Of a DNA stretch of 64,000 nucleotides, positions 1-64,000 are shown piece by piece. The number at the start of each line of letters is the position of its first letter. Positions within the stretch are counted from its first letter, which is position 1. The position numbers and the translations under genes were made by a program. This DNA is from Marinifilum sp. N1E240 (GTDB lineage: Bacteria; Bacteroidota; Bacteroidia; Bacteroidales; Marinifilaceae), in NCBI RefSeq assembly GCF_009295825.1, contig NZ_WHKF01000004.1, forward strand, positions 434,001 to 498,000, given 5' to 3'. The notes below the pieces were generated by a model. It saw only the letters and a list, made by a program, of their open reading frames with translations, was not told the origin of the DNA and did no database searches.

Positions 1-2349
1 TTTTCGTTCTTTTTTACGATTTTCTCTCCGTTCTTTACGTTTCATCAATTTGTCATGATCTTTTGACTTAACTCCAAAAATATTGTTTAATATTCCCGAA
101 TTTTCAGGCAGATAATGAGGGATATTTAGTTCCGCTAAAATTTCAGGTTCAGGTTTAGCTATTGATGAGAATCCATAGTTATTGTATTTACGGTTAGAGC
201 TAATTTTCTTCATGAATTTACCATAAATTGGTAAAGCCATACTCGCGCCTTGTCCCAGAGTTAACGATCTAAAATGAATACGCATATCATCTGCACCAAC
301 CCATGCACCTGCGACTAAATTGGAATTGTATCCAATATACCAACCGTCTGCTTGAGAGTTGGTTGTTCCTGTTTTCCCAGCCAAATCACCTTCTAATTTG
401 TATACTTCTCGTAAGGATTTTCCAGTTCCTTCGTTTACTACAGCCTGAAGCATGTGATTAATAATATCAGCATTTTTAGGCGTTAATACATATCTGGGTT
501 CTTCTTGCTTGGAATTTAAATCAATAATAACATTCCCTTTTTTATCTTCAATTTTGCTTAAATAATAGGGATCAACATGAAGACCTCTATTTGCAAGTGT
601 TGCATAAACTTGTATCATTTCCAGTAGGGAAATATTAGCTGTACCTAATGCAAGCGATGGAACTTTAGGTAAATGACTATCAATACCCATTTCTTCAGCC
701 AGGACAATGGCATCCCGAATTCCTGTTTCCAACAAAATATCAACCGCTATTGTATTTACCGATTCAGCCAATGCACCTTCCATACTATAGCTACCTTCAT
801 ATAGATTATCAGCATTTCTTGGAGACCAATTGTCATACTCTTTGTAAATCTTTCTTTCGTTTTTATAATAATCGAAAGGAGATGAACCTTCTTCCAAAGC
901 CGATGCGTAAATAATGGGTTTAAAAACTGAACCAACCTGTCGTTTGGCAGTTACATGATCGTATTTAAAATAGGAAAAATCGATTCCCCCAACCCATACT
1001 TTTATTTTACCAGTTTTAGGTTCCATGGCTAAAAAACCAGTGTTTAAAAGTTGAACGTAATGCTTGATAGAATCAAGAGGTGACATTTTCACTTGTTTTT
1101 CACCATTCCAGGTGAAAATTTTCATGTTCGTTTTTTTATTGAAATTCTGATTTATTTCTTGTTCAGTTTTCCCCTGTTTTTTGAGTGTTTTGTATCGAAT
1201 AGAGTTTTGTTTAGCATCAACTAATATATTTTTATTGTCGTGCCAAGGGTCAGTATTACCCCAATGCTTTTTAAAAAGAGTTTGTAGTCGCTTTAAATGT
1301 TCAGTAACTGATTGTTCAGCATAGTTCTGTAGACTATAATCCAACGTTGTTTTTATTCTTAAACCATCTCTATAGATATCATAAAAAGTACCATCATCTT
1401 TTGGATAATCTTTTAATATTTTATTGACTTCTAATCTTATTTTTTCTCTTAAGTATGGAGCAATTCCACTTCTCGACGATTGTTTGTTGTATTGAATTAC
1501 AAGTGGGAGCTTTTTTAATTGTTCAGCTTTGTTATCCGATATAAAATCATATTTCGCCATTTGCGAAAGAACTGTGTTTCTTCTCTTTTTCGATCTCTCT
1601 GGATGCAAGCGGGGATTGTATGACGTTGGTGCTTTCAACATTCCTATAAGAACAGCGCATTCATGTGTTTTTAATGCAGATGCCGGTTTGCTAAAGAATT
1701 GACGTGAAGCACTTTCTATTCCAAATACATTCTCGCCAAAAGAGACAGTATTTAGATATAATTGCAGGATCTCTTTTTTTGAATAGATTTTTTCCAACCG
1801 CGAAGCTGTGATAGCTTCTCTCATTTTATTTACCGGCATGCTAAATGCACCGAGTTTCTTCCTTGGATAAAGATTTTTGGCTAATTGTTGGCTCAAAGTA
1901 CTACCACCACCAGCACTTCTATCTCGCATGATTAAAGATTTAACCAAAACACGCAACAAGCTTTTTTGATCCACACCTTGATGTTCATAAAAACGTGCAT
2001 CTTCAGTTGCAATTAGCGAATTAATTACGTTAGGTGATATATCTTTAAAATTTACATTGGTTCGGTTTTCGGCATAAACTCTTCCAAGTAAAATTCCATC
2101 TTCCGAGTAAATTTCAGAAGCTTCAGCATTTTTGATGTTTTTCAGCGTATAATAATCTGGTAATTTACCCCACAGTCCAATGTAAACACTAGAAAATAAA
2201 AGACCAAAAGCTAAAATGGCAAAAAATAAACCTAATAAGCCAAATTTTATTAGAAATCGACGAAAGGATGACTTCTTTGATTTACGTTTATTTCCACTCT
2301 TTTTTTTAGAGCGTGTATTTTTAGAAGTTGATTTTTTTGTTTTGGACAT
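1..2349 (-). CDS. Penicillin-binding protein 1A (bifunctional transglycosylase/transpeptidase), 3' end cut by the window
   Basis: Polymerises and cross-links peptidoglycan at the inner membrane. I translated it from the ATG at 2347-2349, and the frame stays open for 783 codons to the left edge, so the C-terminus is missing. The first 30 residues are very rich in Lys and Ser. One transmembrane segment lies at about 33-55. The glycosyltransferase domain has the EDARFYEH motif with catalytic Glu116. The transpeptidase domain has all three motifs: SVFK (Ser474), SVN (Ser530) and KTGT (Lys659), so both activities should be intact. The visible end is a basic tail of Arg, Lys and Glu. No partner gene is visible, and the upstream neighbour is divergent. 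Confidence 0.95.
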   Translation of the reverse strand, partial: MSKTKKSTSKNTRSKKKSGNKRKSKKSSFRRFLIKFGLLGLFFAILAFGLLFSSVYIGLWGKLPDYYTLKNIKNAEASEIYSEDGILLGRVYAENRTNVNFKDISPNVINSLIATEDARFYEHQGVDQKSLLRVLVKSLIMRDRSAGGGSTLSQQLAKNLYPRKKLGAFSMPVNKMREAITASRLEKIYSKKEILQLYLNTVSFGENVFGIESASRQFFSKPASALKTHECAVLIGMLKAPTSYNPRLHPERSKKRRNTVLSQMAKYDFISDNKAEQLKKLPLVIQYNKQSSRSGIAPYLREKIRLEVNKILKDYPKDDGTFYDIYRDGLRIKTTLDYSLQNYAEQSVTEHLKRLQTLFKKHWGNTDPWHDNKNILVDAKQNSIRYKTLKKQGKTEQEINQNFNKKTNMKIFTWNGEKQVKMSPLDSIKHYVQLLNTGFLAMEPKTGKIKVWVGGIDFSYFKYDHVTAKRQVGSVFKPIIYASALEEGSSPFDYYKNERKIYKEYDNWSPRNADNLYEGSYSMEGALAESVNTIAVDILLETGIRDAIVLAEEMGIDSHLPKVPSLALGTANISLLEMIQVYATLANRGLHVDPYYLSKIEDKKGNVIIDLNSKQEEPRYVLTPKNADIINHMLQAVVNEGTGKSLREVYKLEGDLAGKTGTTNSQADGWYIGYNSNLVAGAWVGADDMRIHFRSLTLGQGASMALPIYGKFMKKISSNRKYNNYGFSSIAKPEPEILAELNIPHYLPENSGILNNIFGVKSKDHDKLMKRKERRENRKKERK

Positions 2350-2591
2350 TATATTTTTGAGTAATGCTGGTTTATTAAATAGTAACGAAGAATTTTTGTA
2401 AAGATTATAGAGATAAAGACCGAATATTTTCTTTCAGGCATTAAAATTAGTTAATAAATATCATAATTGTAAGTAATTTATGTAACAGTATGAAAAGGTT
2501 TTCGTAATTTACTGTTGACGAATGGTTTTATATCTAATGTAAAACCAGTTTTTGTTAAGATTTAACTACTTGTAAATTTACCAGGGGGGAT

Positions 2592-3728
2592 ATGAAAGTT
2601 GAAAGAATAAATATACAAAATCAGAATAATTTCCAGGATGTTAGAAATATTAATATTATTCCTGATTTACTATTTGTATTTGGGGAAAGGTCATTATTAC
2701 TGAAACCTAATTTGATGAAAGAGATTAGATCTGCTTTTCCAGAGGCAATTGTTTTTGGTTGTTCATCAGCAGGTGAAATATCGGGTATTGAAGTGAAAGA
2801 TTCATCTGTATCCATTACTGCAGTAAAGTTTGAAAAATCACATGTAAAATTAGAATCAATCTCATTATTAGATTATGAAGATGGTATAAAAGGAAGCGAA
2901 GCACTAATTAAAAGCTTATCACCTCACAATTTAAAACATGTTATGCTATTTTCCGATGGCTTAAATATTAATGGTGCTAAGTTAGTTGAAGGAATTGAAG
3001 CACATTTACCATCGAAGGTTAGGGTCACTGGTGGATTAGCAGCAGATGGGACAGATTTTAAAGAAACTGTTGTTTTTGATAAAAACGGAAATCCTTCTAA
3101 AAACTGCATTGCTGCCTTAGGTTTTTATGGCGATCAAATAACGATAGGATATGGTTCCAATGGAGGCTGGGATAGTTTTGGTCTTGAACGTTTAGTCACA
3201 AAATCAAAAGATAATATATTGTTTGAGTTGGATGATAAACCTGCACTCGAGCTTTATAAATCATTTTTGGGAGAAAGGGCATCGGAATTGCCAGCTTCAG
3301 GTTTATTATTTCCTTTAAGTTTGAGAGAAAATGGAGTGTCGGAACCGGTAGTAAGAACCATTTTAGGAATTAACGAAGAGGAACAATCGTTGATATTTGC
3401 AGGTGATATTCCTGAAGGTTCGTATGTAAAGTTGATGAAAGCAAACGTTGATCGTTTAATAAGTGGAGCTGAAAGCTCTGCGATAACAACAACCGAAATG
3501 CTTCCTAAAGGTGATGCAGAATTGGCTATATTAATAAGTTGTGTTGGTAGAAAGTTAGTACTAAAACAATTGATAGAAGAGGAAGTTGAGGCAGTTGCTG
3601 ATGTAGTTGGAAAGCAGGCTAATATAACTGGATTTTACTCTTATGGGGAAATTTCTCCGTTCAGATGCAATACACCATGTTTATTGCATAATCAGACTAT
3701 GACAATTACAACTATTTCTGAAAAATAA
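2592..3728 (+). CDS. FIST domain signal-sensing protein
   Basis: 378 residues with the architecture of FIST_N (about 25-215) followed by FIST_C (about 220-355). FIST is a sensory module predicted to bind small ligands and usually found with signalling proteins. The N-terminal region has the typical segment VFGCSSAGEI, and the C-terminal part has GFYSYGEISPF near its end. No signal peptide or membrane segment is seen, so it is cytoplasmic. The ATG follows a run of six G at 2584-2589, an unusually strong ribosome site for this phylum. A hybrid histidine kinase starts only 4 nt after its stop, so the pair is very likely one transcription unit in which FIST supplies the input. The ligand is unknown. 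Confidence 0.88.
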   Translation: MKVERINIQNQNNFQDVRNINIIPDLLFVFGERSLLLKPNLMKEIRSAFPEAIVFGCSSAGEISGIEVKDSSVSITAVKFEKSHVKLESISLLDYEDGIKGSEALIKSLSPHNLKHVMLFSDGLNINGAKLVEGIEAHLPSKVRVTGGLAADGTDFKETVVFDKNGNPSKNCIAALGFYGDQITIGYGSNGGWDSFGLERLVTKSKDNILFELDDKPALELYKSFLGERASELPASGLLFPLSLRENGVSEPVVRTILGINEEEQSLIFAGDIPEGSYVKLMKANVDRLISGAESSAITTTEMLPKGDAELAILISCVGRKLVLKQLIEEEVEAVADVVGKQANITGFYSYGEISPFRCNTPCLLHNQTMTITTISEK

Positions 3729-3732
3729 CTTT

Positions 3733-5880
3733 ATGCATCGATTATTGAAGAGACAAATTCGGAAGTATTTATCACAAGAAGAACAGGAACGATTTAAAGA
3801 TTTTCTGTTTGTCATTGATTCAGCTTATGCCGGTTTTGATACTGACATAAAGCAAATTGAGAATGTTTTAGAAAAGAGTTCTCAGGAATTGTTTAATGTA
3901 AATCGTGAACTGCAAATTAGTTTGGAATCTCAGAAAGAGGAAGCTAAAACTGCAAGTACCAGACTTAAATCTATAGTTGAGAACATTAGTGAAATAATTT
4001 TTCAGGCAAATGTTGAAGGTGAGTGGTTGTATCTAAATTCTGCGTGGACTCATATTACGGGATTTGATTTAAACGATAGTATTGGGATCAATATTTTTGA
4101 ATTTATGCATCCTTCTGACATTGATTTGTGTAAAATAAAATTAAAGAGATTGATCGATGGAGAAGAGGTTGATTGTCAGGGTGAAGTTCGATTTGTAACA
4201 AGAAATGGAAGTTATAAATGGTGTGAACTTCTGGCTCGAGTATCAATTAATGATAGTGGAATAGTCACAGGTTTAACAGGTTTTATTAAAGATATTTCCA
4301 CTAGAAAAAATCTTGAAAAAGAGAAGAATTTGACCATTGAGAAATTCAAGTTAATTTTTGAAAAATCATCAGTTGCTTATTTAATAATAAAAGAGGCACG
4401 ATTTATAGAATGCAATAATGCTTGTGCAAATTTATATGGTGTTGATGGGAAAGAAAATCTTGTTGGTAAATATGTAAAGGATTTTTCACCAGAATATCAA
4501 CCTGATGGTTCAAAATCATCAGATAAAGTAGTGGAAATGATTCGTATTGCAAAAGAAAATGGTTATAATAAATTTGATTGGGTTCATAAAAAAGCTGATG
4601 GTACAGAGTTCCCTGTTGAAGTGAGTTTAAATCCAATTCAGTTAAGTGAGGGAAATATATTATTTGTTGCTTTGAATGATTTATCGGAGAGAAAAAGAGT
4701 GGAATCAGAACTTATTTTGGCCAAAGAAAAAGCCGAGGAAGCGACTAGGGCAAAAGCATTGTTTTTATCTACTATGTCCCATGAAATTAGAACTCCAATG
4801 AATGCCGTAATTGGTGTAACACACCTTTTATCAGAAGATAATCCCAGGGAAGATCAATTGAGTAATTTGAATATACTTAAGTTATCAGCAGATAATTTAA
4901 TGACATTGATTAACGACGTTTTAGATTTTAGTAAAATTGAAGCGGGTAAAGTAGAATTGGAAAGTATTGATTTTAATTTCCGGAATTTTATTAATAATGT
5001 GGCGGCAGGTTTTCACATGAAAGCGAAAGAGGAGAATTTAGATTTTATTGTGGAGGTTGACCCTAAAATTCCTGCTCATTTGATGGGCGATCCGACACGT
5101 TTATCCCAGATTGTCACAAATTTATGTGGAAACGCAATAAAGTTTACTGATGAAGGATCAGTGTCATTAAAAGTGAATTTTAGCAGCTTTAAGAATGACA
5201 ATATTAAATTACAATTTGAAATTTCTGATACAGGAATTGGTATACCTGCCGATAAAAAGGATCAAATATTTGAGTCATTTTCTCAGGCAGATTCTAATAC
5301 AACACGTTTGTATGGTGGTACAGGCTTAGGATTGGCGATAACTGGTAAGCTCATTGAATTGATGAATGGAACCATTTCTGTTGAAAGTGAATTGGATAAA
5401 GGAACATCTTTTTTTGTAGATGTAGAGTTGAAAACAAGCATGAAATCGGCACAACAGGTCAATTTTAATGATGATTACTTTAAGGAATGTTCTAAAATTG
5501 AAGGTTTGCACGTTTTGGTTGCAGAAGATAATCCAATGAATGTATTGATAATTAAACAATTTTTAAAGAAATGGAATGTTACATATGAGGTTGCTAAAAA
5601 TGGTCAATCGGCATTAGATAAGATACAGGAAGAAGATTTTGATATGGTTTTAATGGATTTGCAAATGCCAATAATGGATGGTTATGCTGCTTCAGAAAAT
5701 ATAAGGAAACTAGAAGCAAACAAGTATAAGGAAATTCCAATTATTGCAGTAACAGCTTCAGCTTTTAATGAAATTAGAGGAAAAGTTCTTGCCGCAGGAA
5801 TGAACGATTTTGTAACAAAACCTATTAATCCTGAAGAGCTATTTTTGAAATTAGAGAAATATGCAAAACATTACAATTAA
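3733..5880 (+). CDS. PAS-PAS hybrid histidine kinase with receiver domain
   Basis: 715 residues and no transmembrane segment, so a soluble sensor kinase. Order of parts: helical coiled-coil start (about 40-80), PAS (about 85-195), second PAS (about 205-325), short helix, HisKA with phospho-acceptor His350 in MSHEIRTPMN, HATPase (about 449-566, with the G boxes DTGIGIP and GGTGLGLAI), then a receiver (about 591-712) with acidic residues in VAEDNPMN and phospho-acceptor Asp642 in MDLQMPIMDG. No HPt or output domain is present, so the phosphate must go to a protein encoded elsewhere, or the receiver is regulatory. It follows the FIST gene by 4 nt. Its 3' end overlaps the convergent truA by 4 nt, leaving no room for a terminator between them. 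Confidence 0.92.
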   Translation: MHRLLKRQIRKYLSQEEQERFKDFLFVIDSAYAGFDTDIKQIENVLEKSSQELFNVNRELQISLESQKEEAKTASTRLKSIVENISEIIFQANVEGEWLYLNSAWTHITGFDLNDSIGINIFEFMHPSDIDLCKIKLKRLIDGEEVDCQGEVRFVTRNGSYKWCELLARVSINDSGIVTGLTGFIKDISTRKNLEKEKNLTIEKFKLIFEKSSVAYLIIKEARFIECNNACANLYGVDGKENLVGKYVKDFSPEYQPDGSKSSDKVVEMIRIAKENGYNKFDWVHKKADGTEFPVEVSLNPIQLSEGNILFVALNDLSERKRVESELILAKEKAEEATRAKALFLSTMSHEIRTPMNAVIGVTHLLSEDNPREDQLSNLNILKLSADNLMTLINDVLDFSKIEAGKVELESIDFNFRNFINNVAAGFHMKAKEENLDFIVEVDPKIPAHLMGDPTRLSQIVTNLCGNAIKFTDEGSVSLKVNFSSFKNDNIKLQFEISDTGIGIPADKKDQIFESFSQADSNTTRLYGGTGLGLAITGKLIELMNGTISVESELDKGTSFFVDVELKTSMKSAQQVNFNDDYFKECSKIEGLHVLVAEDNPMNVLIIKQFLKKWNVTYEVAKNGQSALDKIQEEDFDMVLMDLQMPIMDGYAASENIRKLEANKYKEIPIIAVTASAFNEIRGKVLAAGMNDFVTKPINPEELFLKLEKYAKHYN

Positions 5881-6674
5881 ATTGTAATCCAGGAGTGCAT
5901 TTTCAATATTGGACAAAACTCTTTTGAAGGAATTTGTTTGAGAAAAGGATAAGCAATTTTCGATAAATATAAACCTTGAGGATAAGCAAGATTAAGTGGC
6001 TTTGGTGGAATTTTATTTCGTAAGCATTGGTGAAATTCTTCAATGCTTATTTTATTTTCACCAACCTTTATCAATTCATGCATCAATATTCTTATCATTC
6101 CTTTCAGAAAACGGTTCCCTCGAATTTCAAATCGGAAAAATTTACCTGATTGATCTATATAAAATTGTGCTTTTCTGATTTCACAATTGGTATGATTGTG
6201 TCTATTTGGCGTTTTGCAAAATGCACGAAAATCGTTATCTCCAATTAAAAGATTGGCAGCAATCTGCATTTTTTCGATATCAATTTCAATATTATAAAGA
6301 GAGCTTATATCATTTAAGAAAGGATTTTTTTCAATGTGAATAAAGTAGTTATAGGTTCTTTCACAAGCACTATGTTGTGCATGATTCCGGGAATCTACCT
6401 TAATAATATCGTAAATAGCAATATCTGTAGGAAGCATTCGATTTATTGCAAACAGGAGTTGATTATCGATTTCTTTATTTACATCAATATGAAAATAGTA
6501 TTGCGATGAATGAACACCAGCATCGGTTCTGCCGCATCCTTGGCAGTGTACCTTCTGTTTTAGAAAATCGGATAAAATATCTTCGATACTTTCCTGAACA
6601 CTTTTGGCATTAATCTGTTTTTGCCAGCCTCGATATGAACTGCCTTTGTATGCCGCATGGAAAAAGTATCTCAT
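5877..6674 (-). CDS. truA: tRNA pseudouridine(38-40) synthase TruA
   Basis: 265 residues, the usual size for TruA, which isomerises uridine at positions 38-40 of the tRNA anticodon arm. The family signature CGRTDAGVHSSQ is present with catalytic Asp51, and the N-terminus RYFFHAAYKGSSYRGWQKQ is typical. A later segment RFEIRGNRFLKGMIRI matches the conserved region around the second family motif. Single gene; its end overlaps the convergent kinase gene by 4 nt. Confidence 0.95.
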   Translation of the reverse strand: MRYFFHAAYKGSSYRGWQKQINAKSVQESIEDILSDFLKQKVHCQGCGRTDAGVHSSQYYFHIDVNKEIDNQLLFAINRMLPTDIAIYDIIKVDSRNHAQHSACERTYNYFIHIEKNPFLNDISSLYNIEIDIEKMQIAANLLIGDNDFRAFCKTPNRHNHTNCEIRKAQFYIDQSGKFFRFEIRGNRFLKGMIRILMHELIKVGENKISIEEFHQCLRNKIPPKPLNLAYPQGLYLSKIAYPFLKQIPSKEFCPILKMHSWITI

Positions 6675-6789
6675 TATAAATAGTATTGAATGGGTTAAGA
6701 ATGCAAAGTTAAAAAATCAAATGGCGGAAATTTTAATTCGATTAAATACTTTTTTGATTTATTGAAATGTTTATAAATAGGTTTTACTG

Positions 6790-6809
6790 ATTCTGAATTA
6801 TCTCAGAAT
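6790..6809. promoter_or_regulatory. Inverted repeat upstream of the C69 dipeptidase gene
   Basis: ATTCTGA, six spacer bases, then TCAGAAT: a perfect 7-bp inverted repeat, 54 nt before the dipeptidase start. There is no T run, so it is more like an operator than a terminator. No TAnnTTTG promoter box was found beside it. Function is inferred only. Confidence 0.35.
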
Positions 6810-6863
6810 AAACTATATTAGGGCTCAATTTTAAACAAGACAAACACCTTAATCAACAAACGA

Positions 6864-8477
6864 ATGAAGAAATTATTGATTGCACTATTTGTTATAGTTG
6901 CATTTAACTGTCAAACTTCTAATGCACAAAGTGTATTGGAGCAAGTTAATGATCCCTTTTTTGGAGAAAGTTGTACAAGTATCATGGTTGGTAAAAAAGC
7001 ATCAACCGATGGATCAGTAATCACGAGTCATACTTGCGACGGACGTTACAGAACTTGGTTGAATGTGGAAAAAGGACAAAAATTCGAAAAGGATACTACC
7101 GTAAATATTTACAAAGGAACCCTAAAGACAGAAACCCGATGGGACCGAAGAAATATGAAAATAGTGGGTAACATACCACAGGCTAAGGAAACGTATTCTT
7201 TTTTAAATACTGCATATCCATGTTTAAACGAAAAGCAATTGGCTATTGGAGAAACCACAATTGTTGGTCCTAAAGAATTGGTAAATGAAAATGGAATGTT
7301 CCTGATTGAAGAATTGGAACGAATTGCTTTAGAACGTTGTACAACTGCTCGTGATGCCATTACATTGATCGGAAAATTGATTAAAGAATATGGTTATGGA
7401 GATTGGGGAGAATGTATTACAATAGCCGATAAAAAAGAAGTTTGGCAATTGGAAATTTTTGGTGAAGGTCCTGATAATATTGGTGGTGTTTGGGCTGCTC
7501 AGCGAATTCCTGACGATCACGTAGGGGTTTCTGCAAATATTTCTCGAATTGGTAAAATTGAGAAAAAGAATAAGGATTATTTCATGTATTCTGAGAATGT
7601 TTTTTCTGTTGCGAAAGAATTAGAACGTTGGGATGGTAAAGAAGAATTTAAATTTTGGAAGGCTTACGGAAAAGTTGAAAAGCCATTTAAAATTAGAGAA
7701 TTTTTTATTTTGAATTCTTTGGCTCCTTCTTTAGGACTCGATTTTGAGGCTGATGAATTGCCTTTTTCGGTAAAGCCAGATAAAAAAGTTTCGGTTCGTG
7801 ATGTAATTGCTCTTTATCGAGAAACTTACGAAGGAACAAAGTATGATATGACTCAAAACCTTAAAGTAATTAAGAAAAAATATAACGATAATAAGGAAGA
7901 AATTGGAGTTGATACACTTATTGCTCCAAATGCACATCCTTGGCCAACCAGAGATCATAGAAACCTACGTAACTATTTAAAAGAGGGAACTATTGAGTAC
8001 CAAAGAACTGTTGCTGTAGCCTGGTGTTCGTATTCTCATATTATTCAGTTGAGAGACTGGTTACCTGATGAAATTGGAGGTAGAGCTTGGTTTTCTTTTG
8101 ATAATCCTGGTCAGAGTCCTCGTATTCCTATTTATTCAGGAACAACAGAATTGCCTGAAAGCTTTCAGTTTTGTGGACAAAAGAGATATCGCGATGATGC
8201 AGCAATATGGCAGTATAGAAAAGCGAATAAGCTGGCAACTTTGCAGTGGCAGAAAACTCGTGAAGGCATGATGGAAGAAGTGGCTTATTTCGAGAATAAA
8301 GGGTTCGAAGAATCTGAAAGAGTTGAGATGCAAGTTAAAAAGTTTCTTGAAGAGGGTAAAAAAGAAGAAGCAAAAGAGTTGTTGAATAAATATACTCGCG
8401 ATTTTACAGGAGCTACAATGCTTCGTTGGAAAGAATTAGAGAACAAGTATTGGGGGAAATTTGGATTAGGATTTTAA
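6864..8477 (+). CDS. Secreted C69 family dipeptidase
   Basis: 537 residues. A signal peptide (MKKLLIALFVIVAF, cleavage likely after NA at residue 21) is followed by a short propeptide and the segment GESCTSIMVGKKASTDGSV. In peptidase family C69 the Cys there (Cys37) becomes the N-terminal nucleophile after self-processing, and ASTDGSV is the conserved stretch after it. The enzyme is expected to cleave dipeptides in the periplasm. The length matches the long bacteroidete C69 form. The C-terminal about 70 residues are highly charged and helical. Single gene with its own terminator; an inverted repeat lies 54 nt upstream. Confidence 0.9.
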   Translation: MKKLLIALFVIVAFNCQTSNAQSVLEQVNDPFFGESCTSIMVGKKASTDGSVITSHTCDGRYRTWLNVEKGQKFEKDTTVNIYKGTLKTETRWDRRNMKIVGNIPQAKETYSFLNTAYPCLNEKQLAIGETTIVGPKELVNENGMFLIEELERIALERCTTARDAITLIGKLIKEYGYGDWGECITIADKKEVWQLEIFGEGPDNIGGVWAAQRIPDDHVGVSANISRIGKIEKKNKDYFMYSENVFSVAKELERWDGKEEFKFWKAYGKVEKPFKIREFFILNSLAPSLGLDFEADELPFSVKPDKKVSVRDVIALYRETYEGTKYDMTQNLKVIKKKYNDNKEEIGVDTLIAPNAHPWPTRDHRNLRNYLKEGTIEYQRTVAVAWCSYSHIIQLRDWLPDEIGGRAWFSFDNPGQSPRIPIYSGTTELPESFQFCGQKRYRDDAAIWQYRKANKLATLQWQKTREGMMEEVAYFENKGFEESERVEMQVKKFLEEGKKEEAKELLNKYTRDFTGATMLRWKELENKYWGKFGLGF

Positions 8478-8505
8478 TTAGATTTAAGAACCAGATTATC
8501 ATATT

Positions 8506-8541
8506 AAAAATGTGATGAACATCTGTTCATCACATTTTTTT
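8506..8541. terminator. Bidirectional terminator between convergent genes
   Basis: Perfect 15-bp stem (AAAAATGTGATGAAC, loop ATCT, then the complement) ending in a run of T on the plus strand and of A on the left arm. It can therefore stop transcription from both the dipeptidase gene and the convergent SRPBCC gene. Confidence 0.85.
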
Positions 8542-8543
8542 GT

Positions 8544-8978
8544 TTAATTATCTTCGGCGAATTCTTTAAACATGCTTAGATATTTCGCAGTTTGCTTTTT
8601 AAAAGCACCTGGCATTATCCAGCCAAATATTTTCATGAATCCTTTCAATTGAAATTCTTGTTCTGTAAGATATTTGGTTTTATTATCGGTAATTGAAATG
8701 AAACTGATTTTAGCCAAATTGTAAACTCCTTTTGCTTCATATGTTGCAATTAATTCTTCCGGTAAATTATTGCTAATGATTGTTTCTATCATTTCAATAT
8801 CTCTTTTACCATCTTCAAAAAGCATTTTACTTGTTGAGCCTTTTTTTCCTGGTTCTCCCGTAAGGTGTTCTATACTTTGCAATCCTTGCATCCATTTAAA
8901 AAGATTGTCTTCATCATTAAAAAGAGCAACAACTTTATCAATTGGCTGATTAATTTCTATTTCAACGGTATACTTCAT
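8544..8978 (-). CDS. SRPBCC (START-like) family protein
   Basis: 144 residues, a single SRPBCC fold: it opens with YTVEIEINQPIDKVVALFND, typical of the polyketide cyclase/START-like group that binds hydrophobic ligands in a deep cavity, and ends with the long C-terminal helix. No signal peptide. It lies 39 nt downstream of the methyltransferase gene on the same strand, so the two may be cotranscribed. The ligand cannot be told from sequence. Confidence 0.8.
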   Translation of the reverse strand: MKYTVEIEINQPIDKVVALFNDEDNLFKWMQGLQSIEHLTGEPGKKGSTSKMLFEDGKRDIEMIETIISNNLPEELIATYEAKGVYNLAKISFISITDNKTKYLTEQEFQLKGFMKIFGWIMPGAFKKQTAKYLSMFKEFAEDN

Positions 8979-9017
8979 ATTATCATCTGTTTTTGGATGT
9001 ATTGAAGATACGAAAAT

Positions 9018-9749
9018 TTATGCTTTAGCTTCAACTATTAAAGGCATACTGTTCTCGATTAGCTGATCTCTTTTAAAATTTCCAAAAAATTGTATATCCG
9101 AAAATCCTGCACTCAGTAATAATTTTTCAATATTCGATTTTCTTATGGCAAGAAGAGGAATACAGTTTTTGATTTGATATTGCGATTCTTTGATGGTTAG
9201 AATGGTTTCGAAATTAACTTTATTTTGCTCTTTAAGATATTCGTAATTTCTTTCGAATTTGATGGTGTCATTTTCTATAGTTGGAAGAAAGTTAACATTC
9301 TGATCAATTATTCTATCATAATTAATGATTTGAAATAATAATTTGCCATTAGGTTTTAATGCAGCCTTGGCTTTTTCGAAAAATACACCTACCATTTCTT
9401 CTGATTCAAGATGAACTAACGTATTCCCAAAGCAGGCGATGATATTAAAAGATGATTCACCAAAAGCATCATCAATATGCAACATGTTTTCATCACGAAA
9501 CTCTAAGTTGGTTTTGTCTTTAGCCTTTTCAATCGCAGTATTAATCATCTCTTCGTCCAAATCAATCGCAGTAACCGATTTGTAGTTGTTAGCGAGCTCC
9601 AAGGATAAATCACCAATTGCACAACCAATGTCCAATAATGATAATTGATTAGGAGAATCATGATGAGAATTCTTGATAAACTCAACTTGTACCTTGTTTA
9701 AAGGAAATATATGATGATAATATTTGGCAATGCTCTGGTAAAAATCCAT
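9018..9749 (-). CDS. Class I SAM-dependent methyltransferase
   Basis: 243 residues. The SAM-binding motif I is LLDIGCAIGDLSLELA (Asp40 to Gly46), followed by the acidic motif AIDLDEEMI and a later NGKLLFQIINYD strand typical of this fold. Substrate unknown: the C-terminal part (about 175-243) carries the specificity and I do not recognise it. Probably the first gene of a two-gene unit with the SRPBCC gene. Confidence 0.85.
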   Translation of the reverse strand: MDFYQSIAKYYHHIFPLNKVQVEFIKNSHHDSPNQLSLLDIGCAIGDLSLELANNYKSVTAIDLDEEMINTAIEKAKDKTNLEFRDENMLHIDDAFGESSFNIIACFGNTLVHLESEEMVGVFFEKAKAALKPNGKLLFQIINYDRIIDQNVNFLPTIENDTIKFERNYEYLKEQNKVNFETILTIKESQYQIKNCIPLLAIRKSNIEKLLLSAGFSDIQFFGNFKRDQLIENSMPLIVEAKA

Positions 9750-9807
9750 TTAAACTAATGCTGATTAAATTGGTAAGATATAAAAAAATAGTAATTGCTA
9801 ACTAGAA

Positions 9808-11040
9808 TTAAAGCAGCTTGATTTTCAGTGTTAGAGATAAGGTTTCATAATTAGCTTTCATTGCAGACACATTACTAATCAAATTACGATTAGAATAATA
9901 TCTCGCTTCAATACTTGCGATGTTTTTATAATCATAACCAATACCTATTGCGAAATTATAATCTGGTTTAATATCAATATCTGTTTGACTTACAGAATAC
10001 TTTAATGTTGAATTCAAATCTGTATTGAAGGCTAGTAGTCCGTCTATATGAAATTTTGATTTCTTGTTAAGAAATAGATAATGTCTAATTCCAATAGGTA
10101 ACTCTAATGATTTGTAATCAATAGTAGCAGTTTGAATAGCTAACCGTTCTGTCCCACTAAACTTAAGAAATGAAGGAGAAATGAATGCACTCCATTTATT
10201 TTTGTTAAATGGAAGAATGAATTCTGCTTCAAAACCAAGTTTTAAAAGAGTTTTATCACCAAAATCAGCAGATCTGTTGGTAGAAGCACTGTTTATTACA
10301 GATAGTGAGACTTGATCAACTCCTGCGGTTAGGTAAAGGTTAAATCTATCTCTTTTTTGGGGAGTTAAAGCTTTGAAATTCGCATCATTGCTTTTATTGT
10401 AAGATTCAAAAAAGTTAGTTAGACTTTTTTGTTTATAAGAAATCTTTTGGATTTCTGATTTTGAAATGTTTGAGGAACTCAATTCATCATACAATTGTTT
10501 TTTGTAGGATTTATTAAAGCAAATCGTTTTATCATCGTTTGACACTTTTTTATATGATCTACTTAAATGTGATTTTAAATCAGTGATATATCTTTTATAA
10601 ACTAATTGTTCTGGTGTAGTATGATTCGTGGAATAAAAAAATCGGATCAAACTTTTATCTTCGTACTTATATAAATTAGCTATTCCTTTGACCAAAACTT
10701 TAAGAAATAGTGTTTCATTATTAAATTCAGGTTCTTTTTTTGGACTTAAACTTCCCGTTAAATCAGAAGAACGGTCCATTTTTACGTTAAATCTGACGTA
10801 CTGTATATTTGAAGTAAAACCAAACTCTTTTACTCCTTCAATATTGGCAGTTAATATTTCTGTCGTATCATTTATTTTGTAATTAAAACTGCTTGGATTA
10901 TTTTTCCAGTCGAGGTTTTTGATTAAGCAGCTTACCTTTTCATCATTGTTTTTTATGAAATAAGCTTGTTCATAATTAATTTGACTGTAGGTAATAATAG
11001 AAATTAGGGAGGATAAAATTATTAGGATTGTTTTTTTCAT
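9808..11040 (-). CDS. Outer-membrane beta-barrel protein of unknown function
   Basis: 410 residues. A signal peptide (MKKTILIILSSLISIITYS, then Q) is followed by a mixed alpha/beta periplasmic region (about 20-225) and a C-terminal part (about 235-410) with alternating strands typical of an 8- to 10-strand barrel, ending LSLTLKIKLL. It is 58 nt downstream of the MSEP-CTERM gene on the same strand, so it could belong to that operon. I recognise no specific family. Confidence is good that it is an outer-membrane protein and low on any role. Confidence 0.65.
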   Translation of the reverse strand: MKKTILIILSSLISIITYSQINYEQAYFIKNNDEKVSCLIKNLDWKNNPSSFNYKINDTTEILTANIEGVKEFGFTSNIQYVRFNVKMDRSSDLTGSLSPKKEPEFNNETLFLKVLVKGIANLYKYEDKSLIRFFYSTNHTTPEQLVYKRYITDLKSHLSRSYKKVSNDDKTICFNKSYKKQLYDELSSSNISKSEIQKISYKQKSLTNFFESYNKSNDANFKALTPQKRDRFNLYLTAGVDQVSLSVINSASTNRSADFGDKTLLKLGFEAEFILPFNKNKWSAFISPSFLKFSGTERLAIQTATIDYKSLELPIGIRHYLFLNKKSKFHIDGLLAFNTDLNSTLKYSVSQTDIDIKPDYNFAIGIGYDYKNIASIEARYYSNRNLISNVSAMKANYETLSLTLKIKLL

Positions 11041-11098
11041 AACAAGTAGGGTTAGTTATTATAATCATTGTTTATATTGATAAGGCAAATTTATCATT

Positions 11099-13927
11099 TT
11101 AACACTTTAAAGCAGTGTTCTTTCTGAATAATCTTGCATTTTTCTTTCTTATGTAGATGCACATAAAAGCTATTATTGGAATAATTAAACTTAATAATTT
11201 TGGTTCACTCATCCTTTGTGTATCCTCTCCAGGATCTAATGATTGGTTTCCAGATAAAATTTGTTCTTGTTTCTTTTTTAAGATTGCTTTTTGCGATTCG
11301 TTTTCTACAGCCAGGAATGATGTAACAGGAGTCATTATCTTAGCTGAAAAACTACTTTTAACTAAGCTTATCCATTCTTGATTTGTAGCTTCAGGATGAA
11401 ATACCTGTGATATCCATTTGGCTTGTATGTTTAGAGCAGAATACCAATTTTTTTCCTGTATTTCCAGGTTAGAATTCTGAAAAACAGTTTTTTTAAGAAT
11501 TATACTTGCCTCATTATTATTGGCAAGATAACTAATCGAGTTATCTGTGTTACTATATTTTAAAACTGAGTTGCTGAATAGATTCTTACCAAATTTGGAT
11601 ACTTGTTTTTTAGGCTTGGAACTTAATGAATGTGCCTGTAGTTCATTATTTTCATCAATACAAAAGAAAAGATCTAAATCGGGATAACTAAGTTTAAAAT
11701 CAGAAAAATCTTGGTCAAGAATAGCTTCATCAAGGGAATCTGTAACTGCCACCATTACAGGGTAATTGTTAGTCGGGGATTTATATGATTGGAAAAGAGT
11801 TTTTTTTATGGCTCGATCTAAATAGTACCCACCTTCAAAATTTTGTGAATTAAAATGTTCTTTCCAATTTGAGTTGAAGTCTATTGTATTTGTATAACTG
11901 TTAACAAAACTGATTTTGGCGTTATAAGAAAGGGATTTATGTTTTTTTATAAGCTGTTCTATGCGTGATGCAAATGATTTTAGATTAGCTTTATTGCCTT
12001 CGGAAACATCTACTAAAAAATGGAAATATGCATTACGTTCTATTTGTTCCAAAGTTTTTTTATGTTGTGCTGATACATAAACAAGATCCTTATTTTCGAA
12101 ATTATAATTTTGGTTCTCAATAGCATTCCCAAGAGAAATTGTTTTACCATCAATGGAAATATTCATTGGTTCTTTATGTATGAATTCAATACCAGTTCTT
12201 CTGGTTTCTTCTTTTGCAAAAGGAAATACTCTAAAGGCAACTTTATTTCCGCTTAAATAGTACAAAATTCCCGGATCTCTGTTTTCATTTCTTATTTGAG
12301 AAAATACCCACATTGCAGATTTTTTTTCGGCTAAAATGCCCATCTCTTTTCTATTTCCTACATACAAGTAATAATCACTAACCCAACAGCCTTCTGGTAA
12401 ATGTATTGTTGTGGCATATTCGGAAAAATTGCTGTTGTTGTGGTTTGTTATCTTCAAATTAACCCAACTTTTCCATGTTTTTTGGTTTTTATCATAGGAG
12501 TATTCTGTATTAATGTTTGATATTTCTACTTGATCATTCCGAATATTTTCCTTTCTCAAGTTAAATGAGGTATGATTAAAAAAGATCTTTTCAATTGTAT
12601 TAATCTTTTTATCGGATAAGGTCAGATTATCCAATACTAACCAATTAAAGTAAGTTGATAGGTATGGTAGTTTGCTTCCGATTAAAGGAACTTCATTCCT
12701 ATTTTTGTGTTGTTTTACGATATCGATTGTGCTTTGCAGAGAAGATCTGTTGATATGATATGATTTGGAATAGTTAGGTGTATAAATGTATTCCAGCACT
12801 TCTTCTAAAGTATTTTTGTCATTAAGATATGTGATAGTAATTAAAACAGGTATCGTTACAAAGGCAAGAAGTGAAATCAATCGGAGTTTATTTTTTGATA
12901 GGAATGATTGCAAATATGAAAAATCCCTTGAAAGTTCATTAATATGTATTACAAATAATACTAAAGGAGTAAGCATTAAAAAACCTATGCCTACAGCTAT
13001 AATTGCAATAATTGATAAGGGTAGAAATGGTAAGAAAACAAGAAAGAAATAAAACGTGTAGGAAAAACAAACGCTTCTTCCAATAAATAGAAATAGTCTG
13101 TATGTTTTTGTTTCAAAATTGGGTAAACAAATTAAAATTCCGTTCAGAATTGCAAGTATATAAAACCAGTTGTTATTAAAATTACCAAAAATTCCAGTTC
13201 CCAAAAAGTTTGAAATACGTCCATTGTTTATTGCCAGACCTAATAGTGGGAGAAAAATTGAGATAGGAATTTTCCAGGCTAATTCATAGTTTTTCCAAAC
13301 TTCAACCTTCTTACTTGCAATGATATATGTGCCTTTAATTAAGAAGAATAAGAAGATGAGTGTTCCAATTATTACTAGAATAATAATCGTATGATTTCTA
13401 AAATTACCTTCAACAGGTTTCCATAATGGAAGTATTATTTGTGAGAACAGATACCAAACAATTGGAACAAATATAGCTGAGGTAAAACTTATCCATGCTT
13501 TTGGATTCTGAGAGTTTGTTGTAAAATGCGTAACAAGAATAATCAAGGAGTAAACTAGTGTAGGCATTAGGAATGTGCCAACATAAAGAATTAAATCTCC
13601 TGATATCATCCATCTTGGAATAGAAAAAGGAATAATATCATTGGACTTGTATCCATATAAATAGATAAACGAAATGTATACTAATAAGGCAAGAATACCA
13701 TAAATTGCTGAGACTTTTTGTTTTTTAAGAATTAAATAGAGTGCATAGACTAGGTTAAGAGTACTTATAATACTTAAGGATAAGGCAAAATTTTTCCAGA
13801 GCTGTACATTAGTAACATCTAGGAGACTTTTAATAATTTTAAATTCCGAGAAGAACAAATATAAAAGAACTAGTATTGGTAGGGTATTTATAATTATTAG
13901 CCATTTAGGGTTAAGTAAGTTTCTCAT
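11099..13927 (-). CDS. MSEP-CTERM protein: polytopic, VIT-domain exosortase substrate
   Basis: 942 residues. The N-terminal about 350 residues hold roughly ten membrane helices. A VIT-like domain follows (about 470-600; segments HLPEGCWVSDYYLYVG, AEKKSAMWVFSQIRN, NKVAFRVFPFAKEETRR). After it comes a region resembling a degenerate von Willebrand A fold (about 640-780; FLVDVSEGN in place of DxSxS). The last 37 residues are a tripartite sorting signal: Met-Ser-Glu-Pro at 906-909, a hydrophobic helix, then a basic tail KKNARLFRKN. This matches the MSEP-CTERM family, which I recall as encoded next to exosortase K. The exosortase gene lies directly upstream and overlaps this start by 17 nt. A related exosortase N system also uses a VIT protein, so the letter assigned is less certain than the pairing. 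Confidence 0.82.
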   Translation of the reverse strand: MRNLLNPKWLIIINTLPILVLLYLFFSEFKIIKSLLDVTNVQLWKNFALSLSIISTLNLVYALYLILKKQKVSAIYGILALLVYISFIYLYGYKSNDIIPFSIPRWMISGDLILYVGTFLMPTLVYSLIILVTHFTTNSQNPKAWISFTSAIFVPIVWYLFSQIILPLWKPVEGNFRNHTIIILVIIGTLIFLFFLIKGTYIIASKKVEVWKNYELAWKIPISIFLPLLGLAINNGRISNFLGTGIFGNFNNNWFYILAILNGILICLPNFETKTYRLFLFIGRSVCFSYTFYFFLVFLPFLPLSIIAIIAVGIGFLMLTPLVLFVIHINELSRDFSYLQSFLSKNKLRLISLLAFVTIPVLITITYLNDKNTLEEVLEYIYTPNYSKSYHINRSSLQSTIDIVKQHKNRNEVPLIGSKLPYLSTYFNWLVLDNLTLSDKKINTIEKIFFNHTSFNLRKENIRNDQVEISNINTEYSYDKNQKTWKSWVNLKITNHNNSNFSEYATTIHLPEGCWVSDYYLYVGNRKEMGILAEKKSAMWVFSQIRNENRDPGILYYLSGNKVAFRVFPFAKEETRRTGIEFIHKEPMNISIDGKTISLGNAIENQNYNFENKDLVYVSAQHKKTLEQIERNAYFHFLVDVSEGNKANLKSFASRIEQLIKKHKSLSYNAKISFVNSYTNTIDFNSNWKEHFNSQNFEGGYYLDRAIKKTLFQSYKSPTNNYPVMVAVTDSLDEAILDQDFSDFKLSYPDLDLFFCIDENNELQAHSLSSKPKKQVSKFGKNLFSNSVLKYSNTDNSISYLANNNEASIILKKTVFQNSNLEIQEKNWYSALNIQAKWISQVFHPEATNQEWISLVKSSFSAKIMTPVTSFLAVENESQKAILKKKQEQILSGNQSLDPGEDTQRMSEPKLLSLIIPIIAFMCIYIRKKNARLFRKNTALKC

Positions 13928-14444
13928 TTAATTTAAGTTTTATGACATTGTTTTTAGTTAAAAGGAAAAATAGAACCAGGAAACCTAGATTGCATACAAC
14001 TCCAATGGATTCATGAATGATGTGTTGTTCAATGCTTAGTAGTTTAATTAGTAGGTTCTGTACACTTAGAGAGATAAATATTCTGGAAGTATTAACAAAT
14101 AAGCTTAGTAAGTAAGAACAGATCATAACTATAGGGAGGGCAAGAGCTTTGTGCAAATTCTTTTGTAAGGATTCAACTACAATGAAATAGAGCATGGCAT
14201 TGCACAATACGTAAAAATTAAATCCAGAACATGATTTATCAATTAGCATGTTTATGTGGGAATAGTAATATCCTGTTTCGGGTATATAAATGGATTTGAT
14301 CCCAGTTATTAAATCAACCAATATATTAGTTGGTTTCAGAATAAATATCAAGTTGTTTGTGTTGGCATTGGCGAACCAAATTTTGAGCAGGATAAAAATT
14401 CCAATTGCCAGGAAATAGTAAACTAAATTCTTGTTTTTTATCAT
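13911..14444 (-). CDS. xrtK: Exosortase (XrtK type), dedicated to the adjacent MSEP-CTERM protein
   Basis: 177 residues, a polytopic membrane transpeptidase that recognises PEP-CTERM-like tails. The three exosortase catalytic positions are visible: Cys72 in DKSCSGFNF, Arg121 in NTSRIF and His144 in HESIG, each next to a membrane helix. The protein is short for an exosortase, in keeping with the single-substrate types. The start ATG overlaps the stop of the upstream lipid kinase gene by 4 nt, and the 3' end overlaps the substrate gene by 17 nt, so translation is coupled along all three genes. Exosortase N is the alternative name; the MSEP motif in the neighbour favours K. Confidence 0.82.
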   Translation of the reverse strand: MIKNKNLVYYFLAIGIFILLKIWFANANTNNLIFILKPTNILVDLITGIKSIYIPETGYYYSHINMLIDKSCSGFNFYVLCNAMLYFIVVESLQKNLHKALALPIVMICSYLLSLFVNTSRIFISLSVQNLLIKLLSIEQHIIHESIGVVCNLGFLVLFFLLTKNNVIKLKLNEKLT

Positions 14445-14830
14445 TGATTAAATAAGTTTAATAGTAAAGGAAAATAAATAACAAGACCGATAATTAGGAA
14501 TACAATTGAACTATTTAGCACAGTGGCAGCCGAAATGTCTTTAATTCGTTTTATCTTATCGTGATGTTCCGCTTGTACAAAATCACATAGGTTATCGATA
14601 GCAGTATTTATGGTTTCCGTAACTAAGACAAATCCAATGCTTATTAGGATAGCCACTATTTCAATTTTTCTTAGCTTAAGTACCGATGAGAGAACATACA
14701 TTACAATCCCAATTCCTAAATGTATTCTCGCATTGTGTTCCTCACAAAATAGAATCTTTAATCCACGAAATGCGTGTTTAAAACTTTTTAGCCTATTTCT
14801 TAATGAAAACTTTTTGCTTTTATTCTCCAT
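14441..14830 (-). CDS. Diacylglycerol kinase / undecaprenol kinase family protein
   Basis: 129 residues, a small trimeric-type membrane lipid kinase. The family core is present: ETINTAID (catalytic Glu and Asn) and the following HHDKIKRIKDISAATVL, with three membrane helices. In most bacteria outside the enterics this family phosphorylates undecaprenol rather than diacylglycerol, feeding lipid carriers for wall and glycan assembly; which lipid is used here is not visible. It overlaps the exosortase start by 4 nt and lies 22 nt downstream of creD. Confidence 0.88.
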   Translation of the reverse strand: MENKSKKFSLRNRLKSFKHAFRGLKILFCEEHNARIHLGIGIVMYVLSSVLKLRKIEIVAILISIGFVLVTETINTAIDNLCDFVQAEHHDKIKRIKDISAATVLNSSIVFLIIGLVIYFPLLLNLFNQ

Positions 14831-14852
14831 CGGTATTAAGTATTATTTGTTG

Positions 14853-16199
14853 TTAATCTTCCGATTTAACTTGAAGTTTATACCAATTGATATTCCTGGT
14901 GAAGTACATGGTGATTCCCAGAATAGTTGTTAAGCCAATACTTCCCATTAGCAGAGCATAATCAGCCAATTGAAGCGTGACGAATAAAAATGTATAAATC
15001 CCTAAAATTGTTGCAGACAGGATACCCGTGAATTTAGCGGATTGAAAAACACTACGAGAGTATAGCAATATCAATAAAGAGCTGATTCCAGCAGATATCA
15101 GGTAGGCAATATTAAAGTTGGAATGTTCAGAAATAGAAATTAGCAGAACATAGAACAAGCAAAGTGCAAGTCCAACCAAAGTATATTGAAACGGGTGAAT
15201 TCTGCGTCCATTCATGATTTCAACCAAAAAGAAAACTAAGAAAATTAAGGCTATGGTCATGGCAGCATATTTGGCTGATCGCATCGATTTTTGATAATCG
15301 TCTAATGGCATGATAAGGTCAACACCAAAGCTGGAACTCATTAATTTGCTAGAAAAATTATGATCGACCCAAGATTGTGGATAGTTACGGTTGAGTAATA
15401 GAACTTTCCAGCTGGCTTTAAATCCGGAATCGTCTATTTTACGGCTTTTAGGAATAAAATTCCCATTAAAACTAGGAGAGGACCAAGGTGAATTCAAATT
15501 GACTTCGGTAGTACTTCCCACCGGTACAAATGATAGATTTTGACTTCCTTGAAGGTTTAGGTCAAATGAGAAATCAACTTTTTTATTTATCTGATCTGTA
15601 AGGTTTGGAAGATCAATGCTGATTCCCGAGTTTACCAAATCTAATAATTTAGAACCTGGTTCTACACTTAATTTTTTTTCGCCCCAATTCACAATTATCT
15701 GATCTTCAATTCCCCTTAGATCTGATATCCCGATTGTAAGAAAAGCTTTATCGTATTGAATCTCTTTTAAGCCATTCAGGTCAACTTTACTTTTTAAATT
15801 ATAATTCCCGGTAACCTTTAGTTTACTGCGATAAACAACCACTTCGTAAATTCCTCGTTTTAATTTATTAGGCTCAATATCACCTGTAACTTTTAAATTT
15901 TCGGGAAGAATATATAGGTGTTTCGTTTTGGTAATGATTTTACCTTCATCCTTTTGGTATTCGTAAATTAATGGAATTGTAAGAATTGGTCCGTTTATTT
16001 GTTGACCTTCAGCCCATTTTGAGCTTACTTCATTTAAAACTGATTTGTTTAAAATCTCTCGTTCCTGAATGATTGATTTAATCATGCTGGCAGGAATTAA
16101 TAAAAGTAGCATTAATATGGTGATTGTCATTAGTTTTAATCCAACCGATTGTTTTAACCAGCTGTTTAGTTTTTCGAAAGGACTCTGTTCTGTATTCAT
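14853..16199 (-). CDS. creD: CreD family inner-membrane protein
   Basis: 448 residues. One N-terminal membrane segment (about 20-42), a large periplasmic beta-rich domain (about 45-310), then about five C-terminal helices. The family signature region is SFGVDLIMPLDDYQKSMRSAKYA followed by FFLVEIMNGRRIHPFQYTLVG, as in E. coli CreD. In enterics creD answers to the CreBC two-component system and to envelope stress. No creBC lies here; instead a small winged-helix gene is immediately upstream, and a 26-nt palindromic site sits 15 nt before the start. This suggests local repression by that regulator. Confidence 0.92.
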   Translation of the reverse strand: MNTEQSPFEKLNSWLKQSVGLKLMTITILMLLLLIPASMIKSIIQEREILNKSVLNEVSSKWAEGQQINGPILTIPLIYEYQKDEGKIITKTKHLYILPENLKVTGDIEPNKLKRGIYEVVVYRSKLKVTGNYNLKSKVDLNGLKEIQYDKAFLTIGISDLRGIEDQIIVNWGEKKLSVEPGSKLLDLVNSGISIDLPNLTDQINKKVDFSFDLNLQGSQNLSFVPVGSTTEVNLNSPWSSPSFNGNFIPKSRKIDDSGFKASWKVLLLNRNYPQSWVDHNFSSKLMSSSFGVDLIMPLDDYQKSMRSAKYAAMTIALIFLVFFLVEIMNGRRIHPFQYTLVGLALCLFYVLLISISEHSNFNIAYLISAGISSLLILLYSRSVFQSAKFTGILSATILGIYTFLFVTLQLADYALLMGSIGLTTILGITMYFTRNINWYKLQVKSED

Positions 16200-16213
16200 T
16201 ATTTTATAAATTT

Positions 16214-16239
16214 AAAAGTACTTTGAAATACAAAGTAAA
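16214..16239 (-). promoter_or_regulatory. Palindromic operator copy 1, upstream of creD
   Basis: Read on the minus strand the site is TTTACTTTG, five variable bases, CAAAGTACTTTT. The core TACTTTG-N5-CAAAGTA is a perfect inverted repeat (16219-16237). All 21 fixed positions are identical to the second copy at 17159-17184, while the 5-base centre differs, as expected for a dimer binding site. Binding by the neighbouring winged-helix protein is inferred. Confidence 0.7.
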
Positions 16240-16252
16240 GTGAGAAAAAAAA

Positions 16253-16543
16253 TTAGTTAAGCAATTGTTCTATGGCTTTAATGTGTTTTAAGAATGCCGC
16301 CTTTCCTTCGTTGGTGCAGCTGTATTTTGTGTTCGGTTTTCGATCTAAAAACTCTTTCTGAACGCGTATGTATTCATTCTTTTCGAGAGACTTAAGGTGG
16401 CTTGCTAAGTTACCATCGGTAACGCCGAGTAAATTTTTCAGGGCGTTAAAATCCAGATAATCATTAACCACTAATGCAGACATGATTCCCAATCGAATTC
16501 GATTTTCGAAGGCTTTATTTAAATCTTTAAGGATATCTTTCAC
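16253..16543 (-). CDS. Small winged-helix transcriptional regulator
   Basis: 96 residues with the GTG start at 16541-16543, chosen because it overlaps the preceding stop as GTGA and is preceded by GGAG; a longer reading from 16609 would overlap the upstream gene by 70 nt and add an unconserved leader. The winged helix spans about 12-80: NRIRLGIMSALVVN, then LKNLLGVTDGNLASHLKSLE as the recognition helix, and a wing around RVQKEFLDRKPNTKYSCT. This is the small MarR/ArsR-like group (HTH_34 type) found in Bacteroidota. It is coupled to a membrane protein gene and followed by creD. Identical palindromes lie before the membrane protein gene and before creD, so it is probably an autorepressor that also controls creD. 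Confidence 0.85.
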   Translation of the reverse strand: MKDILKDLNKAFENRIRLGIMSALVVNDYLDFNALKNLLGVTDGNLASHLKSLEKNEYIRVQKEFLDRKPNTKYSCTNEGKAAFLKHIKAIEQLLN

Positions 16544-17157
16544 GATGTATACCTTATCTCCATTATTACTCCGTAAATAATGTGCAAAAGTCCGAATCCA
16601 ATGCACCAAAAAATTAATCCGTAACCGATAAAGAATGTGGCTGTTAGTCCAAGTGCGATTTGCAATATTCCAAGACTTCTTACTTCAGTTAAAGTATACT
16701 TACTTGCATTAACCAAAGCTAATCCGTAGAATAACAAAGTGAGAGGTGCTACCAAACCAACATAACCTTTTAATAGTATGAGGAGACAAAATACTCCACC
16801 ACTAATTAAGGGGATCAATAAGTTAATAACGAGCCTTTTGGTCTGAGAATCCCAAATGTTTTCTTTCGATTTTTTTGCTTTTAATCTTGTGAAGAAAATA
16901 CCAAATCCTACGGCAAGAATCAGCGTGATAAATCCAATTGCTAATAACTGAATTAATTGATCAAAACTTAAAAGAGTACGATTGAAATCTTGATATCCGG
17001 TTTTCGAATAAATGGTTTCCCAGGCAAAATAAGCTCCAGCCAAAGCAATTATACCAGCCGAAATTCCTGACAATCCGCTTAGGGATATAAATTTGGATGA
17101 TTTGTTCATCATCTCTTTAATATCCTTTAAATCTTCAATGTATTTTTGTTGATTCAT
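16540..17157 (-). CDS. Polytopic membrane protein of unknown function, cotranscribed with the winged-helix regulator
   Basis: 205 residues from the ATG at 17155-17157 (MNQQKYIEDLKDIKEMM). An upstream in-frame ATG exists but would run through the palindromic operator, so I reject it. A short charged amphipathic N-terminus (about 1-20) precedes five or six membrane helices (about 25-200). Genes of this shape commonly accompany small winged-helix regulators in Bacteroidota, perhaps to sense the membrane; that is inference. The stop overlaps the regulator start by 4 nt. Confidence 0.75.
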   Translation of the reverse strand: MNQQKYIEDLKDIKEMMNKSSKFISLSGLSGISAGIIALAGAYFAWETIYSKTGYQDFNRTLLSFDQLIQLLAIGFITLILAVGFGIFFTRLKAKKSKENIWDSQTKRLVINLLIPLISGGVFCLLILLKGYVGLVAPLTLLFYGLALVNASKYTLTEVRSLGILQIALGLTATFFIGYGLIFWCIGFGLLHIIYGVIMEIRYTS

Positions 17158-17158
17158 G

Positions 17159-17184
17159 AAAAGTACTTTGTAATTCAAAGTAAA
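17159..17184 (-). promoter_or_regulatory. Palindromic operator copy 2, upstream of the membrane protein/regulator pair
   Basis: On the minus strand: TTTACTTTG, centre AATTA, CAAAGTACTTTT. It ends 1 nt before the ATG at 17157, so a bound protein would block initiation of transcription or translation. Inner arms TACTTTG and CAAAGTA pair perfectly (17164-17182). It matches copy 1 at every non-centre position. Confidence 0.7.
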
Positions 17185-17251
17185 AATATGAAAAAAATAT
17201 TTAATTGCAAGATTTATTTTTAAAATCAATTATTAAGTGAAATAAAAGTGC

Positions 17252-18007
17252 TTAGAAGAGTTCATTTAATTCATCGTAAAAAAACTCTTTAGAAACTTCA
17301 GGATTGTTACCTGGATAGTGTTTTCCTCTCAATGGTTTAACAGTATGAGCTATTAGTTCTTCAGTACTTGGCTGAATTAAGGAATTGATTATAACCTTGT
17401 GAATATTGATGTCCAACCAAAGATCTGTAGATTTCTCATTAAGAATTAGTGGCATTCTTGGTCCGGAAAGTTTTGGATTATTGTGTATTTTGGAAAGTAG
17501 AGAATTAGCTTTACAGGTTACAATACTAAAGGTGCGTTCAATTTCTCCACTTTGCTTATTGAGCCATTCAGACCATAAGCCTGCTAGGTTTAAAGGCTCA
17601 TCATCTTTTTTACGGATAAAATAAGGAAAGATTTTCTTCCCGCGATGATGATGTTCAAAAAATCCATCAATAGTAATTAAACATCTTTTGTGGTTTGCAG
17701 AATCTCTGAATGATGGTTTGTCGAAAATACTTTCTCCACGAGCATTGATAGTGTTGTTATGCAGTTTGTTGGCTTGTTCTTTGTTTTTTGTCCATTCAGG
17801 AATTAGTCCCCATTTTGCTATAGTCGGAAGTTTAGGTGATTCATTTGTATAAATTATCAGGTTGGGATGAGAGAATCCTGAAACATGATGCCATTGGGTA
17901 AGGTATGGTTCCAAATCAGTTTCCAATTCGCGAATAATCTCTTTATGATTCATCCGTTTGGCTCTTTTAAGTTGAGCCTCTAATTTGGCTTGAATATCGT
18001 AGCACAT
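17252..18007 (-). CDS. SOS response-associated (SRAP) protein, YedK/HMCES family
   Basis: 251 residues. SRAP proteins form a covalent bond with abasic sites in single-stranded DNA through Cys2. Here the second residue is Cys (MCYDIQ), which needs removal of Met1. The other active-site landmarks are visible: the NARGES segment (about 87-93), Glu in TIDGFFEHHHRGK and the later SGPRMPLILNE stretch. The size is normal for the bacteroidete form. Single gene; no LexA box was recognised upstream. Confidence 0.93.
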   Translation of the reverse strand: MCYDIQAKLEAQLKRAKRMNHKEIIRELETDLEPYLTQWHHVSGFSHPNLIIYTNESPKLPTIAKWGLIPEWTKNKEQANKLHNNTINARGESIFDKPSFRDSANHKRCLITIDGFFEHHHRGKKIFPYFIRKKDDEPLNLAGLWSEWLNKQSGEIERTFSIVTCKANSLLSKIHNNPKLSGPRMPLILNEKSTDLWLDINIHKVIINSLIQPSTEELIAHTVKPLRGKHYPGNNPEVSKEFFYDELNELF

Positions 18008-18112
18008 GTTTTAGAAATCTTAGATTTAATTAGGATGAGAGGTTCGATACCTTTACACACTAAAATACTAATGATTTCTGTTTGAATCAAAAATGTGATT
18101 TTTATAAATTTT

Positions 18113-18147
18113 AAAAGCGTTATAGAACTTTCTTCTGTAACGCTTTT
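18113..18147 (-). terminator. Probable terminator after the Cys-rich small protein gene
   Basis: A 10-bp stem AAAAGCGTTA / TAACGCTTTT with a 15-base loop, between 18008 and 18209. On the minus strand the right arm ends in TTTT, so it fits termination of the upstream gene at 18210-18470; the T tract is short. Confidence 0.5.
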
Positions 18148-18209
18148 GATTTACTGTCTTTTAAAAACTGTTTCAACAAATCAATTTTTAATTCAATATT
18201 TTGAGATGA

Positions 18210-18470
18210 TTATTCCTGTTCACTTCCAATTTTACAAACTGTTCCCATTTTGTTCATGATATATTCATAAGATCCTTTGTCATGTGGGAGGGTGCAGTCG
18301 GAACAATTTTTAAATCCGTTTGTATATTTAAATTTACCTCCACATTTATTTTTTAGCATGTAAAGCGGACAATAACAGAATAAGCAATTGAAATCTTCCT
18401 CTTTAACTCCTTTATGACAAGGGAAATATTCGCACTCTTTATTTTGGAAAAATTTATAATTTTCTGACAT
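18210..18470 (-). CDS. Cysteine-rich small domain protein
   Basis: 86 residues with ten Cys arranged in pairs: CEYFPCHKG, CLFCYCPLY, KCGG, KNCSDCTLPHD and VC. This is the cysteine-rich small domain family, probably metal binding (zinc or iron-sulfur). In some anaerobes the same domain is found beside cobalamin genes, but none are here. No signal peptide. Single gene on the minus strand with a likely terminator downstream. The metal and the role are unknown. Confidence 0.8.
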   Translation of the reverse strand: MSENYKFFQNKECEYFPCHKGVKEEDFNCLFCYCPLYMLKNKCGGKFKYTNGFKNCSDCTLPHDKGSYEYIMNKMGTVCKIGSEQE

Positions 18471-18592
18471 AGCGTTAACTCCGTTTTAAAATCAATAGTT
18501 TAATTAGATTTTTTGCAAGTATAGTATAATTATTGTCAAAATAGCAGCTTGTGCAACATAACTATTCATACTGATTTCAGTAAATTTTAGCT

Positions 18593-19573
18593 TTAAATTT
18601 TCCCAAGTATCTTATCCATTACCCAAGCTGTGTGAGAAGCAGTTAGGCCATTCGAGGGATGTTGTATATTGCCAATAAGTTGTTCTCTTATATTCTGAAC
18701 ATGATAGAGCTGTATATTTTCAGGATTATCTATAAATACCTCATTTGTTCCATTTTGATTAGATAAGAGGAGAGGAGCCTCGTCAAATACAGAAAATGTA
18801 ATTTTACCTTTGCTTCCAAAAATTTCAACGATATCTTCTCTTTGACTACAGCCAAAGTTCCAACTACCAGTTCCAATTATACCATTTTTATGCAACCAAC
18901 ACGCGGTTATAGCATCTTTTGCTTTGTATAAATTCTGTTGGTTAGTACTTATTCCTGATGCATCTTCAATGTCACCTAATAGGTGAATGAAAAGGTCAAG
19001 TCCGTGGCTTGCCAAATCATCGAAATAACCACCAGGAGCTATTTCTGGATCTGTTCGCCAATTGTATTGACCTGATAAATCCAGTTGATTGGCAGGTTTG
19101 CTTAAATGCCAGCGTATATGTCTGATTTCTCCAATACTATTATTGTTAATCCATGTTTTTACCTGCTCAAAACGTGGTAAGGAGCGACGATAATAGGCGA
19201 CAAATAAGGGAAGATCTTTGTTGGAAAACGCCTCACAAATTTCCACACACTCTTTGTAATTTGGAACTAAAGGCTTTTCGATACAACAAATTTTTCCTGC
19301 CTCCGCAATTTTTAAAGCATAATATTTATGTGAGTCAGGTGGCGTGGCAATATAAACTGCATCAATCTCTTTATCATGAATTAATTCGTCGGCATTGGAA
19401 TAGAACTTGGCAATTTTATGTCTTTGAGCAAAATCTTTTGCTTTATCAGCATTTCTTCTCATAACTGCGCTAAGTTCAAAACCTTCTGTTTTTTGATAAG
19501 CAGGACCGCTTTTAAGTTCTGTTACACTTCCACAGCCTAAAATACCCCAACGAATTAAAGTTTTATTTTCCAT
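18593..19573 (-). CDS. Gfo/Idh/MocA family NAD(P)-dependent oxidoreductase
   Basis: 326 residues from the ATG at 19571-19573; a TTG two codons earlier is possible but less likely. The N-terminal Rossmann fold begins RWGILGCGSVTE, and the conserved catalytic-loop motif EKPLV follows about 90 residues on. The C-terminal domain has the His of DDLASHGLDLFIHLLG, typical of sugar and inositol dehydrogenases. No signal peptide. The substrate cannot be deduced, and no sugar catabolic genes lie beside it. A short gene remnant lies 21 nt upstream on the same strand. Confidence 0.88.
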   Translation of the reverse strand: MENKTLIRWGILGCGSVTELKSGPAYQKTEGFELSAVMRRNADKAKDFAQRHKIAKFYSNADELIHDKEIDAVYIATPPDSHKYYALKIAEAGKICCIEKPLVPNYKECVEICEAFSNKDLPLFVAYYRRSLPRFEQVKTWINNNSIGEIRHIRWHLSKPANQLDLSGQYNWRTDPEIAPGGYFDDLASHGLDLFIHLLGDIEDASGISTNQQNLYKAKDAITACWLHKNGIIGTGSWNFGCSQREDIVEIFGSKGKITFSVFDEAPLLLSNQNGTNEVFIDNPENIQLYHVQNIREQLIGNIQHPSNGLTASHTAWVMDKILGKI

Positions 19574-19594
19574 GCACAATTTTAAAAAGAAAAC

Positions 19595-19771
19595 TTAGTT
19601 CCACCATTTTTTCGCGCTAGAAATTTGAACAGAATTTATTGTTATGGCTTCCCCAATTTTTAGAGTTCTATATTTTACATTTAGTAATTTGGCGGTTAGT
19701 TTTCCAAAAACTGATGATGCTCCTATAATTAAAACGGTTCTGTTTTTTCTTCTTTCATATTTGCTAATCAA
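19595..19771 (-). pseudogene. Small reading frame with a Rossmann-like start; possible gene remnant
   Basis: A 58-codon frame from a TTG at 19769-19771 (no ATG in frame) to TAA. It reads RTVLIIGASSVFGKLTAK near the start, resembling the GASSxxG nucleotide-binding loop of Rossmann proteins, and ends ISSAKKWWN. A Rossmann protein would need 200 or more residues, so this is either a decayed gene or a small protein that merely resembles one. A run of eight A precedes the TTG on the coding strand, which could mark a frameshift. Low confidence that it is expressed. Confidence 0.3.
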
Positions 19772-19816
19772 TTTTTTTTGGATAAAACAAAATTAATAAG
19801 CAGATATGCGAAAGAG

Positions 19817-19850
19817 GTATACAAATTACCGAAGCTTGTATACGAATTAC
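19817..19850. repeat. Pair of 13-bp direct repeats with an embedded inverted repeat
   Basis: GTATACAAATTAC at 19817-19829 and GTATACGAATTAC at 19838-19850: one mismatch and a period of 21 bp, two helical turns. GTATACAA (19817-19824) and TTGTATAC (19836-19843) also form an inverted repeat. The rest of 19772-19908 shows no gene. The layout fits a protein binding site, perhaps controlling the small frame or the oxidoreductase to its left, but nothing identifies the protein. Confidence 0.4.
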
Positions 19851-19908
19851 AGATTATTAATGTAAGTAATGGAATTGATTTACATTCAATAAAGAGATTG
19901 ATGAAGTA

Positions 19909-20412
19909 TTAATTGTGAAATTTAGAATTATCAACTAATTCTTTTTCCAATTGTTTTAATTCAGTAATGTCATCAATTATTGTAACGATATACTTTTCCT
20001 TTTCGAAATTAAACAAGCGTGTTGAAAATTGTAAATGTTTATCGGAACGCATTCCATGGTAGTCAATAAATGGCTTGATAAGATGCTTGTTTTCTACGGG
20101 TTTGTTTTCGGCATACGATAAAAGAGCAGCTATTCGAAGTTCACAACTATTGCACTGAGTAGTAGATCCACAGTTTCTATTCTCTTCTATGTGATAAGCA
20201 CAGCCTAGTACTTCTCCACATTTTCGATACAAAAGTTGTTCATCTTTTTTATTCGAAAAAATTGTAGTTAAAGGATCATTAAATGCTCTTAGTTTTAAAT
20301 TATTATCTAAGAGCATTACACAGCTGTTTATATTATTTAAAATAATATTTAAGAAATCACTGCTGCCACTTAGTAGGCTAAATCGTTCATTAGTGTGCGT
20401 AAGATCTGTCAT
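19909..20412 (-). CDS. Stand-alone PAS protein with a five-cysteine cluster
   Basis: 167 residues: a single PAS domain (about 18-155) with no kinase, cyclase or DNA-binding output. It begins SCVMLLDNNLKLRAFNDP and ends with the usual EKYIVTIIDDITELKQLEKEL helix. Between the strands lies Cys65-Gly, Cys71, Cys81-Gly, Cys87 and Cys90, i.e. CGx4Cx9CGx4CxxC. I recall similar Cys patterns within PAS-type sensors, where a metal or redox role is likely but not established. The start is preceded by GGGGG on the coding strand. The partner kinase must be elsewhere. Confidence 0.75.
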   Translation of the reverse strand: MTDLTHTNERFSLLSGSSDFLNIILNNINSCVMLLDNNLKLRAFNDPLTTIFSNKKDEQLLYRKCGEVLGCAYHIEENRNCGSTTQCNSCELRIAALLSYAENKPVENKHLIKPFIDYHGMRSDKHLQFSTRLFNFEKEKYIVTIIDDITELKQLEKELVDNSKFHN

Positions 20413-20568
20413 ATTGTAAATCCCCCTTATTTAAGTTGTAGTCAATAATCGAATAAGAAAGTTAATATAATTTAAAATTAATTCCAAAAAATATGTTATT
20501 AAAAATAATCTGTAAATATGCAGATGTTGAGTGTTATAGGGTGTTTGGAGGCTTTGTTGTTTTAAATG

Positions 20569-21672
20569 TTAAAGTGGTGTGATATTGTAAATTCCTCTAG
20601 TAATTACATTGGATAAGTTTTGTGCATCAAGAATTTCGATATATTCATTTGATTCGATTCCAACGTCGATAAATTTTCTCTTTAAAAAGATATTGTTCTC
20701 AATTTCTTTATCAATTATGAAAATATAAGAATCCGTTCCTGATTTGAAGATAGCTGATATTGGCAATGCCAAAGCATCTTTTTCATTTGTTTTAATTTCA
20801 GCATCAACATATGATCCATAATTAAGATTTCCTTTTATTACATCAGCTAAGCAAATAATAGATTTCGATTTTGAATCAATTGTATTTCCAATACTTTTAA
20901 TAATTGCTATACTTTCATTTTTGCCTGGACTTATAATAGTAACACTTTGACCTTTTTTTATTGAGTTAATATCTTTCTCAAAAAGATTAAGCTTTATCTG
21001 TAGCTTATCAGGATTAACAATTTTAGCAAGTAACTCTTGATTTTCAGTATATTTTCCAATTGTAATTTTATTATTTTCAATAAATCCACTTATTGGAGCA
21101 ACAACGGGAAAATAAGTATATAATTTTCCATTTTTAATCCGGCTAGTATTGAATCCTAAAAGCTCGAGTTTTAATTGCAAAGATTCGAGATATATTTTTG
21201 ATGTAAGATACTTACTTTGAGAAATTTCAAATTCTTTTTTGGCTCCAATGTTTTCATTCATTAATTCTTTTTGCCTTAAGTAGTTTGATTTTAGCATATT
21301 GGTTTCTATTACTTTATTGGCAAAATCAGTTTGAAGATTTATAAAATCGTTGGAAACCAGTTGGCATAGCACTTGTCCTTTTTTCACAAAATCGCCTGAC
21401 GAAAAATGGATTGATTTTATTATTCCTTTGATTGGAGTACTAATTTCAGCATATCCATCAGGTTTAGCCGAAACATAGCCGGTACAACTTATCTTGTCTG
21501 TAAAGCGGTGGATTTCAGGTTTACCTATTTCCATTTTGTCATTATTGAATTGTTCCTTGGTGATTTGAATCAATTCTTCTGATGGAATAATTTCTATGGA
21601 TTCTTTAGAATCTTGATTTTTACATCCAATTGCTAAAACCATTAATATTGTAATTATAATTATCTGTCTCAT
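20569..21672 (-). CDS. RND efflux periplasmic adaptor (CusB/CzcB type lipoprotein)
   Basis: 367 residues. A lipoprotein signal with lipobox VLAIGC places the mature N-terminus at Cys17, anchored in a membrane. The barrel-sandwich (biotinyl-lipoyl-like) half-motifs are seen around ISTPIKGIIKSIHFSSGDFVKKGQ (about 78-101) and FPVVAPISGFIEN (about 188-200), enclosing a short hairpin of coiled coil (about 115-175); the beta-barrel and membrane-proximal domains follow. It starts 2 nt after the pump gene stop, so they form one operon. It bridges the pump to the outer-membrane channel, which here is fused to the pump. Confidence 0.92.
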   Translation of the reverse strand: MRQIIIITILMVLAIGCKNQDSKESIEIIPSEELIQITKEQFNNDKMEIGKPEIHRFTDKISCTGYVSAKPDGYAEISTPIKGIIKSIHFSSGDFVKKGQVLCQLVSNDFINLQTDFANKVIETNMLKSNYLRQKELMNENIGAKKEFEISQSKYLTSKIYLESLQLKLELLGFNTSRIKNGKLYTYFPVVAPISGFIENNKITIGKYTENQELLAKIVNPDKLQIKLNLFEKDINSIKKGQSVTIISPGKNESIAIIKSIGNTIDSKSKSIICLADVIKGNLNYGSYVDAEIKTNEKDALALPISAIFKSGTDSYIFIIDKEIENNIFLKRKFIDVGIESNEYIEILDAQNLSNVITRGIYNITPL

Positions 21673-21674
21673 GA

Positions 21675-24600
21675 TTATTTACTTAAATAGTTCAATTCAA
21701 TTGCTACTTGATTGTATTTAAACAAGTCGTCTAAATGTTTGGTTCTTAGTTCTAATGCATTTTCCATACTAATTGCAAATTGGAAAAAATCTACTTCACC
21801 TAGTTGAAAAGTCTTTTCTGCATTACGAATAATTTCATTACTTAAGTCAATTCCTGTGTTTTCGAAGTACTGTATTGTTTCCTTATATTTTATTAATTCT
21901 GATTTTAATTCCCGTTGTTTAGAGTGTAGTTGAATCAAAGTATTGGCTTCACTTAATTTTGACATAATTAAACCGATCTGTGTTGCTTTTATTTTAGACT
22001 TATGAGCTTTATAAAAGAGAGGAATGGATAAACCAATTTGAAATCCTTCGTAGGTTTTATGATTGGAATAACTGTTTGAGCCTCGATAATAAGATAAGGA
22101 AATATCAGGTAATGTTTTGTTAATTTGAAGCTTTGATAAAAGTTCTTTATGCTGTACATCTAATCTAGCCTCTTGCATTGTAAAACTTGACTTTGGCTTA
22201 AATTCTTCTAATTGAATCTTTTCCAATTTTTGATCCTGAATTTTATAAGGTGTCTGTATTTGAGTGATTGAATTTAACTTTGTGTAAGCAATCACTAATT
22301 TATGTGAAAGATCTTTAACTTTCAATGTTGTTTTTTCCTGTTTTGCCTTGGAATTCAATAAATCTAAAAGACTAATTTCTCCATTTTTGTATTTCAGTTT
22401 TGCACTTTTTGTGTAATTGGAAAATAAGGAATCTATTTTTTTAAAAACTTCCATTTTGTTAGTCAGATACAATATTTGGTTGTATGCTAAAGAAATATCC
22501 CTCACAATTAACTGCTTGCGATGATTGAAAATCAATTCTGCTGAGGATATTTTTTGCTTGTTAATTTTGTTTTGTGCAGAATAAACGGTTGGGAAACTAA
22601 AATTTTGTTCCAGCCCAAATATTTTTAGTGGATGCCCATTTTCAGCTATATTGTTTTGATCGTATTCGTAAAATAATTTTGTTTTATCCGGGTTAAAAAA
22701 TGAAGCTTTTAATGTTTCTTCTTGCTTTAATTGGAGTTCATAAATTTGTAGGTCTTTGTTGTTTTTAAATGCTAATTCAATGGTTTCGTTTAAATCATAC
22801 TCTTTTGTTGTTTGTGCCTGAATTCCAAAACAGGACATCGCTATAAGAAGAATCGTAATTACAGATTTAGAACGGATGAATCGAAGAGGTCGGAAACGAA
22901 TACCGGTAACATTGTAAAAGATTTCGAATAACAATGGAAGTGCGATCATTGTTAGCATACTGGAACTAATTAAACCGCCAATAACTACCGTTGCTAAAGG
23001 TCGCTGAACTTCGGCACCTGCTCCGGTTGAAATTGCCATAGGAAGAAAGCCGGTTGCAGCAGCGGCAGCAGTTAAAATCACAGGTCTTAGACGATTTTTT
23101 GTTCCTGTCAGGATTAATTCCCTCATGTTGCTCATTCCGCCTTTTTGTAAATCCTTTAGATGCTCGATAAGAACGATACCGTTTAAAACAGCTATTCCAA
23201 ATAGTGCGATAAAGCCAATTCCAGCCGATACACTAAATGGCATCCCTCGTATCCATAAAAACAGAACTCCACCAATGGATGATAGGGGAACTGCGGTAAA
23301 AATCATAATGGCATCTTTGAAAGATTTAAATGCAAAATGTAAAAAGATAAATATTAGTAATAAGGCTACAGGAACTGCAAATAGTAAACGTTTGCTTGCA
23401 TTTTGAAGGTTTTCAAATTGTCCTCCATAATGAATATAGTTTCCAGGTTTTAATTGGATGTTTTCATCAATACGAGTTTGAATATCTTCTACTACAGATT
23501 GAAGATCTTTATTTCTTACATTTACACTAATTGCAACCATTCGGTGAGTATTCTCTCTTGAAATTTTAGCAGGTCCTTCGGTATATGTAATATCAGCTAA
23601 TTCACTCATTGGAATAAGGTGAGATTTGTTTAGTGGAATAGGTAAATTTCTGATATTATTTATATCCACACGATTTGCTTGATTTAATCTTACTACCAAA
23701 TCGAATTTTTTTTCTCCTTCAAAAACACTTCCACTTGCAGCACCTCCAAATGCCATAGCTAAATAATTGTTAAGTGTTTGAATGTTTAAACCATATCTTG
23801 CTATCTGCTTTCGTTTATAAGCAATATTCATCTGAGGTAATCCTTCAGTTTTTTCGATTATAATATCAGCGGCACCTGGAACTCTTTCAATCGTTTTTTT
23901 TATTTCAGTAGCTTTTGCACTCAAATACTTTAGATCATCTCCGAAAATTTTTATGGCAATATCTGCTCTTACTCCAGTAATCAATTCATTGAATCTCATC
24001 TCTATAGGTTGAGTGAATTCATATTCAATTCCGGGGATTATTGATAGAGCATCTTTAAATAAATCCGCAAGTTGTTCTTTGTTTTTTGCCGAAGTCCATT
24101 CACTTTTAGGATGTAATTTAATAATCATGTCAATTTCTTCCATCGACATTGGATCGGTTGGTACTTCGGCGGCACCAATTCTACAAACAATTTGATCAAT
24201 TTCGGGAAAGCTATCAATTAAAATTTGCTCCATTTCGGTGCACATTTCTACCGTTTTAGATAGGGATGTTCCCGTTTTTAAAACAGGCTGAATTACAAAA
24301 TCACCTTCATCGAGCGTTGGTACAAATTCGCCTCCCATTCTTGAGAAAATCACCCCAGTAAAAAGCAAAGCTATTAGAGATAGACCTAATACTATCCTTT
24401 TGTGTCCACACGACCATTTCATAATTGGAGTATAGGATTTATACAACCATTCCATAATTCGAGAAGAAATATTCCTTTTGTTTATTGGCTCAGGTTTTAA
24501 AAATAGAGAGGAAGCTACCGGCAGCCATGTAAAACCAAGAATCATTGCGCCTATTATTGCAAAACTGAAAGAAAGAGCCATAGGACGGAACATTTTCCCT

Positions 24601-26021
24601 TCAACACCTTGTAAGGATAAAATAGGAATAAAAACGATAAGGATGATTATTTGTCCAAAGATGGCAGAGTTCATCATTTTGGAAGCGCCACTTATGGTTA
24701 GTTTATCTAATAAAGATTGGCGATTCTCTTTACTGGTACTATTAAATTCTGGGGATTTTACTGTAATTCTGATGGCAATGTATTCTACGATTATAACTGC
24801 TCCGTCTATAATAATACCAAAATCTAAGGCTCCTAAACTCATTAGGTTAGCATCTATTCCAAAAATATACATTACGGATAATGTAAATAGAAGTGAAAGA
24901 GGAATCATTGATGCAATAACTAATGCTGACCTAAGATTGCCAAGTAATACTATAACTACAATCATTACTATTAAGCATCCTAAAACTAAATTTTCAATTA
25001 CGGTGTTGGTTGTTTTTCCAATCAATTCGCTTCTCTCAAGAATTGGATTTACAAAGACACCTTCAGGTAGGTTTTTTTGTATTTCCTCGACTCTTTTTTT
25101 AACCTCATTTATTACCAATTTCGAATTGGCATTTTTCAACATCATTATTTGTCCAAGTACTTTCTCGCCTTCACCATTTGCCGTTATGGCTCCATATCTG
25201 TTGGCAAAACCAAAATGAACTTTGGCTATGTCTTTTATCAAAATTGGTATTCCATTGTTGTTCTGAACTACAATGTTTTCGATATCAGCTATCGATTTTA
25301 CTTGTCCATCGCCTCTTATAAAATAACTCTGATTCGTTTTTTCAATGTAAGCAGCTCCTGTTATACTATTGTTATTTTGGAGTGCCTCAAACAATTCCAT
25401 CAGATTTACATTCATCGATTTTAAATGAAGAGGATCTACCTGCACTTCATATTGTTTTAAAAAACCACCCCAGCTATTAACTTCCACTACTCCGGGTATC
25501 CCAGACAATTGTCTTCTCACAATCCAATCTTGAATGGTGCGAAGTTCCATCGCAGTATATTTATCCTTAAATTCAGGTTTTACATCTAGAATGTATTGAT
25601 ATATTTCACCAAGACCAGTTGTAATTGGTCCCATTTCAGGAGTTCCGAAACCATTGGGAATATTAGCAGTAGCATTTTTAATTTTCTCGGCAATTAACTG
25701 TCGTGGCAGATAGGTTCCCATATTATCATTAAAGACTAGAGTCACTACCGATAAACCAAATTTGGATACAGAGCGAATTTCTTCAATGCCGGGTAAATTA
25801 GACATTTCCAATTCTACAGGTGCAGTTATAAATTGTTCAATTTCCTGAGTAGATAAATTTCCTGAAGTTGTGATAACTTGAACTTGATTATTAGTTATAT
25901 CGGGGACCGCACCAATGGGAATTTTTAGAATAGAGTAGGAACCAAAAAGAACGATAGAAAATGTAAATAGGATAACTATTAGTTTGTTTTTGGTACTAAA
26001 GGCAATTATTTTCTCTAACAT
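21675..26021 (-). CDS. CzcA-type heavy-metal RND pump fused to a TolC-family outer-membrane channel
   Basis: 1448 residues. Residues about 1-1045 are a complete HME-RND pump: 12 membrane helices, two large periplasmic loops and the TM4 signature DFGIIIDGAVIIVE, whose paired acidic residues mark divalent-cation pumps of the CzcA kind rather than the CusA copper kind. Residues about 1052-1069 are a second signal-peptide-like stretch, SVITILLIAMSCFGIQA then Q. From about 1075 to 1448 lies a TolC-family domain with two repeats of long helices (YDLNETIELAFKNN, later PDISLSYYRGSNSYS). Cleavage after Ala1069 would free a normal outer-membrane channel from the pump. Fused forms are known in Bacteroidota. 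It leads the operon with the adaptor; metal specificity (Zn, Co, Cd or Ni) is not settled by the sequence. Confidence 0.93.
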   Translation of the reverse strand: MLEKIIAFSTKNKLIVILFTFSIVLFGSYSILKIPIGAVPDITNNQVQVITTSGNLSTQEIEQFITAPVELEMSNLPGIEEIRSVSKFGLSVVTLVFNDNMGTYLPRQLIAEKIKNATANIPNGFGTPEMGPITTGLGEIYQYILDVKPEFKDKYTAMELRTIQDWIVRRQLSGIPGVVEVNSWGGFLKQYEVQVDPLHLKSMNVNLMELFEALQNNNSITGAAYIEKTNQSYFIRGDGQVKSIADIENIVVQNNNGIPILIKDIAKVHFGFANRYGAITANGEGEKVLGQIMMLKNANSKLVINEVKKRVEEIQKNLPEGVFVNPILERSELIGKTTNTVIENLVLGCLIVMIVVIVLLGNLRSALVIASMIPLSLLFTLSVMYIFGIDANLMSLGALDFGIIIDGAVIIVEYIAIRITVKSPEFNSTSKENRQSLLDKLTISGASKMMNSAIFGQIIILIVFIPILSLQGVEGKMFRPMALSFSFAIIGAMILGFTWLPVASSLFLKPEPINKRNISSRIMEWLYKSYTPIMKWSCGHKRIVLGLSLIALLFTGVIFSRMGGEFVPTLDEGDFVIQPVLKTGTSLSKTVEMCTEMEQILIDSFPEIDQIVCRIGAAEVPTDPMSMEEIDMIIKLHPKSEWTSAKNKEQLADLFKDALSIIPGIEYEFTQPIEMRFNELITGVRADIAIKIFGDDLKYLSAKATEIKKTIERVPGAADIIIEKTEGLPQMNIAYKRKQIARYGLNIQTLNNYLAMAFGGAASGSVFEGEKKFDLVVRLNQANRVDINNIRNLPIPLNKSHLIPMSELADITYTEGPAKISRENTHRMVAISVNVRNKDLQSVVEDIQTRIDENIQLKPGNYIHYGGQFENLQNASKRLLFAVPVALLLIFIFLHFAFKSFKDAIMIFTAVPLSSIGGVLFLWIRGMPFSVSAGIGFIALFGIAVLNGIVLIEHLKDLQKGGMSNMRELILTGTKNRLRPVILTAAAAATGFLPMAISTGAGAEVQRPLATVVIGGLISSSMLTMIALPLLFEIFYNVTGIRFRPLRFIRSKSVITILLIAMSCFGIQAQTTKEYDLNETIELAFKNNKDLQIYELQLKQEETLKASFFNPDKTKLFYEYDQNNIAENGHPLKIFGLEQNFSFPTVYSAQNKINKQKISSAELIFNHRKQLIVRDISLAYNQILYLTNKMEVFKKIDSLFSNYTKSAKLKYKNGEISLLDLLNSKAKQEKTTLKVKDLSHKLVIAYTKLNSITQIQTPYKIQDQKLEKIQLEEFKPKSSFTMQEARLDVQHKELLSKLQINKTLPDISLSYYRGSNSYSNHKTYEGFQIGLSIPLFYKAHKSKIKATQIGLIMSKLSEANTLIQLHSKQRELKSELIKYKETIQYFENTGIDLSNEIIRNAEKTFQLGEVDFFQFAISMENALELRTKHLDDLFKYNQVAIELNYLSK

Positions 26022-26578
26022 GACGAAGTTTTTTTGAATCTTAATTCTTGATTGAATTTTTGCGTCAACTTAAAACTCATTGCAATAAATATTCATCGCA
26101 CCTATTCTTCGCCACTACCTTAAAATATTTATACTAATAAATTGACAATTGATTAGAATTTTAAACTATTTCCAAGTTATGAAAATAATACACCTATGAC
26201 AAAAAAGATAGCTATTGATTTGGATATGATAAATAATATTAATGTTTTTTGATGTGTAATGTAATGGCTGGTAAAACAAAAGATATTAATTTATTAGGCT
26301 TTGATACAATAGGGATTTTATACACAGACGCTTATATGCATAAATAGTTGTGCTTGTGACAAAAGAATTATTTTTCTGAGATGTGTCCCTTATTTGTATG
26401 AATGTTGGAATAATTTTTTGTTTTATAAACAATTTGTGTTTTATAGCTGTAAAAGGAAACAAAAATTACTTCTTTCCGTAAATCTGATTTGTAGTTTTCA
26501 CTGAAAAGTGGGAAGCCCAAAGACTTTACTATTTAAAATTGATGAATGCTTTCACTGGAGAGCCAATTAAATTTACCT
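26022..26578. other. 557-nt divergent intergenic region between the metal pump and the exopolysaccharide locus
   Basis: No credible reading frame, tRNA or known riboswitch was seen. It must hold the promoters for the pump operon (minus) and the polysaccharide locus (plus), but I found no exact TAnnTTTG box on either strand. A small palindrome TTTTCA-C-TGAAAA lies at 26495-26507, and a GC-richer patch with TGGGAAGCCCA lies at 26509-26519, about 60 nt before the receiver gene; both are of unknown meaning. The length for its content suggests a long 5' leader. Confidence 0.5.
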
Positions 26579-26941
26579 ATGAAAAAAATACTTGTTGTTG
26601 ACGATAAACCATCTATGAGCCAATTAATGGTTCGATTTCTACAAAACTCATTCGATGTAACAACCAAGGATGATGGACTTAAAGCTATCTCATGGTTGCA
26701 ATCGGGTAACATTCCAGATATCATTTTAACAGACCTACAGATGCCAAATATGGATGGTATCGAGTTAATCAAGCGAATTAAGGAAAGTGGATATTTTAAT
26801 GATATTCCAATTATTGTTTTAAGTAGTCAGGAAAGTAGTAATGTGCGTGTTGAATGTCTTAAGCTAGGTGCGGAAGATTACATAATGAAACCATTTAATC
26901 CTGAAGAATTGATGATAAGAATTGAACGTTTGATTAAATAG
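26579..26941 (+). CDS. Single-domain response regulator (CheY-like receiver)
   Basis: 120 residues, one receiver domain and nothing else. It starts MKKILVVDDKPSMSQ (acidic pair Asp8/Asp9), has phospho-acceptor Asp52 in ILTDLQMPNMDG, the switch residue in IIVLSSQ and the Lys of YIMKPFNPEEL. I chose the ATG at 26579 because the family begins at MKKILVVDD; an ATG 11 codons earlier would add an unconserved leader. It is first in the polysaccharide locus, 7 nt before the sugar-phosphate transferase, so it probably controls synthesis by protein contact rather than transcription. Confidence 0.9.
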   Translation: MKKILVVDDKPSMSQLMVRFLQNSFDVTTKDDGLKAISWLQSGNIPDIILTDLQMPNMDGIELIKRIKESGYFNDIPIIVLSSQESSNVRVECLKLGAEDYIMKPFNPEELMIRIERLIK

Positions 26942-26948
26942 AGATATT

Positions 26949-28136
26949 ATGGAATCAGTAAACAGACAAATGAAGTTGATGTATATTGGCTCTGATGATG
27001 TGGTTCTTTCCAAACTAAAAGGATTGAATGGAAGAGTTAATCTTGTGCACCATGCAAATCCATTGGAAGCTTCTTCATGGATTGAAAATAATGGGTTGGT
27101 TGATGGTGTTGTTTGCGAGTTGGAATTACCAGGACTGAATGGTTTGGACTATAATGATGTTTTTGTAAACAAGTTCGATAAGCAACAAAAGATACCATAT
27201 ATATTGTTGGTTGATGAAAAACAACCTGAAATCATTAAAAAAGCCATCCAGCAAAAAATTAGTGACGTATATACTAAGCCAGTTGATGCTGAAACCATAA
27301 CTAATAGAGTAAACTTTCTCAAGGTTTTAACGGTGCACATGTCTTTTAATCAGGCAGAAGAAAACCAAAATGTTAAGGTATACAAAACTCCTTTCTTTAA
27401 GCGTACTTTCGATATCGTTTTTGCCAGTTTGGCACTTCTTGGATTATCTCCATTATTGTTGGCTTTTGTTATTGCTATTCGATTGGAATCCAAAGGAAAA
27501 GTGTATTACATATCTAAAAGAGTAGGTACAGGCTATCGAATATTTAATTTCTTAAAGTTAAGATCTATGTATCCTGATGCAGACAAGAGATTAAAAGAAT
27601 TGGAACATCTGAATCAATATCAAAGTGAGGAGAATGTGGAAGAAAATAACGTTGTGGAAGAGGATGTTGAGGAAAATCAAGGTACAATATTGTTTGGTGA
27701 TGAGGAAGAAGTAGCTGAAACAACACATATTAAGAGACAAAAAAACAAACAAGATAAGGCATTTGTAAAATTTGAGAATGACCCTCGAATTACTAGGGTT
27801 GGTCATATTATACGAAAGTTAAGTATTGATGAATTGCCTCAGTTGATAAATGTAATTCGTGGAGATATGTCAATTGTAGGGAATCGCCCATTGCCATTGT
27901 ATGAAGCGGAAATGTTGACTACCGACGAATGGACTGATCGTTTTAATGGTCCGGCTGGCATTACCGGTTTGTGGCAAGTGGAAGCCAGAGGAAAATCTTC
28001 AAAAATGTCGCCTGAGGAACGAAAAGGTTTGGATAATAAATATGTTGAAATTGCGAATAGTAGTTATTCATTTTGGAAAGATATTTGGATTATTCTACGA
28101 ACCATACCCGCTGTTTTTCAAAAAGAAAACGTTTAA
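26949..28136 (+). CDS. Polyprenyl-phosphate sugar-1-phosphate transferase with N-terminal pseudo-receiver
   Basis: 395 residues. The C-terminal part (about 142-395) is a bacterial sugar transferase: KRTFDIVFASLALLGLSPLL (membrane helix), KRVGTGYRIFNFLKLRSM, then SIDELPQLINVIRGDMSIVGNRP and GITGLWQVEARG. It starts glycan assembly by loading the first sugar phosphate on undecaprenyl phosphate. A highly acidic insert (about 205-270) interrupts the usual short link between the FLKLRSM and DPRITRVG motifs. Residues about 8-125 fold like a receiver, but the phospho-acceptor position is Glu57 (VVCELELPGLNG), so it cannot be phosphorylated normally and may mimic the active state. It lies 7 nt after the single-domain receiver gene. 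Confidence 0.9.
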   Translation: MESVNRQMKLMYIGSDDVVLSKLKGLNGRVNLVHHANPLEASSWIENNGLVDGVVCELELPGLNGLDYNDVFVNKFDKQQKIPYILLVDEKQPEIIKKAIQQKISDVYTKPVDAETITNRVNFLKVLTVHMSFNQAEENQNVKVYKTPFFKRTFDIVFASLALLGLSPLLLAFVIAIRLESKGKVYYISKRVGTGYRIFNFLKLRSMYPDADKRLKELEHLNQYQSEENVEENNVVEEDVEENQGTILFGDEEEVAETTHIKRQKNKQDKAFVKFENDPRITRVGHIIRKLSIDELPQLINVIRGDMSIVGNRPLPLYEAEMLTTDEWTDRFNGPAGITGLWQVEARGKSSKMSPEERKGLDNKYVEIANSSYSFWKDIWIILRTIPAVFQKENV

Positions 28137-28146
28137 ATAAGCTCTT

Positions 28147-28884
28147 ATGAAATTAAGATTATTGCTGTCCTTGTTTGTGTTTTTTGCTGGAACTGGATAT
28201 TCCACAGCTCAAAATATAGAGGATATAGTGAATAAAACTGTTCAGGGAAATCAAGTTTCAGATTTACTTTTACCGCTTAGCCAAATACAAGATTTGGCAA
28301 TTCAAAATTCTCCATTGTTGAAATTATATGATTCCGAGATTGTAATTGGTCAATTTAAAATAAAGGCTGAGAAACGAGATTGGATGTCAAATTTGGGTTT
28401 TGAAGCTGGAGCAAAATATGGATTGTATGATAATTTGGTAATTACAGAAGATTTAGGCACCGGCGAGTCTAATACCTCAACCACAGAACAAACACGATAT
28501 AGTGTTGGTGTATTTTTAAAAATTCCTCTTAATAATATTGCGGATAGGTCTAATGTAAGACAGGCAAAAGCTGAGTTGGAGAAAATTCGGTATCAAAAAG
28601 AAAATAGTGAACAAGAACTTCGTAAGTTAATTATTGTACAATATAATAATGTATTGAAATCAAACATGAGTTTGGAAATTAGGAATAAATCTTATGAAAT
28701 GTTCAAATTACAGTTAATCAGATCTGAGAAAGATTTTGTGAATGGAAAAATTAATATCTCGGAATATTCAAAAGTACATGATATGACAGTAAGGGCAGAA
28801 CTGGAATTTAACAATGTAAAAATTGAATTACGTACTGCCATTCAGGTGTTGAATGAAATTGTAGGAGCTCAGGTTACACTCTAA
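28147..28884 (+). CDS. Half-length TolC-family outer-membrane protein
   Basis: 245 residues against about 420-480 for normal TolC proteins. Signal peptide MKLRLLLSLFVFFAGTGYSTA then Q. The mature part has one TolC repeat only: a helix from LPLSQIQDLAIQNSPLLKLYD, a strand pair around FLKIPLNNIADRS, and a second long helix to the end. The reading frame ends cleanly 12 nt before the chain-length gene, with no sign of a second half in another frame. No Wza-type export protein is encoded in the locus, so this may be its outer-membrane outlet, probably needing more subunits per ring. Confidence 0.8.
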   Translation: MKLRLLLSLFVFFAGTGYSTAQNIEDIVNKTVQGNQVSDLLLPLSQIQDLAIQNSPLLKLYDSEIVIGQFKIKAEKRDWMSNLGFEAGAKYGLYDNLVITEDLGTGESNTSTTEQTRYSVGVFLKIPLNNIADRSNVRQAKAELEKIRYQKENSEQELRKLIIVQYNNVLKSNMSLEIRNKSYEMFKLQLIRSEKDFVNGKINISEYSKVHDMTVRAELEFNNVKIELRTAIQVLNEIVGAQVTL

Positions 28885-28895
28885 ATCTAATTATT

Positions 28896-31106
28896 TTGAA
28901 TATTATATTCTTTATACGACTACTTCAGAAGCATATGCTAATATTGGTTATTACACCAATAATGATGGCTGGTTTGGTATTTTTTCTTACCCAAAACCAA
29001 CCAAGCAAGTTTGTTTCGCAAACAAAAATATATACTGGAATTGCAACAGGTTCATCAATTGTTTCACTTGAGGAATCAAAATTTGATTTGTTTGGAACCA
29101 GAACTGCTTTTGATAATTTAATTAATCTGATAAAATCGAAAACGACAATTGAAGAGGTTGGTTTGAAGCTGTTTACCCAGCATATGTTGCTGGATGAAGC
29201 CAAACAGGATGTTATTTTAAGAAAACATTATAACGAGCTGATGGCAATTGTTCCGGATGAGGTAAAGGATTTAGTTGTTAAGAATAATTTTGAAAAAACA
29301 TATCATAATTTTTTGCAATACAAGAAAGAGAATCATTCCAATTTTGTGAATGAATTGATTAATTTAAATCATCGCCATTATAGTTCTAAAAAGATATTAT
29401 CAAAAGTTAAAGTAAGCCGTGTTCAATCGAGTGATATGGTTGAAATAAAGTATGAATCTGATGATCCGGGAATTTGTTCAGGAACCTTAAAGTTATTAAA
29501 CGAGGTTTTTGTAAAAGTGTATTCCGATATTAAAGTAAATCAATCTGATGCTGTCGTTAGATATTTCCAAAAAGAAATTGAAGGTGCAAGAGCTTCTTTA
29601 AATGGAGCAGAGGAAGAGTTGGTAGAGTTTAATCGTAATCATAACATCATAAATTATTACGAGCAAACAAAGCATATCGCATCTGAAAAAGAGCATTTTG
29701 ATTTGATGTACACTCAAATTTTAATGGATCATGTTGCAGCGGAATCGGTATTGAAGGTCTTAGAAAGTAAGATGTCTGAAAGCGAAAAACGACGGATTAA
29801 TAGCGATGAGATGATTGCTTTGAGGGATAGCTTATCAAATGTGAATTATCAAATTTCTATGAAGATTAGTCGTTCAGAAATTTTTGGAGAGTTAAATGAT
29901 GACGAAACTGAAAAACTGAATAGGTTAAAAACTAAAGCTGGTGAGTTAACTCAATATCTTAGGAAAAATGTTGAAAAACAATTTGATTTGGATAATAGCA
30001 TTGAGGGGTTAACTGGTAGTTCAATTCTTGAACAGTGGTTGCAAAAAATGATAGAATTTGAGTCATCACAAGCTCAATTGGAAGTGGGAAAACTAATTAC
30101 AAAAGAATTTGAAGATTTGTTTGAAACTTATGCTCCATTAGGTGCGAAAATGAAGCGTTTGGAACGAAAAATTGATGTCGCTGAGAGGAAATATTTATCG
30201 ATGCTGAACAGTTTGAATACAGCGAAATTAAAACAACAGAATATTGAGCTAAATTCGAATCTAAAAATTGTTGCAGAACCATTTTTTCCTATCGAAGCAG
30301 AACCTAGCAAGAGGAAGTTTCTGTTAATTATAGCATTTATGGTTGGAGGAATAATTCCAACATTTATAATTTTAGCTTTAGAATTTTTGGATAGTAGTAT
30401 AAAGACCGTTAGACGCGCAGAAGATAAAACAGGCTTGAAAGTTGCTGCTATGTTTCCTAAAAACTTAAATAAAAATGATAAGTTGGATCATGAGTTTATA
30501 AATGGAAGAAGTTTGGATGTAATTGCCAGAAAACTCACTTTACTTAATCATACAGAAGAAAAAGGCAAAGTTCATAAGATACTTATTTATAGCAATCTGA
30601 AAGGGGAAGGTAAGACTTATTTATCAAGTTTACTTTTCGAGAAATTTGAACAATTTGGGTTAAAAACATTGTTCGTAACTCCTCATGATATTGAAGCTCC
30701 TATAGGTTGTACTTGTATTAATTATCAGGTTAAACCAAATTTTAATCGATTATCAAGTATTCAGGATATTTTGAATGATGCAGTAAATATGAACGATTTT
30801 GATTACGTATTTGTTGAATTACCTGCAATTATTTCAAATGCATACCCATTGAGATGGTTTAAAGAAGCTGATAATTCACTATTAGTGCTTCGAGCAAATC
30901 GTGCCTGGGCTGAAGCTGATAGCAATTCATTAAAAGATATAGAATTGGTGAGTGAAGGAAAACGATCACAAATAATACTTAATGGTGTGGAACTAACCGA
31001 AATGGAAAGTGTGTTAGGAGATCTGCCTAAAAAACGTTCATGGTTTAGGAGAGGAATTAAGAATATTTTGAGATTACGCTTTTTTACCAATGCAAATATT
31101 CTGTAG
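28896..31106 (+). CDS. Wzz/BY-kinase-like polysaccharide copolymerase with degenerate kinase motifs
   Basis: 736 residues from a TTG start at 28896. Two membrane helices (about 14-31 and 472-493) enclose a large periplasmic coiled-coil domain, as in chain-length regulators. The cytoplasmic part resembles a BY-kinase ATPase: Walker A SNLKGEGKTYL with Lys573 is intact, but Walker A' reads FVTPHD and Walker B reads YVFVELPA rather than the usual Asp-rich forms. The C-terminus is basic and has no tyrosine cluster. It likely binds nucleotide without autophosphorylating; this is inferred. The stop abuts the flippase ATG directly. Confidence 0.87.
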   Translation: MNIIFFIRLLQKHMLILVITPIMMAGLVFFLTQNQPSKFVSQTKIYTGIATGSSIVSLEESKFDLFGTRTAFDNLINLIKSKTTIEEVGLKLFTQHMLLDEAKQDVILRKHYNELMAIVPDEVKDLVVKNNFEKTYHNFLQYKKENHSNFVNELINLNHRHYSSKKILSKVKVSRVQSSDMVEIKYESDDPGICSGTLKLLNEVFVKVYSDIKVNQSDAVVRYFQKEIEGARASLNGAEEELVEFNRNHNIINYYEQTKHIASEKEHFDLMYTQILMDHVAAESVLKVLESKMSESEKRRINSDEMIALRDSLSNVNYQISMKISRSEIFGELNDDETEKLNRLKTKAGELTQYLRKNVEKQFDLDNSIEGLTGSSILEQWLQKMIEFESSQAQLEVGKLITKEFEDLFETYAPLGAKMKRLERKIDVAERKYLSMLNSLNTAKLKQQNIELNSNLKIVAEPFFPIEAEPSKRKFLLIIAFMVGGIIPTFIILALEFLDSSIKTVRRAEDKTGLKVAAMFPKNLNKNDKLDHEFINGRSLDVIARKLTLLNHTEEKGKVHKILIYSNLKGEGKTYLSSLLFEKFEQFGLKTLFVTPHDIEAPIGCTCINYQVKPNFNRLSSIQDILNDAVNMNDFDYVFVELPAIISNAYPLRWFKEADNSLLVLRANRAWAEADSNSLKDIELVSEGKRSQIILNGVELTEMESVLGDLPKKRSWFRRGIKNILRLRFFTNANIL

Positions 31107-32447
31107 ATGTTAAATACCATTCGAAAAATACTGAGAGAAAAAAATGTTCTGTCCCTATCGACAAGTATTTTGACTGCAGCATTAGGTTTGCTTGGATTTT
31201 TACTTCTTACCAGAGGATTGGATAAGAGTATGTTTGGAGATTGGGTGTTGTATACTTCATTGGCAACATTTGTTGATTTACTTCGGTTTGGATTAACAAG
31301 TACTGCCTTAGTTCGATTTGCATCGGGTGGAAATAATGATCAAAAGAAGGCGTATTTGGGCGCAAGTTTTAAAATTGGACTTCTTGTGATTGGCGCAATT
31401 GTTATTGTTTTGTGGTCTATGTTTTTTATCACTAGTAGTTTACAGATACAAATGAATAATGGTTACTATTTATTTCTGAAATGGTATCCAATCCTAGCTA
31501 TTTTAAATTTATCATGGAACAATTCTGTTTCTTATTTTCAAGCGAGTCAGAATTTTAAATCAATACTATTTATTCGATTACTTAATGTAGGAAGTTTTGT
31601 CTTGTTTTTAGTTGCAAATAATCTGTTTTTCCGTTTTGGGATAATTGAGATATTGTATGCTCATCTGGCTTGTAATTTATTGCCAAGTATTCTTGTTTTT
31701 ATTAAAAAATGGGACGGACTATTGTATATTAATAGAGCAACGAAAGAAACAGTAGCTGAGATGCTAAACTTTGGTAAATTCTCTATGGGGACTCTAGTGG
31801 GATCGAGTTTATTGCGAAGTGCAGATACTTTTATTATTGGTTTAAGTCCAATTTTAGGATCGGTAGGAATTGCACAATATGCTATTCCTTTAAAGTTGAC
31901 CGATCTTCTTGGAATACCGTTACGTAGTTTTACCGTGACAGCATTTCCTAAAATGTCAAAATTAAGTTTAGATGGAAAATTAGAGGAATTCAAAAAGGTG
32001 TTTTATTCGTATAGTGGTGCGGTAACTTTTCTTTTCGTACCGATAGCAATTGGAGGTTTTATTTTTGCAGAACCATTAGTTTGGTTGCTTGGAGGCGATC
32101 AATACAAGGATTCATTACCATTGTTAGCCAATATCTTTAGAATCTTTTCGATTTACTCAATTTTATTGCCAATCGACAGGTTTACTGGCGTTGCACTGGA
32201 TAGTATAAATAGGCCTAAATTAAATTTTTATAAAGTGATAGTAATGACATCAGCAAACATTATTGGTGATCTTATTGCTGTTTTCGTTTTCCAATCCTTG
32301 CAAGCGGTAGCATTGGTTACAGTTGTATTTACTTTAATAGGAATTGTAATTGGATACACATATCTAAATCGTGAGATTAGGGTTAATATTATGCAAGTAG
32401 CAAACGGAGGATTGATCTTTTTTAAGAATTTAAGAAGGCACTTATAA
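31107..32447 (+). CDS. Lipopolysaccharide/exopolysaccharide flippase (Wzx-like, MATE/MVF superfamily)
   Basis: 446 residues and about 12-14 membrane helices. The start has the typical polysaccharide biosynthesis protein pattern: LSTSILTAALGLLGFLLLTRGLDKSMFGDWVLYTS, and mid-protein GSSLLRSADTFIIG matches the second-half repeat. It flips the lipid-linked repeat unit across the inner membrane. Its ATG follows the copolymerase stop with no gap, so the genes are coupled. Confidence 0.9.
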   Translation: MLNTIRKILREKNVLSLSTSILTAALGLLGFLLLTRGLDKSMFGDWVLYTSLATFVDLLRFGLTSTALVRFASGGNNDQKKAYLGASFKIGLLVIGAIVIVLWSMFFITSSLQIQMNNGYYLFLKWYPILAILNLSWNNSVSYFQASQNFKSILFIRLLNVGSFVLFLVANNLFFRFGIIEILYAHLACNLLPSILVFIKKWDGLLYINRATKETVAEMLNFGKFSMGTLVGSSLLRSADTFIIGLSPILGSVGIAQYAIPLKLTDLLGIPLRSFTVTAFPKMSKLSLDGKLEEFKKVFYSYSGAVTFLFVPIAIGGFIFAEPLVWLLGGDQYKDSLPLLANIFRIFSIYSILLPIDRFTGVALDSINRPKLNFYKVIVMTSANIIGDLIAVFVFQSLQAVALVTVVFTLIGIVIGYTYLNREIRVNIMQVANGGLIFFKNLRRHL

Positions 32448-32457
32448 TTCAATGTAA

Positions 32458-33927
32458 ATGAGCAACGATTTTACCATAACAAGAGGTAGTGATATACTAA
32501 GAAAACCAGTTTGGTTTATCGGTTTGTTGTCTATGATGCTTGTTTTGGCTTTTATGATTGCGAAGGGAGGATTGGTAGCAGGGGTTGGAATTATACTTGT
32601 GCCAGGGATGATAACTGCGGTTTCTTTCATTTTCAAAATTCCCCGGGTTGGATTGATTTTTATTTACCTTCTAAATTATATAGTACTTGGTTTAGTTAGA
32701 TATGTAAAAGGAATTCCTTTAGGATTGAGTATCGATGGTATCCTGATAATGATATATCTGGCTTTATTCTTTAAATCGTTTTTTGAAAAAGTACCTTGGA
32801 AAAATGCAAAAAATGATTTGGTAGTATTGGCTGGTGTTTGGTTTGCTTATGCTATTTTTCAATTGGTAAATCCCGAAGCAGTAAGTCGTGTTGCTTGGTT
32901 CTATGCCATGCGTGGAGTGGCATTTTACATGCTATTGATTATTCCAATTTTGTTTATTGTTTTTAATAAGCAAAAGGATCTGGATCTTTTTTTCAAAATG
33001 TGGGCTTGCCTGGCACTTTTGGGTTCATTTAAGGGAATAATGCAAAAACATTTTGGTGTGGATCCATGGGAACAGGCATGGCTTGATGGCGGCGGTGAAC
33101 TTACACATATACTTTTCGGAAAATTAAGAGTTTTTTCCTTTTTCTCAGATGCGGGACAGTTTGGAGCTTCGCAAGGTCAGGCAGGTGTTGTTTTTGGAAT
33201 ACTAGCCTTGAACCGAGAGAAATGGGATAAGGTTAAAATATTTTATGGCATTGTGGCTTTTTTAGGTCTCTATGGAATGATGATTTCAGGAACTCGTGGG
33301 GCTATTGCAGTACCAATTATGGGATTTGCATTGTATACTTTTCTTAGAAAAAATATACGTGTTATGATTCTTGGAGCACTTATGGGACTTATGGTTCTGG
33401 TATTTTTCAAATATACTACAATAGGTTCTAGTAATTATACAATTAATAGAATGCGTACCGCTTTCGATCCCAATGATGCATCCTTGCAAGTTAGGTTAGA
33501 AAATCAAAGAAGATTAAAAACCTATATGGCAAGCAGACCATTCGGAGGTGGTATTGGATCGGCAGGGAATTGGGGGCAACGATTTACTCCAAATACTTTT
33601 TTAGCGAATACACCAACCGATAGTTGGTATGTAATGATTTGGGCAGAACAAGGTGTTGTAGGTTTAACTCTGCATTTGTTTATTCTCTTTTATGTATTAG
33701 GAAAGGGAAGTTATTTAATCATGTTCAAATTAAGAGATGAGAGGTTGAAAATACAAATGATGGCTTTGGCAGGAGGTATGTTTGGAATTATGGTTGCCTC
33801 ATACGGGAATGGTGTTCTGGGTCAAATGCCAACTGGTTTAATAATGTATTCAAGTATGGCTTTTTTGTTTTTGGCTCCTAAACTCGATCAGGATATAGCC
33901 GATAAAATAGCATTGGAAGAGAAATAA
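32458..33927 (+). CDS. O-antigen polymerase/ligase family membrane protein (Wzy-like)
   Basis: 489 residues, about 11-12 membrane helices, with the largest outer loop between about 330 and 395 carrying RLENQRRLKTYMASRPFGGG, a pattern of the Wzy_C/O-antigen ligase superfamily (Arg-rich loop, then a Gly-rich turn). A conserved-looking segment SGTRGA lies in a helix turn before it (about 279-284). Given the Wzx and Wzz-like genes on either side, polymerase is the likelier role. It starts 10 nt after the flippase stop. Confidence 0.85.
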   Translation: MSNDFTITRGSDILRKPVWFIGLLSMMLVLAFMIAKGGLVAGVGIILVPGMITAVSFIFKIPRVGLIFIYLLNYIVLGLVRYVKGIPLGLSIDGILIMIYLALFFKSFFEKVPWKNAKNDLVVLAGVWFAYAIFQLVNPEAVSRVAWFYAMRGVAFYMLLIIPILFIVFNKQKDLDLFFKMWACLALLGSFKGIMQKHFGVDPWEQAWLDGGGELTHILFGKLRVFSFFSDAGQFGASQGQAGVVFGILALNREKWDKVKIFYGIVAFLGLYGMMISGTRGAIAVPIMGFALYTFLRKNIRVMILGALMGLMVLVFFKYTTIGSSNYTINRMRTAFDPNDASLQVRLENQRRLKTYMASRPFGGGIGSAGNWGQRFTPNTFLANTPTDSWYVMIWAEQGVVGLTLHLFILFYVLGKGSYLIMFKLRDERLKIQMMALAGGMFGIMVASYGNGVLGQMPTGLIMYSSMAFLFLAPKLDQDIADKIALEEK

Positions 33928-33950
33928 GAAATGACTTAAAATCAACTATT

Positions 33951-34877
33951 ATGCAAAATAATGATGGAAAACAACCAATGGTTTCAATTATTACAGTTAA
34001 TTATAATCAGGCTGTGGTTACTTGTGAGTTTTTAGAAAGCATTCAAAAAATCACATATTCTAATTATGAAGTTATTGTTATTGATAATGCATCACCAACT
34101 GAAGATCCCTCATCCATAAAAGAGAATTATTCTTTTATAAAATTCATTAAATCAGAAGTGAATTTAGGTTTTGCAGGTGGAAATAATTTGGGCGTTAAAG
34201 AAGCAAAAGGTGAATATCTTCTTTTTATTAATAATGATACGGAAGTGGAGCCTGATTTTTTACAACCTATGATTGAAAAATTTCAGGAGGATGATAATAT
34301 TGGGATGATGAGTCCAAAAATTCGATTTCATCACACTCCGGATACCATACAATATGCAGGCTATACTCCGATGAATCCCTATACAATGCGTCAGCATTTG
34401 ATAGGCTATAGAAAAGTAGATACAGGTCAGTTTGATGAACCAAAATTTACCTATAGCATTCATGGAGCTGCTATGATGGTGCCAAGAAAAGTAATAAAAG
34501 AAGTCGGTATGATGACCGAGGTATATTTTCTTTACTACGAAGAACATGATTGGTGTGCAAGAATTAAAAAAGCTGGTTATAAGGTTTTTTATCAGCCTAA
34601 ATCACTGGTTTTTCACAAAGAATCGATATCAACAGGAAAGGAAAGTCCACTTAAAACTTATTACATATCTCGTAATAGAGTTGTATACACCAGAAGAAAT
34701 TCAAAAGGCTTACTATTTATATTGAATTTATTATTCCTCTTGGGTATAACATTGCCAAAGAATACTTTAGTTTTTCTTGTTAAGCTGAGATTTGATCTGC
34801 TAAAGGCATTTTATAGAGCAATGTTTTGGAATTTATTTCATTTTAAAGGGATTCATCACAACCCAAAGCTCTCTTAA
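33951..34877 (+). CDS. Family 2 glycosyltransferase (rhamnosyltransferase-like)
   Basis: 308 residues. The GT-A fold begins MVSIITVNYNQAVVTCEFLESI and has the nucleotide-sugar signature IVIDNASPTED, GFAGGNNLGV and the metal-binding FINNDTEVEPDF. Later, YYEEHDWCARIKKAGY is the usual acceptor-side motif (ExDW). This pattern is common in dTDP-rhamnose transferases, but the sugar is not certain. A hydrophobic C-terminal stretch (about 250-280) may tether it to the membrane. Confidence 0.9.
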   Translation: MQNNDGKQPMVSIITVNYNQAVVTCEFLESIQKITYSNYEVIVIDNASPTEDPSSIKENYSFIKFIKSEVNLGFAGGNNLGVKEAKGEYLLFINNDTEVEPDFLQPMIEKFQEDDNIGMMSPKIRFHHTPDTIQYAGYTPMNPYTMRQHLIGYRKVDTGQFDEPKFTYSIHGAAMMVPRKVIKEVGMMTEVYFLYYEEHDWCARIKKAGYKVFYQPKSLVFHKESISTGKESPLKTYYISRNRVVYTRRNSKGLLFILNLLFLLGITLPKNTLVFLVKLRFDLLKAFYRAMFWNLFHFKGIHHNPKLS

Positions 34878-34921
34878 TGCGTATCAATCTACTTTAGAGA
34901 TTATATCACTAAATACTACTT

Positions 34922-36121
34922 ATGGAATCAATTTTGACTTTTTTTCACGTATTAGAATATATTTTATTTATCTATTTGGGTATAGCTGGAATTTACATTC
35001 TGATTTTTGCTTTAGCCTCAGTTTTCAAATATTATCCTAAAAGAAAGAAGAATTGTAAGCAGAGGAAAACTGCTGTTCTTATTCCTGGATATAAGGAGGA
35101 TGCCGTAATTGTTGATGTTGCTAAGCAAGCTTTATTGCAATCTTATAAACAAGAAAATTACGATGTTGTTGTAATTGCAGATTCTTTTCAATCTGAAACT
35201 ATTGATAAACTTCGAGAACTTCCGATTAAATTAATTGAAGTAAGTTTTCCAAAAAGTACAAAATCAAAAGCTTTGAATAAAGCTATGGAGGTACTTGGAG
35301 ATGATTATGAAATTGCCTGCATTCTCGATGCAGACAATATTATGGAAATGGATGTTTTAGAGAGAATTAACGAATCGTTCGAGAATGGATATAAAGTAGT
35401 GCAAGGTCACAGGGCAGCTAAAAATGTGAATACTTCCTTTGCTGTTTTGGATGCTGTAAGTGAGGAGCTAAATAATAATATCTTTCGTAAAGGACATCGA
35501 ATACTTGGTTTGTCATCAGCATTAATTGGTTCGGGAATGGCTTTTGATTACTTGTTCTTTAAGAATATAATGAAAGAAGTAAACGCCGTTGGTGGATTCG
35601 ATAAGGAATTGGAATTGCGATTGCTTAAAGACAATCAAAAAATAGAATATTTACCGGATGCTATTATTTACGATGAAAAAATCCAAAAATCAGATGCATT
35701 TGCCAATCAAAGAAAAAGATGGTTGTCGGCGCAGTTTGTCTATTTCCAGCGTTATGCATTGCTAGGTTTAATACATTTGATTTTTAAAGGGAATGTGGAC
35801 TTTTTCGATAAGGTATATCAAATGATCTCTCCACCACGAATTCTACTATTGGGGATGGTTGGATTTTTTACAATTGCCTATTGGATGATTCATTTGTTAT
35901 TTCCCAATTCATTAGAAATGGCATTGACCCAGAATCATTGGAGCATTGTAATGGCAATAGTTGTAATGGCATTTGCCATTGGCATACCACGAAAATTTTA
36001 CAATAAAGCAACTTTACAAGCCATAATGTCTTTACCAAAAGCATTTTTCATCATGTTTGCTTCGCTATTTAAATTAAAAGGAGCAAATAAGAAATTTATA
36101 CATACTCAACACGGACAATAG
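34922..36121 (+). CDS. Membrane-bound family 2 glycosyltransferase with QxxRW motif
   Basis: 399 residues. One N-terminal helix (about 10-35), GT-A domain with CILDADNIME (metal-binding DxD) and the acceptor-site QRKRW (QxxRW), then two or three C-terminal helices (about 295-385). This order resembles processive synthases such as hyaluronan or cellulose synthase, yet the protein is small, and in this locus it may add one sugar. Not overlapping its neighbours. Confidence 0.88.
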   Translation: MESILTFFHVLEYILFIYLGIAGIYILIFALASVFKYYPKRKKNCKQRKTAVLIPGYKEDAVIVDVAKQALLQSYKQENYDVVVIADSFQSETIDKLRELPIKLIEVSFPKSTKSKALNKAMEVLGDDYEIACILDADNIMEMDVLERINESFENGYKVVQGHRAAKNVNTSFAVLDAVSEELNNNIFRKGHRILGLSSALIGSGMAFDYLFFKNIMKEVNAVGGFDKELELRLLKDNQKIEYLPDAIIYDEKIQKSDAFANQRKRWLSAQFVYFQRYALLGLIHLIFKGNVDFFDKVYQMISPPRILLLGMVGFFTIAYWMIHLLFPNSLEMALTQNHWSIVMAIVVMAFAIGIPRKFYNKATLQAIMSLPKAFFIMFASLFKLKGANKKFIHTQHGQ

Positions 36122-36160
36122 GCTTTATTGACTATAAATAACTACTAACTTAAATTACTT

Positions 36161-37312
36161 ATGAAGATCGGAATAGAAGGACAACGACTTTTTAGAACCA
36201 AGAAACATGGTATGGATATGGTTGCTTTAGAGTTGATTAAAAACCTTCAGGAAATTGATAAGGAAAACGAATATGTAATCTTTGTTAAGCCTGACGAAGA
36301 CAAATGTTTAAGCGATACTGAGAATTTTAAAATCGTAGAATTGGGCGGTGGTCCTTATCCTTTATGGGAGCAATGGGCGTTACCAAGAGCAGCTAAGAAA
36401 TATGGATGCGATGTTTTGCACTGTACCAGCAATACTGCTCCGGTATTTTCAAAAACACCATTGGTACTTATTTTACACGATATCATCTACCTTGAAAGTA
36501 TAAGTATTTTTAAGAAAGCAGGAACCTGGTATCAAAAACTGGGTAATATGTATCGTCGTTGGGTTGTTCCGCCGGTTGTAAAAAGAAGTAAAAAGGTAGT
36601 TACGGTTTCCAATTACGAAAAGGAACGAATTGCTAAGTTCTTTAATATGGATAGCAGTCGTTTATCTGCAATTTACAATGGAGTAGGACCTCATTTTCAG
36701 AAAATATCCGATCAGAATTATTTAAAAGAAATCAAAAATAAATACAATTTGCCGGATCACTTTATGTTCTTTTTAGGTAATACAGATCCTAAGAAAAACA
36801 CAATTGGTGTTTTAAAAGCTTTCGCTGATTTTAATGCTAATTCAGAAAAACAATACAAGTTGGTAATGTTGGATTACGACGAAGGAGCTTTACAAAGTTT
36901 ACTTGCTGAAATAGGTCATCCTGAAATTCGTGAACACATTCAATTAACCGGATATGTTCCAAATATAGAAATGCCAGCAATCATTAATCAATGTGAAGTC
37001 TTTTTGTATCCATCGTTGCGCGAGAGTTTTGGTATTCCAATTTTGGAAGGAATGGCTTGTGGTGTGCCGGTAATTACATCAAACACATCATCGATGCCTG
37101 AGATTGCAGAAGATGCAGCTCATATTGTTGATCCTCAAAAACCAGAACAAATTACAGAGGGAATTGTTAAGATTTTAGCAGACGAGAACTATCGAAATTT
37201 ATTAGTGGAGAAAGGATTGGAGAGATCGAAATATTTTTCATGGAAACGTATGGCAGAGGAAAATCTGAGATTATATGGAGAACTTCAAATATCTAAAAAT
37301 TCACAATCATGA
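36161..37312 (+). CDS. Family 4 glycosyltransferase
   Basis: 383 residues with a GT-B fold. The C-terminal nucleotide-sugar domain has FFLGNTDPKKN and the EX7E motif ESFGIPILEGMACGVPVITS. The N-terminal region LHCTSNTAPVFSKTPLVLILHD is typical of mannosyl- and glucosyl-transferases of this family. Its stop overlaps the next start as ATGA, so the two are translationally coupled. Confidence 0.92.
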   Translation: MKIGIEGQRLFRTKKHGMDMVALELIKNLQEIDKENEYVIFVKPDEDKCLSDTENFKIVELGGGPYPLWEQWALPRAAKKYGCDVLHCTSNTAPVFSKTPLVLILHDIIYLESISIFKKAGTWYQKLGNMYRRWVVPPVVKRSKKVVTVSNYEKERIAKFFNMDSSRLSAIYNGVGPHFQKISDQNYLKEIKNKYNLPDHFMFFLGNTDPKKNTIGVLKAFADFNANSEKQYKLVMLDYDEGALQSLLAEIGHPEIREHIQLTGYVPNIEMPAIINQCEVFLYPSLRESFGIPILEGMACGVPVITSNTSSMPEIAEDAAHIVDPQKPEQITEGIVKILADENYRNLLVEKGLERSKYFSWKRMAEENLRLYGELQISKNSQS

Positions 37313-38523
37313 TAGAAGGTAAAAATATTGTAGTGGTTGGAATTCAACCATGGGATATAGAAATAGGAAGTAATTGTAAAAATATAGCTACGGAATTCGC
37401 AAAAAAGAACCGAGTATTGTATGTTAACTCTCCACTTGATAGAGTTTCAAGGTTCAGGGAGCGAAAAACGGATAAAATACAGAAGCGAATAAGAGTAAAA
37501 AAGGGAGTAGATTCAAGTTTAGTTGAGATAAGTGAGAACATGTGGAACCTTTATCCTAAAAGTATGGTTGAATCTATCAATTCCATAAAATCAGCTACTG
37601 TTTTCGATTATTTGAACAAGCGAAATGCAAGAAAATTTGCCAATGATATTCAAATAGCTTGTAAGGAGTTGGGCTTCGATAATTTCATTCTATTTAATGA
37701 TAGTTCGATGTTTTTGGGGCAGCATTTAAAGGAATATTTGCAACCATCGGCATACATTTATTACATGCGCGATTATCTGATAAAAAATCCATATTGGAAG
37801 AAACATGGAGTTAGATTGGAGCCAAAATTGATAGCAAAAGCTGATGTAGTGGTGTGCAATTCGACTTTGTATGCTGAATATGGAGCTAAATACAACAAAC
37901 ACTCCTACATGGTTGGTCAGGGCTGCGATACTACTCTTTTTAACGATTTGGAGCGAGATATTCAGGTAGCTCAAGATTTAGCTGCTATTCCAAAACCTAT
38001 TATTGGATATGTTGGTTTTCTAACCTCACGCAGGTTGGATATAGAAATCATATCTCACCTGGCAAAATCACGTCCTAATTGGAGTATTGTATTGGTAGGA
38101 CCCGAAGATGAGAAATTTGCAGGATCGGAATTACACCAGTTAATTAATGTACATTTTTTAGGTAGCAGAGATTCATCAGAATTACCAAATTACATCAAAG
38201 GTTTTGATGTAAGCATGAACCCACAGCTGATTAATGATGCCACAATTGGAAACTATCCACGAAAAATAGACGAATACCTGGCAATGGGAAAGCCTGTACT
38301 TGCCTCGGCTACTAAGGCTATGGAGTATTTTAAGGATTACACTTATTTAGGTAAAACTCCTGAAGATTATGTGGAGTTGGCAGAAAAATCTTTGTCGGAA
38401 AATAGCAAAGAACTGGAACTTGCACGAAGAGAATACGGAACGGGACATTCGTGGGAGAACAATGTGAAAGAGATTTATAAGTTTCTTGAAGTAGTTGTAA
38501 AAGAAAAACAATTGACTTTATGA
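37309..38523 (+). CDS. Glycosyltransferase of the GT-B (family 1/4-like) group
   Basis: 404 residues. It begins IVVVGIQPWDIEIGSNCKNIA, as in teichuronic-acid type transferases, with a catalytic-like segment YYMRDYLIKNPYWKKHG (about 144-160). The C-terminal part has GYVGFLTSRRLD and YPRKIDEYLAMGKPVLASAT, the usual donor-binding region. Overlaps the previous and the next gene by 4 nt each (ATGA). Confidence 0.87.
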   Translation: MIEGKNIVVVGIQPWDIEIGSNCKNIATEFAKKNRVLYVNSPLDRVSRFRERKTDKIQKRIRVKKGVDSSLVEISENMWNLYPKSMVESINSIKSATVFDYLNKRNARKFANDIQIACKELGFDNFILFNDSSMFLGQHLKEYLQPSAYIYYMRDYLIKNPYWKKHGVRLEPKLIAKADVVVCNSTLYAEYGAKYNKHSYMVGQGCDTTLFNDLERDIQVAQDLAAIPKPIIGYVGFLTSRRLDIEIISHLAKSRPNWSIVLVGPEDEKFAGSELHQLINVHFLGSRDSSELPNYIKGFDVSMNPQLINDATIGNYPRKIDEYLAMGKPVLASATKAMEYFKDYTYLGKTPEDYVELAEKSLSENSKELELARREYGTGHSWENNVKEIYKFLEVVVKEKQLTL

Positions 38524-39167
38524 GCGTATTAAATAAGATAAAAGGCAACCCTAAATTAAAGGCTTTTGTACTTTGGAGTATTGCACCAAAGCGAAATCCA
38601 AAACCTCGTTTATGGGTTCGATGGTTTCTAAATCCGTTTATTCATAAGAAAGGAAAAGGTGCTACAATTAGGCGAAGAAGTAGAATTGATGTATTTCCCT
38701 GGAATCGATTTGAAATAGGTAAACTAACTACCATAGAAGATTTCTGTACTGTGAATAATGGCTCGGGTCACGTTTTGCTTGGCAATAGAGTTAGGATAGG
38801 AATTGGGAGCGTTGTAATTGGACCGGTAGAAATGGGAAGTGGATCAGGATTAGGACAACATGTTTTCATCTCAGGATTTAATCATGGATATGAAGATGGA
38901 AGCAAAAATTCCAGTGTTCAGGAATTGGATATCAGACCAACTAAAATTGGTGAAGATTCGCATATTGGTGCAAATTCGGTTGTTTTAGCGGGGGTTAAGA
39001 TTGGTAAGCGCTGCCAGATTGGTGCAGGAAGTGTGGTTACTAAGGATATTCCTGATTTTTCGGTAGCTGTTGGGAATCCTGCAAAAGTGATCAAACAATT
39101 TAATCCTGATACAAATAAATGGGAGAAAATTGCATCTCAGAAAGACACCAAAGAAACCACTGTTTAG
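38520..39167 (+). CDS. Hexapeptide-repeat acyltransferase (left-handed beta helix)
   Basis: 215 residues with repeated [LIV]-G-x4 hexapeptides, for example IGIGSVVIGPVEMGSG and KIGEDSHIGANSVVLAGVKIGKRCQIGAGSVV. His in ISGFNHGYED is the likely catalytic base of the acetyltransferases that modify polysaccharides or nucleotide sugars. Its ATG overlaps the upstream stop. It probably O- or N-acetylates a sugar of the repeat unit. Confidence 0.9.
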   Translation: MSVLNKIKGNPKLKAFVLWSIAPKRNPKPRLWVRWFLNPFIHKKGKGATIRRRSRIDVFPWNRFEIGKLTTIEDFCTVNNGSGHVLLGNRVRIGIGSVVIGPVEMGSGSGLGQHVFISGFNHGYEDGSKNSSVQELDIRPTKIGEDSHIGANSVVLAGVKIGKRCQIGAGSVVTKDIPDFSVAVGNPAKVIKQFNPDTNKWEKIASQKDTKETTV

Positions 39168-39207
39168 AAGAAAAAATAGTACTCAAAATCATAAAACTAC
39201 TTGACTT

Positions 39208-40395
39208 ATGAAATATATAGAAATAACATTTTGGATTGCTCTTTTTATTATTTTTTATTCGTATTTGGGATATGGTATTTTACTTTTCCTTATCATTAAA
39301 TTAAGGCGACTGTTTGGTTTGTCGAAAGCTTATGAAGGAAATGATGATTATCAGCCTGAAGTTACACTGTTCGTAGCTGCTTTTAACGAAAAGGATTATG
39401 TAGATGAAAAGGTGAAAAATTCTCGCAGTTTAAATTATCCGTCAAACAAAGTAAAGCAGGTTTGGGTTACCGATGGTTCGGATGATGGAACTCCTGAAAT
39501 GTTAAGAAATTATGATGGCGTTGAAGTTTACCATGAAGATGCACGAGGAGGAAAGATTGGTGCTATGAATCGAGGAATGCAGTTCGTAAAATCTCCAATT
39601 GTTATTTTTTCGGATGGAAATACAACATTGGGTGAAGATTCCATTCAGGAAATTGTCAACTTATTTAAGAATCCAAAAGTTGGCTGTGTTTCGGGAGAAA
39701 AAAGAATTTACCAAAAAGATGCCGACGCTGCAGCAGGTGCTGGTGAAGGTTTGTATTGGAAATATGAATCGACTTTAAAAAAGTGGGATGCTGAATGGTA
39801 TTCTGTTGTTGGTGCAGCAGGGGAGTTGTTTGCCATAAGAACCGAATTGTGGCAGGAAGTTGAGAAAGACACTTTACTTGATGACTTTATCATTTCACTG
39901 CGTGTTGCCATGTCTGGATATACCATTCAATACAATCCTAATGCCTATGCCATTGAAACAGCTTCGGCAAATGTAAAAGAAGAGTTGAAACGTAAAGTGA
40001 GAATTTCGGCTGGAGGAATACAATCTGTTGTAAGATTAAGTCCTTTATTGAATCTCTTTAAATTTGGACGATTATCCTTTCAGTACATTTCGCATCGTGT
40101 TTTACGATGGACTTTAACACCTCTGTTATTGCTATTTATTATTCCTTTGAATTTTGTTTTGTCGTATAATTCAGGAATGAATCCAACGAATATTTATACT
40201 CTGTTATTCTACGGGCAAATGGTTTTTTATGCAGCAGCATTAATTGGTTGGTTTTTGGAGAATCGTAGAATTAAGGTAAAGGCTCTGTTTGTTCCCTATT
40301 ATTTCTTTATTATGAATTTGTCAGTTTATCTTGGCTTTCGAAGATATATTAAGGGCAATCAATCTGTTAAGTGGGAGAGAGCTAAAAGAGGTTAG
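39208..40395 (+). CDS. Membrane-bound family 2 glycosyltransferase, last gene of the locus
   Basis: 395 residues. N-terminal helix (about 5-33), GT-A domain with QVWVTDGSDDGTPEM, FSDGNTTLGED (metal site) and TLLDDFIISLRVAMSG (the base-like acidic motif), then RKVRISAGG and three C-terminal helices (about 295-375). It lies 40 nt after the acyltransferase. A perfect-palindrome terminator follows at 40463-40488, ending the locus. Confidence 0.9.
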   Translation: MKYIEITFWIALFIIFYSYLGYGILLFLIIKLRRLFGLSKAYEGNDDYQPEVTLFVAAFNEKDYVDEKVKNSRSLNYPSNKVKQVWVTDGSDDGTPEMLRNYDGVEVYHEDARGGKIGAMNRGMQFVKSPIVIFSDGNTTLGEDSIQEIVNLFKNPKVGCVSGEKRIYQKDADAAAGAGEGLYWKYESTLKKWDAEWYSVVGAAGELFAIRTELWQEVEKDTLLDDFIISLRVAMSGYTIQYNPNAYAIETASANVKEELKRKVRISAGGIQSVVRLSPLLNLFKFGRLSFQYISHRVLRWTLTPLLLLFIIPLNFVLSYNSGMNPTNIYTLLFYGQMVFYAAALIGWFLENRRIKVKALFVPYYFFIMNLSVYLGFRRYIKGNQSVKWERAKRG

Positions 40396-40462
40396 TTTAT
40401 TCTAGTTATGATATAAACATTTCTATTTTCATTTATCAATCAGATAAATTGAATGATACAGA

Positions 40463-40488
40463 AAAAGGAACGAATATTCGTTCCTTTT
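40463..40488. terminator. Bidirectional terminator ending the polysaccharide locus
   Basis: A 26-nt perfect palindrome with arms AAAAGGAACGAAT and ATTCGTTCCTTTT. It lies between convergent genes, with A and T runs at the ends on both strands. Confidence 0.85.
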
Positions 40489-40514
40489 GTGCTTTATGTA
40501 GATTACGTAAAAGG

Positions 40515-41642
40515 TTAATTTTTACTTACAGGTAATTGTATGATAAATTTACTTCCTTCTCCTAGTGTGCTTTCAACCAGTAATCGACCATTCATCTGAA
40601 CAACAAAACTATTGGCAACCTTAAGTCCTAAACCACTTCCTGATTCCCCATTAGTTCCATAGGTTGAAAGATGTTCTTTTTCATTGAAGAGTTTTGGAAG
40701 GTCTTCTTCAGGTATTCCAATTCCCGAATCTGTGATTGTAATTTTAATTTCTCCATTCTGAGTTTCTGCTTTTATACTAATTTCACCACCATCGGGTGTA
40801 AATTTAATGGCATTGGAAATGATGTTTTTCATTATCATTTTCAACATATAAGCATCGGTTTGAAGGTTTAGCTTTTCAGGAATAATGGGTGTGAAGCTCA
40901 AATTTTTCATTGCAAGATTTCCCTTGAACATGAAATAGGTACTTTCAACTAAGTTTTCAATAGGTATATCTTCAGGCGTATATTTTAAAATGCCACTTTG
41001 AGATTTAGCCCAGCCCAAAAGGTTTTCTAATAGTTCATAAACCTCTTCGCTCGATTGTATTAGAGTTCCCATTGTATCCTTGTAATCATCACTGTTAAAC
41101 TCAAATAAGCCTTTCGAGAGCAATTCAAGTGTCATTTTTATATTACCTAACGGACCTCTAAGATCATGACCAATTACAGAAAACATTTTATCTTTAAGTT
41201 CGTTAAGTTCACTTAAGTGGTTGGTTGTTTTTTGGAGTTCATCACGGGTGAATTTTAACTCTAAATGAGTTTTTATTCTAATGATTAGTTCTTCTTTATT
41301 GAATGGTTTAGTGATGTAATCAACTCCTCCCAATTCAAAACCTTTTACAATTTTTGATTTTTCACCAACAGCAGTTAAGAATATGATAGGTAGGTTTTTG
41401 TTCTTTTTATCTGATTTTAATATTTTACATACTTCGAAGCCATCCATTTCTGGCATCATTACGTCTAATAAAATTAAATCGGGTTGAGTTCGTTCAACCA
41501 AATCAATGGCATCTTTACCATTGGTCGCAATTACGATTTTAAAATTTAATTCGCGTAAAGTAAGTGCAACAATTTTAAGGTTATTAGGATTATCATCAAC
41601 AACTAATACAGTTGGTGTATTTCCGGGAATATTTATTTCCAT
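40515..41642 (-). CDS. Receiver-histidine kinase (reversed hybrid)
   Basis: 375 residues: receiver first (about 10-128; Asp15/Asp16 in VVDDNPNN, phospho-acceptor Asp60 in LLDVMMPEMDG, Lys in YITKPFNKEEL), a helical linker, HisKA with His159 in VIGHDLRGPLGN, and HATPase (about 260-373; DSGIGIPEEDL and GSGLGLKV). No membrane segment. This order means its kinase activity is gated by phosphorylation from another kinase. It is divergent from the H-NOX/hybrid kinase pair, 234 nt away, which makes it a plausible downstream partner. Confidence 0.93.
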   Translation of the reverse strand: MEINIPGNTPTVLVVDDNPNNLKIVALTLRELNFKIVIATNGKDAIDLVERTQPDLILLDVMMPEMDGFEVCKILKSDKKNKNLPIIFLTAVGEKSKIVKGFELGGVDYITKPFNKEELIIRIKTHLELKFTRDELQKTTNHLSELNELKDKMFSVIGHDLRGPLGNIKMTLELLSKGLFEFNSDDYKDTMGTLIQSSEEVYELLENLLGWAKSQSGILKYTPEDIPIENLVESTYFMFKGNLAMKNLSFTPIIPEKLNLQTDAYMLKMIMKNIISNAIKFTPDGGEISIKAETQNGEIKITITDSGIGIPEEDLPKLFNEKEHLSTYGTNGESGSGLGLKVANSFVVQMNGRLLVESTLGEGSKFIIQLPVSKN

Positions 41643-41763
41643 ATTCTTTTCTCGTAATTAAAATAGAGTTTTTGGATACTACTAGTCTTGTTAACGAAAT
41701 TAGATACGGAAAAACTCTTTCGAGGGTTAGATTTTTTAAGACTTTATTTTAAATAAATTAAAT

Positions 41764-41783
41764 CAAATGTAGAACTATGTTTG
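41764..41783. promoter_or_regulatory. Back-to-back -7 promoter boxes for the receiver-kinase and H-NOX genes
   Basis: TATGTTTG at 41776-41783 (plus strand) fits TAnnTTTG for the H-NOX gene, with a leader of nearly 90 nt. CAAATGTA at 41764-41771 is TACATTTG on the minus strand, for the receiver-kinase. Neither has a clear TTTG at the -33 spacing, so the call is tentative. Confidence 0.45.
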
Positions 41784-41876
41784 CTATCTTTCGTATTAAT
41801 AATTTCATACTTAAAGTGTTTGTATTTAACGTGTGATTTTAAAATATTGCTTACTACTTAAAATAGACATCTGCTT

Positions 41877-42419
41877 ATGAAAGGATTGGTTTTTTGTGAA
41901 TTTCTCGAAATGGTTGAAAAGGAATTCGGATACGATATGGTTGATGAAATTATAGAAAAATCAAATTTACCTAGCAAAGGAATTTATACATCAGTTGGAA
42001 CATATTCCCATGAAGAAATGTTTACTCTGGTTATGAAGCTAAGTGATAAAACCAATATATCTGTATCAAAATTGTTTTATACGTATGGAGTGTATGTTTT
42101 TGGTGTATTTGGTAAGGCCTATAAAGAATTAATAGCTGGGCACGATGATGCTTTTCAGTTTTTATGCAGAGTGGAAGATACAATTCATGTACAAGTTTTA
42201 AAACTATATCCAGAAGCAGAATTACCAAAAATTGCCACTAAGATACTTTCTAATAGTAAGATGGAGATGATTTATACATCGCAAAGAAGAATGGCAGATT
42301 TTGCTGAAGGTTTAATTCGAGGATGCTTAAATCATTTTAAGGAAAAGGCAATTATTAGTAAAGAGATTCTTGTAGAGGATCAAACTCAAGTATTGTTTAC
42401 AATTGAAAGAACCGTATGA
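41877..42419 (+). CDS. H-NOX (haem nitric oxide/oxygen binding) protein
   Basis: 180 residues, a single HNOB domain. The proximal haem ligand is His104 (RVEDTIHVQVLKLYPEAELP) with conserved Pro112, and the haem-propionate motif YxSxR is Tyr133, Ser135, Arg137 (YTSQRR). The start MKGLVFCEFLEMVEKEFG is typical. A distal-pocket Tyr characteristic of oxygen-binding members is not obvious, so nitric oxide is the likely ligand. It overlaps the next gene by 4 nt (ATGA), the classic arrangement with an H-NOX-regulated kinase. Confidence 0.95.
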   Translation: MKGLVFCEFLEMVEKEFGYDMVDEIIEKSNLPSKGIYTSVGTYSHEEMFTLVMKLSDKTNISVSKLFYTYGVYVFGVFGKAYKELIAGHDDAFQFLCRVEDTIHVQVLKLYPEAELPKIATKILSNSKMEMIYTSQRRMADFAEGLIRGCLNHFKEKAIISKEILVEDQTQVLFTIERTV

Positions 42420-45385
42420 GCAAGGAATTTGAATTGATACAAAGAAAGCTTGGAAGAGAAAAAGAGGCTCGCAAGCAAGCAGAAAAACTTTTGGAAGAAA
42501 AATCTTTGGAGCTTTATGAATCAAATCAGCAACTGAAAAGTTTGAATAATAATTTGGAAGATCTTGTTGAAGAGAGAACTCAAAAGCTTTTAGAAACTGA
42601 GCAGGAATATTTTACTTTAGTTGAAAGTATTACGGATATAATATGTAAAGTTAATTTACGAGGGCAAATTATATTTGTAAATCAGATTGCCAGTGAAATA
42701 ATGGGGCAATCGAAACAGAAATTACTTGGGAAAAATGTATTGAGTTTTGTTCCAATCGAATATCGAAGAAAGATATTTAAATATTTCGCTCGCCAGTTTT
42801 TAAAGAATAAATGTATTAGCTATTTTGAATTGCCAATTCTTACCAGAAACGATACAATATTATGGGTTAGGGTAAATGTGCAGTTCACAGAGGATAAATG
42901 CAAAGATTGCGAGTTAAAAAGGTGTTTTTTAGCTGGAGCAATGGATGAGGTAACCTCCCAAAACAATTGTAATTTCAAAGAAATTATTATTGTTGCTCAC
43001 AATATTACCGAGAGAAAGAAAAATGAATTTGAAATTGCACGAAACTTAAATCAACAAGAAATTTTAACTGAAATATCGGTAAATTACAATTCCCTTGATG
43101 ATTTTGAAAGTAGTACTCGGGAAACTGTTCGAATAATTGGTGAGCATACAGGAGTTAGTCGGGTTTATATTTTCGAAAATAGTAGTAATGGACAATTAAC
43201 AAGTAACACTTATGAATGGTGTAATAAAGGAATAGATTCTAAAAAAGCGGATTTACAAGATATTCCGTATGCTAGCATTCCATCGTGGAAAAAGTTATTG
43301 GCAGAGGAAGGTCTTATTTATTCGGAAACTATTGTTGATTTGCCTGATGATTTAAGAGTAATTCTTGAACCTCAAGGAATAAGATCAATAATTGTTTTGC
43401 CATTAGTAATTTCAGGTAAAATGTTTGGTTTTATTGGATTCGATGAGTGCAACTCCAATCACCCATGGTCAAAATCAGAGATTGAATTACTTAGAACCAT
43501 TAGCAGTATTATTTCCACTGCATTTCTAAGAAATCAAATTCAAACCAACCTTATTCTTAGTGAAAGAGAAAATCGTGGAATTATTAACTCTATTCCGGAC
43601 GAAATTTTAAAATTAAAGCGCGATGGAGAAGTCATTGCATTTCAATCGAAATGTGAAGAAAGTTTATTCGAGAAATTGCGAAGTAAAGATATAAATTCAA
43701 TATGTCATGTTTTAAACGATGAATTGAGTAATTCCTTTATTTCTGCAATTGAAGAGTGTCTTGTAAAAGGAGATTTCATGTTTAATTTTAGCAGTTTTAA
43801 TCGGGATAAGATGTTGTATTCTGAAGCACGATTTGTTAAATTGAACTCAGAGGAAGTACTCGTGATTGTTAGAAATGTTACTGATTTAAAAGAAAAAGAA
43901 AAGCAACTACAGGTAGAAAAAAATAAGGCTGAACAGGCATCAAAAGCGAAATCGGAATTTCTAGCGAATGTATCTCATGAAATTCGAACCCCAATGAATG
44001 CGATTCTTGGCTTTAGTGAATGGTTGCATTCTAATGTCGAAAATCCTCAGCACAAGAATTACCTACATACCATTTTAACTAGTGGAAGGAATTTATTAGC
44101 CTTGATTAATGATATTCTTGATCTGTCTAAAATTGAGTCAGGTAAAATGAATATTGAGTTGGAACCAATGCAATGCAAAATTGTAATCAATCAAATTAAA
44201 CAGGTTTTTAAGCAGAAATTAGAGGTAAACAATTTAGCTTTTAATATAACGGTCGATAGTTCGGTACCTCAATACATCTATATGGATGAGGTACGTTTTT
44301 ACCAAATACTATTTAACTTGGTAGGTAACTCCATTAAATTCACCTCTAAAGGATACATTCATGTTTCGGTTTCGGCAGTTAAGACTAGCGACCCTAATGC
44401 GATTAATTTATTTGTTAATGTAGAAGATACAGGAATTGGAATAAAGGAAGATCAGCAAGAAAATGTATTTAAAGCTTTTACACAGCAAAGTGGACAGAGT
44501 AATAGATATTACGAAGGAACCGGCTTAGGCTTAACTATCGTTGGAGGCTTACTTAAAAAGTTAAATGGAGAAATTAGTTTACAAAGTGAAGTTGGTCGTG
44601 GTTCTAAATTTACAATCAATTTTAAGGATGTGAAAATTGCAGAGGTTTCAGCAGAGGAAGATCAGCAAACAAAAGAATTGAATAATTTTACATTGGAGCC
44701 TTGTAAAATTCTAATAGTAGATGATTTAAAATTCAATATTTTGGTTTTGAAGAGAATTATAGAATTCAAAAATGTTACTTTCTTCGAAGCTGAAAATGGT
44801 GAACAGGCTATTGAAATGATGGAAACTGAGCAACCGGATATTGTTTTTATGGATATCCGTATGCCAGGCATGAATGGTTATGATGCAACAGAAGTGATTA
44901 AAAATAATGAAGATTGGAAGGATATTCCAGTAGTTGCCTTTACTGCATCAATTATGAATGATGAACTAGATAGAATTCATGCTTTGTTCGATGAATATCT
45001 TCAAAAACCAGTTTTCAGAAAAGATGTATTTGGTGTACTGAAGCGCTTTTTGCCTTATCGATATTTGGATGAAGTAGAAACAGAAGTTATCAAAGAGGAG
45101 GTAAAGCTCTCAGGAGAATGCATTGCTGTTTTACCAGAGGTAATATCCAATTTGGAAGGTGATTTTTTACCTGAATGGATTAAAATTAAGGACGATTTAA
45201 TTATTTATGAAATCGAAAATTTCAGTAAAAATTTATCTGCATTTGCATTTAAGAAATCATGTGGAGTTTTAGATGAATATTGCAAGGAATTGGATATGGC
45301 TATTCAATCTTTTGATATTGAATTAATAGAAAAGCAACTTAGTGGTTTTGATATGGTAATATCTGATTTAAAAACATATTTGTAA
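42416..45385 (+). CDS. H-NOX-associated hybrid histidine kinase (PAS-GAF-kinase-receiver)
   Basis: 989 residues, soluble. N-terminal coiled coil (about 5-60), PAS (about 62-200), GAF (about 210-375), a weaker PAS-like region (about 385-490), HisKA with His521 (NVSHEIRTPMNAILG), HATPase (about 620-740; EDTGIGIKED, GTGLGLTIVGG), receiver (about 762-880; VDDLKF, phospho-acceptor Asp813 in FMDIRMPGMNG, Lys of LQKPVF) and a helical C-terminal region (about 895-989) without an obvious HPt His. The first PAS contains CKDCELKRC and a further Cys, possibly a metal site. The 4-nt overlap with H-NOX implies a nitric-oxide-controlled kinase. A terminator follows directly. Confidence 0.92.
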   Translation: MSKEFELIQRKLGREKEARKQAEKLLEEKSLELYESNQQLKSLNNNLEDLVEERTQKLLETEQEYFTLVESITDIICKVNLRGQIIFVNQIASEIMGQSKQKLLGKNVLSFVPIEYRRKIFKYFARQFLKNKCISYFELPILTRNDTILWVRVNVQFTEDKCKDCELKRCFLAGAMDEVTSQNNCNFKEIIIVAHNITERKKNEFEIARNLNQQEILTEISVNYNSLDDFESSTRETVRIIGEHTGVSRVYIFENSSNGQLTSNTYEWCNKGIDSKKADLQDIPYASIPSWKKLLAEEGLIYSETIVDLPDDLRVILEPQGIRSIIVLPLVISGKMFGFIGFDECNSNHPWSKSEIELLRTISSIISTAFLRNQIQTNLILSERENRGIINSIPDEILKLKRDGEVIAFQSKCEESLFEKLRSKDINSICHVLNDELSNSFISAIEECLVKGDFMFNFSSFNRDKMLYSEARFVKLNSEEVLVIVRNVTDLKEKEKQLQVEKNKAEQASKAKSEFLANVSHEIRTPMNAILGFSEWLHSNVENPQHKNYLHTILTSGRNLLALINDILDLSKIESGKMNIELEPMQCKIVINQIKQVFKQKLEVNNLAFNITVDSSVPQYIYMDEVRFYQILFNLVGNSIKFTSKGYIHVSVSAVKTSDPNAINLFVNVEDTGIGIKEDQQENVFKAFTQQSGQSNRYYEGTGLGLTIVGGLLKKLNGEISLQSEVGRGSKFTINFKDVKIAEVSAEEDQQTKELNNFTLEPCKILIVDDLKFNILVLKRIIEFKNVTFFEAENGEQAIEMMETEQPDIVFMDIRMPGMNGYDATEVIKNNEDWKDIPVVAFTASIMNDELDRIHALFDEYLQKPVFRKDVFGVLKRFLPYRYLDEVETEVIKEEVKLSGECIAVLPEVISNLEGDFLPEWIKIKDDLIIYEIENFSKNLSAFAFKKSCGVLDEYCKELDMAIQSFDIELIEKQLSGFDMVISDLKTYL

Positions 45386-45406
45386 TTATTAATTCCCAAT
45401 AATTTT

Positions 45407-45444
45407 AAAAAGCTCGTAACAATAACTGTTACGAGCTTTTTTGT
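45407..45444 (+). terminator. Intrinsic terminator after the H-NOX/kinase operon
   Basis: Stem AAAAAGCTCGTAACA paired with TGTTACGAGCTTTTT around a 5-base loop, followed by a T run. Confidence 0.88.
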
Positions 45445-45507
45445 TTATGATTGGATATTGATGAATCCTTTGTGAATAAAAGTACAAGATTACCCTTATT
45501 TAATCCA

Positions 45508-45538
45508 TTTATTACCTTCTAAACACTCCTTAATTTTG
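45508..45538 (+). promoter_or_regulatory. Promoter of the azoreductase gene
   Basis: TTTA at 45508-45511, 19 bases, then TAATTTTG at 45531-45538, which is exact for the Bacteroidota -7 box. Transcription would start near 45545, about 43 nt before the ATG. Confidence 0.6.
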
Positions 45539-45587
45539 TCTTGTAAATAATCTTAAGGAGCTATTAACTTCTTTTAAATAGATAATT

Positions 45588-46226
45588 ATGAGTAAAAAAG
45601 TATTGTATATAACAGCAAATCCAAAAACCGAAGAGGAATCATTTGGTTTGCAAGTGGGAAGAGAGTTTATTGAGGAGTACAAACAGCAGAATCCTATGGA
45701 TGAGCTTACAGAATTGAATCTTTTTGAAACGGATGTACCATTATTGAGTGCTACTGCCTTTGATGCATTTGGAGTATTACAAAATGGAGGAAGTCTAGAA
45801 GAGTTAAGCACCGATCAGAAATCATTTTTGGGAAGTTTAAATCTCCTTTTAGAACAATTTATAGCTGCAGATGCTTATATTTTTGTAAGTCCATTATGGA
45901 ATTTTTCTATTCCACCTGTATTAAAGGCTTACATTGATGTTATTCTGCAAGCAGGCAAAACCTTTCATTATACCGAAAATGGACCAGAAGGCTTATTGAA
46001 AGGTAAAAAAGCGATCCATATTCAAGCATCTGGAGGAATCTATAGTAATGGGAATGCGGTGGAAATGGAATTTGGTCATCGATATTTGAAAACTGTACTA
46101 GGTTTTATAGGAATTTCAGACTTGAAGCTTATTCCGGTTGAGGGTGTGGCAATGGGAAATTTAGATGTGAATGAAATAGTGAAATCGTCATCAGAAAAGG
46201 CAAGAGTAATGGCAACAGAATTTTAA
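45588..46226 (+). CDS. azoR: FMN-dependent NADH-azoreductase
   Basis: 212 residues with a flavodoxin-like fold. KVLYITANPKTEEESFG is the phosphate-binding loop, SPLWNFSIPPVLKAYIDVILQAGKTF matches the family FMN segment, and IQASGGIYS is the third contact. It reduces quinones and azo compounds with NADH and probably protects against electrophiles. Single gene with its own promoter and terminator. Confidence 0.93.
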   Translation: MSKKVLYITANPKTEEESFGLQVGREFIEEYKQQNPMDELTELNLFETDVPLLSATAFDAFGVLQNGGSLEELSTDQKSFLGSLNLLLEQFIAADAYIFVSPLWNFSIPPVLKAYIDVILQAGKTFHYTENGPEGLLKGKKAIHIQASGGIYSNGNAVEMEFGHRYLKTVLGFIGISDLKLIPVEGVAMGNLDVNEIVKSSSEKARVMATEF

Positions 46227-46244
46227 GAATTAATTTTAATAATC

Positions 46245-46284
46245 ATGCGAATAGAATCATTTTCTGAATCTATTCGCATTTTTA
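46245..46284 (+). terminator. Intrinsic terminator after azoR
   Basis: 11-bp stem ATGCGAATAGA / TCTATTCGCAT with a 13-base loop, then TTTTT. Confidence 0.85.
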
Positions 46285-46349
46285 GTATCTTGGAGATAAT
46301 GGTAATTGTTAAAAATCCTTTAAATGTCGGAGTGAAGACATTTTTGACT

Positions 46350-46379
46350 TTTAAGTATATGTAAAAACAACTATTTTTG
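46350..46379 (+). promoter_or_regulatory. Probable promoter of the large GAF-protein gene
   Basis: TATTTTTG at 46372-46379 is an exact -7 box; TTTA at 46350-46353 lies 18 bases before it. TGTCGGA occurs twice nearby (46325-46331 as ATGTCGGAG and 46389-46395 as GTGTCGGAC), which could be a regulator site. Confidence 0.45.
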
Positions 46380-46409
46380 TAGTTTAAGTGTCGGACAAAT
46401 TTTCAACTC

Positions 46410-48779
46410 ATGAAGTTAGATCAATTAATATTGACCAATAAAGAAGTTCCTTTCAAGAAATCATTAAGTTTTCTTCCTTTGATTAAAAGAATTAAGGCAG
46501 AAACAGGTTGTAGTACAAGATCTTGTATTCATGGTAAATCCATTTTGGAATTAGTTGAGAAAACACCTGAGTTAGCAAGGATTGACTTTCCTATTGAAGA
46601 TTCGGAGAGGTTTAAAGATGAAATTCATCACCTGATGTCATATTTGATAACTCCAATTCAGTACGAAAATGGGATTGGAGTGGCTTCTACACCTTTCGAC
46701 GATGATAATTTTTACCATACACCAAAGTATTTGGAATTGTATAACAATGAAAATTATGAGATAGAATTGGTGGAGCAAAAACATCAGGATGAGTGCTTTA
46801 AGACTTTTACGATGCTGATGTACGCATACATGATGATCCTTCCGAAATATTACAATTTCGGATTGGAAATGGATTATTTATTCATGTATAAAGTAACTGA
46901 TAAACTTAACGGATTAGTTAAATATTATAAACTGGAGTTCGATAATTCATGTTTAGAACTTAAATATGAAGGAAAACTTCCGAAGCTTAGCGAAGATCAA
47001 ATCCATCAAATGATTAATGATCCATTGAATATGGATTTTTGGCTTAAAACTCTTCCGCTTGACAAATTTACTTTCTGTGGATTTTTATCTTTTTGGTATG
47101 TTGATGTGACTCAAATAGAGGTGATCTCATCTTTAAAATCGCAATTACTTGAAAAATCGGCAATCATTAATAAAGATAATTTTATTGATTTAGAACAAAG
47201 TATTCGCTCATTATTGTCATTGCCGAATTTAAATTTAGGTGTAATTGCCATAGGTATGAATCAGGGGAATGTAGAAAACCCCTCTAATTTTTGGCATGGA
47301 TTTTTAGATCCCAACAAGTATAAATGCGATGCTTATCAAGGAACATTTTATGAAGAAGCTGGTCGCTCTAGTGCTCCTGAGTTAATAAATGATTTATCAC
47401 AGGTAAAAAATCCGGGAAAAATTGAGAAGGCTTTACTAGATAAAGGAATTCGTAATATAAGTGTAATACCTTTAGAATTTGAGGGAGAACTAATTGGTAT
47501 GATGGAATTGGGATCTACCAAAGCTTTTGATATCAATTTTACAAAACTGAGAATTATTAAAGATATTATTCCTGTTTTCTCGATTGCTCTGCAACGTACA
47601 AGTGATGAATTGAAAAATAAGATTGAAGCGACCATTAAGGAAGAGTGTACGGCAATACATCCAAGTGTTGAGTGGAGATTTCAGCAAGCTGCTGCAAATT
47701 TATTAGGGAAGAGAGTGGCAGGTGAAAATGCAAGGATGGAAGAAATCGTATTCCCTAATGTTCATCCTTTGTATGGTGCAATTGATGTGCGTCATTCATC
47801 TGTGATAAGAAATCAAACCATTCAGGATGATTTGGTGGAACAATTACAATTGATTCGTAAGGTTCTGACAGCGGTATACGAAATTAGGGAAATGCCTATT
47901 TACGATCAGTTGATTTACAAAATTGATTTCTTTATTAAGAGCATCCGGGATGGACTTTCATCAGGAGATGAAATGAATGTTTTAAATTTTGTTCGCCATG
48001 ATGTTGAACCACTATTTTCTCATTTTGAAAAAGATGGGGATGAGGTAAGAAATGCAGTAAATATCTATAGGCAAAATGTTGATCCTGAATTAAATATTGT
48101 ATATAAACGACGTAAGGATTTTGAAGATAGTTTAGGATTGATTAATGATTGTGTAACCTCTTATATAGAGAAAGAGCAGGAAAAAGCTCAATTGATGTTT
48201 CCTCATTATTTTGAAAAATATAGAACTGACGGAGTAGAACACAATATTTATATCGGTCATAGCATTGCAAATAACCAAAGTTTTGATCGTATTTATTTGA
48301 AAAATCTACGTTTATGGCAATTGATCATTAGTGCAGAGTTGGCACGAAAAACGAAGGCTCTTAAAAAATTCTTGCCAATTCCTTTGGATACGACTGGTTT
48401 GATCCTTGTTCACTCCCAGCCATTAGCTATACGTTTCCGTCAGGATGAGAAGCAATTTGATGTTGATGGAGCCTACAATATAAGATATGAAATTGTTAAA
48501 AAACGCATTGATAAAGCTGTAATAAAAGGAACAAATGAGCGATTAACACAGCCAGATATGCTTGCCATAATTTTTAGTCAGGAAAGTGAAATGACAGAGT
48601 ATTTAAGGTATTTGGAATATCTAATTGCCGGAGATTATTTTGAAGATAAGATTGAACAACTTGACTTAGAAGATTTGCAAGGAGTATATGGATTGAAGGC
48701 TATTCGTGTGAAAGTGAAAAATGGACCGGAAGCAATTAATACCCTACAGCTTGCTGAAGATTTAAAAATGGATAATTAA
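46410..48779 (+). CDS. Large cytoplasmic GAF-domain protein of unknown function
   Basis: 789 residues with no signal peptide or membrane helix. The only part I recognise is a GAF-like region at about 255-400 (IRSLLSLPNLNLGVIAIGMN, then VIPLEFEGELIGMMELGS). The N-terminal about 250 residues contain many Tyr, Asp and Phe and match nothing I know; the C-terminal half is helical and charged, ending LQGVYGLKAIRVKVKNGPE. No kinase, cyclase, phosphodiesterase or DNA-binding domain is seen. Expressed alone, with a promoter and a terminator. Conserved length among relatives is my recollection only. Confidence 0.7.
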   Translation: MKLDQLILTNKEVPFKKSLSFLPLIKRIKAETGCSTRSCIHGKSILELVEKTPELARIDFPIEDSERFKDEIHHLMSYLITPIQYENGIGVASTPFDDDNFYHTPKYLELYNNENYEIELVEQKHQDECFKTFTMLMYAYMMILPKYYNFGLEMDYLFMYKVTDKLNGLVKYYKLEFDNSCLELKYEGKLPKLSEDQIHQMINDPLNMDFWLKTLPLDKFTFCGFLSFWYVDVTQIEVISSLKSQLLEKSAIINKDNFIDLEQSIRSLLSLPNLNLGVIAIGMNQGNVENPSNFWHGFLDPNKYKCDAYQGTFYEEAGRSSAPELINDLSQVKNPGKIEKALLDKGIRNISVIPLEFEGELIGMMELGSTKAFDINFTKLRIIKDIIPVFSIALQRTSDELKNKIEATIKEECTAIHPSVEWRFQQAAANLLGKRVAGENARMEEIVFPNVHPLYGAIDVRHSSVIRNQTIQDDLVEQLQLIRKVLTAVYEIREMPIYDQLIYKIDFFIKSIRDGLSSGDEMNVLNFVRHDVEPLFSHFEKDGDEVRNAVNIYRQNVDPELNIVYKRRKDFEDSLGLINDCVTSYIEKEQEKAQLMFPHYFEKYRTDGVEHNIYIGHSIANNQSFDRIYLKNLRLWQLIISAELARKTKALKKFLPIPLDTTGLILVHSQPLAIRFRQDEKQFDVDGAYNIRYEIVKKRIDKAVIKGTNERLTQPDMLAIIFSQESEMTEYLRYLEYLIAGDYFEDKIEQLDLEDLQGVYGLKAIRVKVKNGPEAINTLQLAEDLKMDN

Positions 48780-48802
48780 AATTATTATTACTATAAAAAT
48801 AG

Positions 48803-48830
48803 GGAAGCCTTTCGAAAGAGAGGTTTTTTT
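48803..48830 (+). terminator. Intrinsic terminator after the GAF-protein gene
   Basis: Imperfect short stem CCTTTC / GAGAGG around GAAA, extended by flanking A and T, followed by seven T. Confidence 0.7.
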
Positions 48831-48978
48831 ATTCTTTATGATATTGAATATTAACAATTGATACATTTTTAAGTTTAAAAAGGAATTTGTATTATTGTTT
48901 GAAGAAATGGCTTTGTATTCAAGCTATTAAAAATAGAATCCCCACACATTTTATATTTATTTCTGAACTTTAAATTTA

Positions 48979-51189
48979 ATGAGGTACATTTTACTTTGTC
49001 TGATTGTTGTCTCTTTCTTAACAAAAGGTGTTGCGCAATCAAATGTTGATAGTTTACAAAAGAAAGAACGACCAAAAATTGGTTTGGTATTAAGTGGTGG
49101 TGGTGCTAAAGGTTTTGCCCATGTTGGTGTGCTTAAGGTGATTGATGAGTTGGGAATTCCTATTGATTACATTTCCGGGACGAGTATGGGGAGTATTATT
49201 GGTGGCTTTTATGCAATTGGTTATTCTGCAGTCGATATTGAAAAAATGATTCTAAGTCAAGACTGGGATAAACTTTTAGCAGATGAGGTATCCCGTAAAC
49301 ATGTCCCTTTTCTTGCCAAGCAAAATTACGAGAGACATGTGTTGTCATTTCCGATTAAGCCTAAAGGTATTGAATTGCCAAGTGGAATTGTGAAAGGTCA
49401 AAATGTAATTAATTTATTTGAGCGATTATCTATAGAATATCATAATGTTGATAATTTTAGAAAATTACCCATTCCTTTTGTTTGTGTTGCTACAGATTTA
49501 GAAACGGGAGAGGCCGTAATTTTGGATAAAGGATATTTGCCTGAAGCCATGAGAGCAAGTATGGCAATTCCAACCGTGTTTTCACCTATCGAAATAGATG
49601 GAAAATTGTTAGTTGATGGAGGAATGGTGAACAATTTCCCAGTAAAGGAAGTGGTTGAAATGGGAGCCGATATTGTTATTGGTGTTGATGTTCAGGCAGG
49701 ACCAAAATCAAAGGAGGAATTAAATTCTTTTTTAGATGTTATCAATCAAACAGTATCACTAATGTCTTTAAAAGAATTTAAGAAAAATATTGACTTTGTT
49801 GATGTTTACATTAAGCCTGACATTAATAATTATTCAGTTGGGAGTTTTGATGAGGCAGATTCCTTGATCCGAAAAGGAGAAGAAATTGGACGAACCTTTA
49901 TTCCTGCCTTTAAAGATTTAAAAGATAAATATAAATTAAAGAAGAATAAGATAAAAAAATACAAACCTCCGGTTGATTCAACAAGCTACTACGTTAAAAA
50001 TATTGAATTTGAAGGTTTGAATGAAGTAAGTATTTCTCTCTTATCGGGTAAATTAAATTTGGATACTCCTGGCGAAGTGAGTTTGTACCAATTACAGAAA
50101 GGAATAAATCGTGGATTTGGAAGTAGATATTTTGATCATGTCGATTTTAAAATGGTAGGGAATAAGACCAAATCTCTTCAAGTTCGAGTTAAAGAAAGAA
50201 CAACTAAAAGATTTAATGTGGGATTGCGATACGATTCTGATAATCAAGCTGGTGTTTTGCTGAATACCACATTTCGTAATAAGTTAAGAAGTGGATCGCA
50301 ATTATCCTTCGATTTAAAACTGGCAGAGAGTCCACGATTTGTTACAACCTATTCTATTGATAATGGATTAAAACCGGGACTCACACTACAAGCAGAATAT
50401 AATGACTGGGAAGTTAATGCTTATGAAGACGGAGAAAAAGTAGGGAATTTTGATTTAGATTACGTTAGGTTGGATATAAATACACATTCTATTTTGAAAG
50501 AATCATATTCTGTGGGAATTGGTGTAAAGGCAGAATACTATAAGGTTGCTTCTAATTTTACTATGGTTAATATTCCAGAAAATGAAACTAATGAAGATGA
50601 TTTTTTCTTTTCATATTATGCATTTTTAAGGGTGGATTCACATGAAAAGGCTTACTATCCTAAAAAAGGAGTTAGTTTGTATGGAGAATACAAATTGGTA
50701 ACAAATAATGGAGCAAGTTTGGATGGAATGGAGAGACCTGCATCTATAGCCTATTTAAAATTCCAAAAAGCGATTAGTGTAAGTCCTGCATTAACAATTT
50801 ATCCAAAGTTTTATGGTAGAGTTATTTGGGGTAAAAATATTCCAGATTTTTTTATGACTTATACCGGAGGTATTGATCAAACGGATTATTTTGATATTCA
50901 GATTCCATTTGTTGGACTGGATAGAATGGAAATGGCTACTACAAATTCATTTGTGTTCAGAAGTGATTTTCAATACGAATTATTTAAAAATAACTACTTG
51001 GTACTAAAAGCCAATTTTGGAAAACTTACCGATGACGTTAATAATTCTTTAGATGAAGGAGAATGGATTAGAGGTGTAGGTTTAACTTATTCATACAATA
51101 GCTTGATTGGTCCTATGGAGTTTTCTTTAATGTATTCGAATAAAAAAGAGAAAGTTTTGAATTACGTTAGTTTAGGTTTTTGGTTTTAA
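48979..51189 (+). CDS. Patatin-like phospholipase with C-terminal outer-membrane barrel (PlpD/type Vd-like)
   Basis: 736 residues. Signal peptide (cleavage after GVA, then Q). Patatin domain about 33-310: oxyanion loop SGGGAKGFAHVG, nucleophile Ser69 in SGTSMGS, and Asp213 in VDGGMVNNFP, so the Ser-Asp dyad is complete. A POTRA-like domain (about 330-405; YVKNIEFEGLNEVS) leads to a barrel of about 16 strands (about 410-736) ending in VSLGFWF, the usual C-terminal aromatic. In the type Vd model the lipase is delivered to the surface by its own barrel; whether it is released is unknown. The next gene is another barrel protein on the same strand. Confidence 0.92.
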   Translation: MRYILLCLIVVSFLTKGVAQSNVDSLQKKERPKIGLVLSGGGAKGFAHVGVLKVIDELGIPIDYISGTSMGSIIGGFYAIGYSAVDIEKMILSQDWDKLLADEVSRKHVPFLAKQNYERHVLSFPIKPKGIELPSGIVKGQNVINLFERLSIEYHNVDNFRKLPIPFVCVATDLETGEAVILDKGYLPEAMRASMAIPTVFSPIEIDGKLLVDGGMVNNFPVKEVVEMGADIVIGVDVQAGPKSKEELNSFLDVINQTVSLMSLKEFKKNIDFVDVYIKPDINNYSVGSFDEADSLIRKGEEIGRTFIPAFKDLKDKYKLKKNKIKKYKPPVDSTSYYVKNIEFEGLNEVSISLLSGKLNLDTPGEVSLYQLQKGINRGFGSRYFDHVDFKMVGNKTKSLQVRVKERTTKRFNVGLRYDSDNQAGVLLNTTFRNKLRSGSQLSFDLKLAESPRFVTTYSIDNGLKPGLTLQAEYNDWEVNAYEDGEKVGNFDLDYVRLDINTHSILKESYSVGIGVKAEYYKVASNFTMVNIPENETNEDDFFFSYYAFLRVDSHEKAYYPKKGVSLYGEYKLVTNNGASLDGMERPASIAYLKFQKAISVSPALTIYPKFYGRVIWGKNIPDFFMTYTGGIDQTDYFDIQIPFVGLDRMEMATTNSFVFRSDFQYELFKNNYLVLKANFGKLTDDVNNSLDEGEWIRGVGLTYSYNSLIGPMEFSLMYSNKKEKVLNYVSLGFWF

Positions 51190-51258
51190 TAGAAATACTA
51201 AAAATTAATTGTTCTCGTTTTGATTGGTAAGATTTAAATTTAATAAAGTAGAATTTGC

Positions 51259-52320
51259 ATGAATTTCAATAAACTTCTCCTATTACTATCTTTAGTGATT
51301 TTATTTGGGAATTCGGTGATAGCTCAAATCGAATCAGATTCTACCAACTATGATTGGAACCCAAGTGTAGATGGAGTAGGACCAGTAAGAGGATTTGAAG
51401 TGTCATATCATGCGAATTCGAATTTTGATATTGGATCAAATTCGGATATTTATGGTAAAGGGGAGGGAGAAATTGATTACAATCGGGTTTTTAAAACCAA
51501 ACTGCGCTTTCCCATTTGGCTGAAAAAAAATCTAAAAATCGCAGGTAGTTTCGAATATAGTGACGAAGAAATACACTTTAAAAATATTGAAAGTACTAGT
51601 TATCCATTGTATCGAAGTCTTGATGATAAAAATTTAAAAAGCCTTGGAGGGAGTATATATTTGATGACTCAACTGAGAAGAAACAAGTATTTCATGGTTC
51701 GTTTCAATGCAAAATTAAAGGGCGATTACTGGAAAGAACATATTGGAAACGTAAGTAAATACACCTTTTTAAAAATGGAGGTTTCTCCACTTATTGGTTG
51801 GAAGGTAAACAAGTATAAATCATGGGGTGTAGGAGTTGCATTTTCATATACTTTTGGAGATCCTTTAATTTTCCCAGTATTTGCTTACAATCACACCTTT
51901 GCTGACAAGTGGGGTGTGGAAGCATTTTTACCAGCAAAAATAAAGTTGCGTTATCAGGCTTCTAAGCTTTGTTTTATCAATGCAAAAACCTACTTGAAAG
52001 GAGGAAGTTACAGTATACACTTAGATGATCCTGCATTAAATGATTTTAAAACATTAGAATTGAGAAGGTCCGATGTGAACTTCTCAATAGAGATTGATAA
52101 GGGAATTACAGATTGGTTGTGGTTATCATTGGAGAGTGGTTACAGAACAAATATTAATTTTGATGTGACTAACAAAAATCACACTTTTAGTTTATCGGGA
52201 AGTAAGCTTACCAACGAGAATAATATCATTGATTCTTATGCAAAAGGAGGTATGTTTTATAATCTTTCCTTGTTTATTGTACCTTCTAAAACATTACTCA
52301 AAAAGATTGGTTTAAAGTGA
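51259..52320 (+). CDS. Outer-membrane beta-barrel protein (DUF6268-like)
   Basis: 353 residues. Signal peptide to about residue 22 (GNSVIAQ). The mature protein is a run of amphipathic strands with Trp/Tyr girdles (for example KYTFLKMEVSPLIGWKVN, WGVEAFLPAKIKLRYQ). It resembles the DUF6268 family of bacteroidete outer-membrane proteins; assignment by style, not certain. It begins 69 nt after the patatin gene, so they may share a transcript. Confidence 0.7.
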   Translation: MNFNKLLLLLSLVILFGNSVIAQIESDSTNYDWNPSVDGVGPVRGFEVSYHANSNFDIGSNSDIYGKGEGEIDYNRVFKTKLRFPIWLKKNLKIAGSFEYSDEEIHFKNIESTSYPLYRSLDDKNLKSLGGSIYLMTQLRRNKYFMVRFNAKLKGDYWKEHIGNVSKYTFLKMEVSPLIGWKVNKYKSWGVGVAFSYTFGDPLIFPVFAYNHTFADKWGVEAFLPAKIKLRYQASKLCFINAKTYLKGGSYSIHLDDPALNDFKTLELRRSDVNFSIEIDKGITDWLWLSLESGYRTNINFDVTNKNHTFSLSGSKLTNENNIIDSYAKGGMFYNLSLFIVPSKTLLKKIGLK

Positions 52321-52322
52321 GA

Positions 52323-52351
52323 AAGGCAATATCCATAACGAATATTGCCTT
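52323..52351. terminator. Bidirectional terminator between the barrel gene and lysA
   Basis: 10-bp stem AAGGCAATAT / ATATTGCCTT with a 9-base loop in a 41-nt convergent gap. Confidence 0.75.
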
Positions 52352-52361
52352 AAATTATTCC

Positions 52362-53525
52362 TTAAATTGAATCTATTTTATTTGAGAATATCGAGCTAGC
52401 AATATCTCTTAAATTATATCTTGAAGCCATTGCCTCACCATAGGCTCCTGTAGTTCTTATGGCAATTAAATCATTCCTTTTAGTTGCAGGCAAATCTACA
52501 GATTTACCAAAACAATCGGATGATTCGCAAATAGGTCCAACCACATCATATTTATCGATAGAACCATTGGAACTAATATTTTCAATTTTGTGATAGGCTT
52601 GATAAAGTGCAGGTCGTAATAATTCTGTCATTCCAGCATCTAAAATGGCGAACTTGGTGTTCACACCATTTTTAACGTAAAGAACTTTAGAAATAACACT
52701 TCCACACTGGGCTACAACCGAACGTCCTAGTTCAAAGTGAAGTTCTTGTTTTTGTTTTAAATTCAAAAATTCATCAAAGATTCCAAAGAATGTTGGAAAA
52801 TCAGGAATTGGATTTTCATCTGGATTTTCATAATCAACTCCAAATCCTCCTCCTACATTAATATGGTCTACGAATACTTGTCGATTGGTAAACCATTCCT
52901 GAATTTCATTAATTCTTAAACAAAGACCTTTAAAAACACTTAAGTCGGTTATTTGAGATCCAATATGAAAGTGTAAACCAATTAGTTTAAGGTTTTTTAG
53001 TACTTGCAGATTTTCTAAAACACTTTCGAATTCCCATCGGTTAATTCCAAATTTATTCTCTTCAATTCCAGTTGTAATGTAATGGTGTGTATTGGCATTT
53101 ACATTCGGGTTGATACGAATGGCAATTCTTGCTGTCTTACCCGCTTCTTCTGCTAATTCGTTAATCAATTCCATTTCTGGTATCGATTCACAATTGAAGC
53201 AAAATATATCAGAATCAAGAGCAGTTCGTATTTCTTTATCTGATTTACCTACACCTGCATAAACGATCTTATCCGATGTAAATCCACATTCTAAAGATCG
53301 GTTGATTTCATTACCACTCACACAATCGGCACCAAATCCATAGGATTGAATTTTTTTCATGATATCGTGATTTGCATTTGCCTTTACGGCATAGTGAACA
53401 TGATATCCATACTTAGAGGATTCGTTTTGAATTGTATTAAGAGTTTGCTCCAAAATATTCATATCATAGAAATAGAATGGAGTATCTATATTATTGAATT
53501 TTTCTATTCTCTTACTGTTGAACAT
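52362..53525 (-). CDS. lysA: Diaminopimelate decarboxylase
   Basis: 387 residues from the ATG at 53523-53525; a TTG two codons earlier is less likely. It catalyses the last step to lysine. The PLP lysine lies in HYAVKANANHDIMKK, and the phosphate and substrate sites in HFHIGSQI, NVGGGFGVDYE and ELGRSVVAQCG; CESSDCFG carries the dimer active-site Cys. It lies 27 nt downstream of lysC on the same strand, so the first committed and last enzymes of lysine synthesis share an operon. Confidence 0.95.
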   Translation of the reverse strand: MFNSKRIEKFNNIDTPFYFYDMNILEQTLNTIQNESSKYGYHVHYAVKANANHDIMKKIQSYGFGADCVSGNEINRSLECGFTSDKIVYAGVGKSDKEIRTALDSDIFCFNCESIPEMELINELAEEAGKTARIAIRINPNVNANTHHYITTGIEENKFGINRWEFESVLENLQVLKNLKLIGLHFHIGSQITDLSVFKGLCLRINEIQEWFTNRQVFVDHINVGGGFGVDYENPDENPIPDFPTFFGIFDEFLNLKQKQELHFELGRSVVAQCGSVISKVLYVKNGVNTKFAILDAGMTELLRPALYQAYHKIENISSNGSIDKYDVVGPICESSDCFGKSVDLPATKRNDLIAIRTTGAYGEAMASRYNLRDIASSIFSNKIDSI

Positions 53526-53552
53526 GATCAAAAATTGGTTGAAAGTGTAACA

Positions 53553-54863
53553 TTAGAACAATTGACTACTTAATGCCTGAAGAGCAGCAATCTTGTCTTC
53601 CTGATTTACTAATACCGAGATATTGTGTTTGCTTCCGCCATATGAAATCATACGCAAAGGGATGTTTTCTAGGGCACCAAGAACTTTCTTAGCACTTCCT
53701 GCTGATTCCGAAATAAAATCACCAACAATACAAATAATTGATTGATTTTGATCTATTTCAACGCTTCCGTATTTAGCCAATTCGCTTTCTATTTCCTTCA
53801 AATTCGAATTATCGTCAATAGTTAAAGAAACGGCAACTTCCGATGTGGTAATCATGTCTATCGGAGTCTTGTAAATTTCGAATACTTCAAAAACTTTGCG
53901 CAAGAATCCGTAAGCTAAAAGCATACGACCCGATTTAATTTTGATTGCTGTAATTCCATCTTTAGCAGCAATAGCTTTAATCCCTTTTCCAACCAGATCA
54001 TTGGAGATTAAGGTTCCTGCATCTGTTGGACTTAGAGTGTTTTTTAAGCGTACAGGTACACTTTGTGATTTACAAGGCATGATACTCGAAGGGTGCATAA
54101 TTTTAGCACCAAAATAGGCTAACTCAGCAGCTTCGTCGAAGGATAATTGTTCAAGTGCTTTGGTATTTTCAACATATCTTGGATCGTTGTTGTGAAACCC
54201 ATCTATATCAGTCCAAATTTGAACCTCTTCTGATTGCAAAACAGATCCTATCAATGAGGCTGTGTAGTCACTTCCACCTCTCTTTAAATTGTCGATCTCG
54301 CCATAAACATTTCTACAAATAAAACCCTGAGTAATGTATAGATTGTGTTCTGTTTCTTCGCTAAGAATTCTGTCTAAATTTTCTTTGATATAGAAATAAT
54401 CTGGTTCACCATCCTTATCTATTCTCATAAAGTTTAGGGCAGGTAGGAATACTGAATTAACTCCAGATTCTGACAAATAGTAGTGAAACATTGCAGTTGA
54501 AATCAATTCTCCCTGAGCCAATATCGCCTTTTCCTGAAGTGTGGTAAAGCTTCGGAAAACAAAATTTCGGATGTAATTAAAATGAGATGTAATTAGCTCA
54601 TTTCCTTTTGATTTATATTCTTCGCTTGCATATAAATCATCTATTCTATCTCTATATTGCTGTTCTAATTCAGTGATCTTTTCGTTAGCTAAATCATTCT
54701 GTTCCTGATACAATAGTTCCGTAATTTCAACCAGGGCATTTGTGGTTCCTGCCATTGCTGATAAAACGATAATTCTGGACTCATCCGTCTGGACAAGTTG
54801 AGCCAAATTTTTAATTCTTTCAGGCGAACCTACTGATGTTCCGCCAAATTTTAAAACTCTCAT
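53553..54863 (-). CDS. lysC: Aspartate kinase (monofunctional)
   Basis: 436 residues. Kinase domain with KFGGTSVGSPERI at the N-terminus and GGSDYTASLIGS later; C-terminal regulatory region with two ACT repeats (about 310-436; MITTSEVAVSLTIDDN and ICIVGDFISE). No homoserine dehydrogenase is fused. It is the first gene of the lysC-lysA operon. The leader contains a strong hairpin with a T tract ending about 85 nt before the ATG, and further upstream a Lys-rich 18-codon frame; lysine-responsive attenuation is therefore likely, besides feedback through ACT. Confidence 0.94.
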   Translation of the reverse strand: MRVLKFGGTSVGSPERIKNLAQLVQTDESRIIVLSAMAGTTNALVEITELLYQEQNDLANEKITELEQQYRDRIDDLYASEEYKSKGNELITSHFNYIRNFVFRSFTTLQEKAILAQGELISTAMFHYYLSESGVNSVFLPALNFMRIDKDGEPDYFYIKENLDRILSEETEHNLYITQGFICRNVYGEIDNLKRGGSDYTASLIGSVLQSEEVQIWTDIDGFHNNDPRYVENTKALEQLSFDEAAELAYFGAKIMHPSSIMPCKSQSVPVRLKNTLSPTDAGTLISNDLVGKGIKAIAAKDGITAIKIKSGRMLLAYGFLRKVFEVFEIYKTPIDMITTSEVAVSLTIDDNSNLKEIESELAKYGSVEIDQNQSIICIVGDFISESAGSAKKVLGALENIPLRMISYGGSKHNISVLVNQEDKIAALQALSSQLF

Positions 54864-54947
54864 TGGTTAATAGTTTTTTGTAATCCAATTCAATTGGAGT
54901 GTTTGTTATTGTATTTGCTTTACTATGTTTTTTAGAATTATAAGTTC

Positions 54948-54977
54948 AAAAAAAGCCTGCAGAATTTCTGCAGGCTT
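54948..54977 (-). terminator. Strong hairpin with T tract in the lysC leader (attenuator or plain terminator)
   Basis: On the minus strand a 12-bp perfect stem AAGCCTGCAGAA / TTCTGCAGGCTT with a 1-base centre, followed by seven T in all. It lies 43 nt after the stop of the Lys-rich small frame and about 85 nt before lysC. It could also end transcription from the MIF-like gene 210 nt upstream. Confidence 0.85.
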
Positions 54978-55019
54978 CTATATTTTATGAGCGTTACATT
55001 ATTCTACATACAAGTTTTA

Positions 55020-55076
55020 TCACAACTGTTTATTGCGTTTAATCTGTTTCTTGTGTTTGTAAACTAATATCGTCAT
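55020..55076 (-). CDS. Putative lysine leader peptide of the lysC-lysA operon
   Basis: Eighteen codons from the ATG at 55074-55076 to TGA at 55020-55022: MTILVYKHKKQIKRNKQL. Five of 18 residues are Lys, spread over positions 7-16, just before the stop. The layout of a short frame with codons for the end product, then an intrinsic terminator, then the first enzyme of the pathway matches ribosome-mediated attenuators of the his, trp and thr kind. No known lysine riboswitch fold is seen. I could not draw a convincing antiterminator by eye, and an AT-rich sequence can give Lys codons by chance. Confidence 0.6.
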   Translation of the reverse strand: MTILVYKHKKQIKRNKQL

Positions 55077-55186
55077 CTCTTTTTTTTAATTTCTGATGTA
55101 AAGATGTATAAAATCCGAATAAAAACAATAAAATACTTTCAAATTGTTAAAAAATTAACTGAAAATTATTTTTCAAACGTTTTAAA

Positions 55187-55531
55187 TTAAAATAGAATTC
55201 CATTCCAGCCCCAAAAGCCTCTTGGCACATCCATAAATTCAACATACACTCTGTCTTTTGGAATTTTTAGCTTCTCTTCAGCCAAACACGCAAACTTATT
55301 CGATAAATCTTTTGTTTTAGTATCTGGTAATCCGATACTTTTTAGTTGAAGAAAAATGGCTGGATCATCCATTCCTCCTAAGGTCATCTCAATTTTAGGC
55401 TCAAATGCTGTCATTACATATTTCTCTGGTTTTCCCAGTTCGAAAGAAATTAATGTGGAGCATTCTTTCAGAAAATCTTGTTGTTTTCTGCTTGAAAAAC
55501 TTTTGTTAGTTTGAACTTTTAAATAGGGCAT
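55187..55531 (-). CDS. MIF/phenylpyruvate tautomerase-like protein
   Basis: 114 residues, the size and pattern of the macrophage migration inhibitory factor family: Pro2 after Met is the catalytic base, and the EPKIEMTLGGMDDPAIFLQL segment and C-terminal VYVEFMDVPRGFWGWNG are typical. It forms trimers with tautomerase activity on keto acids in related proteins. The bacterial role is unknown. It lies upstream of lysC on the same strand but is separated by the leader. Confidence 0.88.
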   Translation of the reverse strand: MPYLKVQTNKSFSSRKQQDFLKECSTLISFELGKPEKYVMTAFEPKIEMTLGGMDDPAIFLQLKSIGLPDTKTKDLSNKFACLAEEKLKIPKDRVYVEFMDVPRGFWGWNGILF

Positions 55532-55664
55532 ATGTAAAAGTTTTAAGGTTAAGAATCAATTGTAAAAAGATCTTTAAATAGGTGTTATTCGAAGTAATTT
55601 CTTTGAATAACAAGGCATAAGTTATTATTTAATCATCTATTTACAAAATTAAGGAAGTTCTTCT

Positions 55665-56021
55665 TTAATTGGATTCTAGTTCCGTTTTAGCATTTTCAAC
55701 GGTCTTTTTCGAGTTGCCAATAAATATTTTATCATTGATTAAAAGGACTGGTCGTTTCAAAAATGTGTATTCAGATAGAATGTAATTCTTATAATCATCT
55801 TCGGTTAAATTTTGATCTTTAAGCCCAAGTTCTTTGTATTTCATAGCGCGGCGGCTAAATAAACTCTCATAAGAACCGGATAGTTTAGCCATCTCTTCCA
55901 ATTGTTCAGATGTTATTTTATCCAATTTAATGTCTTGTTGTACAATTTCAGAATCTAAATTCAATTCCTTAATAATGCGTTGACAAGTTGTGCAATTTCC
56001 AAGGTGATATATTTTTTTCAT
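55665..56021 (-). CDS. ArsC/Spx-like thioredoxin-fold protein
   Basis: 118 residues with Cys10-Thr-Thr-Cys13 near the N-terminus (HLGNCTTCQRI) and the RPVLLINDKIFIGN end motif of the ArsC/Spx family. The general fold is clear; a true glutaredoxin-dependent arsenate reductase needs only the first Cys and its Arg triad, which I cannot confirm. CxxC suggests a redox role. It sits 6 nt downstream of the LysR gene on the same strand, so it is likely cotranscribed with it. It is not linked to the arsenic operon at 60517. Confidence 0.82.
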   Translation of the reverse strand: MKKIYHLGNCTTCQRIIKELNLDSEIVQQDIKLDKITSEQLEEMAKLSGSYESLFSRRAMKYKELGLKDQNLTEDDYKNYILSEYTFLKRPVLLINDKIFIGNSKKTVENAKTELESN

Positions 56022-56027
56022 TTTCTT

Positions 56028-56924
56028 TTATTTACTATTACTTATTATTTTATCTATAATTTCTTCTACTTGTTTTAGGTTTTTACTTTGAGTCTGGATC
56101 GCGAAATATTTATCGTAGTACGTGGTTTGCACTCCTTGCCACAATTCCTTAATTGTTCCAGTTTCTAACAATTCATTGCAAACACTTAAAGGTAACAAAC
56201 ACAAACCTTCGTTTTGTTGAATTGCACTCAAAATTGCAGTAAGATTTGGAATGACATACCTGGGTTTAAAATAAGGACGTTTTTTGAAATTGTCCATCCA
56301 AAATGATTTAATGGTTTCCATTTTATGAGAATAGGAGTACCAATTTTGTTCGCTAAGCCATTTTTCAGCTTCATCTACTTTTTTCTCATAAATAAAGCGA
56401 TTAAAAGGAACTGTATCCAAATCTTTACTACATATTAAAATCACTGCTTCTCTGCACAAATGTCTGTATTCAATGTTTTGATAATTGTGTTGTAGTGTGG
56501 TAATAATTAAATCCAGTTGCTTTTTGAATAATTTATCCTGCAGGTTTTCGGTTTCTCCAAAAGTGAACTCAACATTCATGTCTAGTTGATCCAATATGGA
56601 TGCAAATGCATAACTAAACATTTCCATGGGCATTCCAACTCTGGCAGTAGGTCTATTTTTTAAGGTTCTTCGCTTAAAATTCTCTTCGGTTTTTTCCAAT
56701 CTGATTATGGCATCTTCAATTTGATTGTACAACTGAATTCCATGAGGTGTTGGTAACATTTTTCGAGGTTTACGCTCAAACAATTTTACACCCATATAAG
56801 TTTCGAGTGCAGTAAGCTGTTGACTAACTCCAGGTTGTGTAAGTAGTAAAGTTTCAGCTGCACCAGTTAATGTGCCTCGTTCATATATTGCTTTAAATGT
56901 TCTGTACCATTCAAGATTCACCAT
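56028..56924 (-). CDS. LysR family transcriptional regulator
   Basis: 298 residues. N-terminal winged helix (TFKAIYERGTLTGAAETLLLTQPGVSQQLTALE) and a C-terminal substrate-binding domain (about 90-295). Divergent from the DJ-1/YqhD-type pair across 95 nt and followed by the thiol protein, so it probably senses a reactive carbonyl or thiol stress and controls both sides. The inducer is unknown. Confidence 0.92.
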   Translation of the reverse strand: MVNLEWYRTFKAIYERGTLTGAAETLLLTQPGVSQQLTALETYMGVKLFERKPRKMLPTPHGIQLYNQIEDAIIRLEKTEENFKRRTLKNRPTARVGMPMEMFSYAFASILDQLDMNVEFTFGETENLQDKLFKKQLDLIITTLQHNYQNIEYRHLCREAVILICSKDLDTVPFNRFIYEKKVDEAEKWLSEQNWYSYSHKMETIKSFWMDNFKKRPYFKPRYVIPNLTAILSAIQQNEGLCLLPLSVCNELLETGTIKELWQGVQTTYYDKYFAIQTQSKNLKQVEEIIDKIISNSK

Positions 56925-56965
56925 GTCGAATAAATAAATTTATATAAAAGTATAAAAAGAATAAC

Positions 56966-56996
56966 TTTATTTATACATGAGAAGGTCTTAAATTTG
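56966..56996 (+). promoter_or_regulatory. Promoter of the DJ-1/alcohol dehydrogenase pair
   Basis: TTTA at 56966-56969, 19 bases, then TAAATTTG at 56989-56996, exact for the Bacteroidota -7 box. Long A/T arms (ATAAATAAA near 56931 and TTTATTTAT near 56966) could be the LysR site. Transcription would begin near 57002, so the GTG at 56996 cannot be the start codon. Confidence 0.65.
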
Positions 56997-57019
56997 TGTT
57001 AAAATATTTCAGGAAAGTT

Positions 57020-57691
57020 ATGCCAAAAGTATTGTTTGCTTTAACAAGTCATTTTAAAGATGAGAATGGATGGGAATCTGGATGCTATGTGTTAGAGGTA
57101 GCAGTACCCTATTTTCATTTAATTAAAAATGGAATAGATATAGATTTTATATCTCCTAAAGGAGGTACAGTTCCAGTTAAAAAATTGGATTTGGATGATC
57201 CTAAAGTTCAAAGTTTCTTAAAGGATAAAGAGGCAGGTGAGAAATTTTTTGCATCAAAATTACCTAGTGAGGTAAATCCTAAGGATTATGATGCCATTTA
57301 TTTTCCAGGAGGTCATGGAGTCGTTTTTGATTTACCACATAATAGAGAAATAGCGGGAATTGCTGGGAATATATACGAAAATGGAGGGTTTGTATGCGCA
57401 GTTTGTCACGGAGGAGCTGGGTTGTTAAATGTGAAAACATCTAAGGGCAAATTTCTTGTTGATGGGAAAAATGTAACTGGCTTTAGCAATTGCGAAGAAA
57501 TTGCTATTGGAACTGATACAAAGGTTCCTTTTTTGTTAGAAGATGCCTTAAAAGAGAAAGGTGCCAATTACTCATGTGCTGCCAATTGGCAGGAATATGT
57601 TGTAGTTGATGAACGACTAATTACAGGACAAAATCCAGCATCAGATCTGTTGATGGCTAAGGAATTGGTAAAAGCTTTAAAGAAGAAATAA
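57020..57691 (+). CDS. DJ-1/PfpI family protein (glyoxalase III/Hsp31-like)
   Basis: 223 residues from the ATG at 57020, preceded by AGGAAAG at the right spacing; an upstream in-frame GTG overlaps the -7 box and is rejected. The nucleophile elbow is AVCHGGAG with Cys129, and an acidic Glu lies in the N-terminal part. HFKDENGWESGCYVLEVAVPY matches the Hsp31/type 1 glutamine amidotransferase-like group that converts methylglyoxal to lactate or repairs glycated molecules. It lies 24 nt before the aldehyde-reductase-like gene, supporting a carbonyl detoxification unit. Confidence 0.9.
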   Translation: MPKVLFALTSHFKDENGWESGCYVLEVAVPYFHLIKNGIDIDFISPKGGTVPVKKLDLDDPKVQSFLKDKEAGEKFFASKLPSEVNPKDYDAIYFPGGHGVVFDLPHNREIAGIAGNIYENGGFVCAVCHGGAGLLNVKTSKGKFLVDGKNVTGFSNCEEIAIGTDTKVPFLLEDALKEKGANYSCAANWQEYVVVDERLITGQNPASDLLMAKELVKALKKK

Positions 57692-57715
57692 TAATTATAA
57701 AATAAATAGATAAAG

Positions 57716-58870
57716 ATGGAAAATTTTGATTTTTACAATCCGGTAACGGTATTATTTGGAAAAGGAAAAATTGCTGAATTAGATAAGCACATTTCTAAGG
57801 ATGCTAAAATATTAATGACTTATGGTGGCGGAAGCATTAAAAAAAATGGTGTTTACGATCAGGTTATGGAAGCATTAAAAGATTTTAATGTAACTGAATT
57901 TGGTGGTATTGAGCCTAATCCTCATTTTGAGACCTTAATGAAGGCAGTTGATATCGTACGTGATGAAAAGATTGACTTTCTTTTGGCAGTTGGTGGAGGT
58001 TCCGTATTGGACGGAACTAAGTTTATTGCAGCAGCAGCTAACTATAAAGGTGAAGATGAGTGGGATATTTTGGCTAAAAGAGCAAATATTGATTCTGCTG
58101 TCGAAATAGGAGCAGTACTTACTCTTGCAGCAACTGGTTCGGAAATGAATAGTGGCGGGGTAATTACCAAAGCAGCTACAAAAGAAAAGATGGCTTTTGG
58201 TAATCCGTTGTTGTTTCCTAAATTTTCAGTCTTAGATCCGGAAACAACTTACTCTTTGCCAATGAGACAAATTACAAATGGTATTGTAGATGCTTACGTT
58301 CATGTAATGGAGCAGTATTTGACTTACCCAGTTAATTCACCAGTTCAGGATCGTTTTGCCGAAGGTTTGTTATTGACCCTAATTGAAGAAGGTCCTAAGG
58401 CAGTAGCTACCGAGACTCCAGATTATGAGAACAGAGCCAACTTGATGTGGGCAGCTACCATGGCATTAAATGGTTTGATTGGAATGGGTGTTAAGAGTGA
58501 TTGGGCTACTCATATGATTGGTCACGAACTAACCGCTTTCCATGGTATTGATCATGCCGTAACTTTGGCAATTGTTCTTCCTGGATTGTTGACTCAACTG
58601 AAAGAACAAAGAGGGGAGAAACTATTGCAGTATGCCGAAAGAGTTTGGAATATTACTGAAGGTTCTGATGAGGAGAGAAAAACATTGGCAATTCAGAAAA
58701 CAGAAGAATTCTTCCAAAGTGTTGGTATCGCTACTCGTTTGAGTGATCACAATGTTGGACAGGATAGCATTGATATCATTTCGAATCGATTCAAAGAAAG
58801 AGGATATGTTGGTATGCTTCCAGATGTTGCAGTAACGGATGTTGCCGAAATTTTAGAAGCTCGTTTATAA
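57716..58870 (+). CDS. Iron-type (YqhD/BdhA-like) alcohol dehydrogenase / aldehyde reductase
   Basis: 384 residues. N-terminal NAD(P)-binding part with YNPVTVLFGKGKIAEL and the GGGSVLDGTKFIAAA loop; C-terminal metal-binding region with DAYVHVMEQYLT, HMIGHELTAFHGIDHAVTLAIVLPG (His ligands) as in YqhD. YqhD-type enzymes reduce a wide range of aldehydes with NADPH. The gene follows DJ-1 and ends at a strong terminator. Confidence 0.93.
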   Translation: MENFDFYNPVTVLFGKGKIAELDKHISKDAKILMTYGGGSIKKNGVYDQVMEALKDFNVTEFGGIEPNPHFETLMKAVDIVRDEKIDFLLAVGGGSVLDGTKFIAAAANYKGEDEWDILAKRANIDSAVEIGAVLTLAATGSEMNSGGVITKAATKEKMAFGNPLLFPKFSVLDPETTYSLPMRQITNGIVDAYVHVMEQYLTYPVNSPVQDRFAEGLLLTLIEEGPKAVATETPDYENRANLMWAATMALNGLIGMGVKSDWATHMIGHELTAFHGIDHAVTLAIVLPGLLTQLKEQRGEKLLQYAERVWNITEGSDEERKTLAIQKTEEFFQSVGIATRLSDHNVGQDSIDIISNRFKERGYVGMLPDVAVTDVAEILEARL

Positions 58871-58892
58871 GAAATTATAACAAATGGAATGA

Positions 58893-58926
58893 AAAGTCCT
58901 TCTCATATCGAGAGGGACTTTTTTTG
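58893..58926 (+). terminator. Intrinsic terminator after the alcohol dehydrogenase gene
   Basis: 12-bp stem AAAGTCCTTCTC / GAGAGGGACTTT (one wobble pair), then a T run. Confidence 0.88.
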
Positions 58927-59071
58927 TTTGCCTTCGATCTTATTGTGTTGAACGACGTTCCATTTGAGTTGGTCGACAACTTTAAATATCTGATTTTTTT
59001 GGTCTGTAATTTGCATTCTGTCAGGTGAATCCGGATGAAATAGTAATTGTAGAATGATTAAAATTTAGAAA

Positions 59072-59749
59072 ATGAGAAATTCAATTAAGAAGAGATATCG
59101 TAGTATTTATTTGTTAGGAATAACTATGATGAGTATGGCACTTTTGGCGTCATGTGATGATGAGGGAGCTGAATATGTTGATGAATTGGATACAATCGTA
59201 ACAAGATATGACGAGAGTTTTGACTTTGAAGGTGTTCAAACTTATGTGATGCCAGATACAGTTGTTTATGTACCTGAGGTAAGTATAAAATCAGAATCAA
59301 GAGAAGAATTTGATGAAGCGGTATTAAAGCAGGTTGCTGAAAATTTCGAGAAGATGGGATATATTCGATTGGAAGAAAATGCGGATGGATCTGAAGATCC
59401 TGATGTAATTGTAACGATCAGTTTAATGGAGAGAGATATTTATGCCGTTTATCCGTACCCAGGAGATTGGTATGATTACTGGGATTGGTATGATTGGGGA
59501 TATTGGGGTTTTCCATGGATTGGACCTGGATATTCGCCTTATTACCCTCCATACTGGGGAGTGTATTCTTACTCAACGGGAACCTTAGTTGTGGATATGA
59601 TTCAGCCAGTTCAGATTGATGAAGAGAATCATGTTCCTGTAATTTGGAATGGCTTATTCAATGGAATTGCTTCTTACGGGCTTGATGAGAGAATGCTGGA
59701 AGGTATCGACCAAATGTTTGAGCAATCACCTTATTTATCACAACAATAA
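59072..59749 (+). CDS. DUF4136 lipoprotein
   Basis: 225 residues. The lipobox LLASC puts the lipid on Cys28 after a 27-residue signal; the next residues are Asp-Asp-Glu, which in Bacteroidota can favour surface export. The DUF4136 domain (about 38-218) ends with the usual paired segment GTLVVDMIQPVQID. A stretch of Trp/Tyr/Pro (about 130-165) is unusual. It lies 12 nt before the barrel gene. Confidence 0.85.
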   Translation: MRNSIKKRYRSIYLLGITMMSMALLASCDDEGAEYVDELDTIVTRYDESFDFEGVQTYVMPDTVVYVPEVSIKSESREEFDEAVLKQVAENFEKMGYIRLEENADGSEDPDVIVTISLMERDIYAVYPYPGDWYDYWDWYDWGYWGFPWIGPGYSPYYPPYWGVYSYSTGTLVVDMIQPVQIDEENHVPVIWNGLFNGIASYGLDERMLEGIDQMFEQSPYLSQQ

Positions 59750-59761
59750 AATTAGCGGAGT

Positions 59762-60370
59762 ATGAAAAAGATTAGCATATTAATTATTGCACTTATTACC
59801 ATTGGAACATCATTAGACACTTTGGCACAAAAAAGAGGTTTTGTTTCGATAGCATGGAAAACAGGATTAACACTAAATGATTCTAAAAATTATGCAGATG
59901 AGTTTAGTTTAGAAGGAGGACAATTTGGATTTGAAAGATTTGTAGCCAAGAATTTGAGTTTAGGTATGGATTTAAGTTATTCTCATTTTTATGAGGAATC
60001 AGGGAAAATTAGCTACGAAACAGGCAATACAACATATACCGGATCGGGTTTTAAATATTTAGATGCAACACCAATATTGGTAAGTGGGAAATATTATTTA
60101 GGTCTAGATAAGCAAGATGCTAAAATAGTTCCTTATGTTGGAGTAAGTACCGGAGCTTACTATATAAAGGAGAGATTAGAGATTGGGTCTATTGCATTTG
60201 AAGATGATGGTTGGGCTTTTGGCTTTGCTCCTCAAGCCGGTTTTATGGTACGATTGGACAAAAAAGCATGGTTCTTTACCGATTTTAGCTATAATACTAT
60301 TTTCGAGAGTGGAGATATTGACAAGCATACCTATCTTACCGGAAGCTTTGGGATTAAGATTGGTTTTTAA
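59762..60370 (+). CDS. Small outer-membrane beta-barrel protein
   Basis: 202 residues. Signal peptide (MKKISILIIALITIGTSLDTLA, then Q) and an 8-strand barrel with alternating polar and hydrophobic residues, ending TGSFGIKIGF with the C-terminal Phe. Adjacent to the DUF4136 lipoprotein, likely a pair. Function unknown. Confidence 0.8.
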   Translation: MKKISILIIALITIGTSLDTLAQKRGFVSIAWKTGLTLNDSKNYADEFSLEGGQFGFERFVAKNLSLGMDLSYSHFYEESGKISYETGNTTYTGSGFKYLDATPILVSGKYYLGLDKQDAKIVPYVGVSTGAYYIKERLEIGSIAFEDDGWAFGFAPQAGFMVRLDKKAWFFTDFSYNTIFESGDIDKHTYLTGSFGIKIGF

Positions 60371-60392
60371 TTACTTATAAATAATCAAGAAG

Positions 60393-60425
60393 AGGTCATG
60401 CCATTTAATGGTATGACCTTTTTTA
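60393..60425 (+). terminator. Intrinsic terminator after the barrel gene
   Basis: 13-bp stem AGGTCATGCCATT / AATGGTATGACCT (one wobble pair), then a T run. Confidence 0.88.
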
Positions 60426-60456
60426 GTGTTAAGAAATTGTAAAATGTGAAAATTTG

Positions 60457-60488
60457 GTTTGCAAACTCAAAACTATGTCGTATGTTTG
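60457..60488 (+). promoter_or_regulatory. Promoter of the arsenic operon with a palindrome over the -33 box
   Basis: TTTG at 60458-60461, exactly 19 bases, then TATGTTTG at 60481-60488: a perfect match to TTTG-N19-TAnnTTTG. The -33 box lies within GTTTGCAAAC (60457-60466), a perfect 10-bp palindrome and the likely ArsR operator. Start expected near 60494, about 23 nt before the ATG. Confidence 0.75.
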
Positions 60489-60516
60489 CGTCATTAGTAA
60501 TAAGAGATAATATCAT

Positions 60517-60843
60517 ATGAAGAAACTAGAACTTTTCGAAACAGAACAACAGGAAATAGCTGCAATGGCAAAGGCTTTATCTCATCCGGCACGAGTTGCA
60601 ATATTGCAATTCCTGGCGGCGACATCTACTTGTATTTCTGGAGATATATCTGATTTTCTTCCTTTAAGTAGAACAACCGTTTCTCAGCATTTAAAGGAAT
60701 TAAAATCAATAGGATTGATAAAGGGAGATGTGGAAGGATTGAAGATTAAGTACTGTTTGAATGAGGAGGGAATTAGTAAATTGAAGAGTTTATTTGGAGA
60801 TTTTTTAAGAGAAATAACTCCTACAGAAAATAATGTGTGTTAG
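60517..60843 (+). CDS. arsR: ArsR family repressor
   Basis: 108 residues, a winged helix of the SmtB/ArsR type: AKALSHPARVAILQFLAATST, then LSRTTVSQHLKELKSIGLI as the recognition helix. Cys38 in ATSTCISGDISDFL is a possible ligand for As(III), but a classical ELCVCDL motif is absent. First gene of the arsenic operon; expected to release the promoter on binding arsenite. Confidence 0.9.
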   Translation: MKKLELFETEQQEIAAMAKALSHPARVAILQFLAATSTCISGDISDFLPLSRTTVSQHLKELKSIGLIKGDVEGLKIKYCLNEEGISKLKSLFGDFLREITPTENNVC

Positions 60844-60922
60844 TGAAATTTAAAGGAGAACAGAATAAGACTTGATAGATGAATTGTCTTGTTCATTCTT
60901 AAATCTAAAAGAAAATAGAAGA

Positions 60923-61345
60923 ATGAAAGTATTGGTTTTGTGTACTGGAAACTCATGTAGAAGTCAAATGGGTGAAGCAATTTTAAGAGAGATTAATCCA
61001 GAATTGGAAGTAGTTTCGGCAGGAACAAAAATTGCAGATCAAGTACATCCATTGGCTGTGAAAGCTATGGCTGAAATTGGTGTTGATATCAGCTCTCAAC
61101 GTCCAAAGATGGTGGATGAGTTTTTGGAAGATGGCGTTGATTATTTGATCTCTGTATGTGGTGGAGCAAAAGATGCTTGTCCTGCCTTTTTAGGACCTGT
61201 TGGAAAGCGTTTGCACATTGGTTTTGACGATCCAGCTTATGCTGAAGGAACAGAAGAAGAGATATTTGAGGTGTTTAGAAGAGTGAGAGAAGAAATTCGA
61301 AGAGATTTCGCAAAATTTAACGAGGAGTATATCCTAAACAAATAA
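60923..61345 (+). CDS. arsC: Arsenate reductase, thioredoxin-coupled (low-molecular-weight phosphatase fold)
   Basis: 140 residues from the ATG at 60923; a longer frame from a TTG lacks support. Active-site loop [13 protein letters not shown] (Cys7, Cys12) and the relay pair Cys79 and Cys86 ([12 protein letters not shown]) give the three-cysteine thioredoxin-coupled mechanism. It reduces arsenate to arsenite for export by the following transporter gene, which starts 4 nt later. Confidence 0.93.
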
Positions 61346-61349
61346 GAAA

Positions 61350-62429
61350 ATGGGCGCATTAAACAAGAAATTATCATTTCTGGACAGATATCTTACTTTA
61401 TGGATATTTGCTGCGATGGCTATTGGTGTAGGAGCAGGTTATTTCTTTCCGTCGATGGCAGGCTTTTGGAATAAACTATCGGTAGGAACGACCAATGTAC
61501 CTATTGCAATTGGTCTGGTGATTATGATGTATCCACCTTTGGCTAAGGTAAAGTATGAAGAATTGAAAGATGTATTTAAGAATCGTAAAATTCTGCTTCT
61601 TTCTTTGGTACAGAACTGGATATTGGGTCCAACTTTGATGTTTGCATTGGCAATTCTCTTCTTACAGGACTATCCTGAATACATGACAGGATTGATTTTG
61701 ATAGGTTTGGCAAGATGTATTGCTATGGTAATTGTTTGGAACGATTTGGCGAAAGGAGATCCGGAGTACGCAGCTGGATTGGTTGCTTTCAATAGTATTT
61801 TTCAGGTATTGTTCTTTTCTGTTTATGCTTATGTATTTATAACCGTATTACCAGAATATTTTGGTTTGCAAGGATCGGTAGTTGATATTACCATGGGCGA
61901 AATCGCCGAAAGTGTATTGATCTATTTGGGAATTCCATTTTTTGCAGGCATGATTACTCGTTACTTTGGTATTAAAGCCAAAGGCAAAAAGTGGTATCAA
62001 AAGAAATTCATTCCAAAAATTAGTCCGCTTACCTTGTTTGCTTTGTTGTTTACTATTTTTGTGATGTTCTCTTTAAAAGGAGAATACATTGTGCAATTGC
62101 CATTCGATGTGGTTCGCATAGCAATTCCATTGGTCATTTACTTTGTAATCATGTTTTTGATTTCCTTTTTTATGGGGAATAAATTTAAAGCAGGATATGC
62201 AAAAACAACAAGCTTGTCGTTTACAGCAGCGAGTAACAATTTCGAGTTGGCTATTGCAGTTGCCATTGCGGTATTTGGAATCAATTCGGGAGTTGCTTTT
62301 GCAGCAGTTATTGGTCCATTGGTTGAGGTACCGGTTTTAATTGCACTCGTTAATGTTGCCTTACGATTTAAAGACAAGTATTTTAAGGGAAAGGTAGATG
62401 TTGTAAAGTGTGCGAATGATGTAAAATAA
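61350..62429 (+). CDS. acr3: Arsenite efflux carrier, ACR3 family
   Basis: 359 residues, ten membrane helices. The family Cys in TM4 is present in [19 protein letters not shown], and the TM9 region has [18 protein letters not shown] with its essential Glu. N-terminus [20 protein letters not shown] is typical. It exports arsenite and some antimonite by proton exchange. Last gene of the operon, followed by a terminator. Confidence 0.95.
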
Positions 62430-62470
62430 AATATTGTCAAGTGTATTATTGACACTTGTTTGTAAATTCC

Positions 62471-62504
62471 TAAACCGTGGTTCATTCGAATCACGGTTTT
62501 TTTG
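62471..62504 (+). terminator. Intrinsic terminator after the arsenic operon
   Basis: Stem AAACCGTG / CACGGTTT around a partly paired 12-base loop, then a T run. Confidence 0.85.
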
Positions 62505-62551
62505 TGCAACAATTTATCAATTGAATCAAGTTCATCATCGGTGATAATCCT

Positions 62552-62559
62552 TATATTTG
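62552..62559 (+). promoter_or_regulatory. -7 promoter box of the sensor kinase gene
   Basis: TATATTTG matches TAnnTTTG and lies 20 nt before the ATG at 62580. No TTTG is seen at the -33 spacing. Confidence 0.4.
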
Positions 62560-62579
62560 GATAAACAAAAATAAAATCA

Positions 62580-64000
62580 ATGATAAAACCCGGATTAAAA
62601 ATCGGTATTGTACTTACCTTCGTATTGGTCTTGCCTTCTCTGTTTTTTTCGGCTTACGAGATTGGGAATTTGAGTCAGAATGAGGCGGTAATCGACTCCA
62701 TTTACTCCGGTCAGTTGGAATCCATAATGTTTTCCATCAATCAATATTCCGATGATGTATTGAGTGGATGGGCGAATCAGCTTGAAAAAGAATATGGAGA
62801 TATCGATCAGATATTGAGTAAAAACTATTCTTTCGAAGCGATCTCTCTTATCGATACATCGGATTTCCTTATACATACCAAAGAGAAAATACCTGAAGAC
62901 AGTATTGCACTGTTGAAGATGAAGCTGCAAAGTGCATTTGATACAAATGGGAACAAAATAGAAGCTTTGCAGCGATATGTGAAAAGTGGTTACCGAAAAA
63001 TAGAAAATCTACCTGCAAACTTTACCAATAAAAGTCTTTTTGCCTTTGCTCATTTGAACGATTCAAGTAAGGTAAGTACTGTTTTCTTTTTGATAGATAC
63101 AGAACGATTTATCAGGGAGAATTTGGGACCAAAGATTCAGAATGTTGCTCAGGATCGATTTTATATATCGGTATTTAAAGAGAATAGTGAGTTTGAAGTA
63201 TATTCTAATGTATTGCAGGCAGCCGATGATAAGAATATTCGTCAGAAAAAGGAAATATGGCTGTTGCCTGAGTATGATTTGGGCATACAAATGAAAGGAA
63301 ATACGATTGAAGACTTGGTGCAAAAACGTACTAGAACGAATATCATATTACTGATTGTTATCGATTTTGTTTTGTTGTTTGGGGCATGGTTTGTTTACAG
63401 AAACATTCGCAATCAGATGAGGTTGACTCAATTGAAATCGGAATTTATTTCCAATGTATCTCATGAAATTAGAACACCATTGGCTTTGATTAATATGTAT
63501 TCGGAAACCCTGGAAATGGACAGAATCCCTACAGAAGAAAAAAAGAAGGAATACTATAAGGTAATCAATACAGAAGCCAACCGTTTGTCGAGAATGGTGA
63601 ATAATATCCTGAATTTTAATAAGATTGAAAGCGGTAGGAGAAATTATCACTTTGTGAAATGTGATTTAAATGAAGAAATTGAAAGTTTGATTTTTAATTA
63701 CAAGCAACATCTTGATAAAAATGGCTTTGAGATCAATTTTACTAAAGTAGAAAGCTTACCTGAGGTGAGTGTTGATCGTGAAGCAGTTTCGGAAGCCATA
63801 ATCAACTTGATCGACAATGCAGTAAAATACAGTGCTGATGTGAAGAAGATAGAAATAGGGACTGTGATAGAGGGCAATATGCTTGGCGTTAAAGTGAAGG
63901 ATTTTGGCGTTGGTATCGATCGGAAGGATCAGGAACTGGTATTTGATAAGTTTTTTCGAGTGACCACAGGTGATCTGGCACATAAAGCAAAAGGATCGGG
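62580..64000 (+). CDS. Transmembrane sensor histidine kinase, 3' end cut by the window
   Basis: I read it from the ATG at 62580 (MIKPGLKIGIVLTFVLVLPS); the frame stays open for 473 full codons to the right edge. Two membrane helices (about 6-26 and 252-272) enclose a periplasmic sensor of about 225 residues that I do not recognise. HisKA follows with His295 in NVSHEIRTPLAL, then HATPase with NLIDNAVKYS (N box) and DFGVGIDRKDQELVFDKFFRV (G1 and F boxes); the last G box is cut. No HAMP domain is evident. The cognate response regulator is probably beyond the edge. Confidence 0.93.
   Translation, partial: MIKPGLKIGIVLTFVLVLPSLFFSAYEIGNLSQNEAVIDSIYSGQLESIMFSINQYSDDVLSGWANQLEKEYGDIDQILSKNYSFEAISLIDTSDFLIHTKEKIPEDSIALLKMKLQSAFDTNGNKIEALQRYVKSGYRKIENLPANFTNKSLFAFAHLNDSSKVSTVFFLIDTERFIRENLGPKIQNVAQDRFYISVFKENSEFEVYSNVLQAADDKNIRQKKEIWLLPEYDLGIQMKGNTIEDLVQKRTRTNIILLIVIDFVLLFGAWFVYRNIRNQMRLTQLKSEFISNVSHEIRTPLALINMYSETLEMDRIPTEEKKKEYYKVINTEANRLSRMVNNILNFNKIESGRRNYHFVKCDLNEEIESLIFNYKQHLDKNGFEINFTKVESLPEVSVDREAVSEAIINLIDNAVKYSADVKKIEIGTVIEGNMLGVKVKDFGVGIDRKDQELVFDKFFRVTTGDLAHKAKGS

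Follow-up and report, generated by a model that had tools for sequence, protein, structure and literature searches.

A candidate lysine-sensing, ribosome-mediated transcription attenuator upstream of lysC-lysA in Marinifilum and related Bacteroidales

Introduction

Lysine operons are controlled by riboswitches and by feedback on the enzymes that they encode. Leader-peptide attenuation in Bacteroidota was reportedly suggested by Vitreschak et al. in 2004 for several amino acids, lysine not being one of them. Clues to this class of control have been described before amino-acid operons of Flavobacterium psychrophilum, the accessible part of the report naming pheA and hisG (PMC9723704). In Sinorhizobium the short ORF SEP5, with six Thr and three Lys codons, is put forward, in the accessible text of its description, as no more than a possible leader peptide (PMC10117765), and a survey of Actinobacteria reported no RNA regulation of lysine operons in that group, naming the L-box for lysine elsewhere (PMC1262725). 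The initial annotation of the locus analysed here held that a Lys leader peptide would be unusual; neither a published lysine-specific leader-peptide attenuator nor the phrase "lysine leader peptide" was found in the literature searched, outside of which lie most subscription journals. As far as found, leader-peptide control is thus known for other amino acids and, within that literature, apparently undescribed for lysine. If the attenuator proposed below is real, lysine joins the leader-peptide repertoire, and the locus would provide a clean model for Bacteroidota, in which control of amino-acid operons at the RNA level has been little studied.

The lysC-lysA leader region

The window, i.e. 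the whole stretch of 64,000 nucleotides analysed from Marinifilum sp. N1E240, carries the entire element on its minus strand (Table 1). All of the parts initially described were found again in the sequence, including the 18-codon frame with its five Lys codons (AAA, AAG, AAA, AAA and AAA), the 43 nt between the leader stop and the 5' arm of the terminator, and the seven T. The terminator is strong and is sited between the leader ORF and the first structural gene, lysC, which starts 84 nt past the last T (about 85 nt had been estimated) and is followed by lysA after 21 nt. The identity of both genes was confirmed with TIGR models (TIGR00657, aspartate kinase, 294.8 bits against a cutoff of 208.7; TIGR01048, lysA, 384.9 bits against a cutoff of 297.9).

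Table 1. Features of the lysC-lysA leader region and its surroundings, in window coordinates.
Feature	Position	Strand	Remarks
MIF-like gene	55531-55187	-	upstream, outside the element; in Ancylomarina not found ahead of lysC
Promoter-like site TTG-N19-CATCTTTA	55128-55099	-	Bacteroidota sigma type, predicted from sequence
Leader ORF MTILVYKHKKQIKRNKQL, then stop	55076-55020	-	18 codons; frame and Lys columns conserved in 22 aligned sequences
Antiterminator strand (region 2) TGTAGAATAATGTAACGCTC	about 55008-54989	-	predicted from nascent-RNA minimum-energy folds and per-column pair counts
Intrinsic terminator GAAGCCTGCAGAAATTCTGCAGGC	54978-54948	-	hairpin of 11-13 bp, then seven U (T at 54954-54948); nearly invariant in 22 sequences
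lysC	54863-53553	-	monofunctional aspartate kinase with C-terminal ACT domain; proposed regulated gene
lysA	53531-52362	-	diaminopimelate decarboxylase; second gene of the operon

The Bacteroidota promoter consensus consists of TAnnTTTG at -7 and TTTG near -33 (PMC7366714). Sequences of the form TTG-N19/20-(T/C)AnnTTT(A/G) occur at the place matching that of the promoter-like site of the window in loci L004-L021, and a related TTTG-type -7 sequence precedes the leader in Ancylomarina. Given such promoter-like sequences upstream, transcripts should run through the leader.

It had been cautioned that Lys codons are common in AT-rich DNA, and a short Lys-rich ORF by itself is no rarity here: when the intergenic region was shuffled 1000 times, 112 of the shuffles (about 11%) contained an ORF of 12-30 codons with at least five Lys. 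The combination of a terminator near the gene with a Lys-rich ORF just upstream was obtained in none of 200 shuffles. The decisive evidence is conservation, not the single sequence.

Conservation in Marinifilaceae

The window's genome belongs to a family comprising the Marinifilum, Labilibaculum and Ancylomarina group, here called Marinifilaceae. The leader frame and the terminator precede lysC in all 24 Marinifilaceae-type copies checked, from six genera, and a covariance model recovered 24 strong family copies with E values of 1e-16 to 6e-23. In the 23 family loci extracted first, leaders are 17-25 codons long and each listed peptide contains 3-5 Lys, the ATG lies 11-12 codons ahead of a K(R/H)NK core, and a near-identical terminator follows 24-46 nt past the leader stop. 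The Marinifilum breve copy has a KPNK core and retains the Lys codons.

In an alignment of 22 sequences the 54 nt of the ORF are free of gap columns, of which there are 16 among the 49 columns that follow. Variation in the leader frame is greatest at position 3 of the codons. Three columns encode Lys in 22/22 sequences with AAA/AAG ratios of 10:12, 21:1 and 21:1, so that the comparison with relatives proposed initially finds both the frame and its Lys codons kept, with synonymous changes among them. Lys codons occur at twice the number expected from composition (27 observed, 13.7 expected). This pattern of conservation is of the coding type and focused on lysine, and from it we infer that the leader is translated.

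Two further observations concern these copies. The K(R/H)NK core (leader codons 13-16, 55040-55029 on the minus strand) keeps CGC/CAC and AAT beyond what lysine sensing would need, for which a hairpin formed across these codons or an effect of the peptide may be responsible. In a Marinifilum metagenome-assembled genome (L010/L039), about 155 extra bases separate the terminator from lysC (248 nt instead of the usual ~92), with leader and terminator intact.

A predicted antiterminator at constant distance from the Lys codons

No clear antiterminator had been seen by eye in the window, a statement which has to be revised, as folding of the nascent RNA reveals a conserved strand, TGTAGAATAATGTAACGCTC, that could pair with the 5' arm and loop of the terminator (GAAT:ATTC, TGTA:TGCA and GCT:AGC; in the order of the RNA, 5' GAAU...UGUR...GCU with AGC...UGCA...AUUC), and whose leading TGTA is able to extend the pairing into the 3' arm. 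When the nascent RNA is folded up to the terminator loop, one and the same nested hairpin results for essentially every sequence. With the copies upstream of thrA (see below) included, a hairpin built alike is predicted in all 20 distinct sequences, some of the thrA copies having it shortened or shifted. The covariation that was to be looked for is found in the outer helix, which changes by lineage: GAAU:AUUC, GAAUU:AAUUC in Labilibaculum-type copies, GAAUA:UAUUC in some Ancylomarina, and GAAUAAU:AUUAUUC or GAAUAAC:GUUAUUC in the thrA copies. Two lysC copies from Ancylomarina carry a G-to-A change by which one pair of the terminator is lost and a U-G pair of the antiterminator becomes U-A, which weakens the former structure and improves the latter. 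In A. salipaludis (L023) the fold of lowest energy overall is the extended antiterminator.

In the window itself the antiterminator is weak: its energy is -4.6 kcal/mol as long as the 3' arm has yet to emerge, and taken as a single duplex it is not better than shuffles (P 0.55). A column-shuffle test of the antiterminator in the joint alignment was marginal (z -1.3), probably due to misplacement by MAFFT of a one-base shift in the Labilibaculum-type copies; the antiterminator was judged on per-sequence folds and explicit pairs. The predicted structure is mutually exclusive with the terminator, and thermodynamically modest. A conserved 1:2 hairpin was not found, RNAalifold on the full alignment returning the terminator and weak 1:2 pairs only, and individual folds of the 1:2 region differ between clades.

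The first bases of the last three Lys codons lie 25-28, 34-37 and 43-46 nt upstream of GAAU in 22/22 sequences, while the stop codon wanders from 6 nt inside GAAU to 15 nt before it; what stays constant is therefore the position of the Lys codons relative to the antiterminator strand. As a ribosome covers some 12 nt downstream of its A site, one stalled at any of these Lys codons would leave the strand free, whereas one at the stop would reach the edge of the strand or cover it; in many copies, with the stop 13-15 nt before GAAU, a terminating ribosome would reach the edge only.

Proposed mechanism

The initial reading of the locus as a ribosome-mediated lysine attenuator gains support from the comparison of sequences, namely from the conserved frame, the antiterminator and the exchange of codons at thrA described below, and we consider it very likely that lysC-lysA is under the control of a lysine-sensing, ribosome-mediated transcription attenuator. 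Transcription would start shortly before the leader ORF. Under a shortage of charged tRNA-Lys, the ribosome would stall at one of the Lys codons, the spacing of which is as given above, leaving UGURGAAU-AA-UGUR-AA-GCU free to pair with the emerging 5' arm and loop of the terminator. With this predicted and conserved pairing in place the terminator would fail, and lysC-lysA would be transcribed. When lysine is plentiful, the ribosome would go on as far as the stop codon, which lies at the strand or beside it, and hinder formation of the antiterminator, and the strong hairpin with its U-run would end transcription. The least supported step of this scheme is how formation of the antiterminator would be prevented once the ribosome has left, as no conserved 1:2 hairpin was found.

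Exchange of codons upstream of thrA

The best matches of the lysC-leader model outside lysC are found in four Ancylomarina genomes (L242-L245; E 2e-7, 3.5e-5, 2e-4 and 0.01), about 32 nt before a gene for a bifunctional aspartokinase/homoserine dehydrogenase (thrA). These copies retain the 3' chassis, TGTGGAATAATGTGAAGCTT ... AAGCCTGCAG..TTATTCTGCAGGC, and encode leader peptides (MNFTLTTTTIITMGSIITMPRSSCGIT, MNFTLTTTTMITMGSIITMPKSSCGIT, MNFTYRTTMNMTTGTIFTMPRFSCEIT and MNSALTTYMDQTTGTSIMMPCSSCGIM) that are rich in Thr, Ile and Met, the products of the thrA branch. Such a swap of codons is predicted by the attenuation model and is hard to explain otherwise, and at the level of sequence comparison it is the strongest evidence for attenuation. 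The lysC/thrA pair of Ancylomarina amounts to a natural codon-swap experiment, which renders directly testable the notion that codons set specificity while the RNA chassis does the switching.

The lysC leaders of Ancylomarina themselves have several Thr codons beside Lys, which suggests either duplication from a leader with both Thr and Lys codons, or dual sensing. The window's genome has a thrA gene of its own (L255, G000:C2, 45483-47912 on the minus strand), preceded by a Thr/Met/Ile leader, MNKMTNIESMMHMPTRGMRYSMHFISMNITATITPTTTTL, on a different chassis. In L254-L271 a hairpin, CCCTTTAGGGGG, spans the stop of the thrA leader and is conserved in Marinifilum and Labilibaculum, with no obvious U-run terminator; this leader appears to have an attenuator layout unlike that of lysC. 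Other matches to the model in the family, all below threshold (L246-L253), look like unrelated terminators.

Occurrence in other Bacteroidales

A strict test for a leader plus terminator was passed by 18 of 189 other lysC loci, mostly from Bacteroidales, whereas dinucleotide shuffles gave 0.0 per 189; the 18 include the Marinifilum breve copy, which the motif filter had missed. A looser scan followed by inspection yielded distant leaders that are rich in Lys (L072, MKKTKKYNKQKKDKTICRALLF; L084, L132, L202, L071, L128 and L159) or in both Lys and Met (L111 of Perlabentimonas, L183, L213, L216, L217 and L224), and within the window's family Lys- and Met-containing leaders with YKQMM cores are found in genera g3 and g4. 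Many Met and Lys codons are also seen in the leaders of L030-L032, L142, L143, L145, L155 and L157, an example among the Lys-plus-Met set being MAMAMLMKKRM. The occurrence of Met and Lys codons in one leader suggests that both could be sensed by a single attenuator, and hence a combined sensing of end products of the aspartate family.

In the distant leaders Lys is enriched 1.8-fold and Met 4.3-fold over composition, with Thr not enriched, and the distant lysC leaders share only their richness in Lys or Lys/Met and a loose YKQ motif. Of the 17 distant loci tested, 14 have a classical antiterminator strand close to the end of the leader and complementary to a terminator arm (P < 0.04), and these antiterminators are stronger than those of the Marinifilaceae type. 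The element is patchy in its distribution. In the window's family, leader and terminator are absent before lysC in genera g5, g7, g8, g9, g13, g15 and g17, and loci devoid of them are L028, L029, L033, L144, L146-L154, L156, L158, L160 and L161; this type of control would have been lost, or never been present, in the genera without it. We lean, with more reserve than for the lysC-lysA element of the window itself, towards the broader view that attenuators sensing lysine (lysine plus methionine in sister lineages) are a widespread and unrecognised form of lysC-lysA control in Bacteroidales, and that their modular chassis was copied before thrA in Ancylomarina and re-tuned to Thr/Ile/Met. The window's genome also contains a further aspartokinase-like ORF of 418 aa (L002, G000:C64, 390-1646 on the minus strand), divergent from an ORF (1963-2985) resembling fructose-1,6-bisphosphatase.

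Alternative explanations

The conservation of K(R/H)NK beyond Lys alone, and the fixed distance of this core from the antiterminator, would also be expected if lysine or another ligand caused the nascent K(R/H)NK peptide to stall the ribosome, with no part played by codon starvation. Such peptide arrest is nevertheless unlikely in view of the KPNK core of one Marinifilum copy, of the wholly different Thr/Ile/Met-rich peptide encoded on the same chassis at thrA, and of the loose resemblance between the distant lysC leaders.

A lysine riboswitch, of the L-box or of a new class, controlling the terminator with the ORF being incidental, is very unlikely. Terminator-controlled lysC is typical of L-box control, and short blocks of the RNA are indeed conserved; however, this conservation is of the coding type, and by the measure of the known lysine aptamer the 5' RNA is short and has little structure. 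At gathering scores the window gave no match to any Rfam family, and the Rfam lysine aptamer model remained unmatched within 54860-55190 even at E values up to 5. A T-box was likewise considered and discarded, with no Rfam match at gathering or permissive thresholds. Permissive searches gave scattered sub-threshold matches (Leu_leader, Thr_leader, MicC and others), which were treated as reflecting the generic shape of a terminator, and 18 further loci, distant lysC leaders and thrA leaders included, gave no match to Rfam families.

Least likely of all is that the hairpin simply terminates the MIF-like gene and that the Lys-rich frame arose by chance in AT-rich DNA: although such frames arise by chance in about 11% of shuffles and the MIF-like gene lies co-oriented upstream in most of the clade, this earlier suggestion is contradicted by Ancylomarina, where leader and hairpin persist and the MIF gene was not found upstream of lysC, which together with the promoter-like sequence between MIF gene and leader assigns the hairpin to lysC, and it is further opposed by the synonymous Lys changes in the conserved frame and by the exchanged codons of the thrA copy.

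Comparison with known attenuators

The proposed lysine attenuator shares with the his, trp, thr, ilv, leu and phe attenuators a short leader ORF in which codons for the product of the pathway are enriched, an intrinsic terminator and a (here predicted) competing antiterminator; upstream, where those attenuators have a promoter, it has a promoter-like sequence. The resemblance in layout to his, trp and thr that was pointed out initially thus holds at the level of sequence except for a clear 1:2 hairpin. The element differs from the classical attenuators represented in Rfam (Thr_leader, Trp_leader and Leu_leader), with scores below threshold, in the amino acid proposed to be sensed, lysine, and in the position of region 2, which follows the stop codon in most copies, with no conserved 1:2 hairpin found.

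Among other described systems, the elements of F. psychrophilum belong to the same phylum and the same class of control, lysC or a Lys leader not being among those named in the accessible part of the report (PMC9723704). SEP5 of Sinorhizobium likewise precedes a gene of the aspartate pathway and contains Lys codons, but this short ORF is alphaproteobacterial and Thr-rich, and the accessible text describes no terminator or antiterminator for it (PMC10117765). The L-box before lysC is alike in the gene regulated and in the logic of the terminator; in the case described here there is no aptamer and no Rfam match, and translation of the leader is the proposed sensor. Finally, the thr operon leader, with its Thr/Ile codons before a bifunctional aspartokinase/homoserine dehydrogenase gene, acts in the same pathway. 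The window differs from it in having Lys codons before a monofunctional lysC and lysA, whereas the thrA leader of Ancylomarina displays the Thr/Ile logic of the thr operon on the chassis of lysC.
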